64,000 nucleotides of DNA from Tyzzerella sp. An114 (lineage in GTDB: Bacteria > Bacillota > Clostridia > Lachnospirales > Anaerotignaceae): positions 186,001-250,000 of the forward strand of contig NZ_NFLT01000001.1 of NCBI RefSeq assembly GCF_002161055.1. Direction: 5' to 3'. Every line of letters starts with the position of its first letter. The first letter of the stretch is position 1. Shown one piece after another: positions 1 to 64,000 of the stretch. Under the pieces are notes generated by a model. That model was not told the DNA's origin. It ran no database searches and was given only the letters and a program-made list of their open reading frames with translations. The position numbers were made by a program, and so were the translations under genes.

Positions 1-636
1 GAAGAATTTATGGGTGGTAACGCTATAAGATGTCTTGCAAAATATGTTTATGACAATGGTATTGTAAATAAAACAGACCTTACAGTAGAAACATTAAGCG
101 GTGTAAGACACGTTAAACTCTTTACACAGAACGGAAAAGCAGTTTCCGCTACTGTTGAAATGGGTAAAATAGTTCTTGACCCTAAACTTGTTCCTGTAAA
201 TCTTGAGGGAGAAACTATTATAAATCGCCCTGTTGTAATAAACAGAATACCTTATAACATTACATGTTTAAATCTTGGAAATCCTCATTGTGTAGTATTC
301 TGTGACAACCTTGATGCAATAGATGTTGAAAAGATTGGATATGAATTTGAATACAATCCACTCTTCCCTGAAAGAGTTACAACAGAATTTGTACAGGTTA
401 TAAATAAAACAACAATACGAATGAGAGTATGGGAAAGAGGAAGCGGTGAAACATGGGCTTGTGGTACAGGTGCTTGTGTTGCAGCAGTTGCTTCTGTTCT
501 TAATGGTTACTGCCACGAAAATAAAGAAATCACTGTTAAACAAAAAGGTGGCGACCTTCTCATAAGCAATATCGATGGTACAATATATCTTTCTGGAAAA
601 GCTGAAAAGGTATTTGATGGTACAATAGAAATCTAA
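1..636 (+). CDS. dapF: Diaminopimelate epimerase (partial, 5' end missing)
   Basis: The reading frame is open from base 1, so the N-terminal part lies outside the window; 211 residues remain. DapF interconverts LL- and meso-diaminopimelate for lysine and peptidoglycan synthesis in the cytosol. The C-terminal half carries the family signature WERGSGETWACGTGAC with the second catalytic cysteine (ACGTGAC). At the other active-site loop the sequence reads EEFMGGNAIRC, where the family norm is a cysteine directly before GN (CGNxxRC); here that position is glycine. That may be a lineage variant or may mean altered chemistry. The fold-level match is otherwise good. It is a single gene here, closed by a hairpin at 691-727. 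Confidence 0.88.
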   Translation, partial: EEFMGGNAIRCLAKYVYDNGIVNKTDLTVETLSGVRHVKLFTQNGKAVSATVEMGKIVLDPKLVPVNLEGETIINRPVVINRIPYNITCLNLGNPHCVVFCDNLDAIDVEKIGYEFEYNPLFPERVTTEFVQVINKTTIRMRVWERGSGETWACGTGACVAAVASVLNGYCHENKEITVKQKGGDLLISNIDGTIYLSGKAEKVFDGTIEI

Positions 637-690
637 TTATTCTTATTGTATAAATATTCATCCTTGGACCAGACATAAAACATTAAACTC

Positions 691-727
691 AAAGCCTCTG
701 TTCAGTTAAATTCTAAACAGAGGCTTT
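691..727 (+). terminator. Intrinsic terminator after dapF
   Basis: A 12-bp perfect stem (AAAGCCTCTGTT at 691-702, complement at 716-727) with a 13-nt loop is followed by ATTATTTAT. The U-tract is modest, but the stem is strong and sits 55 nt past the dapF stop codon. Confidence 0.75.
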
Positions 728-829
728 ATTATTTATAGTATAAAACAATGATATTTTTATTGCAAAAAATATCAAATTAATACATTTTTTTCAATTTTTA
801 TAAAAAAATACTTAATTATTTCCATATTT

Positions 830-840
830 TATGATATAAT
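830..840 (+). promoter_or_regulatory. Extended -10 promoter for the XRE-cupin gene
   Basis: TGATATAAT at 832-840 is a consensus -10 with the extended TGn element, about 50 nt before the start codon. No good -35 is visible at 17 nt spacing (TTAATT). Confidence 0.5.
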
Positions 841-890
841 AATATCGTATTAATTTAATGAAGATATTATTAAGGTAGTGATTTTATATA

Positions 891-1445
891 ATGAATAATA
901 TAAATATAGGTAAAAAAATACTTTCATTTAGACATAAAAATCATATGGCAATAAGAGATTTTTCAAAAATTTCAAATCTTAGTCCTGCTCTTATAAGTCA
1001 GCTTGAAAGAGGAAAAGGTAATCCAAGTTTAAACGCTCTCGTAGCAATAGCAAATGCCCTTGGAGTTAGTTTATCATCTCTCGTTGAAGAAGAAATACCA
1101 AACAGCGAGCTTATACTTTATTCTGATAATAGAAAAGAGATTTTCAACGATACAAAAGGTTGCAGACTTTTTGATATTCTTCCAAATACTGCAAATAAAA
1201 ATTCTGTCAGTTTAAGACTTATTGAGCTAGAACCTTTATCATCATATACAGGAAATATATTTTCTGATGAGAAAAAAGAATGTATAATTTTTGTTATGGA
1301 AGGTACTTTGTCAATTAGTTTTGACAATGAAAATTACATACTCAAAAAAGGAGACACTATAATAATACTTCCAGACCGTAATTATACTATATCTAATAAT
1401 TCTGATAAAAAATCCATTTTTATGGCAATAAAATCTAATAATTAA
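891..1445 (+). CDS. XRE-family regulator with C-terminal cupin domain
   Basis: 184 residues. Residues about 6-62 form a Cro/CI-type helix-turn-helix (LSPALISQLERGKGNPSL is the recognition region), and residues about 105-180 form a small beta-barrel cupin domain. This is the architecture of regulators such as PuuR/SinR-cupin proteins, in which the cupin binds a small ligand and tunes DNA binding. AAGGTAG lies upstream of the ATG. The gene is monocistronic with its own extended -10 promoter and a terminator shared with the convergent pgi. Its target is not shown by the context; neighbours are dapF and pgi. The family call is firm, the ligand unknown. Confidence 0.88.
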   Translation: MNNINIGKKILSFRHKNHMAIRDFSKISNLSPALISQLERGKGNPSLNALVAIANALGVSLSSLVEEEIPNSELILYSDNRKEIFNDTKGCRLFDILPNTANKNSVSLRLIELEPLSSYTGNIFSDEKKECIIFVMEGTLSISFDNENYILKKGDTIIILPDRNYTISNNSDKKSIFMAIKSNN

Positions 1446-1446
1446 A

Positions 1447-1477
1447 AAAAAGTGCAGTTTAAAAACTGCACTTTCTT
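1447..1477. terminator. Bidirectional terminator between XRE-cupin gene and pgi
   Basis: AAAGTGCAGTTT (1449-1460) pairs with AAACTGCACTTT (1463-1474), with A-rich and T-rich flanks on either side. It serves both convergent genes. Confidence 0.85.
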
Positions 1478-1493
1478 ATTGCTTAGATTTATA

Positions 1494-2834
1494 TTAAAGA
1501 AGACGTTTTTCAAGAGCTTCTTTTTCGCTTTCATATCCAGGTTTTCCAAGAAGAGCAAACATATTTTTCTTGTAAGCTTCAACACCTGGCTGGTCAAATG
1601 GATTGATACCGATAAGGTAACCGCTTATTGCAACAGCTTTTTCAAAGAAGTATACAAGATAACCAAAGTTGTAAGCATCCATAGCATCAATTTCAACTAT
1701 GATATTAGGAACTCCACCGTCCATATGAGCAAGGAGTGTTCCACCAAATGCTTTGCTGTTTACATACTGTAATGTTCTTCCTGCAAGGAAATTAAGACCG
1801 TCAATGTTTTCTTCATCACTGAATATTTCAAGTTCTGTCTTAGGAGTTTTGCTCCAGATAACAGTTTCAAACATTGTTCTGTTACCGTCCTGAATGAACT
1901 GTCCAATAGAATGAAGGTCAGTTGAGAAGTTAGCACTTACAGGGAATAAACCTTTTTTGTCTTTTCCTTCACTTTCAGCAAAGAGCTGTTTGTACCATTC
2001 ACCAAAAGATGTAAGGCAAGGCTCATAGTTTGCAAGTATTTCAACTGTTTTTCCTTTATGATAGAAAATATTTCTTAAAGCAGCATATTTGTAGCTGTCA
2101 TTTTCTTCAATGTTAGGATTGCTGTATTTTTCACGGGCATCAGCAGCACCTTTCATAACAGCATCAATGTCAATTCCTGCAACAGCCATAGCAAGAAGTC
2201 CAACAGGTGTAAGAACTGTAAATCTTCCGCCTACTGCATCTGGAATAACAAATGTTTCATATCCTTTTTCATTACAAAGGTTTTTAAGAGCTCCTCTAGC
2301 TCTGTCTGTTGTTGCATAAATTCTTTCTTTTGCGCCTTCAGCACCGTATTTATCTTCAAGCATTTTTTTGAAAATACGGAAAGCGATAGCAGGTTCTGTT
2401 GTAGTACCTGATTTAGAAATAATATTTACAGAGAAATCTCTATCTCCTATAATTTTGATAATTTCATTTAAGTATGTTGAGCTTATATTATTACCTACGA
2501 AATAAATGTCAGGTGTAGTTTTTGATTTATCTTCGTTATAGAATGGTGATTTGATGAAATCAAGAGCTGTTCTTGTTCCAAGATAAGAACCACCTATACC
2601 AATAACGATAAGAACCTGACTCTGTTTCTGAATTTTTTCAGCTGCAACTTTAATTCTTGCAAACTCCTCTTTATCATAGTCAACAGGTAAGTCAATCCAA
2701 CCAAGGAAGTCGTTTCCTGCTCCTTTTCTTTCGTGTAAATATTCGTGGCAAGTTTCTACTAATGGAGCAATATATTTGAATTCATGCTCATTAATAAAAG
2801 GTGCAACACCATGTAACTTTAATTCTACTGCCAT
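1494..2834 (-). CDS. pgi: Glucose-6-phosphate isomerase
   Basis: 446 residues with the start at the second ATG (2834). The SD GAGGAG lies only 3 nt from the first ATG (2840) but at normal distance from the second. The enzyme interconverts glucose-6-P and fructose-6-P in glycolysis. Family motifs seen are [30 protein letters not shown] (sugar-phosphate binding) and the C-terminal [11 protein letters not shown] containing the conserved lysine. The length matches the short, Bacillus/Clostridium-type enzyme (about 450 residues). It is transcribed alone from an extended -10 promoter, convergent with the XRE-cupin gene. Confidence 0.97.
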
Positions 2835-2882
2835 TTCCATTCTCCTCTCTTATTACCTTCACTTTTGTTCTAACGAACATAA

Positions 2883-2893
2883 TTATTATAACA
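2883..2893 (-). promoter_or_regulatory. Probable extended -10 promoter of pgi
   Basis: On the minus strand TGTTATAAT (TATAAT at 2890-2885) gives an extended -10 about 50 nt before the pgi start. The -35 is not recognisable. The rest of the 320-nt gap to the divergent gene at 3156 is AT-rich; a TATAAT at 3119-3124 could drive that gene. Confidence 0.4.
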
Positions 2894-3155
2894 TATTATG
2901 CAAATTCTTACCATATTTTTTTACTAATTTAATGCTCAAAATACATAGTTTTTTCACAATAATAGTTTTATATTTGTAACTATATACAAAAAACATGACT
3001 ATAATTGATAAAAGAAAAATATTTATAACAAAATTTACTGTTAAAATATTATAAAATATCCAAAATTATAATAATATTTGCACATATAAAATTTATGTAC
3101 ATAAATAATATAAAATAGTATAATAACTCTATAAAAAACAAAGGAAGTGTTAAAT

Positions 3156-3668
3156 TTGGAAATTTTTAAAGAAATACAGCCGGAAGAAATTTCGGAAAAT
3201 GCATTTAAACTTATAGGAAAAGACTGGATGCTTGTAACATCATCTGCCGATGACAAAATCAATACAATGACAGCATCTTGGGGTGGATTTGGTGTATTAT
3301 GGGGAAAAAATGTAGCTTACATAGTTGTTAGACCTCAGCGTTACACAAAAGAGTTTATTGACAAAAGCGGTAGATTTTCTCTTACATTCTTTAATGACAG
3401 TTTTAGAAGCAAACTTTCATATCTTGGAACAGTTTCCGGACGTGATGAAGATAAAATCAAGAAAAGTGGTCTTACAGTGTCTGAAAACAGCGAAATTCCT
3501 TTCTTTGAGGAAGGAAAACTTGCAGCAATATGTAAAGTCCTCTACAAACAGAAACTCACTCCAGACAGCTTTTTAGATAGCTCAATAGCTGACAGATGGT
3601 ATCCTGACCATGATTTCCATACATTATATGTTGCTGAAATAGAAAAAGTTTTTGTAAAATCAAATTAA
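3156..3668 (+). CDS. Flavin reductase family protein (FMN-binding split barrel)
   Basis: 170 residues. The start is taken as TTG 3156 because the SD AAGGAAG (3141-3147) is then 8 nt upstream; a GTG at 3147 would overlap the SD. The sequence has the flavin reductase-like split-barrel pattern: WMLVTSSADDKINTMTASWGG near the N-terminus, then VVRPQRYTKEFIDKSGRFSLTFF and a GRDEDKIKKSGL segment. Members bind FMN and reduce flavins or carry out related redox chemistry; the substrate is unknown. It is monocistronic, facing pyk, and the two share a terminator. Confidence 0.85.
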   Translation: MEIFKEIQPEEISENAFKLIGKDWMLVTSSADDKINTMTASWGGFGVLWGKNVAYIVVRPQRYTKEFIDKSGRFSLTFFNDSFRSKLSYLGTVSGRDEDKIKKSGLTVSENSEIPFFEEGKLAAICKVLYKQKLTPDSFLDSSIADRWYPDHDFHTLYVAEIEKVFVKSN

Positions 3669-3679
3669 TTAATAAAAAC

Positions 3680-3712
3680 AAAAGCCTTCGGATTTTTCCG
3701 AAGGCTTTTTAA
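3680..3712. terminator. Bidirectional terminator between flavin reductase and pyk
   Basis: AAAGCCTTCGG (3681-3691) pairs with CCGAAGGCTTT (3698-3708), followed by T's on the plus strand and preceded by A's that give T's on the minus strand. Confidence 0.88.
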
Positions 3713-3727
3713 TTATTCTAATAATTA

Positions 3728-5482
3728 TTATTCTGGTCTACCTGAATATATAAATCCTTTAACAGGGTCAACTGTTATAAGTGCATCGTTAGCAATAAAG
3801 TCAATAACTTTAGCGTTACACATTACAACAGGAATGTCAAGAGCTCTACCAACTATTTCAGCATGGCAGTTTTCAGGATTTGTTACAGGACCAACAACGA
3901 TAGCAGAAGCTTTCTTCATATATGGAAGAAGTTCATTGTTTGTTGAAGTTGTAACAAGGATATCTCCTGTTTTAAACTTTCTTGAAGCTTCAGAAGCTAC
4001 TTTTATAACTCTTGTTTTTCCACTTACTTTCTTTGTTCCGATACCAACACCTTTAGCGATAACGTCTCCAACGATTTCAACTCTTAAAGTATTAGTTGAA
4101 CCAGAAACACCAACAGGCACACCAATAGCCATTACACAAGTATCTCCGTTTTCAGCAAGTCCGCTTGAAACAGCCATTTTCATAGCTACATCAAAAACTT
4201 CATCAGATTTGATAGGCTGTTTGTAAAGAGATGGACGACATCCCCAAACAAGGTTAAGCTGTCTCCAAATCATTTCGTCCATAGCACAAGCTGATATTGG
4301 GCAAGCTGGTCTGAATTTTGAAATCATTCTTGCTGTAAATCCTGATTTTGTAAGAGAACAAATACAAGCTGTATGAAGCTCAGCAGCTGTTGTACAAGCA
4401 GCGTAGCTTATAGCATTTGTAATATTTGTCTGGTCTGGTGTAAATTTACCGCTAAGTTCTTTTACATAGTCAATGCTTGACTCTGTTTTTTCAGCAATTC
4501 TTGCCATTGTAGCAACAGCCTGAACTGGATAATCACCTTTTGCAGTTTCACCAGAAAGCATGATAGCGTCTGTTCCGTCGAAAATAGCATTTGCAACGTC
4601 ATTAGCTTCAGCTCTTGTTGGTCTTGGGTTAGTAACCATAGACTCAAGCATCTGTGTAGCTGTTATAACAGGTTTGCTATAATAATTTGCTCTCTTAATA
4701 AGGTCTTTCTGAACAAGAGGAACTTCCTCAGTAGGAATTTCAACACCAAGGTCACCTCTGGCAACCATGATACCATCAGCAACTTCAAGAATTTCATTGA
4801 TGTTGTTTACACCGTCACGGCTTTCGATTTTAGCGATAACCTGTATATCAGAACCACCATTTTCTTCAAGCACTCTCTTGATATTGATAATATCGCTTGC
4901 AGAACGTATGAATGAAGCGAATATATAATCAAATCCCATTTTGATACCGAATTTAATATCATCAATATCTTTTTCTGTAAGAGCTGGAAGATTTACATAT
5001 ATATCAGGAACATTTACACCTTTGTTTGAGCTTAAGAAACCACCGTTTTCTACTCTACATAATATATCTGTTCCTTTTATTTCTTCAACTTTTAATTCAA
5101 CAAGACCGTCATCAAGAAGTACTCTTGAATCAACTTCAAGGTCTTTTGGAAGGTCAGCATATGTAACGCTGACAATATCCTGTGTTCCTTCTACGTCTCT
5201 TGTCGTAAGTGTGAATTTCTGTCCTCTTTCAAGATAGATTTTATCAACACCAAATTTTTTAATTCTTATTTCAGGACCTTTTGTGTCAAGGATAAGAGGA
5301 ATAGGTGCATTAAGCTCCTCTCTAGCCTGTTTAAGCATATTTATTATAACACTGTGTGACTCATGAGTTCCATGTGAAAAATTAACTCTAGCAGCATCAA
5401 GACCATTTTTGATAAGTTCTTTCATAATTTCAACGCTGCTTGTAGCTGGTCCAAGAGTACAAACTATCTTAGTTCTTCTCAT
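3728..5482 (-). CDS. pyk: Pyruvate kinase with C-terminal PEP-utilising domain
   Basis: 584 residues. The start is ATG 5482, because AGGAGG sits 13-18 nt upstream, whereas an earlier in-frame start would lie before that SD. It converts phosphoenolpyruvate and ADP to pyruvate and ATP. It begins MRRTKIVCTLGPATS; the catalytic region includes ARVNFSHGTH, LDTKGPEIR, IAKIESRDG, MVARGDLGVE and the signature VITATQMLESM. Residues from about 475 on form the extra PEP-utiliser-type mobile domain (GDILVTTSTNN, ENCHAEIVGRALDIP) known from Bacillus and clostridial enzymes. It lies 44 nt behind pfkA, so the two glycolytic control enzymes are probably co-transcribed. Confidence 0.97.
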   Translation of the reverse strand: MRRTKIVCTLGPATSSVEIMKELIKNGLDAARVNFSHGTHESHSVIINMLKQAREELNAPIPLILDTKGPEIRIKKFGVDKIYLERGQKFTLTTRDVEGTQDIVSVTYADLPKDLEVDSRVLLDDGLVELKVEEIKGTDILCRVENGGFLSSNKGVNVPDIYVNLPALTEKDIDDIKFGIKMGFDYIFASFIRSASDIINIKRVLEENGGSDIQVIAKIESRDGVNNINEILEVADGIMVARGDLGVEIPTEEVPLVQKDLIKRANYYSKPVITATQMLESMVTNPRPTRAEANDVANAIFDGTDAIMLSGETAKGDYPVQAVATMARIAEKTESSIDYVKELSGKFTPDQTNITNAISYAACTTAAELHTACICSLTKSGFTARMISKFRPACPISACAMDEMIWRQLNLVWGCRPSLYKQPIKSDEVFDVAMKMAVSSGLAENGDTCVMAIGVPVGVSGSTNTLRVEIVGDVIAKGVGIGTKKVSGKTRVIKVASEASRKFKTGDILVTTSTNNELLPYMKKASAIVVGPVTNPENCHAEIVGRALDIPVVMCNAKVIDFIANDALITVDPVKGFIYSGRPE

Positions 5483-5526
5483 ATTAAATTTTTTTCCTCC
5501 TGTAATCAATTAAATAGATTGATAAA

Positions 5527-6504
5527 TTAGATTGATAAAACTTTGATTATTTCATACATTTCAGGATTGAACTGTTTCTCCATGCTGAGAGCTTCTTCAA
5601 TATCAATTGTCTGATATTCTCCTTTATTGTATGCAACTATTTTGTTTACATTGCCTTCCATAATTGATTTAACAGCAATGTATCCCATTTCTGAAGCACG
5701 AATACGGTCTAAAGCTGTTGGGCTACCACCTCTCTGAAGGTGTCCAAGAATTGTAGCTCTTGTCTGAATTCCTGTTGTATCCTGAATTTCTTTAGCAAGC
5801 TGCTGTGAGCCTCCAATACCTTCAGCAACAACTACAAGGTTATGGCGTTTACCTTTACTTCTGTTTTCAAGAAGCTGTTTGATAACTCTTTCGCTTGTTC
5901 CAAGTTCTTTTTCTTCTGGAATAAGAACTTCTTCAGCTCCGCCACCCATAGCACACCATAATGCTATATATCCGGCATCTCTACCCATAACTTCACAAAC
6001 AGAGCATCTTTCATGAGAACCTGAAGTATCTCTTAATTTGCTTATAGCTTCAACTCCTGTGTTAACAGCAGTATCAAAACCGATTGTATATTCTGAACAA
6101 CTTATGTCAAGGTCGATTGTGGCTGGAATACCAATACAGTTTACACCGTATTTAGCAAGGGCTCTACAACCTCTGAATGAACCGTCTCCACCAATAACAA
6201 CAAGTGCATCAAGTCCTAAGATTTTATAGATGTTAGCAGCTTTCTGCTGTCCTTCTTCTGTAAGCATTTCAAGGGCACGTGCTGAATGAAGGATTGTGCC
6301 ACCTCTGCCTAATATTTCAGAAACATCTTTTCCGTTAAGGTCTTTAATGTCACCATTCATAAGACCATTGTAACCTTTTCTTATACCTACAACCTGTATA
6401 TTATTATTAAGTGCAGTTCTAACAACGGCTCTTATTGCCGCATTCATTCCAGGTGCGTCTCCACCACTTGTAAGAACTCCTATTTTTCTGACTTGTTTGT
6501 CCAT
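5527..6504 (-). CDS. pfkA: ATP-type 6-phosphofructokinase
   Basis: 325 residues, ATG with GGAGG 9 nt upstream. It phosphorylates fructose-6-P, the committed step of glycolysis. GGDGS at residues 105-109 is the ATP-dependent form of the nucleotide motif, and MGRDAG and LGHLQRGGSPTALDR are intact. The catalytic motif normally written PGTIDND reads PATIDLD (127-133): the catalytic Asp131 and Asp133 are present, but the intervening Asn is Leu. I believe this variant occurs in other Clostridia; activity is likely retained. It is the first gene of a pfkA-pyk operon. Confidence 0.96.
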   Translation of the reverse strand: MDKQVRKIGVLTSGGDAPGMNAAIRAVVRTALNNNIQVVGIRKGYNGLMNGDIKDLNGKDVSEILGRGGTILHSARALEMLTEEGQQKAANIYKILGLDALVVIGGDGSFRGCRALAKYGVNCIGIPATIDLDISCSEYTIGFDTAVNTGVEAISKLRDTSGSHERCSVCEVMGRDAGYIALWCAMGGGAEEVLIPEEKELGTSERVIKQLLENRSKGKRHNLVVVAEGIGGSQQLAKEIQDTTGIQTRATILGHLQRGGSPTALDRIRASEMGYIAVKSIMEGNVNKIVAYNKGEYQTIDIEEALSMEKQFNPEMYEIIKVLSI

Positions 6505-6607
6505 TTAAAATACCTCCCTGTGTTTTTAATATACCTTGCTCCAAAAAAATTTTTAAAAATACTTTTAAAGGCATCTATAAAAATTATTACCTGAATAAAA
6601 ATTATAT

Positions 6608-6630
6608 ATCAATGGCAAAAGCCCATTGTT
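6608..6630 (-). terminator. Possible weak terminator after mtrB
   Basis: CAATGG (6610-6615) pairs with CCATTG (6623-6628); on the minus strand it is followed by ATATATAATTTTTA. The stem is short (6 bp) and the U-tract imperfect. Confidence 0.35.
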
Positions 6631-6650
6631 GTTAAATTAATTTAATATTA

Positions 6651-6887
6651 TTATAAATCACCGCTTGTTATTTGACCATATTTTGTATAAATAACAGCTT
6701 TTCCTCTTATTTTAATTGCAGAAGTGTTTTCTGTAAACTGTGCAACAAGAACCTCTCCGGTATCAAGTTTTTCTGTGTGGTGAATTTTAGTATCCTCACC
6801 ACGGGTAACACCTATTATATTTACACCTTTTTCAAGGGCTTTTACACAAATATAAGGTGTATTTGCAGTTTCAAAATTATTTTCCAT
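6651..6887 (-). CDS. mtrB: Tryptophan RNA-binding attenuator protein (TRAP) homologue
   Basis: 78 residues from ATG 6887; AAAGGGG lies at normal SD distance, so the upstream ATG at 6908 is not needed. The sequence aligns without gaps over the core of Bacillus subtilis TRAP (75 residues): [20 protein letters not shown] and then [19 protein letters not shown]. In B. subtilis, Lys37, Lys56 and Arg58 contact RNA; their equivalents Lys40, Lys59 and Arg61 are present, as are the threonines of the tryptophan pocket (TRG.DT). TRAP forms an 11-mer ring that, with tryptophan bound, wraps (G/U)AG repeats in trp leader RNA. The gene starts 25 nt after the dnaE stop and is probably co-transcribed with it; no trp gene or folE is nearby. 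Confidence 0.88.
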
Positions 6888-6912
6888 TGTTTTATCCCCT
6901 TTATTCATTAAT

Positions 6913-9900
6913 TTATTTTTCTTTTATAGTTATACAATCATTTCCAATAATACTTCCAAGTTCTGACACAATATTATCATTAGGTTTTATCCAATATTTT
7001 CTATCAGCCTTAAAAGTTACGCCACCAGCAATATCTTTTATATATACAGGACAATTTCCCGGATACTTTGAAAGTATCGGTATAATATCCTCTGTTTTAA
7101 TATTGTTTGATTTTCCTATAATTATACCAACAGAAAGCCATTTTTTTTCTTCTTCCGGCTCATTTATGCCTCTTATACTTTCGCATATTATTTTGCCGTT
7201 TTCATCATCAGAAATATTGACTCTTCCCTCTATAATTATAACATTTTCTTCAGTAATAAGGTGTGAAAATTTTTCGTATACATTAGGAAAAACAATAGCT
7301 TCCACAATGCCATGCATATCCTCTATTGAAAGGAATGCCATTTGTTTATTATTTTTTGTGTATTTTATTGATATAGCTGATATAAGACCACCAATTATAA
7401 CACTTTGATTATCTTTCAAAGGATTTTCATAGTCCCTTGTATCAACCATAAAATCTCGGCTTGAACAACTTGTTTTACGTTTCAAAATCTCCTCATAAGC
7501 AGAAAGAGGATGACCGCTAACATAAATACCTAAAACTTCTTTTTCCATGGCTAAAATTTTATTTTCCGGAAATTCATCAATATCCGGTAAAACATCAGAC
7601 ATACTATTAATATTATCTATATTATTACCCATATCAAAGAGATTTAATTGTCCTTCAATATTATTTTTCTTCGCCTGTCCAATTCCCTCAATAATGCTTT
7701 TATATGATGACATATATTGACTTCTTTTTTTACCGAAAGAATCAAAGGCACCAGATTTTATAAAACTTTCTACACATCTTTTATTAAGTTCTCCACCGCT
7801 TAAACGATTACAGAACTCAGTAAGACTTTTATAATAGCCGTTTTTTTCTCTATCGGCCACTACTGCCTTTATAACATTTTTACCTACATTTTTTATAGCT
7901 GCAAGACCAAAACGTATCTTGCCGTCAAATACGGAAAAATGTGCATATCCTTCATTTATGTCTGGGGGTAAAAGTTTTATCCCCATTTTTTTACATTCCT
8001 CAATATATCCAGAAACCTTTGGTGTATTATCCATTACAGATGTCATTAAAGCTGCCATAAACTCAACAGGATAGTGATATTTAAGCCATGCAGTTTGATA
8101 ACCAACAACAGCATAGCAAGCAGCATGAGACTTATTAAAAGCATATTTTGCAAAGTCAGTCATTTCATCAAATATTTTTTCCGCAACATCGACAGGTATA
8201 CCATTTTTCACACAGCCGGGAACATCATCCCCTATGCCATATACAAAATTTTTTCTCTCCTCTGCCATAACAGAAGCTTTTTTCTTAGACATAGCCCTTC
8301 TTACAAGGTCACTTCGTCCAAGACTGTATCCTGCCAAATCTCGCACAATCTGCATAACCTGTTCTTGATATACTATACAGCCATAGGTTGTATTGAGAAT
8401 AGGTTTTAATGATTCATGGGTATATTGAATATCATTTTGATTATTTTTTCCCTTTATATATTTAGGAATAAAGTCCATAGGACCTGGACGATAAAGGGAT
8501 ATTCCGGCTATAAGGTCTTCAAGTCTTGTAGGCTGAAGTTCACGCATGAATTGCTTCATGCCGCCACTTTCAAGCTGGAAAACTCCTTCTGTTTTTCCTT
8601 GGGAAATCATATCATATACACCTGGGTCATCATCAGGTATATTTTCCATGTCAAGCTTTATGCCGTGAATTCTCTCTATTTCTTTAACGGCATTTTGAAT
8701 TACTGTAAGAGTTCTAAGGCCTAAAAAGTCCATTTTAAGAAGTCCCAGTTCTTCAAGTGTTGTCATGGTATATTGTGTTGTTATTGCCCCATCATTTGAA
8801 TTTAGAGGGACATATTCCATAACAGGGTCACGACAGATAACAACCCCAGCAGCATGAGTTGAAGAATGTCTTGGAAGACCTTCCAATTTCATAGACATAT
8901 CAATAAGATGTCTTGTATCTTTCTCCTCATTATATGCTTTTAAAAGCTCTGGGTTCATATTAAGAGCTTTTTTAATGGTTATTCCAAGCTCTATTGGTAT
9001 CATTTTTGATACTCTGTCAACATCAGCATAAGGCATTGCCAATGCTCTGCCTACGTCTTTTATAGCAGCTCTAGCTGCAAGAGTACCAAAAGTTATTATC
9101 TGTGCTACGTGGTCCTCACCATATTTTCTTATAACATAATCAATTACCTCTTGACGTCTCTCATAACAGAAATCAACGTCAATATCAGGCATACTCACTC
9201 TCTCAGGGTTTAAAAATCTCTCAAAGATTAAATCGTATTTTATAGGGTCTATTGTTGTTATAGAGAGGCAATAAGAAACAATGCTTCCTGCTGCCGAACC
9301 TCTGCCAGGCCCTACAATTATACCATTATCCTTTGAATATTTTATAAAGTCCCAAACTATAAGGAAATAATCAACATAACCCATTTTTTCAATGGTATCA
9401 AGTTCATATATAAGTCTTTCCTTAAGTTGGTCTGGCGGATTTTCATATTTTTTATAAAAACCATCAAAGCACAACTCTCTAAGATATTCTGAAGCTGTTT
9501 TGCCTTCTGGAACATCAAATCTAGGGAGTTTAAGGTCATGGAAAGTAAATTCCACATTACACCTTTGTGCAATTTTCCATGTATTTTCCAAAGCTTCCTC
9601 AGCATAAGGAAAAAGTTCATACATTTCATCAGAAGATTTTAAATAGAACTGTCCGCCTTCATATCTCATTCTATCTGAATCATTTACGGTTTTACCTGTC
9701 TGAATACAAAGAAGTATGTCATGAGGAGTGCTGTCCTCTTTATATATATAATGACTATCATTTGTGCAAATCATAGGTATTCCCGTTTCATTATGCAAAC
9801 GCATAAGAGCATGGTTCACAATCTGCTGGTCCTTCAATCCATGGTCTTGAAGTTCGAGGAAGAAATTACCTCTGCCAAAAATTTCATCATATTCAAGAGC

Positions 9901-10392
9901 AACTTCTTTTGCTTTTTCATATGAAACTTGAAGAATATTTCGTGCAACAGGGCCTGCAAGACAAGCACTTGAAGCAATAATACCTTTATGATATTTTTTC
10001 AAAAGTTCAATATCAATTCTTGGCTTATAGTAAAAACCTTCTATAAAACCATAAGAAACAAGTTTTATAAGATTTTGGTATCCTTCATTATTTTCAGCAA
10101 TAAGAACAAGATGACAATAATTAAAACCTGTATTTTCCTTAGAAAATCTCGATTTTGAAGCAACATAAACTTCACAACCTATAACAGGCTTTATGCCTTG
10201 AGCTTTAGCCTCTTTATAGAAGTCTATAACTCCATACATGGCACCATGGTCTGTTATTGCAATAGAGTCCATATTTAATTCTTTGGCTCTTGCAATAAGC
10301 TCTTTTATTTTTGCAGACCCGTCAAGAAGACTGTACTCAGTATGTACATGCAGATGGGTAAAAGGTCTTAAATTTTCTTTTCCTATTTCCAT
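6913..10392 (-). CDS. dnaE: DNA polymerase III subunit alpha, DnaE type
   Basis: 1159 residues. The N-terminal PHP domain starts [13 protein letters not shown]; the polymerase core has [15 protein letters not shown] and the catalytic aspartates in PDIDVDF; helix-hairpin-helix and OB-fold segments follow towards the C-terminus ([14 protein letters not shown]). It is a replicative polymerase subunit; low-GC Gram-positives use it with PolC. GGGGAGG lies about 15 nt before the ATG, an unusually long spacing, but a stop codon in frame just upstream excludes a longer form. The TRAP-like mtrB gene follows directly. Confidence 0.97.
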
Positions 10393-10640
10393 AAATATAC
10401 TCTAAAGCCTCCCCTTCAAGTCATACATTTCATAGTATATTGTATCACAAAACAGTGTAATAATAAAATACGACAGTGTTAATTATATATAAAATTTACA
10501 TTTTAAATTATTATAACAAAATTATTACACTAATTAATGGTAAAAATACTCAAAAAACATTGTCAACGAAAGTATAAATATAAGTAAAATTGCAAATAAT
10601 TATAAGTAATATAGGTAAATTTTTTTACTTTACAATAGAC

Positions 10641-10666
10641 AAAAAAGGCTGACCTTTCGGTCAGCC
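10641..10666 (-). terminator. Intrinsic terminator of nifJ
   Basis: On the minus strand GGCTGACC-GAAA-GGTCAGCC (10666-10647) is followed by TTTTTT: an 8-bp GC-rich stem capped with a GNRA-type loop. The rest of the 294-nt gap to dnaE (10393-10640) is AT-rich with no gene visible. Confidence 0.92.
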
Positions 10667-10686
10667 TATAAAATCATAGTCAAAAA

Positions 10687-13600
10687 TTACTGCTGTTCAG
10701 CAAGTCTTTTGTATGATTCATATCTTTCTTTAGCATCCTGCTCTGTCTTAGCGAAGAGTTCCTCAGCAACTTCTGGGAATGTTCTCTTAAGTGAGCTGTA
10801 ACGAACTTCATTAGCGATGAAATCCTGGAAGCTTGCTGTTGGCTCTTTAGAGTCTAATATGAATGGATTCTTTCCTTCTTCTTTAAGAAGTGGATTAAAT
10901 CTGTACATATGCCAGTAACCAGCTTCAACAGCACGTTTGATTTCACTCTGAGCACCGCTCATACCGCCTTTAATACCGTGGTTGATACATGGAGCGTAAG
11001 CAATGATAAGTGATGGTCCGTGATAGCTTTCAGCCTCTTTAAGAGCTTTTACAAGCTGTGCCTGGTTAGCACCCATAGCAACCTGTGCTACATATACATA
11101 ACCATAGCTCATAGCCATCATACCAAGGTCTTTTTTCTTAACTCTCTTACCTGAAGCAGCGAACTGTGCAACAGCAGATGTTGGTGTAGCTTTTGAAGCC
11201 TGTCCACCTGTATTTGAGTAAACTTCTGTATCGAATACGAATACGTTAACGTCTTCACCAGATGCAAGAACGTGGTCTACACCGCCGTAACCGATGTCAT
11301 AAGCCCATCCGTCACCACCGAATATCCACTGTGATTTCTTAACGAGCTGGTCTTTATTTTCAAGAACGAAATCAACGATTTCTTTAGCTTCTCCCTCAAA
11401 GCTTCCTGATGTAAGAACATCAACAAGTTTAGCAGAAGCAGCTTTTGAAGCGTCTCCGTCAGCCATTGTGTCAATCCAAGCTGTAGCAGCTTCTTTAACA
11501 TCATCAGCACAACCCATAGCCATAAGAGCTTCAAGTTTAGCCTGAATGTTTTCTCTCTGCTGTCTAACAGCTGTTGCCATACCTAAACCAAACTCAGCGT
11601 TATCTTCGAATAATGAGTTTGACCAAGCTGGACCTTTGCCCTCATGATTTGTTGTGTATGGTGCTGTTGGAGCAGAACCACCCCAGATTGATGAACAACC
11701 TGTTGCATTAGCTACATACATTCTATCACCAAAGAGCTGTGTGATAAGTTTAGCATATGGTGTTTCACCACAACCAGCACAAGCACCTGAGAACTCAAGT
11801 AATGGCTGTTCGAACTGGCTTCCTTTAACTGTCATCTTATCCATTGGATTAGCTTTTGGTGAAAGTGATAATGCATATTCCCAGTTAGCAGCCTGAGCTG
11901 ACTGAGTAGCAAATGGTTTCATAACAAGAGCTTTGTCTTTAGCAGGACAAACATTAGCACAGCTTCCACATCCAAGACAGTCGAGTGAAGAAACCTGCAT
12001 TCTGAATTTGTATCCTTCAAATCCTTTACCTTTAGCCTGAACAGTAACGAAGTCAGCTGGAGCATTGTTAGCTTCTTCTTCTGTTAAGAGGAATGGTCTG
12101 ATTGTAGCGTGTGGACATACATAAGCACACTGGTTACACTGGATACATTTTTCTGGATCCCATTCTGGAAGGTCAACAGCAACACCACGTTTTTCGTAAG
12201 CAGATGTACCAACAGGAACAGTACCATCTTCGTGTCCAAGGAATGCACTTACAGGAAGGTTATCTCCAAGACGTGCATTTACGCTCTTAACGATTGTTTC
12301 AACATATTTTGGAAGTTCTTTAACTTCTTCAACTTTTGTATCAACTGCATCAGCCCAGTTAGCAGGAATTGTGAATTCTTTAGCACCATCTACACCCTGG
12401 TCAACAGCAGCATAGTTCATGTTAAGGATAGCGTCACCTTTCTTGCCGTATGATTTTTTGATAGCAGCTTTCATATAATCAACAGCTTCATCAATAGGAA
12501 TGATGTTAGCAAGTTTGAAGAATGCAGCCTGTAATACAGTGTTAATTCTGTTTCCAAGACCGATTTCTTTAGCAATCTGTGTACCATTGATTACATAGAA
12601 TTTAGCTTTTTTAGCAGCGAGAGCTTTCTTCATTTCAGCTGGAAGATTAGCTTCGATTTCGTCAGCTGACCATTCTGTGTTAAGAAGGAATGTTCCGCCA
12701 ACTTTTAAGTCTGAAACCATATCATACATATGAACATATTCCTGTTTGTGGCAAGCTACGAAGTCAGCTTTTTTAACAAGGTATGTTGAACGGATAGGTT
12801 TCTTTCCGAAACGTAAGTGTGACTGTGTAATACCGCCAGATTTCTTTGAATCATAGTCAAAGTATGCCTGAGCGTACATATCTGTGTGGTCACCGATAAT
12901 TTTGATAGAGTTTTTATTAGCACCAACAGTACCGTCAGCACCAAGTCCCCAGAACTTACAGCTAATTGTTCCGTTATCTCCGTTTACGTCAACGTCTTCT
13001 CCAACTTCAAGAGAAAGATTTGTAACGTCGTCAACGATACCTACTGTAAAGTGGTTCTTTGGAGCATCAAGTTTAAGGTTATCATATACTGCGATAATCT
13101 GAGCAGGTGTTGTGTCTTTTGAACCAAGACCGTAACGTCCTGCAACAACAACAGGTTTAATATCAGCTTCAAAGAGTGCTGTACAAACGTCCTGATATAA
13201 AGGCTCGCCTAATGAACCAGGCTCTTTTGTTCTGTCAAGAACAGCAATCTTTTTAACTGTTTTAGGAATAGCAGCAAGCATTTTGTCTGCTACGAATGGT
13301 CTGTAAAGATGAACTTTAAGAAGACCAACTTTTTCGCCTTTAGCTGTTAAGTAATCGATTGTTTCTTCGATTGCTTCACAAACTGAACCCATAGCGATGA
13401 TTATGCTTTCAGCATCTTCAGCACCATAGTAGTTGAAAAGGTTGTATGTTCTTCCTGTTATTCTGCTGATTTCTTTAAGGTAATCTTCTACAACAGAAGG
13501 AATGTTTTCATAATATTTGTTTGAAGCTTCACGTCCCTGGAAGTAGATGTCAGGGTTCTGAGCTGTACCACGAAGAACTGGATGTTCTGGGTTTAATGAA

Positions 13601-14217
13601 TTTCTTCTAAACTCATTAACAGCGTCCATATCAACGATTTTTGCTAATTCATCATAGTCGATACATTCAACTTTCTGAATTTCGTGTGATGTACGGAAAC
13701 CATCAAAGAAATGAAGGAAAGGAACTCTACCTTTGATAGCACTAAGATGTGCAACAGAAGCAAGGTCCATAACTTCCTGAACTGAGTTAGAAACAAGCAT
13801 AGCAAAACCAGTCTGACGACAAGCCATAACGTCCTGATGGTCACCGAAGATTGATAATGCATGAGTAGCAAGAGCACGAGCACTTACATGGAATACACCA
13901 GGAAGAAGCTCACCTGCTATTTTATACATATTAGGAATCATAAGGAGTAATCCCTGAGATGCTGTATATGTTGTTGTTAAAGCACCTGCTGCAAGAGAAC
14001 CGTGTACGGCACCTGCTGCACCTGCTTCTGACTGCATTTCAACAACTTTTACCTGCTGTCCGAAAATGTTTTTCTTTCCGTTTGCAGACCAGTCGTCTGT
14101 TTTTTCAGCCATTGGTGATGATGGAGTAATAGGGAAAATAGCTGCAACCTCTGTAAATGCATATGATGCAAATGCAGCAGCTTCATTTCCGTCCATTGTT
14201 TTCATTACTTTAGACAT
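10687..14217 (-). CDS. nifJ: Pyruvate:ferredoxin (flavodoxin) oxidoreductase
   Basis: 1176 residues from ATG 14217, preceded by AAAGGAGG. This homodimeric PFOR oxidises pyruvate with CoA to acetyl-CoA, CO2 and reduced ferredoxin. All domains are fused in one chain in the usual order: N-terminal pyruvate-binding part (PITPSSPMAE), CoA/linker region, a 2x[4Fe-4S] ferredoxin domain (CIQCNQCAYVCP and CLGCGSCANVCP), and the C-terminal TPP domain with CAGCGETPY, NATGCSSIWGG and GDGWAYDIGYGG. It is monocistronic with a strong promoter and a roughly 160-nt leader. It is the main link between glycolysis and fermentation here. Confidence 0.98.
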   Translation of the reverse strand: MSKVMKTMDGNEAAAFASYAFTEVAAIFPITPSSPMAEKTDDWSANGKKNIFGQQVKVVEMQSEAGAAGAVHGSLAAGALTTTYTASQGLLLMIPNMYKIAGELLPGVFHVSARALATHALSIFGDHQDVMACRQTGFAMLVSNSVQEVMDLASVAHLSAIKGRVPFLHFFDGFRTSHEIQKVECIDYDELAKIVDMDAVNEFRRNSLNPEHPVLRGTAQNPDIYFQGREASNKYYENIPSVVEDYLKEISRITGRTYNLFNYYGAEDAESIIIAMGSVCEAIEETIDYLTAKGEKVGLLKVHLYRPFVADKMLAAIPKTVKKIAVLDRTKEPGSLGEPLYQDVCTALFEADIKPVVVAGRYGLGSKDTTPAQIIAVYDNLKLDAPKNHFTVGIVDDVTNLSLEVGEDVDVNGDNGTISCKFWGLGADGTVGANKNSIKIIGDHTDMYAQAYFDYDSKKSGGITQSHLRFGKKPIRSTYLVKKADFVACHKQEYVHMYDMVSDLKVGGTFLLNTEWSADEIEANLPAEMKKALAAKKAKFYVINGTQIAKEIGLGNRINTVLQAAFFKLANIIPIDEAVDYMKAAIKKSYGKKGDAILNMNYAAVDQGVDGAKEFTIPANWADAVDTKVEEVKELPKYVETIVKSVNARLGDNLPVSAFLGHEDGTVPVGTSAYEKRGVAVDLPEWDPEKCIQCNQCAYVCPHATIRPFLLTEEEANNAPADFVTVQAKGKGFEGYKFRMQVSSLDCLGCGSCANVCPAKDKALVMKPFATQSAQAANWEYALSLSPKANPMDKMTVKGSQFEQPLLEFSGACAGCGETPYAKLITQLFGDRMYVANATGCSSIWGGSAPTAPYTTNHEGKGPAWSNSLFEDNAEFGLGMATAVRQQRENIQAKLEALMAMGCADDVKEAATAWIDTMADGDASKAASAKLVDVLTSGSFEGEAKEIVDFVLENKDQLVKKSQWIFGGDGWAYDIGYGGVDHVLASGEDVNVFVFDTEVYSNTGGQASKATPTSAVAQFAASGKRVKKKDLGMMAMSYGYVYVAQVAMGANQAQLVKALKEAESYHGPSLIIAYAPCINHGIKGGMSGAQSEIKRAVEAGYWHMYRFNPLLKEEGKNPFILDSKEPTASFQDFIANEVRYSSLKRTFPEVAEELFAKTEQDAKERYESYKRLAEQQ

Positions 14218-14232
14218 AAATTTTTTTCCTCC

Positions 14233-14280
14233 TTTGAAAAAATAGCCTTTCGGCAATTTATTTATTGCAGTTTTTTCAAA
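14233..14280 (-). promoter_or_regulatory. Leader hairpin abutting the nifJ ribosome binding site
   Basis: TTTGAAAAAA (14233-14242) pairs perfectly with TTTTTTCAAA (14271-14280); inside lie GCAAT/ATTGC and GCC-GAAA-GGC sub-hairpins. On the mRNA the closing stem ends directly at AGGAGG of nifJ, so folding could influence translation or mRNA stability. The structure is seen in sequence; a function is inferred. Confidence 0.4.
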
Positions 14281-14384
14281 ACTACAATTTATACTGTTGT
14301 TATGCGTTACCCTTAAACCTGTTTGCTGTAAAATTACTTTTAACCCTTTAAATATTACAGTACACTATCAACATAACACTTTAT

Positions 14385-14413
14385 ATTATATTCCTATATT
14401 TGTTTTATTTCAA
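14385..14413 (-). promoter_or_regulatory. Sigma-A-type promoter of nifJ
   Basis: On the minus strand TTGAAA (14413-14408), a 17-nt spacer, then TATAAT (14390-14385). Start of transcription would be near 14378, leaving a leader of about 160 nt. The 358-nt gap 14218-14575 otherwise holds the leader hairpin, two copies of a TTTAAAGGGTTA-like motif and the neighbour's terminator. Confidence 0.75.
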
Positions 14414-14532
14414 TATTTATATCATAATTACATGAAAAAAAACATACACTGTCATAAATTTTGTCACTTATTTATAAAGTTCAATATTCTCTTTAAAGTT
14501 GTATACATTATATTTTGTATATTTTCTCTAAA

Positions 14533-14563
14533 ACAAAAAAACAGGGAAAAATTTTCCCTGTTT
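14533..14563 (-). terminator. Terminator of the stalk-domain gene
   Basis: AACAGGGAAAA and TTTTCCCTGTT form an 11-bp stem at 14540-14562, followed on the minus strand by TTTTTTTGTTTT. Confidence 0.88.
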
Positions 14564-14575
14564 CAAAATTAAAAT

Positions 14576-15694
14576 TTAGCTCTTATGATTAATATCATCT
14601 GTGTTTTTTGCAAGATATTGCATTTCAGATTTCATATATTTTCTTACATCATAGAATGGTATTCTAAACTCAGAATATGTGACACCATCTTTATTTTTTA
14701 TAAATATAACCATGTCATTTTCATCAACATAGAAGTTATCCTGTATAATAGTTTCAATGTCTTCAGATATTGAAACAGGATATTTTTCAGGATTTGAAAC
14801 CCACATATGATTTATTTCATCAAGTACATATTCTTTATATTTATCATTTTTAAAGAAATCTCCAAGTTTCATTGTACTTTGAGTATTAAGATTTATTGTA
14901 ACAGGTTTCATAATTGTTGCATTTATTCCGCCTGGTTCTTCTTTAACTCCCTTGCTTATAAAACTTATAATTTTTGAGTCTTTTGTCTTAACTTCAACCT
15001 GCTCATTCCAATAATAAATAGATTCCGCTTCTGTATCAAGACCAGATTGTCTTGCAAAAATCTTTATATCATCCATAGTCTTTGTAACAAATGAATTATT
15101 AAGATTTTCTTCATACTTTTTATCATTAAGCCCTGTTATAACAGGAACTTCAACAAAGTATTCCATTTTACTGTCTTTATACTCAAATCTATTTACATTT
15201 ATTATAGGACTAGCATTAATCTCTGTTTTTATTGTAAGTAATTTATTAGCTTCATCCCACTCAACAATAGCACCAAAATTATTTGCTATAAAATCTGATG
15301 AAACATAGAGACAACCATTAATATTTCTAGGAGCATCATCAAGATATATGCTATAACCATTTATTGAGGCTTTATTATCATTTTCCTTTATAGCAACCTC
15401 AGTTCCCTTAAGACTTACAACAACAGCAGACTTTTCACTGTCCCATTCAACTTTTCCGCCCATCTCCTCAATTATCTCTCTAAGAGGAAGGAAAAACTTT
15501 CCTGTGGCACTGTCAAAAACAGGTTTATTACTGTTTTCTTCCTCAAACTCAACAGTTCCACCCTCTGTATATTGTTCCTCCACAACAGAAAATTGTTTTT
15601 CATAATCATTTCTTATCTTTGTTGTAAAAGCCACCACAGCCGCCATCATAATAACTCCCACTAAAACCGCTGTGACGTATTTATTAAGTTTCAT
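14576..15694 (-). CDS. Membrane-anchored protein with stalk domain and DUF3298/RsiV-like C-terminus
   Basis: 372 residues from ATG 15694 (GGAGG 7 nt upstream). Residues about 5-24 are a single N-terminal membrane anchor (KYVTAVLVGVIMMAAVVAF). Residues about 50-165 are a copper amine oxidase N-terminal-like stalk domain with the repeat signature FFLPLREIIEEMGGKVEWD and GAIVEWDEANKLLTI. The remainder resembles the DUF4163/DUF3298 pair found in PdaC and RsiV (a beta-rich segment with EINHMW and the terminal YSEFRIPFYDVRKYM). Such proteins sit outside the membrane and bind or sense cell wall; no catalytic domain is visible. It is monocistronic. The domain call is reasonable, the role unknown. Confidence 0.75.
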   Translation of the reverse strand: MKLNKYVTAVLVGVIMMAAVVAFTTKIRNDYEKQFSVVEEQYTEGGTVEFEEENSNKPVFDSATGKFFLPLREIIEEMGGKVEWDSEKSAVVVSLKGTEVAIKENDNKASINGYSIYLDDAPRNINGCLYVSSDFIANNFGAIVEWDEANKLLTIKTEINASPIINVNRFEYKDSKMEYFVEVPVITGLNDKKYEENLNNSFVTKTMDDIKIFARQSGLDTEAESIYYWNEQVEVKTKDSKIISFISKGVKEEPGGINATIMKPVTINLNTQSTMKLGDFFKNDKYKEYVLDEINHMWVSNPEKYPVSISEDIETIIQDNFYVDENDMVIFIKNKDGVTYSEFRIPFYDVRKYMKSEMQYLAKNTDDINHKS

Positions 15695-15904
15695 TTTAAA
15701 TCCTCCCAAAAAAGCAGATAAATGCTTATTTATAAACATTCTAACAGATTGAATTATATTATAATAACACTTTATTGTAAAGCACAAAACATATTCAAAA
15801 ACACATCATATAATATTGTCCATAAAAAAATACAGTATTTTATGTATTTTTTATCTTTTACACTTTATTTTTGATTTTATTTTTATATATTGTGCATAAA
15901 TTCG

Positions 15905-15933
15905 TTGATTTTTTAACAGAGATATTATATAAT
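15905..15933 (+). promoter_or_regulatory. Promoter of the CMK-like kinase gene
   Basis: TTGATT (15905-15910), 17-nt spacer, TATAAT (15928-15933), 43 nt before the start codon. Confidence 0.7.
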
Positions 15934-15976
15934 TAACTTGTAATATAATTCTTTACTTTTAAAGGGGGTCTGCGTT

Positions 15977-16597
15977 ATGAAAAACAATACTATTATAACT
16001 ATAAGCCGTGAGTATGGAAGTGGCGGACGAATAATAGGTAAACAACTTGCAGAAAAACTTGGTATACCTTTCTATGACAACGAACTTATTACTCTTGCAG
16101 CAGAACGCAGCGGTATAAACGAAGAATATTTCAAAGAAGCAGAGACAATGGCAAAAAGCAGTATAATACTTTCTCTTTCAATGCTCTCACCTGCAACAGA
16201 GGTTTATGGAATGCCTTTAAATGAAAAAATATTCCTTACACAGTCAAAAGTTATAAGAGAAGTTGCAGAGGAAGGCCCTTGTGTTATAGTAGGAAGATGT
16301 GCTGATTTTGTTCTTCAGAACAATCCAAATGTAATAAATATATTTATACATTCATCACTCCCTAACAGAGTTAAAAGAGTAAAAGAAGTTTATGGCGATG
16401 TTTCCCATGATAATGTTGAAGCTATAATTAAAAAAGTTGATAAACGCCGTGCTAACTATTATTCATACTTTACAGATAGAGCATGGGGACGTGCCAATAA
16501 TTACAGTCTTGTACTTAACAGTGACCAGATTGGTCTTGATAACTGTGTTGATTTAATAATCGAATATATGAACCGCAGAGATGAATATAACAAATAA
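15977..16597 (+). CDS. Cytidylate kinase-like family protein
   Basis: 206 residues; AAAGGGGG precedes the ATG. The protein begins TIITISREYGSGGRIIGKQLAEKL, a P-loop variant typical of the CMK-like (AAA_26) family, followed by IPFYDNELITLAA and, near residue 110, VIVGRCADFVL. It is distinct from canonical Cmk (which begins with GxxGAGKST-like loops), and the substrate is not established; nucleotide monophosphate kinase activity is an inference. It stands alone with its own promoter and terminator. Confidence 0.85.
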   Translation: MKNNTIITISREYGSGGRIIGKQLAEKLGIPFYDNELITLAAERSGINEEYFKEAETMAKSSIILSLSMLSPATEVYGMPLNEKIFLTQSKVIREVAEEGPCVIVGRCADFVLQNNPNVINIFIHSSLPNRVKRVKEVYGDVSHDNVEAIIKKVDKRRANYYSYFTDRAWGRANNYSLVLNSDQIGLDNCVDLIIEYMNRRDEYNK

Positions 16598-16612
16598 ATA
16601 AACTAGCAACAA

Positions 16613-16641
16613 AAAACGACGGTTAAAGCCGTCGTTTTTTA
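16613..16641 (+). terminator. Terminator of the CMK-like gene
   Basis: AAAACGACGG (16613-16622) pairs with CCGTCGTTTT (16629-16638), followed by TTATTT. Confidence 0.9.
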
Positions 16642-16690
16642 TTTACATCATTTATACATACATAATATTAAAAGTCCTATATAACCCTAA

Positions 16691-17068
16691 TTAATCCTCA
16701 TCAAGAAACTTTGGTACAAAAAGAAATTTCCATGTTGCAAAAATAACAGCCACTCCAAGAACTCCTATAAGGTTTTCCAAAGCTCCTGAATGAGATATTA
16801 TTACCTGTCTAGCAACAGCAAAAAGAATAACCTCTATAACAGAACCTGGTGTATTTTTTACAAGCATTTTTATAAACTCTATTGCCACAACAAGAGTAAG
16901 GGCATATTCAAGAGTTTCATTGAGAACCCTAGTTCCATCAAGAATATCCTTTATGTTAGCAAACATTCCAATAACAGCAGCTACAAGGGCAACTGTAAGT
17001 ATAAGTGCTATAACAAGCTCTATATACTCGGATATTTTAAGTAAAATTTTTTTGAATTTTATTTCCAT
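16691..17068 (-). CDS. Small four-helix membrane protein, PsiE-like
   Basis: 125 residues, ATG with AAGGAGG upstream. Four hydrophobic segments are visible: about 13-37, 53-70, 78-92 and 98-117. The middle part, VVAIEFIKMLVKNTPGSVIEVILFAVARQVI, resembles the PsiE family of small membrane proteins, whose function is poorly known. It follows ilvE at 108 nt but a terminator-like hairpin lies between, so it may have its own transcript. No signal peptide cleavage site is evident. The membrane topology is clear; the family name is tentative. Confidence 0.6.
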   Translation of the reverse strand: MEIKFKKILLKISEYIELVIALILTVALVAAVIGMFANIKDILDGTRVLNETLEYALTLVVAIEFIKMLVKNTPGSVIEVILFAVARQVIISHSGALENLIGVLGVAVIFATWKFLFVPKFLDED

Positions 17069-17087
17069 ATAACCTCCTTGATAAAAT

Positions 17088-17142
17088 ATAAAAGGGCGTC
17101 ATAAAACGGTCATATTAAGTTTATGGCTGTTTCAAGACACCC
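17088..17142 (-). terminator. Terminator-like hairpin after ilvE
   Basis: On the minus strand GGGTGTC (17142-17136) pairs with GACGCCC (17100-17094), with AAAC/GTTT and CAT/ATG pairs inside, followed by TTTTATATTTT. Confidence 0.55.
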
Positions 17143-17176
17143 CAGTGTTATATAAAAACTGCGACTTATATTATAA

Positions 17177-18241
17177 TTATGCTTTTGTTACCCAGCCGAA
17201 TTTATCTTCAACAGCTCCGCTCTGGATACCTGTAATTGTGTCATATACTTTCTGTGAGATAGGTCCGATTTTTCCGTCATTGATAACAACTTTCTTTCCT
17301 TCCCACTCAAGAAGTCCGATCGGTGAAATAACAGCAGCTGTACCTGTTCCGAAAGCTTCATCAAGTTTTCCATTTTCAGCAGCTTCAAAAACTTCTTCAA
17401 TAGAAACTCTTCTCTCTGTTACCTTATATCCTGCATCTTTGAGAAGTTCTATTGTTGACATTCTTGTTATACCAGGAAGTATACTACCATTTAATTCAGG
17501 TGTTACAACCTCACCATCAATTACGAACATAACGTTCATTGTTCCAACTTCTTCGATATATTTTCTCTCTATACCATCAAGCCAAAGAACCTGTGTATAA
17601 CCTTTTTCTTCAGCAATAACCTGTGATTTAAGGCTTGCAGCATAGTTTGCAGCAGTCTTAGCATATCCAAGACCACCTTTTACAGCTCTTACGAAGTCGT
17701 CTTCAACGTAAATCTTAACAGGGTTTATACCCTCTTTGTAATAAGCACCAACTGGTGATAATATTACAATAAATTTATATGTATGTGAAGGATGAACTCC
17801 AACATGAACATCTGTTGCAATAACAAAAGGTCTTATGTAAAGGCTTGTTCCTGGTGCAGTAGGTATCCACTCTTTTTCAATATTTACAAGTTTTTTGATA
17901 CCTTCAATTACAAAATCACCGTCAAACTCTGGTATGCAAAGTCTTTTGTTTGACTCATTAAGACGAGCCATATTTTTTTCAGGTCTGAAAAGACGAATGT
18001 CTCCATTAACACCATAGTATGCTTTAAGACCTTCAAAAGTTGCCTGTCCATAGTGTAAAACCATTGAAGCAGGGTCCATAGTAAGTGGACCATAAGGCTC
18101 TATTCTTGCATCATGCCAACCTTTACCCTCTGTGTAATCCATAACAAACATATAGTCTGTATAGTAATTACCAAAACCAAGATTGTTCATGTCTGGTTTT
18201 TCTTTAAGATTTTGACTTTCAATAAATTTAATTTCCTGCAT
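17177..18241 (-). CDS. ilvE: Branched-chain amino acid aminotransferase
   Basis: 354 residues. It is a PLP-dependent class IV aminotransferase of the longer BCAT type (about 350 residues), catalysing the last step of valine, leucine and isoleucine synthesis or the first step of their breakdown. The PLP lysine is expected at Lys195 in GGLGYAKTAANYAAS. Other family features are LHYGQATFEGLKAY, RLCIPEF, the substrate loop GVHPSHTYKF and FGTGTAAVISPIG. A GGGGG-rich SD precedes the ATG. It is a single gene with no T-box visible upstream. A TTGTATACAT box lies about 65 nt ahead. Confidence 0.96.
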   Translation of the reverse strand: MQEIKFIESQNLKEKPDMNNLGFGNYYTDYMFVMDYTEGKGWHDARIEPYGPLTMDPASMVLHYGQATFEGLKAYYGVNGDIRLFRPEKNMARLNESNKRLCIPEFDGDFVIEGIKKLVNIEKEWIPTAPGTSLYIRPFVIATDVHVGVHPSHTYKFIVILSPVGAYYKEGINPVKIYVEDDFVRAVKGGLGYAKTAANYAASLKSQVIAEEKGYTQVLWLDGIERKYIEEVGTMNVMFVIDGEVVTPELNGSILPGITRMSTIELLKDAGYKVTERRVSIEEVFEAAENGKLDEAFGTGTAAVISPIGLLEWEGKKVVINDGKIGPISQKVYDTITGIQSGAVEDKFGWVTKA

Positions 18242-18352
18242 TTTTATTCCCCCATTTAACTAACATTTATACCTTATATGAAACGGTACAAAATATTGTA
18301 TTTGTATACATTAAACTATATAAGATTAAAATGTATTCTAGCACATTTTAAA

Positions 18353-19609
18353 TTAGTGTGCAATATAATTAGCAATTTCTGAAAGTTTTATTTCCTGTAC
18401 ATCTCCAGTTTCCATATTTTTAAGAGAAACTTTATCTTCTGCGATTTCATTGTCTCCAATTATTACAGAATACTTAGCACCAATTTTATTTGCATATTTC
18501 ATCTGAGCTTTTACACTTCTTCCAACAGTGTCACATTCAGCTTTTATGCCTTCTTTTCTAAGGTTATAAGTTACAGCCTGAGCTTTTACAAAACCTTTAT
18601 CTCCAATAGCTCCAATATAAATATCTTTGTAAGGTTTGTTTTCAAATTTTCCATTTTGAGCCTCAAGAGTTAATAAAAGTCTCTCCATACCAAGACCAAA
18701 ACCTACTGCTCCTGTTGGCTGACCGCCACATTCCTCGATAAGCTTATCATATCTTCCACCGCCACAAACTGTGCCCTGTGCACCTATACTATTTGTGACA
18801 AATTCAAAAACAGTTCTTGTATAATAGTCAAGACCTCTTACAATTTTAGGGTCAACAACAAATTTTATGCCCATTTCAGTGAGTATTTCCTGAACTTTAT
18901 TAAAGTGTGCTGTACACTCCTCATCAAGACAATCTAATACAGAAGGTGCATTTTCTATAATTTTTTTACATTTTTCTTCTTTACAGTCAAGAACACGGAG
19001 AGGATTTTTTTCATACCTCTCTTTACAAGTTGGACAAAGATTTTCAAGGTTTTCACCTATAAACTCTCTTAAAGCCTTATTGTATCTTCCACGACATTCA
19101 GGACAACCAAGACTGTTAAGTCTAAGCTCTATATTTTCTATTCCAAGACTTTCAATAAGTCTTGCAGCAACAGAAATAGCCTCTACGTCCTGAGCTGGAC
19201 TTAATGAACCAAGCATTTCAACACCAAACTGATGGAACTGTCTCTGTCTTCCTGCCTGTGCCTTTTCATATCTAAATGTAGGTGCTGAAAGATAGTAAAG
19301 TTTTATAGGCTGTGGCATATTGTGCATACCATGTTCAATATAAGCTCTTGCAATGCCGGCTGTACCTTCTGGTTTAAGTGTTATACTTCTATCTCCCTTA
19401 TCATTAAATGTATACATTTCTTTATTTACAATGTCAGTAGTCTCACCAACACCTCTTAAAAAAAGCTCTGTATGTTCAAATATAGGAGTTCTTATTTCCT
19501 CTATACCTGCATTTTCACAAATCTCTCTTATTTTGGCTTCAACTTCCTGCCATTTTTTTATCTCCGCACCGAATATATCTCTAGTGCCTCTTGGTGCCTG
19601 TGTAAGCAT
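18353..19609 (-). CDS. hisS: Histidyl-tRNA synthetase
   Basis: 418 residues; AAGGAGG upstream of the ATG. It is a class II aminoacyl-tRNA synthetase. Motif 2 reads TFRYEKAQAGRQRQFHQFGVE, the histidine-specific loops are VRGLDYYTRTVFEF and GGGRYDKL, and motif 3 is GFGLGMERLLL. The C-terminal anticodon-binding domain ends the protein (DKGFVKAQAVTYNLR onwards). It lies 14 nt after hemZ, so the two are co-transcribed, the order common in Clostridia (relA-dtd-hemZ-hisS). Confidence 0.98.
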   Translation of the reverse strand: MLTQAPRGTRDIFGAEIKKWQEVEAKIREICENAGIEEIRTPIFEHTELFLRGVGETTDIVNKEMYTFNDKGDRSITLKPEGTAGIARAYIEHGMHNMPQPIKLYYLSAPTFRYEKAQAGRQRQFHQFGVEMLGSLSPAQDVEAISVAARLIESLGIENIELRLNSLGCPECRGRYNKALREFIGENLENLCPTCKERYEKNPLRVLDCKEEKCKKIIENAPSVLDCLDEECTAHFNKVQEILTEMGIKFVVDPKIVRGLDYYTRTVFEFVTNSIGAQGTVCGGGRYDKLIEECGGQPTGAVGFGLGMERLLLTLEAQNGKFENKPYKDIYIGAIGDKGFVKAQAVTYNLRKEGIKAECDTVGRSVKAQMKYANKIGAKYSVIIGDNEIAEDKVSLKNMETGDVQEIKLSEIANYIAH

Positions 19610-19623
19610 ATATAAAAACCTCC

Positions 19624-21072
19624 TTAAAATTCCTTGAGCCCTTCTTTTTTACGCTCAAGCATTTCATCTATTCTTGATATATAATCATCAACGCTTTTAA
19701 CATTGAAAATTCTCTCTATTCTGCCTGTATTTTTATCAACAGTCTTTGTTGTAGCTCCTGCACCACAAGCGAATATTGTCTGATTTTCTTCCATAATCTC
19801 AACATTATAAACGCCCTCTGTGCCCTCTTTACAGTATCCCACATTTTCAAAGCTACCAACCATATTTTTTTGACGGTACATATAATAAGGTTTAAGTCCC
19901 ATTTTTTCAGCATAATTATATGAAACAGAAAGCATTTTTTCCATTTCCTCAAGACTTGTAAGAGTATATAAATCAAACTGCTCTTTAAGTCTTGATGCAC
20001 GTTTAACGGCTAATGTATGGACAGTAACATTTTCAGGAGAAAGTTTCATAATTTCTTCCATTGTATGAGCAACATCTTCCGCTTTTTCTTCAGGAAGTCC
20101 CAATATAATATCCATATTTATATTATCATGTCCCGCTTTTCTAGCTTTATAAAAAACGTCTTTTATATCTTCAACAGAATGTCTTCTGCCTATTAAATCC
20201 AAAGTTTTTTGGTTCATTGTCTGTGGATTTATAGATATACGAGAAACATTATGTTTTTTCATAATTATAAGTTTTTCTTCTGTTATAGTATCCGGTCTAC
20301 CAGCCTCAACAGTATATTCAAGAGTATTTTTAACATCAAAATTTTCATCAACAGCAGTCAAAAGTCTGTCAAGCTGTTGTTCATTTAATGATGTAGGAGT
20401 TCCTCCACCTATATATATATTTTTAACATTATACTTTAAAGCATAATCTTTTACAAATTTTATTTCTTTTATTAAAGCATCAAGATATAAATCAACTTTA
20501 TCTTTATACTGGAATAAAGGATATGAAGTAAAAGAACAGTAAAGACATCTTGTAGGACAGAATGGAATTCCTATGTATATACTTACATCTTTTTTATTAT
20601 CTGATTTTAATATTTTTCTTTCCTCAAGGGCAACTTTAAGGCTAAGTTCTGCTTTTTCCCTCGATACAAAATATTTATCACATAAAAATTCCAAAGCTTC
20701 CTCACCGGTCATTCCCTCATCAATAAGGTCATTTATAGTTTTTGCTGGACGAATACCTGTAAGTATACCCCAAACAGGAGTATATCCTGTAATATCAGTT
20801 AAAAGCTTAAATATGGCAGTTTTTATTTTTCTCTTTTTCTCTTTTATATTAAGTATTTCACTTTCTTCATAACTTTCAGTATATCTTCCCAAAAATTCAC
20901 CACAGTCATAAAGCTCCGCTCCGCTTATACCATTTTCAAGTATACTTATAACTGTAAATGTTTCATTAGATATTTCATCAGTTTCATAATAATGTCTGTT
21001 AGGATAAAAAACCTGCACTATTGTCTGAACCTCATGGGGCAGGTCATGTCCTTTCAATATAAATTTTATCAT
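19624..21072 (-). CDS. hemZ: Radical SAM protein HemZ (coproporphyrinogen dehydrogenase-like)
   Basis: 482 residues from ATG 21072, with GAGG 9 nt upstream; an earlier in-frame TTG at 21087 lies before this SD. The radical SAM cluster motif is CPTRCLYCSF (CxxxCxxC), followed by the GGGTPT segment of SAM binding (IYIGGGTPTSL). HemZ proteins are annotated as oxygen-independent coproporphyrinogen oxidases, but the sequence lacks the extra cysteine of HemN and no other heme gene is near; the actual substrate is open. Residues 1-155 are a HemZ-specific N-terminal extension. It is co-transcribed with hisS. Confidence 0.88.
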   Translation of the reverse strand: MIKFILKGHDLPHEVQTIVQVFYPNRHYYETDEISNETFTVISILENGISGAELYDCGEFLGRYTESYEESEILNIKEKKRKIKTAIFKLLTDITGYTPVWGILTGIRPAKTINDLIDEGMTGEEALEFLCDKYFVSREKAELSLKVALEERKILKSDNKKDVSIYIGIPFCPTRCLYCSFTSYPLFQYKDKVDLYLDALIKEIKFVKDYALKYNVKNIYIGGGTPTSLNEQQLDRLLTAVDENFDVKNTLEYTVEAGRPDTITEEKLIIMKKHNVSRISINPQTMNQKTLDLIGRRHSVEDIKDVFYKARKAGHDNINMDIILGLPEEKAEDVAHTMEEIMKLSPENVTVHTLAVKRASRLKEQFDLYTLTSLEEMEKMLSVSYNYAEKMGLKPYYMYRQKNMVGSFENVGYCKEGTEGVYNVEIMEENQTIFACGAGATTKTVDKNTGRIERIFNVKSVDDYISRIDEMLERKKEGLKEF

Positions 21073-21108
21073 ATCAACAATCCTCAAAAAAGATTTTTAT
21101 TTATACAA

Positions 21109-21142
21109 CTAAAAAGGTTTGAGGGCAAAAGCACCCCAAACC
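21109..21142 (-). terminator. Terminator after dtd
   Basis: On the minus strand GGTTTGGGGTGC-TTTT-GCCCTCAAACC (21142-21116, one bulge) is followed by TTTTTAG. Confidence 0.75.
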
Positions 21143-21148
21143 ATTTTT

Positions 21149-21598
21149 TCAAAAATTTCTTTCGCTGTCAAGAAGAATTGTAACAGGGCCGTCATTTAAA
21201 AGTTCAACTTTCATTTCAGCCTGAAAAATACCTGTCTCAACCTTCAAAGGCAGTTCTTTTGCTTTCTGCACAAAGCGTGCAAATATACTTTCAGCCTCCG
21301 CAGGAGATGCAGCATTGGCATAACTTGGACGTCTGCCCTTTCTAGCATCACCATAGAGAGTAAAATTTGGAACAATGAGAATTTCTCCTTCTATATCTTT
21401 AACAGAAAGGTTCATTTTATCATTCTCATCTTCAAATATTCTTAAATTTACTATTTTTTCAAGCATATAGCCCATAACTTTTTCATCATCGGAGGGAATA
21501 AATCCCACAAGAACCATAATACCTCTTTTAATCTCTCCTGCAACATTACCGTCAACAGTAACTTTTGCATTAGAAACTCTTTGTATAACACCTCGCAT
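21149..21598 (-). CDS. dtd: D-aminoacyl-tRNA deacylase
   Basis: 149 residues from ATG 21598, with TGGAGGG just upstream; this start gives the canonical beginning MRGVIQRVSNAKVTVDG. Dtd hydrolyses D-amino acids (and glycine from tRNA-Ala) off mischarged tRNA. The two active-site motifs are present: NFTLYGDARKGRRPSY (usually SQFTLYGD) and NDGPVTILLDS, which contains the cross-subunit Gly-cisPro. It starts 16 nt after the relA stop, so a relA-dtd operon is likely, ended by the hairpin at 21116-21142. Confidence 0.97.
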   Translation of the reverse strand: MRGVIQRVSNAKVTVDGNVAGEIKRGIMVLVGFIPSDDEKVMGYMLEKIVNLRIFEDENDKMNLSVKDIEGEILIVPNFTLYGDARKGRRPSYANAASPAEAESIFARFVQKAKELPLKVETGIFQAEMKVELLNDGPVTILLDSERNF

Positions 21599-21614
21599 AA
21601 TACCCTCCAAAAAA

Positions 21615-23855
21615 TTATGTTGTAACACGTTCTATGTCTCTTACACCTGCAATATTTTTAAGTCGTCTACTTATCTTTTCAAGCTGTGCTTTGCTTGTTA
21701 TCTCTATTGTAACATTAAATATTGCAACAAGGTCTTTTGTTGTTCTACCATTAAAGGCTTTTACAGGTATACTTTCCTCAGAAATAACCCTTGATATATC
21801 AAATATGAGATTTACTCTTTCATCTGCAATAATTCTTATTTCTGCAAGATATGAAACATCACCGTTTTCTTCTTTGGCATTTTCAGCCCATTCAGTTTCT
21901 ATGAGTCTGTGTCTCTCGTCCTCTGTAAGGTTTATAATATTTATACAATCAGTTCTGTGTATTGTAACTCCTCTACCTTTAGTTACAAATCCTATAATTT
22001 CATCACCAGGAACAGGAGAACAGCATTTTGAAAACTTAACAGCAACATCGCCTATACCTTTAACAATAACACCACTTTTACTCTTTTCGTTTTTGCCATT
22101 TTTATTGGCGTGAGCCTCCATTTTTCTTAAAAGGTCCTCAGCAGTTTGAGCCTTATTTTCTTCTTTTTGGAGTTCCTCAATAAATCTATTTACAACTTGA
22201 CCTTCCTTTATACCGCCATGACCAACACCAGCACAAAGGGAGTCCCAATCTCTATATACAAATTTTCCTACAACAGTGTCAATCCATTCAGGACGTATAA
22301 GCTCAGCCATTGTATAGCCTTTTCTCTTAACATCCTTTTCAATTAACTCTTTACCTTTTATAATATTTTCTTCTTTAAACTCTTTTTTGAACCACTGATT
22401 AATTTTTGTTCTAGCCTGTGAGCTTTTTACAAGGTTAAGCCAATCACGACTTGGACCTTTTGAGTTGTTTGAAGTTATAATCTCTATACGGTCACCATTT
22501 TGAACCTTATAGTCAAAGTTTACAATTTTATTATTTACCCTAGCACCTACCATTTTGTTTCCAACAGCAGAATGTATCATATAGGCAAAGTCAATAGGTG
22601 TTGAACCCTTAGGAAGGCTTATAACATCTCCTCTAGGAGAGAATGCATAAACTTGGTCATCAAATATATTAAGGTCAGTTTTTATTGTGTCCATAAACTC
22701 TTTGTTATCGGACATATCTTTCTGCCATTCAAGGATTTGACGAAGCCATGTAAGTTTTGCTTCCTCTTTTGCTGAAGATTTCTCTCCGCCTTTACCTTCT
22801 TTATATTTCCAATGGGCAGCGATACCATATTCACTTGTACGGTGCATTTCCCATGTTCTTATCTGTATTTCAAAAGGTTCACCCTCAGGACCTATGAGAG
22901 TATTGTGTAAAGACTGATACATATTAGGCTTTGGCATAGCTATATAATCCTTAAACCTTCCCGGCATAGGCATATACATATCATGGACAATACCTAAAAC
23001 AGCGTAACAATCTTTTACATTATCAACAATGGCACGAATTGCAAAAAGGTCATAAATCTGGTCAATGGTTTTATTTTGATTTACCATTTTTTTATATATA
23101 CTAAAAAAATGTTTGCTTCTTCCATCAACTTTTCCTTTTATTCCAGCCTCGTCCATTTTGGCTTTAACATCTGTAACTATTCGCTTTACAAAAGCTTCTC
23201 TCTCAGTTTTCTTTCTCTCAATCTTCTCTGCCAAATCATAATATTCATGGGGATTAAGATATTTAAAACAAAGGTCTTCCATTTCTGTGCGTATTTTACT
23301 AATACCAAGTCTATGGGCAAGAGGAGCATATATATCCATAGTCTCCTGAGCCTTTTCTCTCTGTTTAGCCTCTGTCATATAGTTCAGAGTACGCATATTA
23401 TGAAGTCTATCGGCAAGTTTTATAAGTATAACTCTAATATCCTTTGCCATTGCAAGGAACATTTTTCTATAATTTTCAGCCTGAATTTCTTCTTTTGAAG
23501 CTGAATATGAAAGTTTACTGAGTTTTGTGACACCATCAACAAGGTTTGCTATTTCCTCACTAAAAAGATTTTTAATATCATCAAAAGTATATGGTGTATC
23601 TTCAATAGTATCATGGAGTATTCCCGCAACTATGGATTCCATATCAAGCTCAAGTTCAGCAAGAATATAAGCAACTTTAAGAGGGTGTATAATATAAGGC
23701 TCACCAGAACGTCTTTTCTGCTCTTTATGAGCATCAACAGCCAGTTTATAAGCCTTTTCCACCATAGTGAATTCCTTAGCAGGGTGATACGTTTTAATTT
23801 TTTCAATTAATTGTTTATAAAGTTCTTCTTCTATTGGTACTGATGGTACTGACAC
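21615..23855 (-). CDS. relA: Bifunctional (p)ppGpp synthetase/hydrolase RelA/SpoT
   Basis: 746 residues from GTG 23855, which has AAAAGGGG at proper distance; a GTG at 23864 would overlap that SD. It makes and degrades the stringent-response alarmone (p)ppGpp. Domains in order: HD hydrolase (ILHDTIEDT near residue 80), synthetase (RFKDYIAMPKPNMYQSLH and FEIQIRTWEMH), TGS (ISLPKGSTPIDFAYMIHSAVG), zinc-finger/helical region with KCCSPVPGDEIIGFVTKGRG, and a C-terminal ACT domain. Both catalytic domains look intact, as in Rel proteins of Gram-positives. It leads the relA-dtd operon. Confidence 0.97.
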   Translation of the reverse strand: MSVPSVPIEEELYKQLIEKIKTYHPAKEFTMVEKAYKLAVDAHKEQKRRSGEPYIIHPLKVAYILAELELDMESIVAGILHDTIEDTPYTFDDIKNLFSEEIANLVDGVTKLSKLSYSASKEEIQAENYRKMFLAMAKDIRVILIKLADRLHNMRTLNYMTEAKQREKAQETMDIYAPLAHRLGISKIRTEMEDLCFKYLNPHEYYDLAEKIERKKTEREAFVKRIVTDVKAKMDEAGIKGKVDGRSKHFFSIYKKMVNQNKTIDQIYDLFAIRAIVDNVKDCYAVLGIVHDMYMPMPGRFKDYIAMPKPNMYQSLHNTLIGPEGEPFEIQIRTWEMHRTSEYGIAAHWKYKEGKGGEKSSAKEEAKLTWLRQILEWQKDMSDNKEFMDTIKTDLNIFDDQVYAFSPRGDVISLPKGSTPIDFAYMIHSAVGNKMVGARVNNKIVNFDYKVQNGDRIEIITSNNSKGPSRDWLNLVKSSQARTKINQWFKKEFKEENIIKGKELIEKDVKRKGYTMAELIRPEWIDTVVGKFVYRDWDSLCAGVGHGGIKEGQVVNRFIEELQKEENKAQTAEDLLRKMEAHANKNGKNEKSKSGVIVKGIGDVAVKFSKCCSPVPGDEIIGFVTKGRGVTIHRTDCINIINLTEDERHRLIETEWAENAKEENGDVSYLAEIRIIADERVNLIFDISRVISEESIPVKAFNGRTTKDLVAIFNVTIEITSKAQLEKISRRLKNIAGVRDIERVTT

Positions 23856-23972
23856 AAAAATCACCCCTTTTCACTCAAAAATATAATTTAAAAATTTATA
23901 AATAATATTATAGTAATTAGATAAAAATTTTTCAAGTACACATACTGTCAAAAAGCCCTAAAATATGCAAAT

Positions 23973-25226
23973 TTATTTATTTTCAATATTAATGAGACCT
24001 ATATCATACTTTTCATTAAGTATTCTTTCAACTGATTGGTCAATTCTTTTCTGTGAAATCTCTCCATTTTTCACACTATTCACAATATAATCATACATTT
24101 TATAAGTATCATCAGGCATAAGAAACATGTCAACTCCTGCATCAAGGGCATATTTTGCTACTTCTTCTGGAGTATAATACTCCGAAATCGCTCCCATATC
24201 TAAAGCATCAGTTATTACAATACCTTCAAATCCTAAATAATCTCTCAATATGCCAGTTACAATACTTTTTGAAAGAGATGAAGGAAGTCCCGAGTCATCA
24301 ACATTAGGTACTTTTATATGACTTACCATTACAAAATCAACACCATTTTCTATGGCACTTTTAAAAGGCACAAGCTCACAGCTTTCAAGTCTTGCCATAT
24401 CATGGTTTACAAAAGTTTCTGTATTATGAGTATCTGTGTATGTATCTCCATGTCCTGGAAAATGTTTTACACAAGCTACAACATTATTTTTTTGAAGACC
24501 TTTAACAGCTGATACAACAAACTCAGAAACCGTTTCAGTGTCACTTCCAAAAGCTCTGTCACCAATTACAGTATTTTCAGGATTTGTATTTATATCGGCA
24601 ACAGGTGCAAAATCAACATTAAATCCAAGTTTTTTAATCTCATTTGCAATAATACTCATATTATTTTCAGCGTCGGAAGGTCTGCCATTTTCAGCCATAT
24701 ACTGAGCTGTTGGAATATTAGGTGTATTTATTTTTCCACTTTGGTGAAGTCTTGAAACTCTGCCACCTTCCTCATCTATACCCATAAAAAGAGGTATATC
24801 TGAAACGCTTTGGAGATTTTTAATATATTCTTTTGTTTGTTCTTCTGTGTCAATATTCTCACCAAAAAGTATTACCCCTCCCGGCTTAATATTTTCAATA
24901 TCTTTTGAAATTAAATCATTTACCGCTGTAATTCCATTATCATTGCTGTCTTTTCTCCAAGCAACCATAAACATCTGTCCAACTTTTTCTTCTAATGTCA
25001 TTTTTGACATAAATTCATCAATATAATCTTCTTTTATTTCCTCAGCAGTTTTTTCCACTTTTTCTTCTTTATCTTTACTATCATCATTTTCAGAACTCTG
25101 TGTATCTTCATTATTCTCAAGAACGTATTCTTCAAACTCTTTATTTTCTGTTGGTGTAAATCTGTCAATAAGTCCACAACCTGACAGTAGTGCAACTGTC
25201 ATTAAAACTGCAATTATTTTTTTCAT
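23973..25226 (-). CDS. NagZ-like glycoside hydrolase family 3 lipoprotein
   Basis: 417 residues. An N-terminal lipoprotein signal ends in LLSGC with Cys17 as the lipid attachment site; an acidic, low-complexity linker (residues 30-65) follows, then the GH3 catalytic domain. The NagZ hallmark KHFPGHGDTYTDTHNTE contains the acid/base His-Asp pair, and the nucleophile Asp lies in GIVITDALDMGAI. These enzymes remove terminal N-acetylglucosamine from muropeptides during peptidoglycan recycling; in Gram-positives they act outside the cell. It is monocistronic. Confidence 0.93.
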   Translation of the reverse strand: MKKIIAVLMTVALLSGCGLIDRFTPTENKEFEEYVLENNEDTQSSENDDSKDKEEKVEKTAEEIKEDYIDEFMSKMTLEEKVGQMFMVAWRKDSNDNGITAVNDLISKDIENIKPGGVILFGENIDTEEQTKEYIKNLQSVSDIPLFMGIDEEGGRVSRLHQSGKINTPNIPTAQYMAENGRPSDAENNMSIIANEIKKLGFNVDFAPVADINTNPENTVIGDRAFGSDTETVSEFVVSAVKGLQKNNVVACVKHFPGHGDTYTDTHNTETFVNHDMARLESCELVPFKSAIENGVDFVMVSHIKVPNVDDSGLPSSLSKSIVTGILRDYLGFEGIVITDALDMGAISEYYTPEEVAKYALDAGVDMFLMPDDTYKMYDYIVNSVKNGEISQKRIDQSVERILNEKYDIGLINIENK

Positions 25227-25368
25227 TATTTCAACTCCTAAAAAAACAGATTATAAAAGAATTATAGTATCTTTACATCAAAAAGGCAAATAGATATATT
25301 ATCATTTGATTTACTTTTGTTTTTACTATATAATATCTTGTAACAAAATTTACGGAGGTATTTTTTTA

Positions 25369-26097
25369 ATGAAACTTCAGAAACTTTTAAGCTATGTAAG
25401 ACGTGCAGTTGATGATTATAACATGATTGAAGAAGGAGACAAAATAGCCGTTGGTGTATCTGGTGGTAAAGATAGTATTTGTCTTCTCATAGCATTAAAA
25501 ACACTTCAGAGATTTTATCCAAAACATTTTGAACTTGAAGCAATAACAGTATCTTTAGGTCTTCCTGGAGCAGAATATGATGATATCCGTGAACTTTGCG
25601 AAAAAATCGGAGTAAACTACACTGTTGTAGAGACAGATATAGGTCAGATTATATTTTATGAGAGAAAAGAAAAAAATCCATGTTCTCTCTGTGCAAAAAT
25701 GCGTAAAGGTGCATTAAATGATGCTGCTGAAAAATTAGGTTGCAATAAAGTTGCTCTTGGTCATAACAAAGATGACGTAATAGAAACATTCTTTATGTCT
25801 CTTTTCTATGAAGGAAGAATAAACACATTTGCACCAGTAAGTTATCTCGACAGAAAAAAACTTTATTCAATACGCCCTCTTATGTATGTACCAGAATATG
25901 AAGCAAAAAGTTTTGTCACAAAAAGCGGTATAAATATAGTAAAAAATCCATGTCTTGCTGATGGAAACACAAAACGTCAAGAGACAAAAGAATTTATTGC
26001 ATCTATATCAAAAAATTATGATAATTTACCTGAAAAAGTATTCGGTGCGATACAGCGTTCATATCTCAAAGGCTGGGAAAAACCTAAAAAAGATTAA
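25369..26097 (+). CDS. TtcA-like tRNA 2-thiolation protein
   Basis: 242 residues from ATG 25369, with ACGGAGG 11 nt upstream. The PP-loop ATPase motif is VGVSGGKDS; the TtcA-type cysteines are CSLCAKMRKG and KNPC. TtcA proteins use a [4Fe-4S] cluster to thiolate cytidine-32 of tRNA; clostridial relatives in this group may thiolate a different position. GHNKDDVIETFFMSLFYEG is the conserved segment following the PP-loop domain. The tyrosine recombinase gene starts 23 nt downstream, so the two are probably co-transcribed. Confidence 0.88.
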   Translation: MKLQKLLSYVRRAVDDYNMIEEGDKIAVGVSGGKDSICLLIALKTLQRFYPKHFELEAITVSLGLPGAEYDDIRELCEKIGVNYTVVETDIGQIIFYERKEKNPCSLCAKMRKGALNDAAEKLGCNKVALGHNKDDVIETFFMSLFYEGRINTFAPVSYLDRKKLYSIRPLMYVPEYEAKSFVTKSGINIVKNPCLADGNTKRQETKEFIASISKNYDNLPEKVFGAIQRSYLKGWEKPKKD

Positions 26098-26120
26098 TTT
26101 AAAAAAGGAGTGATTTAAAA

Positions 26121-27185
26121 ATGGCAAGTTATTTTGAACAGCAGAAAAACAAACAGATGGTTCATCTTAGAAAACTTATAAAAGACTTGCCTCCTTTTAC
26201 AGAACAATTTTTCAGAGGAATGTCTGATACAACTGCAATAAAAACAAGACTTGCTTATGCCTATGATTTAAGAATATTTTTTAATTATATACTTGATTTC
26301 AAAGATGGCTTTGAAGAAAAGACAATGAAAGATATTAAAGTTGAGGATTTGGACAATATAGAATCTGAGGACATAGACCGTTTTTTAGAATACATCACTT
26401 ACTATACAAAGCCCAATCCTGAAAATGCTGATATAGAAATGGAATTTCAGAATGATGAAAACGGCAAAGCAAGAAAACTTGCAGCTATACGCTCAATGTG
26501 CAAATTTTTCTACAAAAGAAAAAAAATAAAGGCTAATCCGGCAGAGATAATTGATATACCAAAAATACATGACAAAGCAATAGTATATCTTGATATTGAT
26601 GAAATGGCAGACCTTCTTGATGAAATTGAAAATGGTGAAAATCTCACAGAAAGACAGAAAAAATTTCACGAAAAACTCAGAGTGCGAGACCTTGCCCTTG
26701 TATCTTTAATGCTTGGAACAGGAATACGTGTGTCTGAATGTGTTGGAATAGATATTGATGATATAGATTTCAAACAAAACGGTGTTAAAGTTACAAGAAA
26801 AGGAGGTAATCAGGTAATACTCTATTTCAGTGATGAAGTTAGAGAAGCCCTTTTACCTTATATAGAACAGCGTGAAAAAGCAAAAGTTAAAAAAGGTCAT
26901 GAAAAAGCTCTATTTTTATCAAACAGAGGTACGAGAATAACAGTAAGAGCTGTTGAAAATCTTGTTAAAAAATATTCTCAAATAGTAACAAAAGTAAAGA
27001 GAATAACACCCCATAAATTGAGAAGTACATATGGCACAAACCTTTACAGAGAAACAGGAGATATATATCTTGTAGCTGACGTTTTAGGTCATGCTGATGT
27101 AAACACAACAAGAAAACATTATGCAGCCATAGAAGATTCAAGAAGAAGAAGTGCCGCAACAAAAGTAAAACTTAGACGAGATTAA
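26121..27185 (+). CDS. Tyrosine recombinase, Xer-like
   Basis: 354 residues, AAAGGAG upstream. An N-terminal SAM-like core-binding domain (about 25-140) precedes the catalytic domain (about 160-350). Catalytic residues seen: Arg in GTGIRVSE, Lys in RKGGN, His-x-x-Arg in HKLRST, His in LGHAD and Tyr in RKHYAAI. It sits in a housekeeping operon (TtcA-like, recombinase, NUDIX) with no att-like repeats, excisionase or phage genes, so it looks like a resident Xer-type protein rather than an element integrase. Whether it is the dif resolvase cannot be told. Confidence 0.88.
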   Translation: MASYFEQQKNKQMVHLRKLIKDLPPFTEQFFRGMSDTTAIKTRLAYAYDLRIFFNYILDFKDGFEEKTMKDIKVEDLDNIESEDIDRFLEYITYYTKPNPENADIEMEFQNDENGKARKLAAIRSMCKFFYKRKKIKANPAEIIDIPKIHDKAIVYLDIDEMADLLDEIENGENLTERQKKFHEKLRVRDLALVSLMLGTGIRVSECVGIDIDDIDFKQNGVKVTRKGGNQVILYFSDEVREALLPYIEQREKAKVKKGHEKALFLSNRGTRITVRAVENLVKKYSQIVTKVKRITPHKLRSTYGTNLYRETGDIYLVADVLGHADVNTTRKHYAAIEDSRRRSAATKVKLRRD

Positions 27186-27217
27186 AAAAGTTTATATATT
27201 TATAGAGAAGTGATTTT

Positions 27218-27838
27218 ATGGATATAAATGAAATTAAAGAAATTTTTTCAGAGCATACAGTAGGTATAGAAGGAACATATATAAAAAGTGCTGTTATGGT
27301 TTTATTATTTAAAAGACCTGAAGGAATAGAAGTTCTTTTCAATCAGCGTTCTTTAAAATTAAAACATCAACCAGGGGATATATGCTTTCCCGGTGGAAGA
27401 CAGGAAGAAAATGAAACTTTAATTGAGACAGCATACAGAGAAGTATATGAAGAATTGGGAATAAACCGAGGAAACATAGAAATTATAGGACAGGCTGACA
27501 CTATTGTCACAACAGGCAGAGGCATAATAACTCCTTTTGTGGGAATAGTTAATGGAATTAATATTGAAGATATTAATTTTAGTCGTGATGAGGTTGAAAA
27601 AATATTCACAGTTCCTTTATCATTCTTTTTTGAAAATCAGCCTGATGTTTATACAATGGAGCTTTCCCCTTCTCTTCCTGAAGATTTTCCATTTCATCTT
27701 ATTGTAAACGGTGAAAATTATAAATTTTCAAAACTTCCAGTACATCATTTATTTTTCAAAGCTAATGGTCATGTTATATGGGGAATAACTGCTAAAATAA
27801 TTTCAAATGTTGTAGATATACTTAAAAAACGAGTATAA
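27218..27838 (+). CDS. NUDIX hydrolase, coenzyme A pyrophosphatase type
   Basis: 206 residues. The Nudix box is complete (GRQEENE, then REVYEELGI), and the CoA-pyrophosphatase signature precedes it (LLFNQRSLKLKHQPGDICFPGG region). Members cleave CoA and its derivatives to 4'-phosphopantetheine and 3',5'-ADP. Spacing of 32 nt behind the recombinase gene and the shared terminator suggest it is the last gene of that operon. Confidence 0.92.
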   Translation: MDINEIKEIFSEHTVGIEGTYIKSAVMVLLFKRPEGIEVLFNQRSLKLKHQPGDICFPGGRQEENETLIETAYREVYEELGINRGNIEIIGQADTIVTTGRGIITPFVGIVNGINIEDINFSRDEVEKIFTVPLSFFFENQPDVYTMELSPSLPEDFPFHLIVNGENYKFSKLPVHHLFFKANGHVIWGITAKIISNVVDILKKRV

Positions 27839-27873
27839 AAAAAGTACTGCCATTTCTTTGGCAGTACTTTTAT
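27838..27873. terminator. Bidirectional terminator between NUDIX gene and rbgA
   Basis: AAAGTACTGCC (27841-27851) pairs with GGCAGTACTTT (27860-27870), with A-rich left and T-rich right flanks. Confidence 0.9.
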
Positions 27874-28812
27874 TTATCTCTTTTTAAATTCCTGTTTTCT
27901 CTTATAGTCAGCTTCTTTTTTAGCTTTTTCTTCTTCCTCTTTTCTGTCATTCATATTCTTTATGTCCTCAGGAAGCTCAAGAGTTATTCTTCCAAGTTTT
28001 CCCCCTCTAAACTCGTCCATAAGTATTTTAGCAGTTCTTTCAAGGTCAACTTCTCCACCTCTTATTTTAAATCCTCTTTTTTCTCCTATTTTTGAGAGTA
28101 TTTCATGAGGTTCTTCTATGGAGTCAAACTCTATGTTATAACGTTTTCTTATACAATCTGCATCAACTGACATCATAAGATTTATAAACTCAACACCCAT
28201 TGTCTGAATATCAAGTATATCATCATTTATAGCACCTGTAAAAGCAAGTTTAAGACCAACTTCTTTATCCTCAAATTTTGGCCAAAGTATACCTGGAGTG
28301 TCTAAAAGTTCAAAGTCTTTTTTAATTCTTATCCACTGTTTTCCTCTTGTAACTCCTGGTTTATCTCCTGTTTTTGCTGTTGTTTTTCCTACGTATTTGT
28401 TTATAAATGTAGACTTTCCAACGTTAGGAATACCTGCAATCATACTTCTTATAGGTACAAATATTCTTCCTCTTGCTTTTTGTTTTTCAATTTTTTCTTT
28501 CATAAGCTCTTTAGCGGCGTTTGTTACTTCTGAAATTCCTGTACCCTTTAAAGCATTAACCTGTATAACTTTAAAACCTTTATCCTCAAAATATTTTGTC
28601 CATATAGCTGTTGATTTCTCATTAGCAAGGTCACATTTATTCATGACAACAATTCTATATTTGTTTTTTGCAAGGTCATCAATATCAGGATTTTTGCTGC
28701 TGTAAGGTATTCTTGCATCAAGAAGCTCTATTACAACATCAACAAGAGATATATTCTCCTGCATCATTCTCCTTGTTTTAGTCATATGACCGGGATACCA
28801 CTGTATATTCAC
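27874..28812 (-). CDS. rbgA: Ribosome biogenesis GTPase RbgA (YlqF)
   Basis: 312 residues; GTG start with AGGTGA upstream. This circularly permuted GTPase helps late 50S assembly. G4 (VMNKCDL) comes before G1 (GIPNVGKST) and G3 (DTPGILWP), the permuted order of the YlqF/YawG family, and the N-terminus WYPGHMTKTRRMM is diagnostic. Lysine-rich tail. It lies 23 nt after lepB; lepB-rbgA next to rplS is a common Gram-positive arrangement and fits a role at the large subunit. Confidence 0.97.
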   Translation of the reverse strand: MNIQWYPGHMTKTRRMMQENISLVDVVIELLDARIPYSSKNPDIDDLAKNKYRIVVMNKCDLANEKSTAIWTKYFEDKGFKVIQVNALKGTGISEVTNAAKELMKEKIEKQKARGRIFVPIRSMIAGIPNVGKSTFINKYVGKTTAKTGDKPGVTRGKQWIRIKKDFELLDTPGILWPKFEDKEVGLKLAFTGAINDDILDIQTMGVEFINLMMSVDADCIRKRYNIEFDSIEEPHEILSKIGEKRGFKIRGGEVDLERTAKILMDEFRGGKLGRITLELPEDIKNMNDRKEEEEKAKKEADYKRKQEFKKR

Positions 28813-28835
28813 TAAAAAATCACCTCTTTTTTACT

Positions 28836-29381
28836 TTAATCAAAAAATTCTATCTGGTCAAAAGGGTATATTCTCACAAATACTTTTCCCTTTATATTTT
28901 CCTGTTTAATAGCACCAATTCTCTCTGTACGACTGTCAGAGCTAGCATTTCTGTTATCACCCATAACAAAATAACAGTCATCAGGCACAATATAAGGATA
29001 ATCAATATCACCTATTTGCTGAATAGGCTCCATTATATAATCCTCCTCAAAGAGAACTCCATTTATATATAAATCATATTTAAGGTCAACACTGTTTTCA
29101 TCTTCAAGAAAATCAATCTCATCACCGGGAAGACCTATAACTCTTTTAATGAGAAGCTCATCACTTCCCTCATATCCACAAACTATAATATCATCTTGTT
29201 TAGGCTCCATAAATCTATAAATCTTGTTTATACCTACAAGGTCATAATGATTGAATGTAGGTTCCATAGACTCACCTTTTATTCTTATTGTACCGAAAGC
29301 TTGAAGTATTATTATTACAACAAGAGCAAAAATTATAAAAAGCCTATTTTCTCTCAATTCTTTTTTAAATTTATCAAACAA
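28836..29381 (-). CDS. lepB: Signal peptidase I
   Basis: 181 residues if read from TTG 29381, which places AGGTGA 5 nt upstream; a GTG at 29390 is inside that SD. One N-terminal membrane anchor (LFIIFALVVIIILQAF) is followed by the Ser-Lys catalytic dyad, Ser38 in GESMEPT and Lys79 in LIKRVIGLPGD, and the box E segment GDNRNASSDSR. It cleaves signal peptides of secreted proteins at the outer face of the membrane. It sits between rplS (terminator between them) and rbgA. Confidence 0.95.
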   Translation of the reverse strand: MFDKFKKELRENRLFIIFALVVIIILQAFGTIRIKGESMEPTFNHYDLVGINKIYRFMEPKQDDIIVCGYEGSDELLIKRVIGLPGDEIDFLEDENSVDLKYDLYINGVLFEEDYIMEPIQQIGDIDYPYIVPDDCYFVMGDNRNASSDSRTERIGAIKQENIKGKVFVRIYPFDQIEFFD

Positions 29382-29404
29382 AACTGTCACCTGCCTAAAA
29401 AACG

Positions 29405-29441
29405 GTAAATTTTAAGGGTACTGAAAAAATTCAGTACCCTT
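29405..29441 (-). terminator. Terminator after rplS
   Basis: AAGGGTACTGAA (29414-29425) pairs with TTCAGTACCCTT (29430-29441); TTAAAATTT follows on the minus strand. Some read-through to lepB-rbgA is possible. Confidence 0.82.
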
Positions 29442-29452
29442 TCAAATTTTAA

Positions 29453-29797
29453 TTATTTTAAAACTTCTTTAACTTTAGCTGCTTTACCAACTCTATCTCT
29501 TAAGTAGTAAAGTTTAGCACGTCTTACAACACCACGTCTTACAACTTCGATTTTCTCGATTCTTGGTGAATGTAAAGGCCATGTTCTTTCAACACCTACA
29601 CCAGAAGCAATTCTTCTTACTGTAAATGTTTCTTTTAAACCGCCATTCTGTTTTTTGATAACAACACCTTCAAAAGTCTGAATTCTTTCTCTTGTTCCTT
29701 CAACAACTTTTGCGTGTACACGGATTGTGTCACCAACATTAAAAGGAGTTATTTCTGATTTTAACTGTTCATTTTCTAATTCTCTAATTATATCCAT
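29453..29797 (-). CDS. rplS: 50S ribosomal protein L19
   Basis: 114 residues, normal length. Conserved stretches: [41 protein letters not shown] and [10 protein letters not shown]19 sits at the interface of the ribosomal subunits. The SD AAGGAGG lies in the loop of a 6-bp hairpin whose 3' arm reaches the start codon, and a strong promoter lies about 80 nt upstream. Confidence 0.99.
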
Positions 29798-29820
29798 TTG
29801 AGTTTCCTCCTTCCCTCAAA
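29797..29820 (-). promoter_or_regulatory. Hairpin enclosing the rplS ribosome binding site
   Basis: On the mRNA TTTGAG, a 12-nt loop holding GGAAGGAGG, then CTCAAA whose last base is the A of the ATG. This small stem could modulate initiation. The pairing is seen directly; regulation is inferred. Confidence 0.4.
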
Positions 29821-29878
29821 GACATTCTTAACACAAACCTTTATTGCGTCAGAGGACTGTCCGTACTCACAGGTCAAT

Positions 29879-29907
29879 ATTATATCATCACAAATATATT
29901 TTTGCAA
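29879..29907 (-). promoter_or_regulatory. Strong promoter of rplS
   Basis: TTGCAA (29907-29902), 17-nt spacer, TATAAT (29884-29879) with an extended TGA just before the -10. Transcription would start near 29872, giving a leader of about 75 nt. Confidence 0.75.
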
Positions 29908-29938
29908 CATATTTTTTTACATTTTTCAAAAAAATTTT

Positions 29939-30451
29939 TTAATAATGAAGTATTGAATTTACTTTATATTTTGATAAAAGTTCTCTACCCTTAAGTCCAT
30001 CAAGTTCTATAAGAAATGTGAATGAAGTTACAACTCCTCCCATCTCCTCAACAAGTTCTGCAATAGCTTTTGCTGTGCCACCTGTTGCAAGAAGGTCGTC
30101 AACAATAGCAACCTTTGTTCCTGGTTTTATAGCGTCCTCATGAATTTCAATAGTTGCTGTACCATATTCCAAAGAATACTCTTTACTTCTTACTTTAGCA
30201 GGAAGTTTTCCTTTTTTTCTTACAGGAACAAAACCTTTTTTAAGGCTGTATGCAGCAGGCATACCAAATATAAAACCTCTTGACTCTGGTCCTGCTATAA
30301 CATCAAAATCTTCATCTTTAATACATTTTATAACCTCATCAACAGAGTATGTCATAGCCTCAGGGTCTTTTAAAAGTGTTGTTATGTCTCTAAATATTAT
30401 GCCTTTCTCTGGAAAATCCTCAATATTTCTTATTTTTGATTTTAAATCCAT
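29939..30451 (-). CDS. apt: Adenine phosphoribosyltransferase
   Basis: 170 residues, AGGAGG upstream. It salvages adenine with PRPP to AMP. PRPP loop: VAIVDDLLATGGTAKA; flexible-loop region FVPVRKKGKLP; AGPESRGFIFG in the N-terminal half. It lies 18 nt after recJ, the conserved recJ-apt pair of Gram-positives. Confidence 0.97.
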   Translation of the reverse strand: MDLKSKIRNIEDFPEKGIIFRDITTLLKDPEAMTYSVDEVIKCIKDEDFDVIAGPESRGFIFGMPAAYSLKKGFVPVRKKGKLPAKVRSKEYSLEYGTATIEIHEDAIKPGTKVAIVDDLLATGGTAKAIAELVEEMGGVVTSFTFLIELDGLKGRELLSKYKVNSILHY

Positions 30452-30469
30452 TTTTAAATCCTCCTATAA

Positions 30470-32239
30470 TTATTGGCTGTATCTTAAATCTTTAATATTT
30501 AACTGCACTGTCTCTCTGCCATTATACGAATTTATGCCTATTGAATATATTATATCCAAATACACATCAGCACGGTTTCCGGATAGTATTCTATCACAGA
30601 ATTTCTCTCCGTACAAATCTTTTGTTTGTTTTATAAAATCATCATATCCATCAAAGGATATTCCATATATTTTCTCACCTACATAATTTGTTTTAAACAT
30701 AAATTTAATAACATTTTTATTTTTACCCATAATATAAATTTTTTCCAAAAGTACATTTTTAGCACCAAACAAAGGAGCAGGATTTTCTTTTCCAAAGGGA
30801 GCTAATATAGTAAGCTCATTAGCTAAATTCATATTTACATTATCAATAGGAAGTTGTTTTTCAATTTTTATTACAGGTGTAAGGTCTTTTTCTGTCAATG
30901 TAGAATTTTTATTGAGCATTTCTCTCAATATATCAATATTTTCTTTTTTAAGAGAAAGACCGGCAGCCATAGGGTGACCGCCAAACTTAGTAAATAGCTT
31001 TTTACATTTTAAAAGTTCCTCAAATATATTATAACTTTCAATACTTCTTCCTGAACCCTTAGCAATATTTTCATCTTCTGTATTAGTTATAACAATAACA
31101 GGCTTATAAAATCTTTCTTTTATCCTTCCCGCCACAATTCCTGCAACACTTTCATGTATATCTTCATTATATACAACAAGAATATCATCATTTTTAAGAC
31201 TACTGTTTTCTATGTATTCCACAGCTTCAGTAGCTGCATTTACTGTAAGCTCTTTTCTCTCTCCATTAAGTTTATGAAGTTTTTCAGCCAATTCATAAGC
31301 TTTTTCTTCATCTTCCTCTATAAAAAGCTCAACGGAAAGTTTAGCATTTTCAAGCCTTCCTGTAGCATTTATACAAGGTCCTATTATAAATCCTATATGA
31401 TACTCATTTATGTTTCTGTCTTCCAGTTCACATACTTTTATAAGAGATTTTAAACCTATATTATTTGTATTATTTATATTATTCAAAGCATTTTTTGCTA
31501 TTGTTCTATTCTCAGAGAGAAGGTCTACTATGTCGCATATTGTAGCTATACCGGCAAAAGTAACGTATTCATTAGCTTTTTTAGTTTCTATACCCATATT
31601 TTCAAATATATACATTGCAAATCTATATGCAATACCTGCCGCACACATTTTTTTAAAATCATACTGACAGTCTTTCTGTTTAGGGTCTATCACCGCATCA
31701 GCACAGGGAATAATATCTTTTCTTTCATCATCAAAGGCCGGTTCATGGTGGTCAAGGACAATAACAGTCATACCTATGTTTTTTGCTGTTTCTATCTCCT
31801 CAAGGGCAGCTATTCCATTGTCACAAGTAAAAAGAGTATCAACTCCCATACTATGGAGTTCTTTTACAGCATCACAATTTAATCCATAACCTTCTTTCTG
31901 TCTATCTGGAACGTAATACATAACATTTCCGCCACATTCCTTTATGGCAGAATAAAGTACAACTGTACTCATAACGCCGTCAACGTCATAATCACCATAA
32001 ACAGCAATTTTTTTATTCTCTCTTATTTTATTTATTATTATATTAAAAGCCTTATCAACATCTTTCATAATAGATATATCAGAAAGGCTATCTAAATCAC
32101 ACTTTAGAAAATCCATAGCACTACTATAACTGCCTATACCTCTATTTGCCATTACACAGGCAGTAACACTGCTTATTCCTAAAGCCTCTCCCATTTTTTC
32201 AATATCAACTTTATTTCTTTTAAGAACCCATCTTTTCAA
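30470..32239 (-). CDS. recJ: Single-stranded-DNA-specific exonuclease RecJ
   Basis: 589 residues; TTG start with GTAGGTGGTGAT upstream. It is a 5'-3' ssDNA exonuclease for recombination and mismatch repair. DHH motifs: VYGDYDVDGVMSTV (motif I), TCDNGI, VLDHHEP (motif III) and the DHHA1 motif GGHPMAAGLSL. The C-terminal OB-like domain completes the normal length. First gene of a recJ-apt unit, divergent from the GHL10 gene. Confidence 0.96.
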   Translation of the reverse strand: MKRWVLKRNKVDIEKMGEALGISSVTACVMANRGIGSYSSAMDFLKCDLDSLSDISIMKDVDKAFNIIINKIRENKKIAVYGDYDVDGVMSTVVLYSAIKECGGNVMYYVPDRQKEGYGLNCDAVKELHSMGVDTLFTCDNGIAALEEIETAKNIGMTVIVLDHHEPAFDDERKDIIPCADAVIDPKQKDCQYDFKKMCAAGIAYRFAMYIFENMGIETKKANEYVTFAGIATICDIVDLLSENRTIAKNALNNINNTNNIGLKSLIKVCELEDRNINEYHIGFIIGPCINATGRLENAKLSVELFIEEDEEKAYELAEKLHKLNGERKELTVNAATEAVEYIENSSLKNDDILVVYNEDIHESVAGIVAGRIKERFYKPVIVITNTEDENIAKGSGRSIESYNIFEELLKCKKLFTKFGGHPMAAGLSLKKENIDILREMLNKNSTLTEKDLTPVIKIEKQLPIDNVNMNLANELTILAPFGKENPAPLFGAKNVLLEKIYIMGKNKNVIKFMFKTNYVGEKIYGISFDGYDDFIKQTKDLYGEKFCDRILSGNRADVYLDIIYSIGINSYNGRETVQLNIKDLRYSQ

Positions 32240-32389
32240 AATATCACCACCTACAAAAGTTATTATATATTAATAATCTTTTTATTCAAAGGCATTTTTA
32301 TGTACATACCAAAATTTGTATGATAAAATATTGAAACAAAAAGAAATACTTTAACGTCAATATAATAAAAAAGGAGGAATAATAATAAA

Positions 32390-34111
32390 ATGAAAAAAGT
32401 ATTATCTTTTCTGCTTACACTTATAATGATGATATCATCAATTACAATAAATGTTTTTGCAGAACCAAATTCAAAGGAAATGAGAGCTGTATGGCTTACA
32501 ACAGTATATAACTCTGATTTCCCTTCAAGAGACAATCTTGCAAACGCTGAAGGTCAAAAGCAAGAATTTATACAGAAACTTGACACTCTCCAAAAAGCAG
32601 GAATAAATACTGTAATTGTTCAAGTTAGACCAAAGGCTGATGCTCTTTACAAATCAAACATAAACCCATGGTCAGATGTTTTGACAGGTGTACAGGGTAA
32701 AGACCCAGGATATGACCCATTAGCATTTATGATTGAAGAAACTCACAAAAGAGGAATGGAACTTCACGCATGGCTTAATCCTTACAGAGTTACTACATGG
32801 GGCACAGATACATCTGTATTAAGTGCAAATCACCCAGCAAGACTTCACCCTGAATGGCTTATAACACACAATTCTGCTCTTTATTATAATCCTGATTTAC
32901 CTGAAGTTAGAGAGCATATAAAAGACACTGTTGCAGAGATAGTTACTAATTATGATGTCGACGGAATACATTTTGATGATTATTTCTATCCTTCAAACTA
33001 TCCTCTCCCAGAAGGTGAAACTCGTGACGGAGCAGTTGCCAATGCCAGACGTAAAAATGTTGATGATATGGTTGAAATGGTTTATAAAACAATAAAATCA
33101 ATTAAACCTTCTGTAACATTCGGTATAAGTCCAATGGGTATATGGAAAAACAACACATCAGACCCAACAGGTTCAGCCACAAAGGGACAAGAAGCATATT
33201 ATGCTGTATTTTCAGATGTTCGCTCATGGATAAAATCAGGAACAGTTGACTATATAACTCCTCAGATATACTGGGAGACTGGAAACTCTGCTGCTGATTA
33301 TGAAACTCTTGTAAAATGGTGGTCAAATGAAGTTAGTGGAACATCAGTAAAACTTTATATCGGACAGGCTATATATAAAGATGTTGTTGCTGCACAGATT
33401 GACACACAACTTAAAATAAATGAAAAATATCCACAGGTCAGAGGAAGTTTCTTTTTCTCTGCAAAAGATATATTTGAAAACAGACAGGGTTGTACTGATA
33501 AAATAACTACTTACTACGCTTCAACAACTACACCAGGACTCCCTCCTGTGACAGATAACAGCGACAAAAACACTGAAACAGACAACAACACAAATAACAA
33601 TAATAATGAAACAGTAAAACCACCTGTAACAGATATTCCTGTTATAGAGGACAAACCAGAAGACAACAATACAACAGAAAAACCTAATATTACAATAAGA
33701 ACTGTAACATCAACACCTACAACAGACACTGTTATGGTAAATGGAAAGGCTGTTATATTTGAGTCCTACAACATAGACGGATACAATTATTTCAAACTTA
33801 GAGATATAGCTTCTATATTAAATGGCACATCAAGTCAATTTGCTGTTGATTGGGATAGTGAAAAATCAGCAATAAACATTACACCAAGTTCACCTTATAA
33901 AGTTGTTGGAAATGAGCTTGCTTTGGGAAATGGAGAGTCAAAAACTGCCACTACATCAACAGACAATCTCTATATAAACGGAAAATATGTTTATCTTGAC
34001 ACTTATAAAATAGATGGAAACAATTTCTATAAACTTAGAGATTTAGGCTCAAATCTTAATTTTAACGTTGAGTGGGACGAAAGTGGTATAATAAATATAA
34101 ATTCAAAATAA
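32390..34111 (+). CDS. Secreted GHL10 family hydrolase with stalk-domain repeats
   Basis: 573 residues, AAAGGAGG upstream. A signal peptide (hydrophobic 4-20, cleavage likely after A24 in NVFA) precedes a GHL10 (DUF187-like) TIM barrel at about 28-370: EMRAVWLTT, TVIVQVRPKADALY, LHAWLNPYR, VDGIHFDDYFYP and TFGISPMG. A Thr/Asn-rich linker (about 380-440) leads to two copper amine oxidase-like stalk motifs (FKLRDIASILNG; YKLRDLGSNLNFNVEWDESG). These enzymes are thought to act on cell-wall or other glycans outside the cell; the substrate is unknown. Monocistronic. Confidence 0.9.
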   Translation: MKKVLSFLLTLIMMISSITINVFAEPNSKEMRAVWLTTVYNSDFPSRDNLANAEGQKQEFIQKLDTLQKAGINTVIVQVRPKADALYKSNINPWSDVLTGVQGKDPGYDPLAFMIEETHKRGMELHAWLNPYRVTTWGTDTSVLSANHPARLHPEWLITHNSALYYNPDLPEVREHIKDTVAEIVTNYDVDGIHFDDYFYPSNYPLPEGETRDGAVANARRKNVDDMVEMVYKTIKSIKPSVTFGISPMGIWKNNTSDPTGSATKGQEAYYAVFSDVRSWIKSGTVDYITPQIYWETGNSAADYETLVKWWSNEVSGTSVKLYIGQAIYKDVVAAQIDTQLKINEKYPQVRGSFFFSAKDIFENRQGCTDKITTYYASTTTPGLPPVTDNSDKNTETDNNTNNNNNETVKPPVTDIPVIEDKPEDNNTTEKPNITIRTVTSTPTTDTVMVNGKAVIFESYNIDGYNYFKLRDIASILNGTSSQFAVDWDSEKSAINITPSSPYKVVGNELALGNGESKTATTSTDNLYINGKYVYLDTYKIDGNNFYKLRDLGSNLNFNVEWDESGIININSK

Positions 34112-34112
34112 C

Positions 34113-34147
34113 AAAAAATGCTCGGAAAATTCCGAGCATTTTTTATA
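34113..34147. terminator. Bidirectional terminator between GHL10 gene and polyamine operon
   Basis: AATGCTCGG and CCGAGCATT form the stem (about 34117-34140) with A-rich left and T-rich right flanks. Confidence 0.9.
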
Positions 34148-35269
34148 TTAAAGTCTACATTTAAAATCATTATAATCAAAAGATTTTATAAGCTGTATTT
34201 CACCATTAATATTTTTAAAAGCAATCTGAGGAAGGGGCATACCATTAAATGTATTTGTCTTTACCATTGTGTATAAAGCCATATCCTCAAAAATAATAGT
34301 GTCACCCTCTTTTAAAGGATTGTCAAAGGAATAATCTCCCATAATATCTCCTGCAAGACAAGTTCCACCAGCAAATCTATATGTATATTTCTTTTCATTA
34401 GATTTTCCGCTATCTTTAACAGGTGGTCTGTAAGGCATTTCTATTACATCAGGCATATGACAAGCTGCTGATGTGTCAAGTATAGCAATATCAATTCCAT
34501 TGTTTACAATTTCAAGAACCTCTGAAACAAGATATCCTGAATTTAAAACAACAGCCTCCCCTGGTTCAAGATAAACTTCTACATTATATTTTTCTCTCAA
34601 ATATTTTACAATATTAATTAAAAGGTCTCTGTCGTAGTCATCTCTTGTAATATGATGACCACCTCCAAGGTTAAGCCATTTAAGACCTTTTATATACTTT
34701 CCAAATTTTTCTTCAAAAGCATCAACAGTTGTTTTTAAATCATCTGAATTTTGCTCACAGAGTGTATGAAAATGAAGTCCATCTATAATATTAAGTACAT
34801 TTTCATCAAAGTTTGATATTGTTGTTCCAAGTCTTGAGCCAAAGGAACAGGGGTCATATATTTCATGGCCTTCCTGTGTGGAACACTCTGGATTTACTCT
34901 AAGTCCTATTGATTTTCCACAATCTTTAGCTTTTTTACCATACTTTTCAATCTGCTTACAGGAATTAAAAACAATATGGTCAGCATATTTTAATATTTCA
35001 TCAAATTCATCAGCTCTGTATGCTGGTGAAAAAACGTGGGTTTCTCCACCAAACTCCTCAGCTCCCAGTCTAGCCTCATAAATACCACTGGCTGTTGAAC
35101 CGTAAAGATATTTACTTATAATAGGATATACAGAGTACATTGAAAATGCCTTCTGGGCAAGAAGTATTTTTGCTCCTGATTTTTCTGAAACATATTTTAA
35201 TATTTCAAGATTTTCAATAAGTTTTTTCTCATCTACCAAAAAATATGGTGTTCTAATTTTATTATTCAT
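34148..35269 (-). CDS. nspC: Carboxynorspermidine/carboxyspermidine decarboxylase
   Basis: 373 residues. It is a fold-III PLP decarboxylase of the CANSDC group, which decarboxylates carboxynorspermidine or carboxyspermidine (and, in cyanobacteria, a related enzyme handles carboxyaminopropylagmatine). The PLP lysine is Lys40 in LLAQKAFSMYS; HFHTLCEQNSDDL and LNLGGGHH are typical, and CSTQEGHEIYDPC and the C-terminal GTCLAGDIMGDY fit the family. Its start codon overlaps the CASDH stop region (shared base 35269), so translation is coupled. Last gene of the polyamine operon. Confidence 0.94.
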   Translation of the reverse strand: MNNKIRTPYFLVDEKKLIENLEILKYVSEKSGAKILLAQKAFSMYSVYPIISKYLYGSTASGIYEARLGAEEFGGETHVFSPAYRADEFDEILKYADHIVFNSCKQIEKYGKKAKDCGKSIGLRVNPECSTQEGHEIYDPCSFGSRLGTTISNFDENVLNIIDGLHFHTLCEQNSDDLKTTVDAFEEKFGKYIKGLKWLNLGGGHHITRDDYDRDLLINIVKYLREKYNVEVYLEPGEAVVLNSGYLVSEVLEIVNNGIDIAILDTSAACHMPDVIEMPYRPPVKDSGKSNEKKYTYRFAGGTCLAGDIMGDYSFDNPLKEGDTIIFEDMALYTMVKTNTFNGMPLPQIAFKNINGEIQLIKSFDYNDFKCRL

Positions 35270-36471
35270 CAGTCTACAAGCTCCGGATTAAATGATTCTT
35301 TCCAAGGAAGTCCCCATTTGTTTAATGCTTCCATGAATGGGTCTGGGTCAAGCTCCTCAAGGTTATATACTCCCGGTTTATTCCAAAGTCCATTTATTAC
35401 AAGCATTGTTCCAATCATAGCAGGCACACCTGTTGTGTATGATATAGCCTGTGAACCAAGTTCTTTGTAACATTCCTGATGGTCACATACATTGTAAAGA
35501 TAGTATGTTTTATCTTTTCCATCTTTTTTACCCTGGAATATACAACCTATATTTGTTTTACCTACTGTACGTGGTCCTAAAGAAGCAGGGTCTGGAAGTA
35601 CAGCTTTTAAGAACTGTAAAGGTATAATTTCTTTTCCTTCATACATAATAGGTTCTATTGATGTCATACCTACATTTTCAAGACATTTAAGGTGTGTAAG
35701 ATAGCTCTGTCCAAATGTCATAAAGAAACGTATTCTTTTTATACCCGGAATATTAAGAGCGAGTGACTCTATTTCTTCATGATGAAGAAGGTACATATCT
35801 TTTTCACCTACTTCATCAAAGTTATAAACTCTCTTTATTTCCATTGGCTCTGTTTCTACCCAATGACCATCTTCCCAATATGAACCTTTTGCAGATACTT
35901 CACGGATATTTATTTCAGGGTTAAAGTTTGTAGCAAATGGATAACCATGGTCACCACCGTTACAGTCAAGAATATCTATATAATTGATTTCATCAAAATG
36001 ATGTTTTAATGCATAGGCAGAAAATACACTTGTAACACCAGGGTCAAAGCCACTGCCTAAAATAGCTGTTATTCCAGCCTCTTTGAATTTTTCACGATAT
36101 GCCCACTGCCAGCTATATTCAAATTTTGCTGTGTCTTTAGGCTCATAGTTTGCTGTGTCAATATAATGTGTCTTTGTAGCAAGACAAGCGTCCATTATTG
36201 TAAGGTCCTGATATGGAAGTGCAAGATTTAAAACTGCATCTGGTTTATATTCATTAATTAAAGCTATAATTTCATCTGTATTATCAGCGTCAAGCTGTGC
36301 TGTTGTTATTTTTGTTTTTGTTGTATTTTCAATTTTAGCCTTTAAAGCATCACATTTTGATACTGTACGGCTTGCGATACAAATTTCTTCAAAAACTTCA
36401 CTGTTCTGACAGCATTTCTGAATTGCAACGGAAGCAACGCCTCCACAACCTATAATTAAAACTCTACCCAT
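35269..36471 (-). CDS. Carboxynorspermidine dehydrogenase-type (saccharopine dehydrogenase family)
   Basis: 400 residues. A Rossmann N-terminus (VLIIGCGGVASVAIQKC) and saccharopine dehydrogenase fold; pairing with nspC identifies it as CASDH, which reductively condenses aspartate semialdehyde with a diamine (1,3-diaminopropane, putrescine, or in the CAPA route agmatine) using NADPH. Other conserved blocks: GSGFDPGVTSVFSAYA and LDCNGGDHGYPFATNFNPEINIRE (split here only by reading order). A 25-nt gap separates it from speB. The substrate cannot be told from sequence alone. Confidence 0.92.
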   Translation of the reverse strand: MGRVLIIGCGGVASVAIQKCCQNSEVFEEICIASRTVSKCDALKAKIENTTKTKITTAQLDADNTDEIIALINEYKPDAVLNLALPYQDLTIMDACLATKTHYIDTANYEPKDTAKFEYSWQWAYREKFKEAGITAILGSGFDPGVTSVFSAYALKHHFDEINYIDILDCNGGDHGYPFATNFNPEINIREVSAKGSYWEDGHWVETEPMEIKRVYNFDEVGEKDMYLLHHEEIESLALNIPGIKRIRFFMTFGQSYLTHLKCLENVGMTSIEPIMYEGKEIIPLQFLKAVLPDPASLGPRTVGKTNIGCIFQGKKDGKDKTYYLYNVCDHQECYKELGSQAISYTTGVPAMIGTMLVINGLWNKPGVYNLEELDPDPFMEALNKWGLPWKESFNPELVD

Positions 36472-36496
36472 TTTTTAAAATCCTCCTAAATATAAA

Positions 36497-37345
36497 TTAA
36501 ATTGCTAAAAGCATTTCTCTTACTATTTTACAAGCTACTGCTGTTGAAGCTCCACTTTGGTCATAGTGTGGGCTTAACTCGTTTACATCACAGCCCACTA
36601 TATTACACTTAGAACAAACAAGAGTTACAGCCTTTCTAAGGGTATCAAAATCAACTCCGCCTGGTTCTGGTGTTCCTGTTCCCGGAAATACTGAAGGGTC
36701 TAAAACATCAAGGTCAACTGTAAAATATACAGGTTTTCCCTCTAATTTTTTAACAACATCTTCAAGAGTATCAAAATTGAATTTATTTGTTATAACGTGT
36801 TTTTCTCCCCAGCGGAATTCTTCTCTGTCTCCTGAACGTATGCCAAACTGATAAATTTTATTATCTCCGATAATATCCCAACATCTTCTAATAACACAGG
36901 CATGGGAAAGTTCTGCTCCAAGATAGTCATTTCTAAGGTCTGCATGGGCATCAAAATGAATTATATGGACATCTTCATATTTTTTTGATACAGCCCTAAA
37001 TGTTCCCAATGTCACAAGATGCTCTCCACCAATCATAAAAGGAATTTTTTTGTCATTTAATATAGTTTCTGCTCTCTCCTCTATATCAGCAAGGGCATTT
37101 TCTGTGATACCAAAAGATAACTCTAAATCTCCACTATCAAATATATTTTTATCAAGTAAATCTTTATCCTGATAAGGACTATAACTTTCAAGACCAAAAG
37201 ACTCATGTCTTATGGCACTACTTCCAAATCTTGTTCCCGGACGAAATGATGTTGTTGAATCGAAAGGTGCTCCAAAAAGCACTATATCAGCATCACTATA
37301 TTCACAGTCACAGGCAAGGAATGTTTCTATATTTCTATTCAACAT
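36497..37345 (-). CDS. speB: Agmatinase / ureohydrolase
   Basis: 282 residues. It is a Mn-dependent ureohydrolase with all metal ligands in place: GGEHLVTLG, HFDAHADLR and FTVDLDVLDPS; PGTGTPEPGG follows. SpeB turns agmatine into putrescine and urea; close relatives instead hydrolyse N1-aminopropylagmatine to spermidine. The ATG overlaps the end of speE by 11 nt. In this operon either agmatine or aminopropylagmatine would be a sensible substrate. Confidence 0.95.
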   Translation of the reverse strand: MLNRNIETFLACDCEYSDADIVLFGAPFDSTTSFRPGTRFGSSAIRHESFGLESYSPYQDKDLLDKNIFDSGDLELSFGITENALADIEERAETILNDKKIPFMIGGEHLVTLGTFRAVSKKYEDVHIIHFDAHADLRNDYLGAELSHACVIRRCWDIIGDNKIYQFGIRSGDREEFRWGEKHVITNKFNFDTLEDVVKKLEGKPVYFTVDLDVLDPSVFPGTGTPEPGGVDFDTLRKAVTLVCSKCNIVGCDVNELSPHYDQSGASTAVACKIVREMLLAI

Positions 37346-38186
37346 CTTTAAGCAACTCCTCTACATATGCAGGTATATAAAAGGCTCCCTTGTGAAGTGT
37401 TGTTGTGTAATATTTGCAAGGGAATTTATTTTTGTTCCATTTTTTCTCGTTTAAATCCTTTAATGGATGATATTTTTTTGAGGCAAAACCAAAAAGCCAA
37501 TGACCTGAAGGGTATGTTGGTATATGAGCTTGATAAACTCTACTTATAGGGAAAGACTCAACAATTCTTTTGTGAGCTCTCTGCATAGCCATTGCGTCCT
37601 CTGTATAGAAAGGGCTTTCATGCTGATTTACCATAATACCGTCATCTTTCAAAGCCTTATAACAGTTACCGTAAAATTCTTTAGTAAAAAGTCCTTCTCC
37701 CGGACCAAAAGGGTCTGTTGAGTCAACTATTATAAGGTCATACTCATTTTTACAAAAACGGATAAATCTAAGTCCATCCTCATAATATATATTCAGTCTT
37801 TTATCATCAAAGGCACAGGCTGTTTTGGGAAGATATTTTTTGCACACTTCAACAACTTCCTCATCAATTTCAACCATATCAATTCTCTCTATGTCTTTAT
37901 ATCTGGCAAGTTCACGTATAACACCACCATCACCTGCTCCAATAACAAGAACGTTTTTTACATTAGGGTGAACAGCCATAGGAACATGAGTTATCATTTC
38001 ATGATATATAAACTCGTCCTTTTCTGTTAACATCATATATCCATCAAGAGTTAAAAATCTTCCAAACTCAGGAGACTCAAAAACGTCTATTCTCTGAAAA
38101 TCACTCTGTGTACTGAAAAGCTGTTTATCAACTCTTATAGATATTTTTACATTTGGAGTGTGTGCCTCCGAAAACCAGAAATCCAT
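37335..38186 (-). CDS. speE: Spermidine synthase (aminopropyltransferase)
   Basis: 283 residues from ATG 38186, with GGAGAG upstream and only 5 nt after the speA stop. It transfers the aminopropyl group of decarboxylated SAM. MDFWFSEAHTPNVKISI is the typical start; the nucleotide-binding motif is VIGAGDGGVIREL, and the catalytic loop is VDSTDPFGPGEGLFTKEFY. The acceptor is usually putrescine, though agmatine-specific members exist. Overlaps speB by 11 nt. Confidence 0.96.
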   Translation of the reverse strand: MDFWFSEAHTPNVKISIRVDKQLFSTQSDFQRIDVFESPEFGRFLTLDGYMMLTEKDEFIYHEMITHVPMAVHPNVKNVLVIGAGDGGVIRELARYKDIERIDMVEIDEEVVEVCKKYLPKTACAFDDKRLNIYYEDGLRFIRFCKNEYDLIIVDSTDPFGPGEGLFTKEFYGNCYKALKDDGIMVNQHESPFYTEDAMAMQRAHKRIVESFPISRVYQAHIPTYPSGHWLFGFASKKYHPLKDLNEKKWNKNKFPCKYYTTTLHKGAFYIPAYVEELLKDVE

Positions 38187-38191
38187 ATTAA

Positions 38192-39655
38192 TCAAAACTC
38201 TCCTTTCAGCACATTTAATTTTTCTATGTATGGGTCTTCTGTTCCTGTCATAGAACAACCCATATCTTTTGCACATTTTATGTATTCAAGTATCTCCTCC
38301 GTTATACGCTCTCCCGGTGCAAGAATAGGAATTCCCGGAGGATAACACATAACAAATTCACTACAAACTCTGCCTTTTGTCTCATCAATAGGAAGGGACT
38401 CTTTTTCAGCATAAAAAGCTGTATTTGGTGACATTGCAACGACAGGAGAAATATATTCAGGCACAATAAAATCCATTTTTTCTTTTGAGTGAACTCGTCT
38501 TATTTCAGACATAGCACTTACAAGTCTTTCAATCTCTCTTTCTCTATCTCCTATTGAAATATAAGCAAGTATATTTCCCAAATCACCAAACTCAATCTGT
38601 ATATCATACTCATCTCTTAAAAGGTCATAAACTTCTATACCTGCAAGACCTGTATCAAGGGTAAATACAGAAAGTTTTGTTCTATCAAAATCATATATAC
38701 TGTCCCCGTTTATAAGCTCGTCAGAATAGGCATAAAATCCACCTATTTTGTTTATCTCTTTTCTTGCATACTCTGCAATTTCCATAACTTTCTTAAAATT
38801 TTCTTTTCCTCTCAAAGCAAGGTTTCTTCTTGATATATCAAGGCTCGAAAGTAAAAGATAAGAACCGCTTGTAGTCTGTGTAAGATTTATAATCTGTCTT
38901 ATATATCCTTCTGAAACTGTATTTTTTGCAAGTAAAAGGGAGCTTTGAGTTAAACTTCCTCCTGATTTATGCATTGATACAGCCGCCATATCTGCACCGG
39001 CTGCCATAGCTGAAACAGGTAAATTTTCACCAAAATATAAATGTGTTCCATGGGCCTCATCTGCAATACACAACATATTATTTTTATGGGCTATATCAAC
39101 AATAGCTTTTAAATTTGAGCATATACCGTAATATGTAGGATTGTTTACAAGAACAGCTTTTGCGTCTGGATTTTCTTTTATGGCTCTTTCAACCTCAGAC
39201 ACTTTCATTCCAAGAGGAATACCAAGTCTCTTGTCACACTCGGGATTTACATACACAGGTATAGCCCCACAGAGAACCAAAGCACCTATAACACTTCTGT
39301 GAACATTTCTTGGAAGTATTATTTTTTCTCCTTTTTTAACTGATGAAAGTACCATGCTCTGTACTGCTGATGTTGTTCCACCAACCATAAGAAATGCATA
39401 ATCTGCCCCAAAGGCTTCTGCTGCAAGTATTTCTGCATCACGTATTACAGAAACAGGGTGACAGAGATTATCAAGGCATTTCATAGAGTTTACATCTATA
39501 CCGACACATTTTTCACCTAAAAGCTCCACAAGTTCAGGGTTTCCCCTTCCTCTTTTATGCCCCGGAACATCAAAGGGAACTATTCTTTTTCTTCTAAAAT
39601 TTTGGAGGGCCTCATAAATAGGAGCTCTCTCCTGTGACAGCTTATTCACAGCCAT
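38192..39655 (-). CDS. speA: Arginine/ornithine/lysine decarboxylase (fold I); probable arginine decarboxylase
   Basis: 487 residues. It is a short Orn/Lys/Arg decarboxylase of the aminotransferase-like fold, with VPGHKRGRGNPEL near residue 30, DEAHGTHLYFG and the PLP lysine in VSMHKSGGSLTQSS. Presence of speB and absence of another arginine enzyme suggest it makes agmatine from arginine. AGGGGGG directly abuts the ATG at 39655, so the GTG two codons later (39649) may be the real start. It lies 16 nt after speD. Confidence 0.9.
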   Translation of the reverse strand: MAVNKLSQERAPIYEALQNFRRKRIVPFDVPGHKRGRGNPELVELLGEKCVGIDVNSMKCLDNLCHPVSVIRDAEILAAEAFGADYAFLMVGGTTSAVQSMVLSSVKKGEKIILPRNVHRSVIGALVLCGAIPVYVNPECDKRLGIPLGMKVSEVERAIKENPDAKAVLVNNPTYYGICSNLKAIVDIAHKNNMLCIADEAHGTHLYFGENLPVSAMAAGADMAAVSMHKSGGSLTQSSLLLAKNTVSEGYIRQIINLTQTTSGSYLLLSSLDISRRNLALRGKENFKKVMEIAEYARKEINKIGGFYAYSDELINGDSIYDFDRTKLSVFTLDTGLAGIEVYDLLRDEYDIQIEFGDLGNILAYISIGDREREIERLVSAMSEIRRVHSKEKMDFIVPEYISPVVAMSPNTAFYAEKESLPIDETKGRVCSEFVMCYPPGIPILAPGERITEEILEYIKCAKDMGCSMTGTEDPYIEKLNVLKGEF

Positions 39656-39671
39656 CCCCCCTTTTTAACAA

Positions 39672-40430
39672 TCAAAATATATTTTTACCGTTAAAAATTT
39701 CTATCATTTCTTGACGCAGACTGTTCATAATAGAAAGCCTTCTTCTTGGTGGCAACTCATAAACATCTGTGTTAAAAAGATAGTTTTGTAAATCTATTTC
39801 TTTAATAAGCATTTTTGTATGGAACAGATTTGCAGTATACACATTAATATCAACCGAATCATATTTATCTAAAGTTTCATCAGCTATATAATCCTGTATA
39901 GAAGTTATTTTATGGTCTGTAAAAAGTTTTTTACCGCTTAAATCCCTTGTAAAACCTCTGACTCTGTAATCCATTGTTATAATATCAGAGTCAAAAGAAC
40001 CAATTAAAAAATCAAGAGTTGAAAGGGGTGTAATTTGACCACAAGTTGCAATATCAATATCAACCCTAAATGTAGCTATACAAGTGTCTGGGTGATATTC
40101 AGGATATGTATGTACTGTTATATGACTTTTATCAAGATGTCCAAGTTGAACCTCACCACTAGGAACCATTGAATTTTCAGCAATAAGTATTGTAACAGAA
40201 GCCCCTTGAGGTTCATAATCCTGTCTTGAAACATTTAAAACTCTTGCTCCTATCATATCAGCAAGACTTGTCAAAATTTTTGTGAGACGCTCAGAGTTAT
40301 ACTGTTCATCAATATATGCAATATAATCTTTCTGTTCTCTAGGTGTTTTTGCATAACATACATCATAAATATTAAAGCTAAGAGCCTTTGTAAGGTTATT
40401 AAATCCATATAATTTTAATTTCTGCTCCAT
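39672..40430 (-). CDS. speD: S-adenosylmethionine decarboxylase proenzyme (E. coli type)
   Basis: 252 residues from ATG 40430 with AAAGGAAG 9 nt upstream; the in-frame TTG at 40463 lies next to the terminator U-tract and is unlikely. It supplies decarboxylated SAM for SpeE. The self-cleavage site is LDKSHITVHTYPE, where Ser102 becomes the pyruvoyl group, and DIATCGQITPL and DYRVRGFTRD match the longer, E. coli-type class. It is the first gene of a six-gene operon (speD-speA-speE-speB-CASDH-nspC) and stands only 31 nt behind an intrinsic terminator, which suggests control by attenuation. Confidence 0.96.
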   Translation of the reverse strand: MEQKLKLYGFNNLTKALSFNIYDVCYAKTPREQKDYIAYIDEQYNSERLTKILTSLADMIGARVLNVSRQDYEPQGASVTILIAENSMVPSGEVQLGHLDKSHITVHTYPEYHPDTCIATFRVDIDIATCGQITPLSTLDFLIGSFDSDIITMDYRVRGFTRDLSGKKLFTDHKITSIQDYIADETLDKYDSVDINVYTANLFHTKMLIKEIDLQNYLFNTDVYELPPRRRLSIMNSLRQEMIEIFNGKNIF

Positions 40431-40461
40431 AGATATATCTTCCTTTTCTTTATTTGTGCAC

Positions 40462-40500
40462 AAAAAAACGCAGACAATGTAAATACATACAATGCCTGCG
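40462..40500 (-). terminator. Intrinsic terminator immediately upstream of speD
   Basis: On the minus strand CGCAGGCA (40500-40493) pairs with TGTCTGCG (40476-40469), with four more pairs inside, then TTTTTTT (40468-40462). It ends 31 nt before the speD start codon, leaving no room for a promoter, so the operon must be reached by read-through or regulated antitermination. Confidence 0.9.
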
Positions 40501-40507
40501 TTGGAAA

Positions 40508-40571
40508 ATCTGCTTTATTTTAAATATCCAGACAAAATTATTCTGAATATTATGATTTTAGATATGCAGAT
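40508..40571 (-). promoter_or_regulatory. AT-rich hairpin between structured RNA and terminator
   Basis: ATCTGC (40571-40566) pairs with GCAGAT (40513-40508), with ATATC/GATAT inside. It lies between the structured RNA and the terminator and could be part of an expression platform. Pairing seen; role inferred. Confidence 0.35.
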
Positions 40572-40592
40572 AAAGTTTTCAGAGTCTATATA

Positions 40593-40797
40593 GCAAATAT
40601 CTTACTTTTACTACTCTTATTGACCGTTTCACAAGTTTTGTGTCGTATTCACACCGGTTATAAAGGAACCAACTTATAAAATTTGAGCTTCTAACTCAAT
40701 CAATAAGGCAACGAAAGTTACCAAGTTTAATCGGCTTTCGACCAGGCTGTCCGTATGGCCATAGCTCTTTTTACAAAGAGCGGTCGACAATATTTGC
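40593..40797 (-). ncRNA. Structured RNA upstream of polyamine operon, raiA-like
   Basis: About 205 nt enclosed by an 8-bp stem, GCAAATAT (40797-40790) with ATATTTGC (40600-40593). Inside on the minus strand I can pair TCGACC with GGTCGA, GCTCTTT with AAAGAGC, GGTAAC with GTTGCC, TTATTGA with TCAATAA, TTGAG with CTCAA, and ACCG with CGGT around a GTGTGAATACGACAC hairpin. Length, the multi-stem layout and the GTGTGAATACGACAC and CCATACGGACAGCCTGGTCG stretches fit my recollection of the clostridial raiA RNA motif; that name needs a covariance search. It has its own promoter at 40835-40863. Confidence 0.6.
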
Positions 40798-40834
40798 ACA
40801 AAGACTTCTAAAAATTCATCTTCATACGCAAAGA

Positions 40835-40863
40835 ATAATATCATAACTGGAATAATAAGTCAA
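40835..40863 (-). promoter_or_regulatory. Promoter of the structured RNA / polyamine operon
   Basis: TTGACT (40863-40858), 17-nt spacer, TATTAT (40840-40835). Transcription would begin near 40828, about 30 nt before the structured RNA and about 400 nt before speD. This is the only clear promoter between the PHP gene and speD. Confidence 0.8.
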
Positions 40864-40933
40864 CAATATTTTTATATATAAAATTTTTTGTTAAATATTA
40901 TCGAAAAATATTTAGTATTGTTAAACAAAATAT

Positions 40934-41785
40934 TTACAATATACTAAATTTTATATTTTCAATATATTCATAAGGTATTTTTAAATTGCCCATACCTGTT
41001 CCAATTTTTATATCTGGTTTATTGCCACCGTGAAAGTCACTTCCTCCACTTATCATAATATTAAACTTATTAGCAATCTTTTTAATATTTTTTTCCTGTT
41101 CATCTGAGTATGTGGAGTATTCTCCCTCAATACCTTTAAGACCATACTCTATAAGCTCTGATACAAGTTTTTCAATCTGTTTATAACTCATTTTATAAAG
41201 TGTAGGGTGAGCCAAAAAAGCAACTCCTCCTGCATTATTTATAGTTTCTATACACATTTTAGGAGTTATAAACTCACGTCTAACATATCCCGGTTTTCCT
41301 GGTGAAATAAAATATTTAAAGGCTTCATTTTTAGATTTAACATATCCCTTTTTTTCAAGAACAGCAGCAAAATGAGCTCTTGTTATTATATTTCCTCCGG
41401 CTTCATTTATAATGTCATCAATAGTAATATTCATACCTATTTTTCTTAAATTTTCTACCATAAGAATATTTCTTTTATCTCTTGCCTCTTTTATTGATTT
41501 TAAAGTTTCATTTAATTTATGATTTTTATAGTCAATAAAAAATCCAAGTATGTGTATTTCAGTTTCTCCCTCATAGGCTGCTGCAAACTCTATTCCAGGT
41601 ATAACCTCAATACCAACTTTCTCTCCCTCTTTCAAAGCTTCCTCTATACCTTCAACAGTGTCATGGTCTGTAACTGCCACAGCTTTAAGTCCTGTTTCTT
41701 TTGCAAGGTTTATAAGCTCTGTTGGTGTAAGTGTTCCGTCAGAAGCTGTTGTGTGAGTATGCATATCAATAAAATAATTGTTCAT
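40934..41785 (-). CDS. PHP-domain phosphoesterase (RNase AM/YciV type)
   Basis: 283 residues. Metal-binding PHP motifs: DMHTHTTASDGTLTP (motif I), VTDHDT (motif II), IPGIEFAA (motif III), FLAHP and SGGSDFHG. Family members such as E. coli YciV (RNase AM) release nucleotides from 5' ends of RNA or dephosphorylate pAp; which activity applies is unknown. It starts 4 nt after the addB stop, hence co-transcribed with addB. No terminator is obvious after it. Confidence 0.9.
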   Translation of the reverse strand: MNNYFIDMHTHTTASDGTLTPTELINLAKETGLKAVAVTDHDTVEGIEEALKEGEKVGIEVIPGIEFAAAYEGETEIHILGFFIDYKNHKLNETLKSIKEARDKRNILMVENLRKIGMNITIDDIINEAGGNIITRAHFAAVLEKKGYVKSKNEAFKYFISPGKPGYVRREFITPKMCIETINNAGGVAFLAHPTLYKMSYKQIEKLVSELIEYGLKGIEGEYSTYSDEQEKNIKKIANKFNIMISGGSDFHGGNKPDIKIGTGMGNLKIPYEYIENIKFSIL

Positions 41786-41789
41786 ATAA

Positions 41790-44700
41790 TCACTCTTTTC
41801 TATTATCAGTAATTACAGTTTCTTTTCTTATCTCCTTCCATATGTCCTCATCTTTAATTTCTTTCAATTTATTATAATTATTTTCAGGCATATTTATGTC
41901 AAATCGACATATGGAATGATAACTGCAATATCTGCAAGGTGTCATGTCTTTACTCTTATATGGTTTTATATCTATATTTCCAGAAAGTATATTTTCACCT
42001 ATACTCTTTGCTTTTTCTCCTGTAAATTCCATTAAACTTAAATAATCATCTTCAGAGGCAACAGATGTACCTGTCTTTTTCAATTTACCTTTTGACCCAT
42101 AGGAAACAGGTACAATGTCAGATGTTCCCCCATTTTTAAGGTCTTCATCAAGCCCTTCAAATACAGCTTCATTATTAAGCACAAGTCCTGACATTTTAAG
42201 TTCCTGTAAAAGTTTCTTTTCAATTTCTTCTCCTGTCATTTCTGAAACAGATTTTATTACAGGGTCTTGTATTTTGAAATAGAAAACTCCTCCTGGAAGA
42301 AGATTTTCAGAGTCTCCCATATTTTTAATTAAAGCGTCAATATATATCATAAGCTGTAACTGCAAACCGTAATATATATCTTGAAGATTAAAGGCTTTTG
42401 TTCCTGATTTATAATCTATTATTTTTACATATTTTTTACCATCTGCGTCAAGAACGTCAACTCTATCAATTTTACCGTTCATAATCATTTTTTCACCGTT
42501 TGAAAGTTCTATAACGATAGGTGGTAAAGCACCATTTATGCCAAACTCCATTTCATAGCCATAAGGTTTAAAACTTCCCTTTTTAACGTGTTCTGTAAGT
42601 GTTGTTGCGGCTCTTTTTGATATTCTCTCAAGACGTTTTACAAGATATCTATGGGAAGCTGTACTTAAAAGAATTTCATTTCCCAATTTTGGAACATTCT
42701 CAGATACAGCACTCTCAATAAGTTTATTTGTATCCTCTTTACTTATATCATTCCAATTTATATTATTTTCTGCCATTTTAACTTCAAAACTTTCAAGTAT
42801 ACTGTGGAAAAGGAAACCAAGGTCAGGAGTTCCCAGTTCATATAACTTTCTTTCTTTTGCTGAAAGAACATACTCAACAAAATAGGAATATGGACAACTT
42901 ACATATCTTTCAAGCCTTGAAATACTTGAATAAAGTTTGCCATTATATATTCTCTTTACAGTGTCTTTACTGAGTTTTTCAGATATATTTTTATCGTATA
43001 TTGAATTTACAACAGTATCAACAGAGTTTTTCCAGTCCTCTTTCTCGTTATAGAAAGATAATATATCTTTCCAAACATCAAAACCTTCACCCTCCAAAAT
43101 CATTCTTAAATTTTCTCCCAATCTATGGAATACAGGTACAGGAGAAACTATATTATCAATACTGTTTTTGTCATATTCCAAAACTTCAATATCATTAAAA
43201 AGATTTTTAATTCTTGTTATAAGTGGAGAAGGTCTCAAAGATTTTCCGTCAATATCACTTTTTCTATAACTCATATAAAGGTAATGGGAAGGCTTTGTTA
43301 TACTGGTGTATATAAGAAATTGTTCCTCAAAAGCCATTCTTTTTCCATCTGGTGCTAATTCAACACCTTTTTTATCTATAATCTCTCTTTCACTATCTGT
43401 AAATATTCCACTAGCTTCTCCCGGTGAAGGAAGTATTCCCTCATTAACTCCCAAAACAAAAACAGCTTTCACATTTGGAAGTCTTGTTCTCTCAATATCT
43501 CCCACAATAACACTATCTGCCGTAGGAGGAACAATGGCAAATCTACCTTCTCCAAAACCTGCATCAAGTATTTTTGAAAATTCTAAAACTGTCATTCTCT
43601 CATCGCCCAAGAATGTATTCATTTTTTCAAAAATATCATTCATTATTTTCCATACCTGTTTGTATTCCTCAGCTTTTCCTATATCATAATTACTCTTTAA
43701 AGTATTTACTCTGTCAGCTAATATTGAAGATATGTTCATATTATTAAGTGTATTGTATATACTCTCTATAAACTTTCTTATTGTATATTTTTTATCTCTT
43801 TTTATATTTTCATAAAAAGGTTTTAAATATTTTAAAACATCAGACTTTATTCTATTTATATTGTCTTTTTCTTCGCTTTCTTCATCTTTCTTAAATCCAT
43901 ATTCCCACAAATCATTATGCCATCTATAACCCTTTATTCCATAGGCAAGGACATAGTTTTCTAAAAGGTCTATATCTTCTCTTTCAATAGGAACAAGACC
44001 TGTTTTTAAATATCTGAACATACTTTCATAAGAAAATTCTTTATTTACAATATCAATTATACTTCTCACAAGTTCAACAACAGGCTGTGAAATTATATCA
44101 TCTTTACTGTCAATGAAAACAGGTATATTATACTCTGAAAATATACTTTTTATATTGCTCTCATAGTCATTGACATTACGCATTAAAACTGCAATTTCTC
44201 TAAATCTAATATTTTCATCTCTAGCCATTTTTAATATATTTACAGCACAATTTTCAATCTCATCATATTTACTGTTGGCAGAGAATATTTTTACACCATT
44301 ACAATTATCAGACACAACAGGAGGATAATAATTAAAATATCTCTCAATATGTTTTACACCTTCATTTACAGCTCTTTTCTGTTCATAGAATATAACAGGG
44401 TCATTTATTTTAACCCCTCTTTCCTGTGCCTCTGTCATAAGTTTTTTTGCAGTCTGTGCCGGCTCAAAAAACAATCTTGCAACAGATGGATTTTTATCAT
44501 AATAAGTATACTTATCCATAGGAAGAACAACATTTACTTCCAAAGCACTCTCCATAAGTTCCCCTATTACTTTATTTTCCTGTGGTGTAAAACCATAAAA
44601 TCCGTCAATATATATATAACTGTTTTTAACTATTTTTGAATTTTTTAAATCCCTTGCAAGAATATCAAGTTTTTCATCAGATGAAATATATTTCTCTTTT

Positions 44701-45203
44701 ACATATTCATCATAACCTTTCATTATTGTTAAAAGGTCTTTTATTTTCATTTTTATTACAGAGCTTTCATCTACATTTTCATAAAGTTTTAAAAGTTTTT
44801 CATTTGTAACATCATAGTTATAAAGCTCTCTGACAGTCATTGAAAGCTGTTCCATAAATCCTTTTTTGTCAATAGAATTTTTATAATAAACAAGCTCATT
44901 TTCTTTATCAAAAATAACTTTTCTAAGTACCATTGATTTTCCCGACTCGTCAAGAGTTTCTTTTACACTTCCACCCTTTTCAATTGCCACATTATGAGAA
45001 AGTCTGCCAAAGGTCAAAACTTTTGCAGATAACATTCCAAAACCCTTTGTTTTTTCGGAAAGTTCTTTTTCTCCCTGCAAAGAAAACTGTTCAGGAACAA
45101 TATATATTACATTAAGTCCTTTATCCTGTTTTTTTGAAATTTCATTTAAACAAAAATCTGTTTTTCCTGTTCCAGAACGTCCTATTATAAATCTTAGGCT
45201 CAT
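41790..45203 (-). CDS. addB: ATP-dependent helicase/deoxyribonuclease subunit B
   Basis: 1137 residues, the usual length. Walker A at the start (IIGRSGTGKTDF), inactive-helicase UvrD-like core, and a C-terminal RecB-type nuclease domain (GKIDRVDVLDADGKKYVKIIDYKSG) with the four Fe-S cysteines: one in YVSCPYSYFVEYV and three in TPCRYCSYHSICRFD. With AddA it processes double-strand breaks for RecA loading. In most Firmicutes addA follows directly; here a PHP gene follows instead and addA is not in the window. Confidence 0.96.
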   Translation of the reverse strand: MSLRFIIGRSGTGKTDFCLNEISKKQDKGLNVIYIVPEQFSLQGEKELSEKTKGFGMLSAKVLTFGRLSHNVAIEKGGSVKETLDESGKSMVLRKVIFDKENELVYYKNSIDKKGFMEQLSMTVRELYNYDVTNEKLLKLYENVDESSVIKMKIKDLLTIMKGYDEYVKEKYISSDEKLDILARDLKNSKIVKNSYIYIDGFYGFTPQENKVIGELMESALEVNVVLPMDKYTYYDKNPSVARLFFEPAQTAKKLMTEAQERGVKINDPVIFYEQKRAVNEGVKHIERYFNYYPPVVSDNCNGVKIFSANSKYDEIENCAVNILKMARDENIRFREIAVLMRNVNDYESNIKSIFSEYNIPVFIDSKDDIISQPVVELVRSIIDIVNKEFSYESMFRYLKTGLVPIEREDIDLLENYVLAYGIKGYRWHNDLWEYGFKKDEESEEKDNINRIKSDVLKYLKPFYENIKRDKKYTIRKFIESIYNTLNNMNISSILADRVNTLKSNYDIGKAEEYKQVWKIMNDIFEKMNTFLGDERMTVLEFSKILDAGFGEGRFAIVPPTADSVIVGDIERTRLPNVKAVFVLGVNEGILPSPGEASGIFTDSEREIIDKKGVELAPDGKRMAFEEQFLIYTSITKPSHYLYMSYRKSDIDGKSLRPSPLITRIKNLFNDIEVLEYDKNSIDNIVSPVPVFHRLGENLRMILEGEGFDVWKDILSFYNEKEDWKNSVDTVVNSIYDKNISEKLSKDTVKRIYNGKLYSSISRLERYVSCPYSYFVEYVLSAKERKLYELGTPDLGFLFHSILESFEVKMAENNINWNDISKEDTNKLIESAVSENVPKLGNEILLSTASHRYLVKRLERISKRAATTLTEHVKKGSFKPYGYEMEFGINGALPPIVIELSNGEKMIMNGKIDRVDVLDADGKKYVKIIDYKSGTKAFNLQDIYYGLQLQLMIYIDALIKNMGDSENLLPGGVFYFKIQDPVIKSVSEMTGEEIEKKLLQELKMSGLVLNNEAVFEGLDEDLKNGGTSDIVPVSYGSKGKLKKTGTSVASEDDYLSLMEFTGEKAKSIGENILSGNIDIKPYKSKDMTPCRYCSYHSICRFDINMPENNYNKLKEIKDEDIWKEIRKETVITDNRKE

Positions 45204-45312
45204 AAAATCACCTCAAAAAAATTTTTTACAAATAATATTTATTATAACATTAATCATAAATACAGTCACAGCAAAATAAAATATATTAATCATGTAATTA
45301 AGGAGGCTGTGT

Positions 45313-45732
45313 ATGGGAAAGACGAGATTTATGGTAATAAAATTTAAAGAGCTTGTAAAAACAGCAATATTTGCCATACTGGGAACAATACTTATAATAG
45401 CAATAATATATTTTCTTATACCCCACAACAGTGATGATAAATCAGTATACGTTCCCGGCGTATATACATCAAAGATAGGCGTAAATGATGATAGTCTTAA
45501 CATTGAACTGACTGTTGATGAAAGCCAAATAAAATCAGTAAAACTTATACATACTTCTGAGACAATACCTGTATTTTATCCTCTTTTTGAAAGTACAGCA
45601 GAATATATAGGAAATGAAGTTGTAAAACTTCAAGATGTCTCAAAGGTTACAGTACCGGAGGAAACTGCCGTTACAGGAAATCTTATAATAGATGCCATAG
45701 AGGAAAGCCTTCAAAAGGCAAAGAACCAATGA
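45313..45732 (+). CDS. Membrane-anchored FMN_bind-like protein, degenerate motif
   Basis: 139 residues, AAGGAGG upstream. One N-terminal membrane helix (about 14-38, AIFAILGTILIIAIIYFLI) leads to an extracytoplasmic domain whose layout resembles FMN-binding domains of RnfG/NqrC type: GVYTSKIGVNDDSLNIELTV, a central segment and an ending AVTGNLIIDAIEESLQKAK. The usual flavin-attachment motif S-G-A-T before that helix is not present (VPEETAVTGN), so covalent flavin binding is doubtful. Monocistronic, divergent from addB. Family assignment is tentative. Confidence 0.55.
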   Translation: MGKTRFMVIKFKELVKTAIFAILGTILIIAIIYFLIPHNSDDKSVYVPGVYTSKIGVNDDSLNIELTVDESQIKSVKLIHTSETIPVFYPLFESTAEYIGNEVVKLQDVSKVTVPEETAVTGNLIIDAIEESLQKAKNQ

Positions 45733-45757
45733 AAACATTTTTTCTCCTCTTTATATT

Positions 45758-45792
45758 ATAAAAAGCCTTTGAAATATCAAAGGCTTTTTTAT
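45758..45792. terminator. Bidirectional terminator
   Basis: AAAAGCCTTTGA (45761-45772) pairs with TCAAAGGCTTTT (45777-45788), followed by TT on plus and preceded by A's. Confidence 0.9.
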
Positions 45793-45808
45793 TATTAATA
45801 GAAACAAA

Positions 45809-46069
45809 TTAAAATTCATTCCAATATTTATCTATTGTATCTTCACCAACTGCTTCTATGTATGAGTCAGCAATTTCAAAAATTTCTTCCTCATCTTTAA
45901 TTCCTATGCAGTATCTTCCCTTAGACTCCATAATCTCTTTTTTGCCCTTTGGAGTTTTCATCCACTGTCTGAATTCTTTTTCCCATTCATCAGCACGACT
46001 TTCCATTCCCTCGAAACAGAGAAGTTCATCTTTTACCTGTAAAATAAGTTCTTCAATTTCAATTCTCAT
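45809..46069 (-). CDS. Hypothetical 86-residue acidic protein
   Basis: 86 residues, charged and soluble, no membrane segment or signal. AAGGAG lies about 11 nt before the ATG, and the start is 14 nt after the ruvB stop, so it is probably the last gene of the ruvAB unit. Sequence features: a helical N-terminal half rich in Glu/Lys and a GRYCIGIKDEEEIFEIADSYIE segment. I do not recognise a family. Confidence 0.7.
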   Translation of the reverse strand: MRIEIEELILQVKDELLCFEGMESRADEWEKEFRQWMKTPKGKKEIMESKGRYCIGIKDEEEIFEIADSYIEAVGEDTIDKYWNEF

Positions 46070-46083
46070 ACCCTAACTACTCC

Positions 46084-47094
46084 TTACTTTTCTAAATATC
46101 CTATTCCAAAATGTTTATAACCTAAATCCGTAACAATTCTTCCTCTTGGTGTTCTCTGAATATATCCCAACTGTATGAGATAAGGCTCATATACATCTTC
46201 TATTGTTTCGGCTTCCTCACCTATCGAAACTGCAAGAGTATCGACACCAACAGGTCCACCAGAAAATTTTTCTATCATAGCCAAAAGCATTTTTCTATCT
46301 ACATTATCAAGTCCCATTTTGTCAACTTCCAAAAGGTCAAGGGCATATTTAGAAACTTCCTCAGTAATTTCGCCGTCATATTTAACCTGTGCAAAATCAC
46401 GAACTCTCTTTAAAAGTCTGTTTGCTATTCTAGGTGTTCCCCTTGAACGTCTTGCAATCTCCTCTGCCCCTTTATCATCTATTGGAATATCAAGAACTGA
46501 TGCAGAACGTTTTATTATTGTTTTAAGCTGTGATATGTCATAAAGCTCGAGACGGTGTATAACCCCAAAACGGTCTCTTAATGGAGCTGTTAAAAGTCCT
46601 ATTCTTGTTGTAGCACCTATTAGAGTAAACTTTGGAAGGTCAAGACGGACACTTCTTGCTCCCGCCCCTTTACCTATAACAATATCAATAGCAAAATCCT
46701 CCATGGCAGGATAAAGTATTTCTTCTATCATTCTATTAAGTCTGTGGATTTCATCTATAAAAAGTATATCGCCTTCTCCAAGGCTATTGAGTATAGCAGC
46801 CATATCCCCCGGTCTTTCTATTGCCGGTCCTGATGTGGTTTTAATATTAACACCCATTTCGTTGGCAATAATATTTGAAAGAGTTGTCTTACCAAGTCCG
46901 GGAGGCCCATATAAAAGAACATGGTCAAGGGCTTCACCTCTACCCTTTGCCGCCTCAATAAAAACTTTCATATTACTTTTTACTTTTTCTTGACCTATGT
47001 ATGATTCAAGATTATTAGGACGGAGTTTAGGTTCATTTTCCAAGTCCTCATCTCTAAACCCAGCAGTAATAATTCTGTCTTCTATTGTTATCAC
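46084..47094 (-). CDS. ruvB: Holliday junction branch migration helicase RuvB
   Basis: 336 residues, standard length. The AAA+ motor has Walker [11 protein letters not shown], Walker [11 protein letters not shown] and sensor 1 GATTRIGLL; the C-terminal winged helix ends [16 protein letters not shown]. It drives branch migration with RuvA. The start is read as GTG 47094, 10 nt after ruvA; AGGTGAT overlaps this codon, so initiation a few codons later on a rare codon cannot be excluded. Confidence 0.98.
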
Positions 47095-47104
47095 CTGTTT
47101 CTAA

Positions 47105-47716
47105 TTAAAATCTAGCAAGTTTTTTAAGGGCAAGTTTTAAAATATCTTCCGTTGTTTTACCCTCCTCAAAAACAGCAGAAACAGCCTTTGCCGCCTCACT
47201 TCTTCCATATCCCAAAGAAGTAAGAGCCTCAATGGCTTCAATTTTTGAGTTATCAGTAACAACAGAAGAAAGTCCCTTACCTTCTCCAAATATTTTTTCT
47301 TCAATAAAATCTTCTGTTTTAAATTTATCTTTAAGTTCCAAAATTATTCTTTGAGCAGTTTTCTTTCCAACTCCCGGAGCTTTTGAAACAGCAGCAACAT
47401 CATCAGATATTACAGCCATAATAAAATCAGCAGGAGTTAAATTTGATATTATACCCAAAGCACCCTTAGGCCCTATACCGGATACTGTTATAAGTTTATT
47501 GAAAATTTCCAATTCTTCAAAATTTTCAAAACCATATAAAGATATGCCATCATCTTTTACACTCATATAAGTGAAAACTGTGACATTATCACCTATTTTA
47601 CCGATATTAGACATAAGTTTTGGAGAAACAAATATTTTATATCCTATTCCTCCATTATCAATAATAACGAAACTGTCAGACAAATATTGAAGTTTTCCTT
47701 TAATATAAGAAATCAT
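47105..47716 (-). CDS. ruvA: Holliday junction branch migration complex subunit RuvA
   Basis: 203 residues. OB-fold N-terminus (MISYIKGKLQYLSDSFVIIDNGGIGYKI), tandem helix-hairpin-helix region (LITVSGIGPKGALGI and APGVGKKTAQRIILELKDK) and the C-terminal RuvB-contact domain (EAIEALTSLGYGRSEAAKAV). Co-transcribed with ruvB; no ruvC nearby, as usual for low-GC Gram-positives. Confidence 0.98.
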   Translation of the reverse strand: MISYIKGKLQYLSDSFVIIDNGGIGYKIFVSPKLMSNIGKIGDNVTVFTYMSVKDDGISLYGFENFEELEIFNKLITVSGIGPKGALGIISNLTPADFIMAVISDDVAAVSKAPGVGKKTAQRIILELKDKFKTEDFIEEKIFGEGKGLSSVVTDNSKIEAIEALTSLGYGRSEAAKAVSAVFEEGKTTEDILKLALKKLARF

Positions 47717-47799
47717 AATTGTTCCTTTCTTAAATAATAAAACAGCATATTTTATATAATTATACTTGATTATTAAAAAAATAACAATAATATTATATA

Positions 47800-47831
47800 T
47801 TGAAAAAGCTGTCTTAATAAGACAGCTTTTA
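47800..47831 (-). terminator. Terminator of the spore protein gene
   Basis: AAAAGCTGTCTT (47804-47815) pairs with AAGACAGCTTTT (47819-47830); TTTCAATATATAA follows on the minus strand. Confidence 0.75.
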
Positions 47832-47847
47832 AAAATTAGTTTATAAA

Positions 47848-48075
47848 TTATTTTGAGCTTTTATCAGCCATAGCTTTTTCCTGAGCTTCAATCATTTTTT
47901 TAACCATATATCCGCCTACATAACCATTCTGAGCAGATGTGAGGTCTCCATTATAGCCCTGTTTTAAAGGAACGCCGATTTCGCTTGCAACTTCGTATTT
48001 GAATTTTTCAAGAGCAGCTCTTGCTTCGGGTACATTTACCTTATTTGATGTTCCTGAACTAGAATTGTTTGACAT
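47848..48075 (-). CDS. Alpha/beta-type small acid-soluble spore protein
   Basis: 75 residues from ATG 48075, with AGGAGG 9 nt upstream; longer readings lack an SD. These proteins coat and protect DNA in the dormant spore. Conserved blocks: EARAALEKFKYEVASEIGV, containing the germination-protease site, and the glycine-rich NGDLTSAQNGYVGGYMVKKM. N-terminus is Ser/Asn-rich (NNSSSGTSN). Monocistronic, presumably under sigma-G; I did not pick out a convincing sigma-G promoter. It marks the organism as an endospore former. Confidence 0.96.
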   Translation of the reverse strand: MSNNSSSGTSNKVNVPEARAALEKFKYEVASEIGVPLKQGYNGDLTSAQNGYVGGYMVKKMIEAQEKAMADKSSK

Positions 48076-48221
48076 AATTAAATTCCTCCTAAAAATTAAA
48101 TACTTTTTTGTTACAATAGTATTATTTCTCTTTATAATTTTTATATTCAAGTACTTTTTTCCGTTTTTGCCATTATATATTAAATAAATAATTGTCAAAA
48201 ATATAACTGTCAATTTTACAA

Positions 48222-48257
48222 ATAAAAAAACAGCTTTAAAATTTTTAAAGCTGTTTT
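48222..48257 (-). terminator. Terminator after proA
   Basis: AAAAACAGCTTTAAA (48226-48240) pairs with TTTAAAGCTGTTTTT (48243-48257) and is followed by a T-run on the minus strand. Confidence 0.85.
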
Positions 48258-48265
48258 TAGAAAAA

Positions 48266-49513
48266 TCACTCTCTTATCTGACCATTTCCATATATAATAT
48301 ATTTTGTTGTTGTAAGCTCTTTAAGTCCCATAGGTCCTCTTGCATGAAGTTTCTGAGTGCTTATACCAATCTCAGCACCAAAACCAAACTGTCCACCATC
48401 TGTAAATCTTGTAGAAGCATTTACATATACAGCTGCTGCGTCAACTTCATTTAAGAATTTTTGTGCATTTGTATAGTTTTCTGTTATTATAGCCTCTGAA
48501 TGATGAGTTGTATATTTTCTTATATGCTCTATTGCCTCATCAACATCTTTGACAACTTTTAATGACATAATAAGATCTTCATATTCAGTTGCCCAATCCT
48601 CATCAGTAGCCTCATTAATACCACTTGTTATATTTCTTGTTTTTTCGTCTCCTCTAAGCTCAACATTTTTAGCTTTTAAGGCTTCACAAACTTTAGGCAT
48701 AAACTCTTTTGCTATGTTTTCATGGACAAGAAGTTTTTCTGCTGCATTACAAACTCCCGGACGCTGTGTTTTTGCATTGAGCACAATTCTTACTGCATCA
48801 TCTTGTTTTGCTGTCTCATCAACAAAAATATGACAGTTTCCAACACCTGTCTGTATTACTGGAACAGTAGAATTTTGAACAACAGAATTTATAAGTCCAG
48901 CTCCTCCTCTAGGTATTAAAACATCAATATATCCATTAAGACGCATCATTTCTGTTGCTGTCTCTCGGCTTGTATCTTCAAGTATTTGAACAGCATATTC
49001 AGATATACCCTGATTTTTTAATGCCTTCTGAATTGATTTTACAATAGCAGTATTTGAGCCAATAGCTTCTTTTCCACCTCTCAATATTGTAGCACTACCT
49101 GCTTTAAGACAAAGACCAAAGGCGTCAGCTGTTACATTTGGTCTAGCCTCAAATATAATACCTATAACTCCCATAGGAACTCTCTTTTGACCTATTATAA
49201 GTCCATTATCAAGAGTTTTCATAGATATTACTTCTCCAATAGGGTCAGGCAAAGATGCAACATCTCTTAAACCGTCAGCCATACCTTTTATTCTATCTTC
49301 TGTAAGGGTAAGTCTGTCAATAAAAGCACCTTTTATGCCATTTTCAATAGCTTTTTTAACATCATTTTTATTGATTTCAATAATTTCTGCCATATCAGCT
49401 TCAAGTGCATCAGCTGCTGCATAGAGAGCCTTATTTTTGTCACTTGTTGAAAGTCTAGCAAGTTCAACAGATGCATCTTTAGCTCTAATACCCATTTCAA
49501 TAAGATTTGTCAT
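48266..49513 (-). CDS. proA: Gamma-glutamyl phosphate reductase
   Basis: 415 residues. It reduces gamma-glutamyl phosphate to glutamate semialdehyde in proline synthesis. Aldehyde dehydrogenase fold with the catalytic cysteine in [33 protein letters not shown] and [23 protein letters not shown] are family blocks. Its ATG overlaps the stop of the 5-FTHF cyclo-ligase gene by 4 nt (ATGA), so translation is coupled. Last gene of a unit that starts with proB. Confidence 0.98.
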
Positions 49514-50076
49514 TTTCTATCCCCACCTATCATTCTTTTTTCTGTTACTACATATTTCATTTTCTTATCGTGAGGCTCAGTTTCAAGCCTTTCCACAAGT
49601 TGAAAATCATAACATACACCTATTGTATTAGTGATATTATACTTACTTATGTAAGTATCATAATATCCACCGCCATATCCCCAGCGATTTCCCTTTTTAT
49701 CAAATACTGAACCAGGTACTATAAAAAGGCTTTTCTCATTGGGAATAAACTCTCTTTCTCTGCCTATTTCAGGCTCAAGAGTACCTATCTTTTTTCTTTT
49801 CATATTTGAAAAATCTTTTATCTCAACAAAATACATATCTCTGTTTCCCATACTAACAGGAACAGCTACTTTTTTGCCATCTCTCCATGCTCTTTCTATT
49901 ATATCAAAAGTAGATACTTCCTCACCAAAATTTATGTATATAAATATACTTTCAGCTTCATTATAAGCATTTGAAGCAAAAATTGTTTCACTTATAATTC
50001 TACTTTTTTCTTCTACTTCAATTTTAGAAAGACTTTTTCTTTTTCTAATCATAAGCTGTCTTAATTCTTTATACAC
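49510..50076 (-). CDS. 5-formyltetrahydrofolate cyclo-ligase
   Basis: 188 residues; GTG start with AGGAGG 7 nt upstream. It converts 5-formyl-THF to 5,10-methenyl-THF with ATP. The N-terminal basic helix [13 protein letters not shown] and the C-terminal phosphate loop [14 protein letters not shown] are diagnostic. Overlaps proA by 4 nt. Why it lies between proB and proA is not obvious; it may simply be operon fusion. Confidence 0.95.
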
Positions 50077-50079
50077 AAT

Positions 50080-50766
50080 TTAACCTCCTGTTATAATAGA
50101 AACAAATATTATTATAGATACACCCATAATAAAAGATACAGACAATATAATTTTATCACTAGTTTTTGAAAAAATAAGTTTTAAAATTACAGCACATATT
50201 TCTGAATAGTATATCACAATTCCCATTGATATTAAAACAGAAAAAACAAAGTATAATTTGTCTAAAATGCCGTAATATATAGTAATTCCTATTAAAACAC
50301 AGAAAATACATATAAAAATAACGTGGTAATCCTTTTTAAATATAGGAACGGTATTTTCTCCCTTTGAAGAAAAATTATAAACAAGAACCATAAAAGGCAC
50401 AACAGCCCAACCACCTATTGAACCTGTAATTATTCTTAAAAAATTGTTTGATTGCCAAAGACCAATATAACTTCCTGCACCGTCAATCATAAAGGGCAAA
50501 AAACAAAGTATCATAAAAACTGTCTGATATAAATTAAAAACTTTATTTCCCTTATATCCCTTTGAAAAAAATAAATAAAGGGCAGAAATTGAAAAACCAA
50601 TATAAATCCCTGTACAACGGGCACATACCGGCAAATAATTTCCACCCATAAATATGCTTCTCTCAAACATTTGATGACATACAGAACTGCCTATGGCGAA
50701 AAATATATCAATCAATATGCAGTAAATAATGCAAGAAAAATATCTATAAATCCTCCCAGACAGCAA
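50080..50766 (-). CDS. DUF2085 membrane protein
   Basis: 228 residues. Several hydrophobic helices and the DUF2085 hallmark: SSVCHQMFERSIF then LPVCARCTGIYIGF, i.e. Cys-His-Gln and a C-x-x-C pair that suggest metal binding in the membrane. No function is established. The frame extends 55 nt into the upstream zinc-ribbon gene; the first start with an SD is unclear. A TTG at 50715 overlapping the upstream TGA would give a coupled, 17-residue-shorter protein. Confidence 0.8.
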   Translation of the reverse strand: MLSGRIYRYFSCIIYCILIDIFFAIGSSVCHQMFERSIFMGGNYLPVCARCTGIYIGFSISALYLFFSKGYKGNKVFNLYQTVFMILCFLPFMIDGAGSYIGLWQSNNFLRIITGSIGGWAVVPFMVLVYNFSSKGENTVPIFKKDYHVIFICIFCVLIGITIYYGILDKLYFVFSVLISMGIVIYYSEICAVILKLIFSKTSDKIILSVSFIMGVSIIIFVSIITGG

Positions 50767-51149
50767 CAGAGGAATGATATTGCAAATAATACAATACTTA
50801 ATATTACAAGTAATTTACCAAAAGAACGATGGTCCTCATAAGGTTTTCCCATAAGTACAATACCTGAAATAAGACCTATAATAGGGCCTAATCCACCAAA
50901 AAGAACAGTAATAGCTACAAGTAAAACTTTTATACCATTATTTAAAGTAGTATTTTCATTATTTTGATTTGAATTAAAATTATAATCTGTTTTATCGTAA
51001 ATAGTTTCCTCCTTTACAGTTTCCTCTGTAAATTCGGCATCTATAACATCACTTTGATTACTATTTTCATTACCATTAATTTGGTAGCCACATTTTTCAC
51101 ACTCTTTACTAAATTCATCTATAAAAGAGCCACAGTTTGGACAATACAT
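50712..51149 (-). CDS. Zinc-ribbon membrane protein
   Basis: 145 residues. N-terminal zinc ribbon CPNCGSF...CEKCGY (residues 3-21), a polar, Asn/Glu-rich linker (22-68), then two hydrophobic segments (about 72-98 and 108-140) ending at the C-terminus. The layout repeats that of the gene just upstream (51166-51552), including the shared FGK-x-LxILSI stretch in front of the last helix, so the two are paralogues. Function unknown. Confidence 0.82.
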   Translation of the reverse strand: MYCPNCGSFIDEFSKECEKCGYQINGNENSNQSDVIDAEFTEETVKEETIYDKTDYNFNSNQNNENTTLNNGIKVLLVAITVLFGGLGPIIGLISGIVLMGKPYEDHRSFGKLLVILSIVLFAISFLCCCLGGFIDIFLALFTAY

Positions 51150-51165
51150 AAAATCACCTCATCAA

Positions 51166-51552
51166 TTATATAAATTCTTCAAATTCATAATAATACTCGT
51201 AAGGTATATTTTCTATTCTATCAATAGTATTGAATATACGTACATTAAAGGCTGCTAAAATAACACAACAAAGCATACTCCAAATAACTATAATAATACT
51301 AAGTATAAGAATAGCTTTACCAAAGGATTTTGAATCGCTTTCACTATTATTCATAAAAATAATTCCAGCAATAATTCCGCCAATCCAACCTACAAAAGGA
51401 ATTATACATATACCAACAACAATAAGAACTTTTACAATATTACTTAATTGATTTTCTGTTTTTAAAACATTTGAACTCTTAGCTTTAAATCCACATTTGG
51501 GACAGAAATCAAATTCATCGTCAAATTCTTTACCACATTTTTTACAGGTCAT
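51166..51552 (-). CDS. Zinc-ribbon membrane protein, paralogue
   Basis: 128 residues, AAGGAGG upstream. Zinc ribbon CKKCGKEFDDEFDFCPKCGF at residues 3-22, then two membrane helices (about 39-67 and 78-102) and a short acidic, Tyr-rich tail. Lies 16 nt before its paralogue and 97 nt after proB. The unit may act in the membrane as an assembly or sensor, but nothing in the sequence shows it. Confidence 0.82.
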   Translation of the reverse strand: MTCKKCGKEFDDEFDFCPKCGFKAKSSNVLKTENQLSNIVKVLIVVGICIIPFVGWIGGIIAGIIFMNNSESDSKSFGKAILILSIIIVIWSMLCCVILAAFNVRIFNTIDRIENIPYEYYYEFEEFI

Positions 51553-51649
51553 ATAAAACCTCCTTCAAAAAAGTTTTATTGAAGCATTACATATTTATTT
51601 TATCATACATAAATTGACAGGTAAATAAATGTAATTTATTCTTAAGATA

Positions 51650-52450
51650 TTAATGTTTTCCTATAAAGAGAGTTCCAACATCCAAACCGTCTATAACATC
51701 ATCAATTATTGTAGGGTTTTCACCATGGGCAACAACCATATCTATATTATTTTCTTCACACATTTTAGCAGCTTCAAGTTTTGTAATCATACCACCAACA
51801 CTATATTTTGAACCATTACTTCCCGCCATAGCCATAATTTCATCTGTAATTTTTTCAACACATGAAATTCTTTTAGCATCAGGGTTAACTCTTGGGTCAC
51901 CGTCATAGAGTGCATCAATATCAGTTAAAATTATGAGAAGGTCGGCACTTGTAAGCTGTGCAACCAAAGCAGAAAGTCTATCGTTATCACTGAACTCAAT
52001 TTCGTCTGTTGATATAGTATCGTTTGCATTTACAATAGGTACAACACCCATTTCAAAAAGTGTTCTGAATGTGTTTTCAACATTGTGACGTCTCTCATCA
52101 ATATTGACATCATCTTTTGTCAAAAGAATTTGTGCAACAGTCTGGCTATACTCATTAAAGAAATTCTGATAAATCTGCATTAAAACAGCTTGACCAACAG
52201 CAGCAGCAGCCTGTTTTTTTCTTGTTTCTTTTGGTCTTTCTGTAAAATTAAGTCTTGTTGAACCAACACCAATAGCACCTGAAGATACAAGAACAACATC
52301 TTTTCCCTGATTTACAAGGTCAGAAATAACCCACGCCATTTTTTCAATTCTTTTAAGATTAAGTCTACCGTTTTCATGGTATGTAATTGTTGATGTACCA
52401 ACCTTTATGACAACTCTTTTGCTTTTTTTAAGTCTTTCTCTTATGTCCAA
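51650..52450 (-). CDS. proB: Glutamate 5-kinase, short form without PUA domain
   Basis: 266 residues from TTG 52450, which has GGAGGGG 8 nt upstream; this start gives the normal beginning ahead of RVVIKVGTSTI. It phosphorylates glutamate in the first step of proline synthesis. Conserved blocks: LVSSGAIGVG, ANDTISTDEIEFSDNDRLSALVA and GGMITKLEAAKMC. The C-terminal PUA domain of the E. coli enzyme is absent, as in many Firmicutes. proA lies four genes downstream on the same strand rather than adjacent. Confidence 0.96.
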   Translation of the reverse strand: MDIRERLKKSKRVVIKVGTSTITYHENGRLNLKRIEKMAWVISDLVNQGKDVVLVSSGAIGVGSTRLNFTERPKETRKKQAAAAVGQAVLMQIYQNFFNEYSQTVAQILLTKDDVNIDERRHNVENTFRTLFEMGVVPIVNANDTISTDEIEFSDNDRLSALVAQLTSADLLIILTDIDALYDGDPRVNPDAKRISCVEKITDEIMAMAGSNGSKYSVGGMITKLEAAKMCEENNIDMVVAHGENPTIIDDVIDGLDVGTLFIGKH

Positions 52451-52471
52451 AATAAATTCCCCTCCAAAATA

Positions 52472-52508
52472 AATTGTATACATACAATTCTACTACAAAA
52501 AAGTAGTA
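52472..52508. promoter_or_regulatory. Two perfect palindromes in the proB promoter region
   Basis: AATTGTAT-AC-ATACAATT (52472-52489) and TACTAC-AAAAAA-GTAGTA (52491-52508) lie between a possible promoter (minus strand TTGCAA, 16-nt spacer, TAGAAT) and the proB SD. Palindromes with 8-bp and 6-bp arms in this position look like operators; the regulator is unknown. Confidence 0.45.
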
Positions 52509-52520
52509 TTGCAATATAAA

Positions 52521-53570
52521 TTATAACTTTATTCTACAACCTTTTTTATCACTTTCAATACAAGCCTCTATTATACTTAAAACGTCTAAAGCTTCATCCG
52601 GTTTTATATATAATTCTTCTCCATTTATAATATGATTATATATATTATCATAAAACTTTCCATAGTCTCCTACTATTGTCTCAACTTTTTCGATAATATC
52701 ATTTCCATTTTCATCAGTATAATTAATTTTGCCATAATTTTCTTCAATATCTTTTCCAAGAACACAGTCAGAAGGCTTCATTCCCGAAACAAGTCTTTCC
52801 TCCTGCATATCCATTCCATATTTAACAAAAGCTCCTTTTCTTCCATACAATGCATAGTGTGGAAATTTCTCTTTTGCCATAAAAGAAGAATACAAAGTGG
52901 CTCTAAAACCATTATTATATATCATATGAACTGTAAAATTATCTACAACAGAACTTTCCTCTTTTTGATTTCTAAGCTGACAGTATATTTCAGAAGGTTT
53001 TCCAAAAATACTGTATGCTTGGTCAATAATATGTACTCCCAAATCATATAAAGAGCCTGTTCCCAATATATTTTCTTCTTTCCAAACCTTTTTATTTTTA
53101 TTTGGAGCAAAACGTTCATATCTACATTCATAATCAAGAAGTTCTCCAAGTTTTCCACTTTCAGCAATACTTTTTACTGTCATAAAATCCCCGTCAAATC
53201 TTCTGTTTTGATATACAGCCAACATTAAATTATTTTTATTGGCAATATCTATAAGTTCCCTTCCCTCACTTGTTGTTATTGAAAAAGGTTTTTCAACAAT
53301 AACATTTTTACCTGCCAAAAGAGCTTTTTTAGCATAATCATAGTGAGTATTATTAGGAGTGCTTATAACAACAATATCAATATCATCTGTAAAAAGCTCC
53401 TCAATACTTCTTACAACTTCAACATAGTTATATTTTTCTTTTGATTTTGTTGTTGTTCTCTCATAGACTTTTTTAAGATTAAATCTTTTGTCATTGTCTA
53501 TGAAAGGGCCGTGAAAAATCTGTCCTGACATTCCAAAACCTGCAATACCAATGTTTAATACTTTATCCAT
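52521..53570 (-). CDS. Gfo/Idh/MocA family oxidoreductase
   Basis: 349 residues from ATG 53570, with GGAGGTG 6 nt upstream. N-terminal Rossmann domain (IGIAGFGMSGQIFHGPFI), family motif VIVEKPFSITTSEG, and the C-terminal GFO/IDH/MocA domain with GSLYDLGVHIIDQAYSIFG. Close in layout to the YvaA/IolW-type scyllo-inositol dehydrogenases. NAD(P)-dependent sugar or polyol oxidation is expected; the substrate is not identifiable. Monocistronic between etfA's terminator and proB. Confidence 0.92.
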   Translation of the reverse strand: MDKVLNIGIAGFGMSGQIFHGPFIDNDKRFNLKKVYERTTTKSKEKYNYVEVVRSIEELFTDDIDIVVISTPNNTHYDYAKKALLAGKNVIVEKPFSITTSEGRELIDIANKNNLMLAVYQNRRFDGDFMTVKSIAESGKLGELLDYECRYERFAPNKNKKVWKEENILGTGSLYDLGVHIIDQAYSIFGKPSEIYCQLRNQKEESSVVDNFTVHMIYNNGFRATLYSSFMAKEKFPHYALYGRKGAFVKYGMDMQEERLVSGMKPSDCVLGKDIEENYGKINYTDENGNDIIEKVETIVGDYGKFYDNIYNHIINGEELYIKPDEALDVLSIIEACIESDKKGCRIKL

Positions 53571-53633
53571 CAAAACACCTCCAAAAAATAAGTTTACAAA
53601 GTATATTATATCATAACAGTAAACTTAAATATA

Positions 53634-53666
53634 CAAAAAAGGCGTCTCCCAAAGGAAACGCCTTTT
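53634..53666 (-). terminator. Terminator of the bcd-etfBA operon
   Basis: AAAAGGCGT (53637-53645) pairs with ACGCCTTTT (53658-53666), with inner CC/GG pairs; TTTTTTG follows on the minus strand. Confidence 0.9.
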
Positions 53667-53714
53667 ATCTTCACGACACAAAATAAAATTTATATATTAA
53701 AGAAAATATTCTAA

Positions 53715-54767
53715 TTACTGATTAGCTTTTTCTTCTTTAAACTTTCTGATAGCATCAGCAAGTTTTGGAACGATAACTTTAACGTCACCTACGATACCAA
53801 GGTCAGCAACCTGGAAGATTGCAGCTGTATCATTTTTGTTGATAGCAACGATAAATTCAGAACCTTCCATACCTGCAACGTGCTGGATAGCACCTGAGAT
53901 ACCACAAGCAACATAAAGTTCTGGTCTAACTGTTTTACCTGTCTGTCCAACCTGACGATCTTTTTCAATCCAGCCAGCGTCAACACAAGCTCTTGAAGAA
54001 CCAACTTCTGCACCAAGTACATCAGCAAGGTCTCTAAGCATATCAAATCCTTCTGGTCCGCCGATACCACGTCCACCAGAAACGATAAGTTTAGCTTCTG
54101 TAAGGTCAACAGCTTTCTTTGTAGCTTTAACTACTTCAAGGATTTCAACGTTCATGTCTGCATCTGTTAAGCCAGCATCAAATCTGATGAGTTCGCCAGT
54201 TCTTGTTGTGTCTTTAGCGATTCTCTTCATAACGCCAGGTCTTACAGTAGCCATCTGTGGTTTTGTTCTTGGGCACATAAGAGTAGCCATGATGTTACCA
54301 CCGAAAGCAGGACGTGTCATAAGTAATGCTCTTGAACCGTCAGCACAGCCCATAGCTTCTTCTTTAGCTATTTCTTCTTCTGTTTTAGCCATTCTTAAAC
54401 CTGTACAGTCAGCAACAAGACCTGTTCTTACACGGCTTGCAAGTCTTGGAGCAACGTCTCTACCGATTGAAGATGCACCAAAGAGCATGATTTCTGGGTC
54501 AAATTCTTTAACTACTGCTGCAAGAGCTTTTGTGTAAGGCTCTGTAACATAGTCTTTAAGAAGTGGATTGTCAATTAAAACAACTTTATCTGCACCATAG
54601 TGGTATAATCTTTCAACCTGGTCTTCAATTTCGCTACCTAATAATACAGCAACAACGTCGTCGCCTAAATCTTCTTTTAATCTTGTAGCTTCTCCAATAA
54701 GCTCAAGTCCAACGTTCTGAACTTTACCGCTTCTCTGTTCTACTACTACATAAATTCCTTTACTCAT
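53715..54767 (-). CDS. etfA: Electron transfer flavoprotein subunit alpha
   Basis: 350 residues from ATG 54767 (AAGGAGGAG upstream). Binds FAD and passes electrons between acyl-CoA dehydrogenase and ferredoxin/NADH in the bifurcating Bcd-Etf complex. The C-terminal FAD domain shows VSGGRGIGGPEGFDML, GSSRACVDAGW, VGQTGKTVRPELYVACGISGA and AINKNDTAAIFQVAD. 12 nt or so of leader separate it from etfB (gap 45 nt). Confidence 0.97.
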   Translation of the reverse strand: MSKGIYVVVEQRSGKVQNVGLELIGEATRLKEDLGDDVVAVLLGSEIEDQVERLYHYGADKVVLIDNPLLKDYVTEPYTKALAAVVKEFDPEIMLFGASSIGRDVAPRLASRVRTGLVADCTGLRMAKTEEEIAKEEAMGCADGSRALLMTRPAFGGNIMATLMCPRTKPQMATVRPGVMKRIAKDTTRTGELIRFDAGLTDADMNVEILEVVKATKKAVDLTEAKLIVSGGRGIGGPEGFDMLRDLADVLGAEVGSSRACVDAGWIEKDRQVGQTGKTVRPELYVACGISGAIQHVAGMEGSEFIVAINKNDTAAIFQVADLGIVGDVKVIVPKLADAIRKFKEEKANQ

Positions 54768-54812
54768 TGTAGGGTTCTCCTCCTTATTATTATATTTCAA
54801 CTAAAATTAAAA

Positions 54813-55604
54813 TTAGATAATGTGTTTAGCATCAAGTTTTTCAATAATAGCTGCAACAGCCTGTTCAGCAGAAACATCTTTAAGGATTGTACCTGCACCT
54901 TTAACTTCTTTAGTAAATGATTTGTAAACGTTTGTAGGTGAACCCTTTAATCCGATCATGTCAAGTTCAAGGTCATCTTTTAAGTCTTCAAAACCAATGA
55001 TTTTGATTTCTTTTTCGTAAGCTTCTACGATACCTCTAACTGACATGTATCTTGGTGTAGCAAGCTCAGCAATAGCTGTAAGTAAGCAAGGAGTTTTGAT
55101 TTTGATGATGTGGTATCCATCTTCAAACTGTCTCTTAACGATAAGATGGTCTTCAGCAACTTCCTGAATTTCTTCTACATAAGAAACCTGTGGAAGTCCA
55201 AGTTTTTCACCAATCTGTGGTCCAACCTGTGCTGTGTCACCGTCGATAGCCTGACGACCTGTGATAATTAAATCGTATCCGATTTTTCTTAATGCAGCAG
55301 CAAGAATTCCTGATGTAGCATATGTATCAGAACCACCGAATTCTCTACCTGATACAAGGTAAGCTTCATCACAGCCCATAGCTAATGCTTCTCTTAATGC
55401 AACGTCTGCCTGTGGAGGTCCCATAGATACTACTGTAACAGTTGCACCTGTCTGCTCTTTAATTCTTAAAGCAGCCTCAATACCTGTTTTGTCATCATGG
55501 TTTATAATACTTGGTACACCATCTCTGATAAGTGTACCAGTTTTTGGATCGATTTTTACTTCTACTGTATCTGGAACCTGTTTAATACATACAACGATTT
55601 TCAT
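54813..55604 (-). CDS. etfB: Electron transfer flavoprotein subunit beta
   Basis: 263 residues; GGAAGGAG upstream. Adenine-nucleotide/FAD-binding ETF subunit; starts MKIVVCIKQVPDT, with GRQAIDGDTAQVGPQIGEKLGLP the conserved signature. Order bcd-etfB-etfA on one strand is the standard clostridial module for NADH-driven crotonyl-CoA reduction coupled to ferredoxin reduction. Confidence 0.97.
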   Translation of the reverse strand: MKIVVCIKQVPDTVEVKIDPKTGTLIRDGVPSIINHDDKTGIEAALRIKEQTGATVTVVSMGPPQADVALREALAMGCDEAYLVSGREFGGSDTYATSGILAAALRKIGYDLIITGRQAIDGDTAQVGPQIGEKLGLPQVSYVEEIQEVAEDHLIVKRQFEDGYHIIKIKTPCLLTAIAELATPRYMSVRGIVEAYEKEIKIIGFEDLKDDLELDMIGLKGSPTNVYKSFTKEVKGAGTILKDVSAEQAVAAIIEKLDAKHII

Positions 55605-55648
55605 CTTAGTTCTCCTTCCGAAATTTATTTTCTAAAATGTAGGTTTAA

Positions 55649-56794
55649 TTACAGCTTCATTGAGCCTGAGATAACCATCTTCATAGCTTCTGATGTACCT
55701 TCATAAATTTCTGTAATCTTAGCATCTCTCATTGCTCTTTCAACTGGATATTCTCTTGAGTATCCGTAACCACCCATTAACTGAACGCATCCTCTTGTTA
55801 CTTCGTTTGCAACTTCTGATGCGAATAATTTACACATAGCTGCTAATGGAGCATAGTTTTCATGGTTGTCTTTAGCAACAGCTGCTCTCCAAACCATAAG
55901 TCTAGCTGCGTCAATTTTTGTCTGCATTTCAGCAATCTTGAACTGTGTATTCTGGAATTTAGAAATTGGTTTTCCGAACTGTTTTCTTTCTTTAACGTAT
56001 TTGATTGTTTCGTTAAGAGCACCCTGAGCAATACCTACTGACTGAGCACCGATACCGATACGTCCGCCGTTAAGAGCTGTCATGGCAATCTTAAATCCGT
56101 TTCCTTCTTTAGCAAGAAGTCTGTCAGCTGGAACTTTTACGTTTTCATATGCAACTTCACAGTTAGAAGCAGCTCTGATACCCATACGTTCAATGTTTGT
56201 TCCTACTGAAAGGCCTTCCATTTCTTTATCAAGAATGAATGCTGACATACCTTTCTGTCCTTTTGATTTATCTGTAAGAGCGAATACGATAAATGTATCA
56301 GCAAATCCTGAGTTTGTTGTGAATATCTTTGTACCATTTATTGTGTAATATGTACCGTCTTCTGATAAAACAGCTTCTGTCTGAACACCTGAAGCGTCTG
56401 TACCAGCGTTAGGCTCTGTAAGTCCGAAACATCCGATTTTGCTTCCGTCTACAAGAGGTCTTAAGAATTTCTGTTTCTGCTCCTCTGTACCAAACTCATT
56501 GATACAAGCACAGCAGAGTGAAGTATGAACAGAGATTGTGATACCTGTTGAAGCATCGATTTTTGACATTTCTTCCATAGCTAATGTGTATGTAAGGTTG
56601 TCAGCTCCCTGTCCGCCGTACTCTCTTGAATAAGGTATACCAAAAATACCAGCTTTCTGAAGTTTAGCTACAAGCTCCATTGAGTACTCTTCAGCTTCGT
56701 CCATATCCTTTGCAATTGGTTTGATTTCTGTTTCTGCAAATTTTCTGAATAACTCTTGACAAAGCAACTGTGTTTTTGTTAATTTGAAATCCAT
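55649..56794 (-). CDS. bcd: Acyl-CoA dehydrogenase, probable butyryl-CoA dehydrogenase
   Basis: 381 residues, AGGAGG upstream. FAD enzyme of the short-chain type; LTEPNAGTDASG, the FAD/substrate segment YVKERKQFGKPISKFQNTQF, QLMGGYGYSREYPVERAMRDAK, and the catalytic glutamate in EIYEGTSE. Directly ahead of etfB and etfA, hence the Bcd of the bifurcating complex. thl, crt and hbd are not adjacent. About 260 nt of structured leader precede it. Confidence 0.93.
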   Translation of the reverse strand: MDFKLTKTQLLCQELFRKFAETEIKPIAKDMDEAEEYSMELVAKLQKAGIFGIPYSREYGGQGADNLTYTLAMEEMSKIDASTGITISVHTSLCCACINEFGTEEQKQKFLRPLVDGSKIGCFGLTEPNAGTDASGVQTEAVLSEDGTYYTINGTKIFTTNSGFADTFIVFALTDKSKGQKGMSAFILDKEMEGLSVGTNIERMGIRAASNCEVAYENVKVPADRLLAKEGNGFKIAMTALNGGRIGIGAQSVGIAQGALNETIKYVKERKQFGKPISKFQNTQFKIAEMQTKIDAARLMVWRAAVAKDNHENYAPLAAMCKLFASEVANEVTRGCVQLMGGYGYSREYPVERAMRDAKITEIYEGTSEAMKMVISGSMKL

Positions 56795-56819
56795 TTTTTA
56801 TTCCTCCTATTATAATAAT

Positions 56820-56858
56820 AAAAAATTAAAATAACCGGTGGGTGTGTGACCGATTATT
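56820..56858 (-). terminator. Terminator-like hairpin directly upstream of bcd
   Basis: On the minus strand AATAATCGGT (56858-56849) pairs with ACCGGTTATT (56839-56830) over 10 bp with a 9-nt loop, then TTAATTTTTTATTATT. It ends about 15 nt before the bcd SD. The same 5' arm can pair instead with an upstream copy of ACCGGTT (56917-56911), so it looks like one side of a switch. Confidence 0.6.
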
Positions 56859-57060
56859 AAATTACAAATGCATAACCATTCCGCCGCCTAAATCACAACG
56901 GTGAATAAAAAACCGGTGCATCTGCGTGGATTAATACACAAAAGGAAGATACGCAGTAAAGGCCGTGAACATATACACAAACTTTAAAAAATTAATAATT
57001 AGTATGCAAAGTATATGCCCCAAAAAACGACACACTAAGCGTGCATCTATTCTTTATATG
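56859..57060 (-). promoter_or_regulatory. Structured 5' leader of bcd-etfBA
   Basis: Pairings on the minus strand: CATATAC with GTATATG (about 57018 and 56977), CTGCGT (56956-56951) with ACGCAG (56927-56922), AGATGCA with TGCATTT around 56924-56866, and CCG/CGG inside. A 13-codon reading frame (56972-56931) is present but without a good SD. I match it to no known riboswitch. The 506-nt gap before bcd holds only this leader, its promoter and the repeat at 57129-57208. Confidence 0.45.
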
Positions 57061-57069
57061 TATAATAAC

Positions 57070-57098
57070 ACTTTACACCCTTGTCTATAATATGTCAA
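57070..57098 (-). promoter_or_regulatory. Probable promoter of bcd-etfBA
   Basis: Perfect -35 TTGACA (57098-57093), 17-nt spacer, weaker -10 TAAAGT (57075-57070). Confidence 0.5.
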
Positions 57099-57128
57099 TA
57101 TGTTTTATAAAAATTCTATACAAAATAT

Positions 57129-57208
57129 AAAGGGTTACAGTGATTTTATGGCAATATATACATTATTTATGTAAAGTTTCATGCAAATAATGATATATAG
57201 AACCCTTT
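57129..57208. repeat. Imperfect inverted repeat with AAAGGGTT ends
   Basis: AAAGGGTT (57129-57136) is matched by AACCCTTT (57201-57208); inside, ATATATACATTATTTATG and CATGCAAATAATGATATAT form long arms around an 8-nt loop with two small bulges. Very AT-rich. It lies between the second acyl-CoA dehydrogenase gene and the bcd promoter and may act as terminator for the former; no transposase or duplicated target is seen. Confidence 0.5.
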
Positions 57209-57300
57209 AACAACATATATAGTATAATTATATGACATTTTGAAATATTTCCCAATTTATTTAATTGTGAAATCAATATCACAGAAAACAGTTTTTTACA

Positions 57301-58446
57301 TTATTTGCCAAGTTTTAACCAGTTTGATATTACTATCTTCTGAACTTCTGATGTACCTTCATAAATCTCAGTAATCTTTGCGTCTCTCATCATTCTTTCC
57401 ATTGGATAATCTCTTGTATATCCATATCCTCCGAAAAGCTGTAAACATCTTCTTGTAACGTCACTGGCAAGCTCTGCACAGAGAAGTTTTGCCATAGCTG
57501 ATAAATGACCATAAGGTCTATGAGCGTCCTTTTCACTGGCTGCTTTTCTTAAAAGAAGCTGGCAAGACTCTATTTTTGCTGCCATTTCGGCAAGCTCAAA
57601 CTGTGTATTTTGGAACTGAGCAATAGTTTTTCCAAACTGTTTTCTCTCTTTTGTATAAGCAATACACTCATTTAATGCTCCCTCGGCAATTCCCAAAGCC
57701 TGAGAAGCAATACCTATACGTCCTCCATCAAGAGTCTGCATAGCAATTTTAAATCCTTGACCTTCTTTTCCAAGAAGATTTTCTTTAGGTATACGACAAT
57801 TTTCAAATATAAGGTCACAAGTTGCAGAACCTTTTATACCCATTTTTCTTTCTTTTTTACCGAATTTAAAACCAGGTGTTCCTTTTTCAACTATAAATGC
57901 TGAAATTCCTCTATTGCCTTTTGATTTGTCAGTCATGGCAATAACAACATATGTATCAGCATATCCTCCATTTGTTATAAACACTTTTGTTCCGTTTAAA
58001 ACGTATTCATCACCGTCAAGTACAGCTGTTGTCTGCTGCATTGATGAGTCAGTTCCTGCTCCCGGCTCTGTAAGTCCAAAAGCTCCTAATTTTTCACCTT
58101 TTGCAAGGGGAACAAGATATTTTTGTTTCTGTTCCTCTGTTCCAAACTGGAAAATAGGCTGACAACAAAGGGATGTATGAGCTGAAATTATAACGGCTGT
58201 TGTTGCACAAACTTTAGCCATCTCCTCAACACACATTGAGTATGATAAATTATCAGCACCCTGTCCACCATATTCCTTTGGAAAAGGTATACCCATAAAT
58301 CCACATTCTGCAAATTTTTTTAAGTTTTCTTCTGGAAATCTTTCTTCTTCGTCAATTATTTCTGCAAGAGGTTTGACTTCTGTCTCAGCAAACTTTTTAA
58401 AAAGTTCCTGCATCAAATTCTGTTCTTTTGTCAAAGTAAAATCCAT
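57301..58446 (-). CDS. Second acyl-CoA dehydrogenase
   Basis: 381 residues, the same length as the bcd product and clearly paralogous. LTEPGAGTDSSMQQT, YTKERKQFGKTIAQFQNTQF, QLFGGYGYTRDYPMERMMRDAK and the catalytic Glu in EIYEGTSE are all present. It has its own promoter and is not followed by etf genes, so it would have to share EtfBA. Substrate may be butyryl-CoA or another short acyl-CoA. Confidence 0.93.
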   Translation of the reverse strand: MDFTLTKEQNLMQELFKKFAETEVKPLAEIIDEEERFPEENLKKFAECGFMGIPFPKEYGGQGADNLSYSMCVEEMAKVCATTAVIISAHTSLCCQPIFQFGTEEQKQKYLVPLAKGEKLGAFGLTEPGAGTDSSMQQTTAVLDGDEYVLNGTKVFITNGGYADTYVVIAMTDKSKGNRGISAFIVEKGTPGFKFGKKERKMGIKGSATCDLIFENCRIPKENLLGKEGQGFKIAMQTLDGGRIGIASQALGIAEGALNECIAYTKERKQFGKTIAQFQNTQFELAEMAAKIESCQLLLRKAASEKDAHRPYGHLSAMAKLLCAELASDVTRRCLQLFGGYGYTRDYPMERMMRDAKITEIYEGTSEVQKIVISNWLKLGK

Positions 58447-58511
58447 TGTATATTTCCTCCTCTTAAAGTGTCCACTAAAAGAAAATATCTAACGATATAT
58501 CTAGTGTTTAT

Positions 58512-58539
58512 GTTATAATAACCCCTACCAAATTGTCAA
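58512..58539 (-). promoter_or_regulatory. Promoter of the second acyl-CoA dehydrogenase gene
   Basis: TTGACA (58539-58534), 16-nt spacer, TATAAC (58517-58512). A 5-4-5 palindrome ATATC-TAAC-GATAT lies just downstream near 58485-58498 and could be an operator. Confidence 0.65.
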
Positions 58540-58627
58540 GTTTTTATTATAAATTACCTAAAAAAATACAAAAATAGAACAATTTTATTGAATTTTTCAC
58601 TTTTTTGAATTATTTTTTCAATATTTT

Positions 58628-59197
58628 TTATAGATTATTATTAATTTCTTTTGATTTTTTAAGATTTGCAGTATATATAGGTTTATATATAAGTTTAGGT
58701 CCTTTTCTTACACTTTCCATAAGAGTTATTTTATCAACTGTAAATTCTCTGTGCTCAACAGGGAATTTTGCCCTTATATTTTTAACATTGTTATAAAATT
58801 CAACTTCCCTTCCAAGGGTAACATGAGGTTTAAGACCTTGTCTGCCTGCTGAAAATCCCTCTCTTGATAATGTTTTTGAAAGTGTATTGTAAAGTCTAAA
58901 GAGTGGTTTGCTCTCCTCTGTTCCAACCCAAAGTATACTGCTGTTTCCTCTGTTAAATGTTCCTAAATCGCTAAGTCTCAATTTAAACTCTCTATTCTGT
59001 ATAGCAGCACTATAAAGAGCATCGCAGAGACCTTCTATACTTTCTTTTCCAACTTCACCTATAAAATGAAGTGTAATGTGAAAATTATCACGAGGAACAA
59101 AATTGCCTTTTTTTGTTGCTGTTTTAACAATGTTCTGAACATCATAAATATAATCTTTTATTTCATCAGAAAAATCTATTGCCATAAATACTCTCAT
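58628..59197 (-). CDS. thpR: RNA 2',3'-cyclic phosphodiesterase
   Basis: 189 residues; AGAGGAGAG upstream. 2H phosphoesterase with both His-x-Thr-x motifs: FHITLHFIG (about residue 42) and PHVTLGR (about 127). Opens 2',3'-cyclic phosphates on RNA ends; also called LigT-like. Begins MRVFMAIDFSDEIKDY. Follows transketolase but a strong terminator lies between. Confidence 0.93.
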   Translation of the reverse strand: MRVFMAIDFSDEIKDYIYDVQNIVKTATKKGNFVPRDNFHITLHFIGEVGKESIEGLCDALYSAAIQNREFKLRLSDLGTFNRGNSSILWVGTEESKPLFRLYNTLSKTLSREGFSAGRQGLKPHVTLGREVEFYNNVKNIRAKFPVEHREFTVDKITLMESVRKGPKLIYKPIYTANLKKSKEINNNL

Positions 59198-59219
59198 AAA
59201 AAATATCTCTCCTCTTTTT

Positions 59220-59256
59220 TAAAAAAAAGGGTTAGGCTTAAGCCCAACCCTTTTTA
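59220..59256 (-). terminator. Terminator of tkt
   Basis: AAAGGGTT-A-GGCTT (from 59226) pairs with AAGCC-C-AACCCTTT (to 59255, one internal mismatch); TTTTTTTT follows on the minus strand. Confidence 0.92.
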
Positions 59257-59268
59257 AAATATACCATA

Positions 59269-61254
59269 TTATTTTTTAACTACTTTCATAGCTTTTTCAA
59301 CAACATTATCTACTGTAAATCCAAAATGTTCAAAAAGCTGTCCTGCTGGAGCAGAAGCACCAAAACTTGTAAGAGAAATTATTTCTCCATCAAATCCTGT
59401 GTATTTATGCCAACCGAAATCAATTCCTGCTTCAACAGCAACTCTTGATGTTACATTTTTAGGAAGAATGCTTTCTTTGTACTCATCGCTCTGTTCTTCA
59501 AAAAGTTCCCATGAAGGCATACTTACAACTCTTGCACCAATGCCTTTTTCTTTGAGAACATCATAAGCCTTGTATATAAGTTCAACTTCTGAACCAGAAG
59601 CCATAAGTATAACGTCAACTTTTTCACTATCTTTAAGAATATAAGCACCTTTTAATGCCTCTTTACCTGTCTCAGGAAGTACAGGAAGGTTCTGTCTTGT
59701 TAAAACAAGACCTGTTGGGCTTGTATTTCTTGTTAAAGCAGCATACCAAGCAGCAGCAGTTTCTTTTGTATCACAAGGTCTAAATACTGTATAGTTAGGA
59801 ATACTTCTTAAAGCTATAAGCTGTTCAATAGGCTGATGTGTTGGGCCGTCTTCACCTACACCAATAGAGTCATGTGTAAGTATGCTTACAACTGGAAGTC
59901 CCATAAGAGCACTCATTCTAAGACCTGATTTCATGTAATCACTGAATACAAAGAATGTAGCTATATATGGTCTTATACCACCATGAACAGCCATACCGTT
60001 TGCTATTGCAGACATAGCAAATTCACGGATACCATAGTGTATATTTGAGCCTTCTGGATTTGATTTTGAGAAATACTCTCTATCCTTCATAACAGATTTA
60101 TTTGAAGGAGCAAGGTCTGCTGAACCACCGAAAAGATTTGGAACAATCTTCGAAACTTTCTGAAGTACTATTTCAGAAGAAGCTCTTGTTGCAGTAGCTT
60201 TGTCATCATATGTCCAGAAATCTTCAGAATCAAGAAGTTCTTTGTCAACTTCACCACTGAACCATGTATCCCACTCTTTAGCAAGTTCTGGATATGCTTT
60301 TTTGTATTCTTCAAAAAGTTTGTTCCAGCTTTCTTCTTTTTCTTCTCCAGCTTTTATTATAGAAGCCATACTTTCTTTAACTTCTTCAGGAACAAAGAAT
60401 TCTTCTTCATATTCCCAACCAATATTTTTCTTAAGAAGAGCAAGTTCTTCAACACCAAGAGGTTCACCATGAGCTGATGCTTTTCCCTCTTTATTTGGAG
60501 AACCAGCACCGATTTTTGTTTCTATTTTAATTAAAGAAGGTTTTGTTATCTCAGCTTTTGCAACCTCAATAGCTTTTTTGATAGCTTCAACATCTGTACC
60601 ATCAGCAACACAGATTACCTGCCAATCCATAGCCTCAAAACGTTTGCATACGTCATCTGTAAATGCTGTGTCTGTATCTCCTTCAATTGTTATATGATTT
60701 GAGTCATAAAGAACAATAAGTTTTGAAAGACCAAGAGTTCCTGCAAGAGAAGTGGCTTCATAAGCAACACCCTCCTGAAGACAACCGTCACCACAAAGAG
60801 CATATGTGTAATGGTCAACAACATTAAATCCTTCTTTATTAAATTTTGCTGCAAGGTGTTTTTCAGCCATAGCCATACCAACAGCGTTAGCTATACCCTG
60901 TCCAAGAGGGCCTGTTGTTGTTTCAACACCTTTTGTATGTTTATATTCAGGATGCCCTGGTGTAAGACTTCCAAACTGACGGAAGTTTTTCATATCTTCA
61001 ATAGTTAAGCCATATCCAAAAACATGGAGAAGTGAATATAAAAGAGCTGAACCATGACCAGCTGAGAGAACGAAACGGTCTCTGTCAACCCAGTCAGTAT
61101 TTTTTGGATTGTGTTTAAGCTCTTTTGCCCAAAGTGTATAAGCCATAGGTGCTGCACCAAGAGCAATTCCAGGGTGTCCGCTTTTTGCTTTCTGAACAGC
61201 TTCTGCTGAAAGAACTTTGATAGTATTGATTGTTAATAAATCAATATTTTTCAT
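59269..61254 (-). CDS. tkt: Transketolase
   Basis: 661 residues, AGGAGG upstream. TPP enzyme of the non-oxidative pentose phosphate pathway, moving two-carbon ketol units. [14 protein letters not shown], the TPP motif [32 protein letters not shown] and [12 protein letters not shown] are the expected blocks; the C-terminal domain is complete. Follows the transaldolase gene by 78 nt on the same strand, a natural functional pair. Confidence 0.98.
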
Positions 61255-61332
61255 AAATAGTTTTCCTCCTAAAATAAAACATAAAAATTTTATAAAAAAT
61301 ATTTCAAAGATTAATTAATTAATTGAAATACA

Positions 61333-61980
61333 TTATTTTTTTGGTACACTCTCCCAATCTTTAAGGAACTTTTCAATTCCTATATCTGTAAGTGGGTGAT
61401 TTATCATTTGTTTTATAACATTAAATGGAACTGTTGCAATATGGCAACCCATTCTTGCTGCATTTATAACATGGAGTGGATTTCTTATGCTGGCTGCAAT
61501 AATCTCAGTATCTATTCCATGAACGTCAAATATATCAACTATCTCCTCAATTATAGTCATGCCGTCAAAGCCTATATCATCAACTCTGCCTAAAAAAGGA
61601 CTTACATAAGTTGCACCGGCTCTGGCTGCAAGGAGAGCTTGTCCTGCTGAGAATATAAGAGTAACATTTGTTTTAATACCCTCTTTACTGAGTATTTTTA
61701 CAGCTTTAAGACCTTCATAAGTCATAGGGATTTTTATAACAATATTTTTATGAATTTTTACAAGTTCCCTAGCTTCATTAACCATTCCTTCATGGTCAAG
61801 TGAAATAACTTCGGCACTTACAGGTCCGTCCACAATTTGTGTTATCTCTGTTACAACTTCCTTAAAATCTCTACCCTCTTTGGCTATAAGGGAAGGATTT
61901 GTGGTAACACCGCATATAACACCAAGGTCGTTGGCTTCTCTTATATGCTCTACATTTGCTGTGTCAATAAATAACTTCAT
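61333..61980 (-). CDS. fsa: Transaldolase, fructose-6-phosphate aldolase-like
   Basis: 215 residues from ATG 61980 (AAAGGAG upstream). Short TalC/FSA-type class I aldolase; Schiff-base lysine Lys83 in [11 protein letters not shown], with [41 protein letters not shown] split by helices, and [11 protein letters not shown]. In Gram-positives this clade usually acts as transaldolase rather than as F6P aldolase, which the neighbouring transketolase supports. Confidence 0.93.
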
Positions 61981-62010
61981 AATTATCCAGACTCCTTTCA
62001 ATGCAAAAAT

Positions 62011-62043
62011 ATTATACCATTTAATGATGTACCTTGTATACAA
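62011..62043 (-). promoter_or_regulatory. Transaldolase promoter with overlapping palindrome
   Basis: Extended -10 TGGTATAAT (TATAAT at 62016-62011). The perfect palindrome TTGTATACAA (62034-62043) covers the -35 position, a placement typical of repressor operators. Confidence 0.5.
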
Positions 62044-62133
62044 TAATATTAAAGCATATATTGTATAAAATCAATAAAATTACTAGACAAAAATAACAAT
62101 ATAAATTTCATAAAATAGTCTTTAAAAGTGTTA

Positions 62134-62167
62134 AAAAAATAAAAATGTCCAAAAAATGGACATTTTT
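62134..62167 (-). terminator. Terminator of the unknown membrane protein gene
   Basis: AAAAATGTCCA (62141-62151) pairs with TGGACATTTTT (62157-62167); a T-run follows on the minus strand. Confidence 0.88.
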
Positions 62168-62186
62168 ATCAAATTATATACAAATC

Positions 62187-63104
62187 TCAATAAATTATAT
62201 TTTGGCTGTAATCATAGTTTAGACTCTCAAAATTTCCATTTATAAATCCCATTTTTTCAACTATTTTTTCATAAATAAAACCGTTTTTATCCTCCACTAT
62301 AATTTTAGCTGTGAATGTGTCATTTTCATCAATATTTATTTTCTCATCTATATTCCCTCTATATTCTAAATCATAAAAATTATCATTACTTTTAACTAAT
62401 GGTATAGTTTTATACTCTTTATCAGAAACATATAAAACACAATCACATTTCTCAACAGAACTATTATCACTAGGATTTATGATATTAACATACATTTCAC
62501 CTTGAAGTGATAAATTTTTACTTTTATATTCAAAACCTATACTTCCATCAAAATGACTATTTTCTATATTTAAAGCAAATTTATCTTTAGGTGATACAGT
62601 TTCAACATACTCCTGACGTACATTATCACCATTTTCAACACTACCCCAAATATTAACATCAACACTAAAATCTAAATTTTCACATAATGCAATAAATTTT
62701 CCCTGATTATTTACCGCTTCAAACTTGTTTCTGCTTCCATCTTCCATACTTTCAACTATAACATAAATTTTATCATTTTGAGTATACTCTCTAGGTGTCA
62801 ATCTAACCTCAGCAGCATATGTTTTATTTTCAGGATTAAAACTTTTAATATCTATATAACTTTCGCTGAAAACTTCAACTTGTTTTTTAAGCTCGTTATG
62901 AACATCATATTTTATGTTTGATATTTCATCTCTTATTCCATAAAATGAGTTAAGTGTATTATTCATATTATTTAATCTTTCTTTAAGTCCCATATTTTGA
63001 ATAAATATAGCACACAAAAACAATATAACAAAAACTCCAAAAACATTCCTCTTATTAAAAAAACTTTTTTTATTATTATCCTTATTATCAAAATTATTAT
63101 CCAT
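62187..63104 (-). CDS. Unknown single-pass membrane protein
   Basis: 305 residues from ATG 63104 (AGGAGGTG upstream). Asn/Lys-rich cytoplasmic start, one membrane helix (about 20-40, VFGVFVILFLCAIFIQNMG), a short coiled-coil-like stretch (about 42-75, LKERLNNMNNTLNSF), then a beta-rich extracytoplasmic domain. It contains two similar segments (KTYAAEVRLTPREY... and NLSLQGEMYVNIINPSD...), each followed by a 'xKFxA' type strand, hinting at an internal repeat of an Ig-like fold. No family recognised. Monocistronic. Confidence 0.72.
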   Translation of the reverse strand: MDNNFDNKDNNKKSFFNKRNVFGVFVILFLCAIFIQNMGLKERLNNMNNTLNSFYGIRDEISNIKYDVHNELKKQVEVFSESYIDIKSFNPENKTYAAEVRLTPREYTQNDKIYVIVESMEDGSRNKFEAVNNQGKFIALCENLDFSVDVNIWGSVENGDNVRQEYVETVSPKDKFALNIENSHFDGSIGFEYKSKNLSLQGEMYVNIINPSDNSSVEKCDCVLYVSDKEYKTIPLVKSNDNFYDLEYRGNIDEKINIDENDTFTAKIIVEDKNGFIYEKIVEKMGFINGNFESLNYDYSQNIIY

Positions 63105-63133
63105 AATATACACCTCCTATAACTATTAGACGC

Positions 63134-63169
63134 AAAAGAAGGGATTTTTATTTCAAAATCCCTTCTTTT
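63134..63169 (-). terminator. Terminator of thrC
   Basis: AAAAGAAGGGATTTT (63134-63148) pairs perfectly with AAAATCCCTTCTTTT (63155-63169). The U-run on the minus strand is short (TTTTG) but the stem is long. Confidence 0.75.
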
Positions 63170-63181
63170 TAAATATAAAAA

Positions 63182-64000
63182 TTAATTAAGTTTTTCTCTT
63201 ACAAAATTCTTTATACCGTCTTTTTCACATACATTATTATGGAGCACAGGTCTTGACTCAATTCCCTTTATAGGCTCTGGAATTGAAACTTTTGAAATAT
63301 TTTCAAGCTCTGTCATAAGTTCAAGAGCATCTCCACTTTCATATTTGCTGTCTATTGCACAGAGAACATCTTTTGTAAATTTATAAGGGCTTGCAGTTGA
63401 AACAATAACAGTCTTTGTTTCATCCTTTGTTTCAACTTTATATTTTTCATAAGCAGCATAAGCAACAGCTGTATGAGTATCAAGAACATAGCCTGTTTTT
63501 TCATACATATCTTTTATAGCTTTGAAAGTTTCGTCCTTTGTTGCAAACTCTCCAACAATCTCATCATTTTTAATGTCTACGCTATATTTACCCTCTTTTG
63601 CAAGAGATGCCATAAGTTCTTTTGTTTTTTCAGGTGATGTAAGTTTACAAAGAAGTCTCTCAAGGTTACTTGATATAAGTATATCCATTGAAGGAGAAAC
63701 AGTAACCATAAACTCTCTATTTTTGTCATAAGTTCCTGTTTTAAAGAAATCATAAAGAACTTTATTGTCATTTGATGCACATATAAATTTATTTACAGGA
63801 AGTCCCATACATTTAGCATAATATCCTGCAAGAATATTTCCAAAGTTACCTGTTGGAACAGTAAAGTTTATTTTTTCTCCAAGTTTTATTTCCCCACTTC
63901 TTACCATTTGCATATAAGCATAAAAATAATATACAACCTGTGGCACAAGACGACCTATATTTATTGAGTTAGCTGATGAGAACATAAAACCTTTATCATC
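63182..64000 (-). CDS. thrC: Threonine synthase (partial, N-terminal part outside window)
   Basis: The frame is open to base 64000; 272 C-terminal residues are present. It makes threonine from O-phosphohomoserine with PLP. FMFSSANSINIGRLVPQVVYYF and FTVPTGNFGNILAGYYAKCMGLP are the conserved phosphate/PLP-binding region of the long, E. coli-like class; the PLP lysine lies in the missing part. The C-terminus (DTHTAVAYAAYEKY, VIVSTASPYKFTKDV) is complete. Confidence 0.97.
   Translation of the reverse strand, partial: DDKGFMFSSANSINIGRLVPQVVYYFYAYMQMVRSGEIKLGEKINFTVPTGNFGNILAGYYAKCMGLPVNKFICASNDNKVLYDFFKTGTYDKNREFMVTVSPSMDILISSNLERLLCKLTSPEKTKELMASLAKEGKYSVDIKNDEIVGEFATKDETFKAIKDMYEKTGYVLDTHTAVAYAAYEKYKVETKDETKTVIVSTASPYKFTKDVLCAIDSKYESGDALELMTELENISKVSIPEPIKGIESRPVLHNNVCEKDGIKNFVREKLN

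Follow-up and report, generated by a model that had tools for sequence, protein, structure and literature searches.

What is the RNA that lies in front of the polyamine genes of Tyzzerella sp. An114, and what does it do there? The locus is part of a 64,000-nucleotide stretch of contig NZ_NFLT01000001.1 that was analysed as a whole (hereafter the window), in which the original prediction had placed a highly structured RNA of 205 nt, with its own promoter and probably of the raiA class, directly upstream of a polyamine operon. The high degree of structure was borne out, as a 246-nt region folds better on the minus strand than 200 of 200 dinucleotide shuffles (z −3.3). The expected closing stem is present in the predicted fold, as 9 bp joining 40797-40789 with 40593-40601 rather than as a perfect 8-bp helix, and the outer pairing extends to 40827/40562. 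At least six further helices had been foreseen; the comparative model described below holds nine further nested ones (P2, P2a, P2b and P3 to P8). The segment 40593-40797 is structured as proposed, but its limits were too narrow, the model match running from 40802 to 40579. A sigma-70-like promoter is indeed readable by eye, with a 17-nt spacer between TTGACT and TATTAT, and would start transcription near 40828. Finally, speD follows the RNA and a terminator on the minus strand, in agreement with the predicted position before a polyamine operon. The terminator, a hairpin predicted at 40502-40467, appears as part of the same RNA unit, which is a terminator-bearing mRNA leader and not a free-standing raiA-like RNA.

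The features of the leader and of the operon behind it are collected in the table. The speD reading frame probably starts at the ATG at 40430, as judged by eye; the listed TTG at 40463 falls inside the T-run of the terminator. The listed start of the speE reading frame is probably also too far upstream. After the CASDH-like gene the operon continues with a gene for 373 amino acids (34148-35269, minus strand), which by its position could encode the corresponding carboxy(nor)spermidine decarboxylase.

Table. Features of the leader RNA and of the downstream polyamine operon, in window coordinates
Feature	Position	Strand	Basis
Sigma-70-like promoter	40835..40863	-	−35 TTGACT 40863-40858, −10 TATTAT 40840-40835, by eye
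Outer pairing of the two flanks, closing the whole element	40562..40827	-	Predicted fold and flank pairing test
Conserved RNA element, model R1, P1 to GACUCUGA end motif	40579..40802	-	220.2 bits, E 2.8e-62
P2 domain, Rfam RF02440 (SpF59_sRNA / ldcC RNA)	40731..40786	-	62.1 bits
P6 domain (40681-40671 pairs with 40637-40627; P7 and P8 inside)	40627..40681	-	Predicted fold
Putative antiterminator strand (P8/P6 3′ side)	40630..40648	-	Complementary to terminator 5′ arm 40500-40483
Intrinsic terminator (hairpin 40502-40467, T-run 40468-40462)	40462..40502	-	−18.9 kcal/mol; predicted fold
speD, S-adenosylmethionine decarboxylase	39672..40430	-	TIGR03331, 394.5 bits, cut-off 255.8
Orn/Lys/Arg decarboxylase-like gene	38192..39655	-	No NCBIfam model over cut-off; best is LdcC
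speE, spermidine synthase	37335..38276	-	NF002010 403 bits and TIGR00417 330 bits, both over cut-off
speB, agmatinase	36497..37345	-	TIGR01230, 290.4 bits, cut-off 174.3
CASDH-like gene (carboxynorspermidine synthase family)	35269..36471	-	NF043000, E 3.9e-124, 415 bits, below cut-off 800

The proposed membership of the raiA class did not survive comparison with Rfam. Its length and its many helices recall the raiA motif (ModT, RF03072), which in the available text of PMC11706538 is likewise about 200 nt long and spread widely over the Bacillota. Infernal (cmscan) found no RF03072 match in the window at the gathering score of 101.3 bits and none up to E 10 within a 501-nt region around the RNA; 60 related genomes gave none either (0/60), although this was a weak search in which no control genome gave a match. 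We therefore reject a raiA-class RNA at the level of the Rfam model and regard this identity as having next to no probability. The present RNA is tied to polyamine genes and a terminator. Within the 501-nt region the SAM families gave no match up to E 10, and apart from RF02440 no RNA family matched the element to any extent of note.

The only family above its threshold in the window was RF02440, matched over its full length (positions 1-54 of 54) well above its gathering score of 37.2 bits. It covers only 54 nt of the element, occurs once in this genome and, among 14 control genomes, was matched in Lactococcus lactis. Rfam types RF02440 as 'Gene; sRNA', in keeping with the Streptococcus pneumoniae RNA F59 (also SN20 or srn235), which the tables and portions of text available list among the sRNAs, between SP0915 and SP0916 and with a promoter and a terminator (PMC2887815, PMC3395615, PMC12323649), at a tabulated length of 318 nt (PMC2887815). 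That the pneumococcal RNA is a full member of the element described here rests on the Rfam name. We take SP0916 to be a lysine decarboxylase gene. Both the Rfam typing and the pneumococcal tabulation would fit an sRNA that acts in trans, with a start that only happens to lie upstream of polyamine genes and an end at a terminator of its own, although a terminated leader would also show up as a stable short RNA.

A comparative model was built from 34 elements, drawn from 93 with coordinates (31 of 40 chosen, plus those of loci L100, L109 and L111), which were aligned with MAFFT; helices were written by hand and then counted. In this alignment 93.7% of cells pair, and the compensatory changes sought in homologues are present: two-sided changes occur in 23 of 61 pairs, compared with 11.2 in shuffles and at most 17 when the pairing was slid, and the covariation score is 0.167 compared with 0.092 in shuffles. 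RNAalifold, applied to a first, over-gapped alignment, had returned almost no structure. The resulting covariance model, R1, has 216 positions and finds the element in the window at 220.2 bits, the next-best place scoring 10.5. Among 76 matches aligned by R1, two-sided changes were counted in 37 of 55 pairs (23.1 in shuffles, at most 24 slid), in an alignment that is fitted to the structure and so leans towards it; the matches came from 75 loci, one of them a 17.7-bit match on the opposite strand. Comparative support is slight for three parts because they show no, or nearly no, two-sided variation: P4 is almost invariant and never varies among the 34 sequences, a pseudoknot between AGAGU and ACUCU has no two-sided changes in the same set, and P6, with 97% of its cells paired over 76 sequences, changes mostly on one side. 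Conserved sequence extends over about 220 nt in the speD loci, up to the motif GCUAUAUAGACUCUGA, and many unpaired positions are invariant in the 34-sequence alignment, as would suit a complex aptamer.

The element occurs in two architectures. Type II elements (L048, L050, L059, L062 and L081 among them) lack the entire P2 domain described by RF02440, so that P3 and P4 follow directly after P1, and keep the remainder together with the end motif. This suggests that RF02440 describes an optional part of a larger RNA, and the Rfam 'sRNA' is probably one optional domain of a polyamine-gene leader, which would explain why the family understates the spread of the RNA. Some individual variants were also seen. 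At L152 (1995-2470, minus strand) an element without the P2 domain stands before potA. Its P8 region is interrupted by a long stretch with inverted-repeat ends (AGCCGAACAGTAA ... TTACTGTTCGGCT), which resembles a small mobile insert. Six potA-type elements (L126, L131, L133, L138, L140 and L143) carry, by eye, a short additional hairpin after GCCGA and before P3, which may mark a subclass. In L073 (2580-2819) and L091 (near the model match 1487-1700) insertions that look hairpin-like by eye lie between the P1 3′ strand and a GACUCU motif, and the motif is retained despite them, which suits a tertiary role.

The association with polyamine genes was examined from both directions. Starting from speD, the 80 loci closest to the window gene were taken from 586 speD relatives, and R1 found the element upstream on the same strand in 77 of them, including three that are cut by a contig start (L036, L041 and L063); this count replaces one of 76/80 from a loose pattern, which was set aside. 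The Rfam core or a near copy of it lies upstream in 61 of the 80, the pattern missing type II elements. The three loci without a match are L032, whose contig has 153 nt upstream, L077 and L079. In the last two (2400-3060 and 1900-2500, respectively) speD stands without the element, and at L077 a hairpin with a T-run, terminator-like by eye, still precedes the gene.

Searches that started from the RNA gave RF02440 matches in 16 of 195 relatives and in 18 of 398 genomes of the phylum, and R1 matches in 49 of 391 genomes of the class; the counts are lower bounds, stricter filters having been used in genome searches over 40 genomes. Together they comprise 77 distinct genomes with 36 family labels. 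In 76 of the 77 a polyamine gene lies directly downstream on the same strand, the first assigned gene being speD in 33, an Orn/Lys/Arg decarboxylase gene in 19, potA in 14, a CASDH-like gene in 10 and an esterase-like gene in one (assigned from tblastn matches to the window operon and to one PotA, or from inspection of the open reading frame). Such constancy argues against a trans-acting sRNA. The sole non-polyamine context is that of genome G009, where a degenerate element precedes the esterase-like gene; this element (L155, 721-961; the same place as L092) scores 76.9 bits and is followed by a terminator. Three further genomes (G809, G831 and G869) have weak or damaged elements of 32-43 bits. 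Of 36 genomes from the window's own family, 7 have speD, and the element was found in these and in G009; the stricter filters also applied to the genome search behind this comparison and the next, which likewise gives lower bounds for the element. Nine order-level genomes with speD over the cut-off gave no element match, six of them also under laxer filters (a search in which 6 of 40 genomes were positive), and therefore speak against a universal link between speD and the element. A mobile or phage origin was considered and rejected: the exact 21-mer core is absent from IMG/VR, phage sequences gave no match, and a single match lies on a record listed as a plasmid, a 2.7-Mb Paenibacillus sequence on which a CASDH-like gene follows.

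In 90 of 95 loci examined the element is followed by a terminator-like hairpin, and the 5′ arm of this hairpin is complementary to the 3′ strand of P8/P6. When the 90 loci with a qualifying hairpin were reduced at 75% similarity to 40 clusters, arm and strand from the same locus paired at −14.2 kcal/mol, compared with −11.6 for permuted partners (0 of 20,000 permutations); 32 clusters beat their own mismatched mean and 8 do not. These permutations remove additive effects of composition, not shared ancestry. The signal is local: a 26-nt window slid over the element gave z −7.0, −8.2, −5.5 and −3.7 at offsets −18, −12, −6 and 0, that is at the P8/P6 3′ strand, and between −1.8 and +1.6 at the other 19 places. 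The test was repeated on further loci, chiefly from the class-level search and with type II elements (47 of 52 loci, forming 24 clusters), and gave −15.1 versus −11.2 kcal/mol (0 of 5,000), with 23 of 24 clusters beating the mismatched mean. This second set is not fully independent of the first, as L168 apparently lies on the contig of L057 and L115 and L119 resemble L012 and L058. Its terminators were, as throughout, picked automatically, and the arm taken at L125 looks like coding sequence. Single loci can be followed by eye: UUACGCAAACUUG pairs with CAAGUUGUGUAA at L129, and at L109 both sides have changed, to UGCUUG and CAAGCA. Covariation of the terminator arm with an internal strand, which a free sRNA would not need, further reduces the probability of a trans-acting RNA, and we consider that explanation improbable.

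The same P6 3′ strand is used by P6 and by the antiterminator, and the two are therefore mutually exclusive. In the 38 of the 40 clusters that were compared (L018 and L046 were left out), the antiterminator is the stronger pairing in every case (38/38), with a median of −14.7 kcal/mol against −7.0 for P6, the cost of a pseudoknot being excluded. The window copy has a duplex of 15 bp and −11.1 kcal/mol, which in the 40-cluster test scored barely above its mismatched partners (−9.3 versus −8.6 kcal/mol). A nested antiterminator would cost about 12-26 kcal/mol in the window at the four transcript lengths tested, so the pairing must be pseudoknotted or kinetic there; with so weak a duplex in the window copy, other copies may be better suited as model systems. 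The flanks also pair with one another across the element, at −19.6 compared with −15.2 kcal/mol when permuted (0 of 5,000; 48 clusters of 50 loci, in which the 5′ flank can extend upstream of the transcription start), with 7 of the 48 clusters not beating their own mismatched mean.

As in terminator-type riboswitches, then, a conserved structured domain lies in the 5′ leader of genes with related functions, and covariation indicates a terminator and an antiterminator that exclude one another and use a strand of that domain. We think it likely that the RNA is the 5′ leader of the polyamine operon and attenuates its transcription in cis, most likely as a riboswitch that responds to spermidine or a related polyamine. 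According to this model, when polyamine is scarce the P6 3′ strand (GCACAUCAACUUGU in many relatives) would pair with the 5′ arm of the terminator, P1 and P4 remaining closed, and the operon would be read because the terminator is blocked. When polyamine is plentiful, the element would lock into its folded form with P6 made, allowing the terminator to form and transcription to end before speD (or before the decarboxylase gene, the CASDH-like gene or potA), giving a switch of OFF polarity. The signal should be the end-product polyamine, as genes for synthesis and uptake are usually controlled by feedback.

An attenuator need not bind a polyamine itself, and the decision could instead be taken by a protein, the ribosome or another metabolite (SAM, arginine, agmatine or a metal ion), since neither the switch nor the association with genes names the ligand. 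Ribosome-mediated attenuation by an upstream reading frame was rejected because no frame is conserved: among the 93 elements, 62 have an ATG within the first 16 nt, distributed over all three frames (28, 21 and 13), and 31 have none there. We infer direct binding of a polyamine from the invariant positions, the lack of a conserved upstream frame and the lack of any other family match, and hold a non-polyamine attenuator to be possible but rather unlikely.

The potA loci bear on which molecule would be sensed. Of the 14 PotA proteins, four were compared with NCBIfam models: TIGR01187 was passed by all of them, and the spermidine/putrescine equivalog NF043075 by three. Neither TIGR03331 (SpeD) nor TIGR00417 (SpeE) was matched in any of the 14 potA genomes, the controls being positive in both searches; 7 of these genomes have a completeness of 90% or more and a contamination of 5% or less. 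We therefore consider that the RNA guards an importer in these genomes, which makes an imported polyamine a better candidate for the signal than any intermediate of the SpeD/SpeE route. Distant decarboxylase homologues are found in 12 of the 14, the best matches being 28-34% identical over long stretches, and these species may still make some other polyamines, the Bsu-type SpeD and the carboxyspermidine route having been outside the search.

In the literature covered, much of it as partial text, the element is nowhere named a riboswitch; a 2017 collection, which reportedly described 224 motifs, lay outside that coverage. A natural spermidine riboswitch has been described as a SAM-I variant (T. 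ilyis ldcC) associated with ldcC, speE and speB, in which, according to the sections available, spermidine causes transcription termination (PMC10853860), and the present RNA would work alike if our reading as a switch holds. That class is built on the four-stem SAM-I fold and is narrowly distributed, and in section 13 its authors expect that further classes remain to be found (PMC10853860), whereas the helices of the present RNA are different ones, without a counterpart among the SAM families searched. The two are probably unrelated, as judged against SAM families rather than the variant-specific consensus itself. Other RNA motifs linked to polyamine genes are odc1 and potE; by description, odc1 appears under a heading that gives the element an upstream reading frame (PMC8632094, in part), in contrast to the present RNA, which has no conserved one.

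On balance, we favour a second natural class of polyamine riboswitch, structurally unrelated to the first and far more widespread. Its aptamer, about 220 nt long and prone to pseudoknots, would so far have been concealed in Rfam behind a 54-nt 'sRNA'. The class would exist both complete and in a compact version that lacks the Rfam domain, and would guard synthesis where polyamines are made and the Pot importer in species with no detectable SpeD/SpeE. The element makes it directly testable whether bacteria commonly sense polyamines by RNA, since it is found under 36 family labels, covers both synthesis and uptake genes and has a readable switch. If this proposal is true, the pneumococcal "sRNA" would be recast as a terminated mRNA leader, and the element would account for the control of spermidine supply in many clostridial species.
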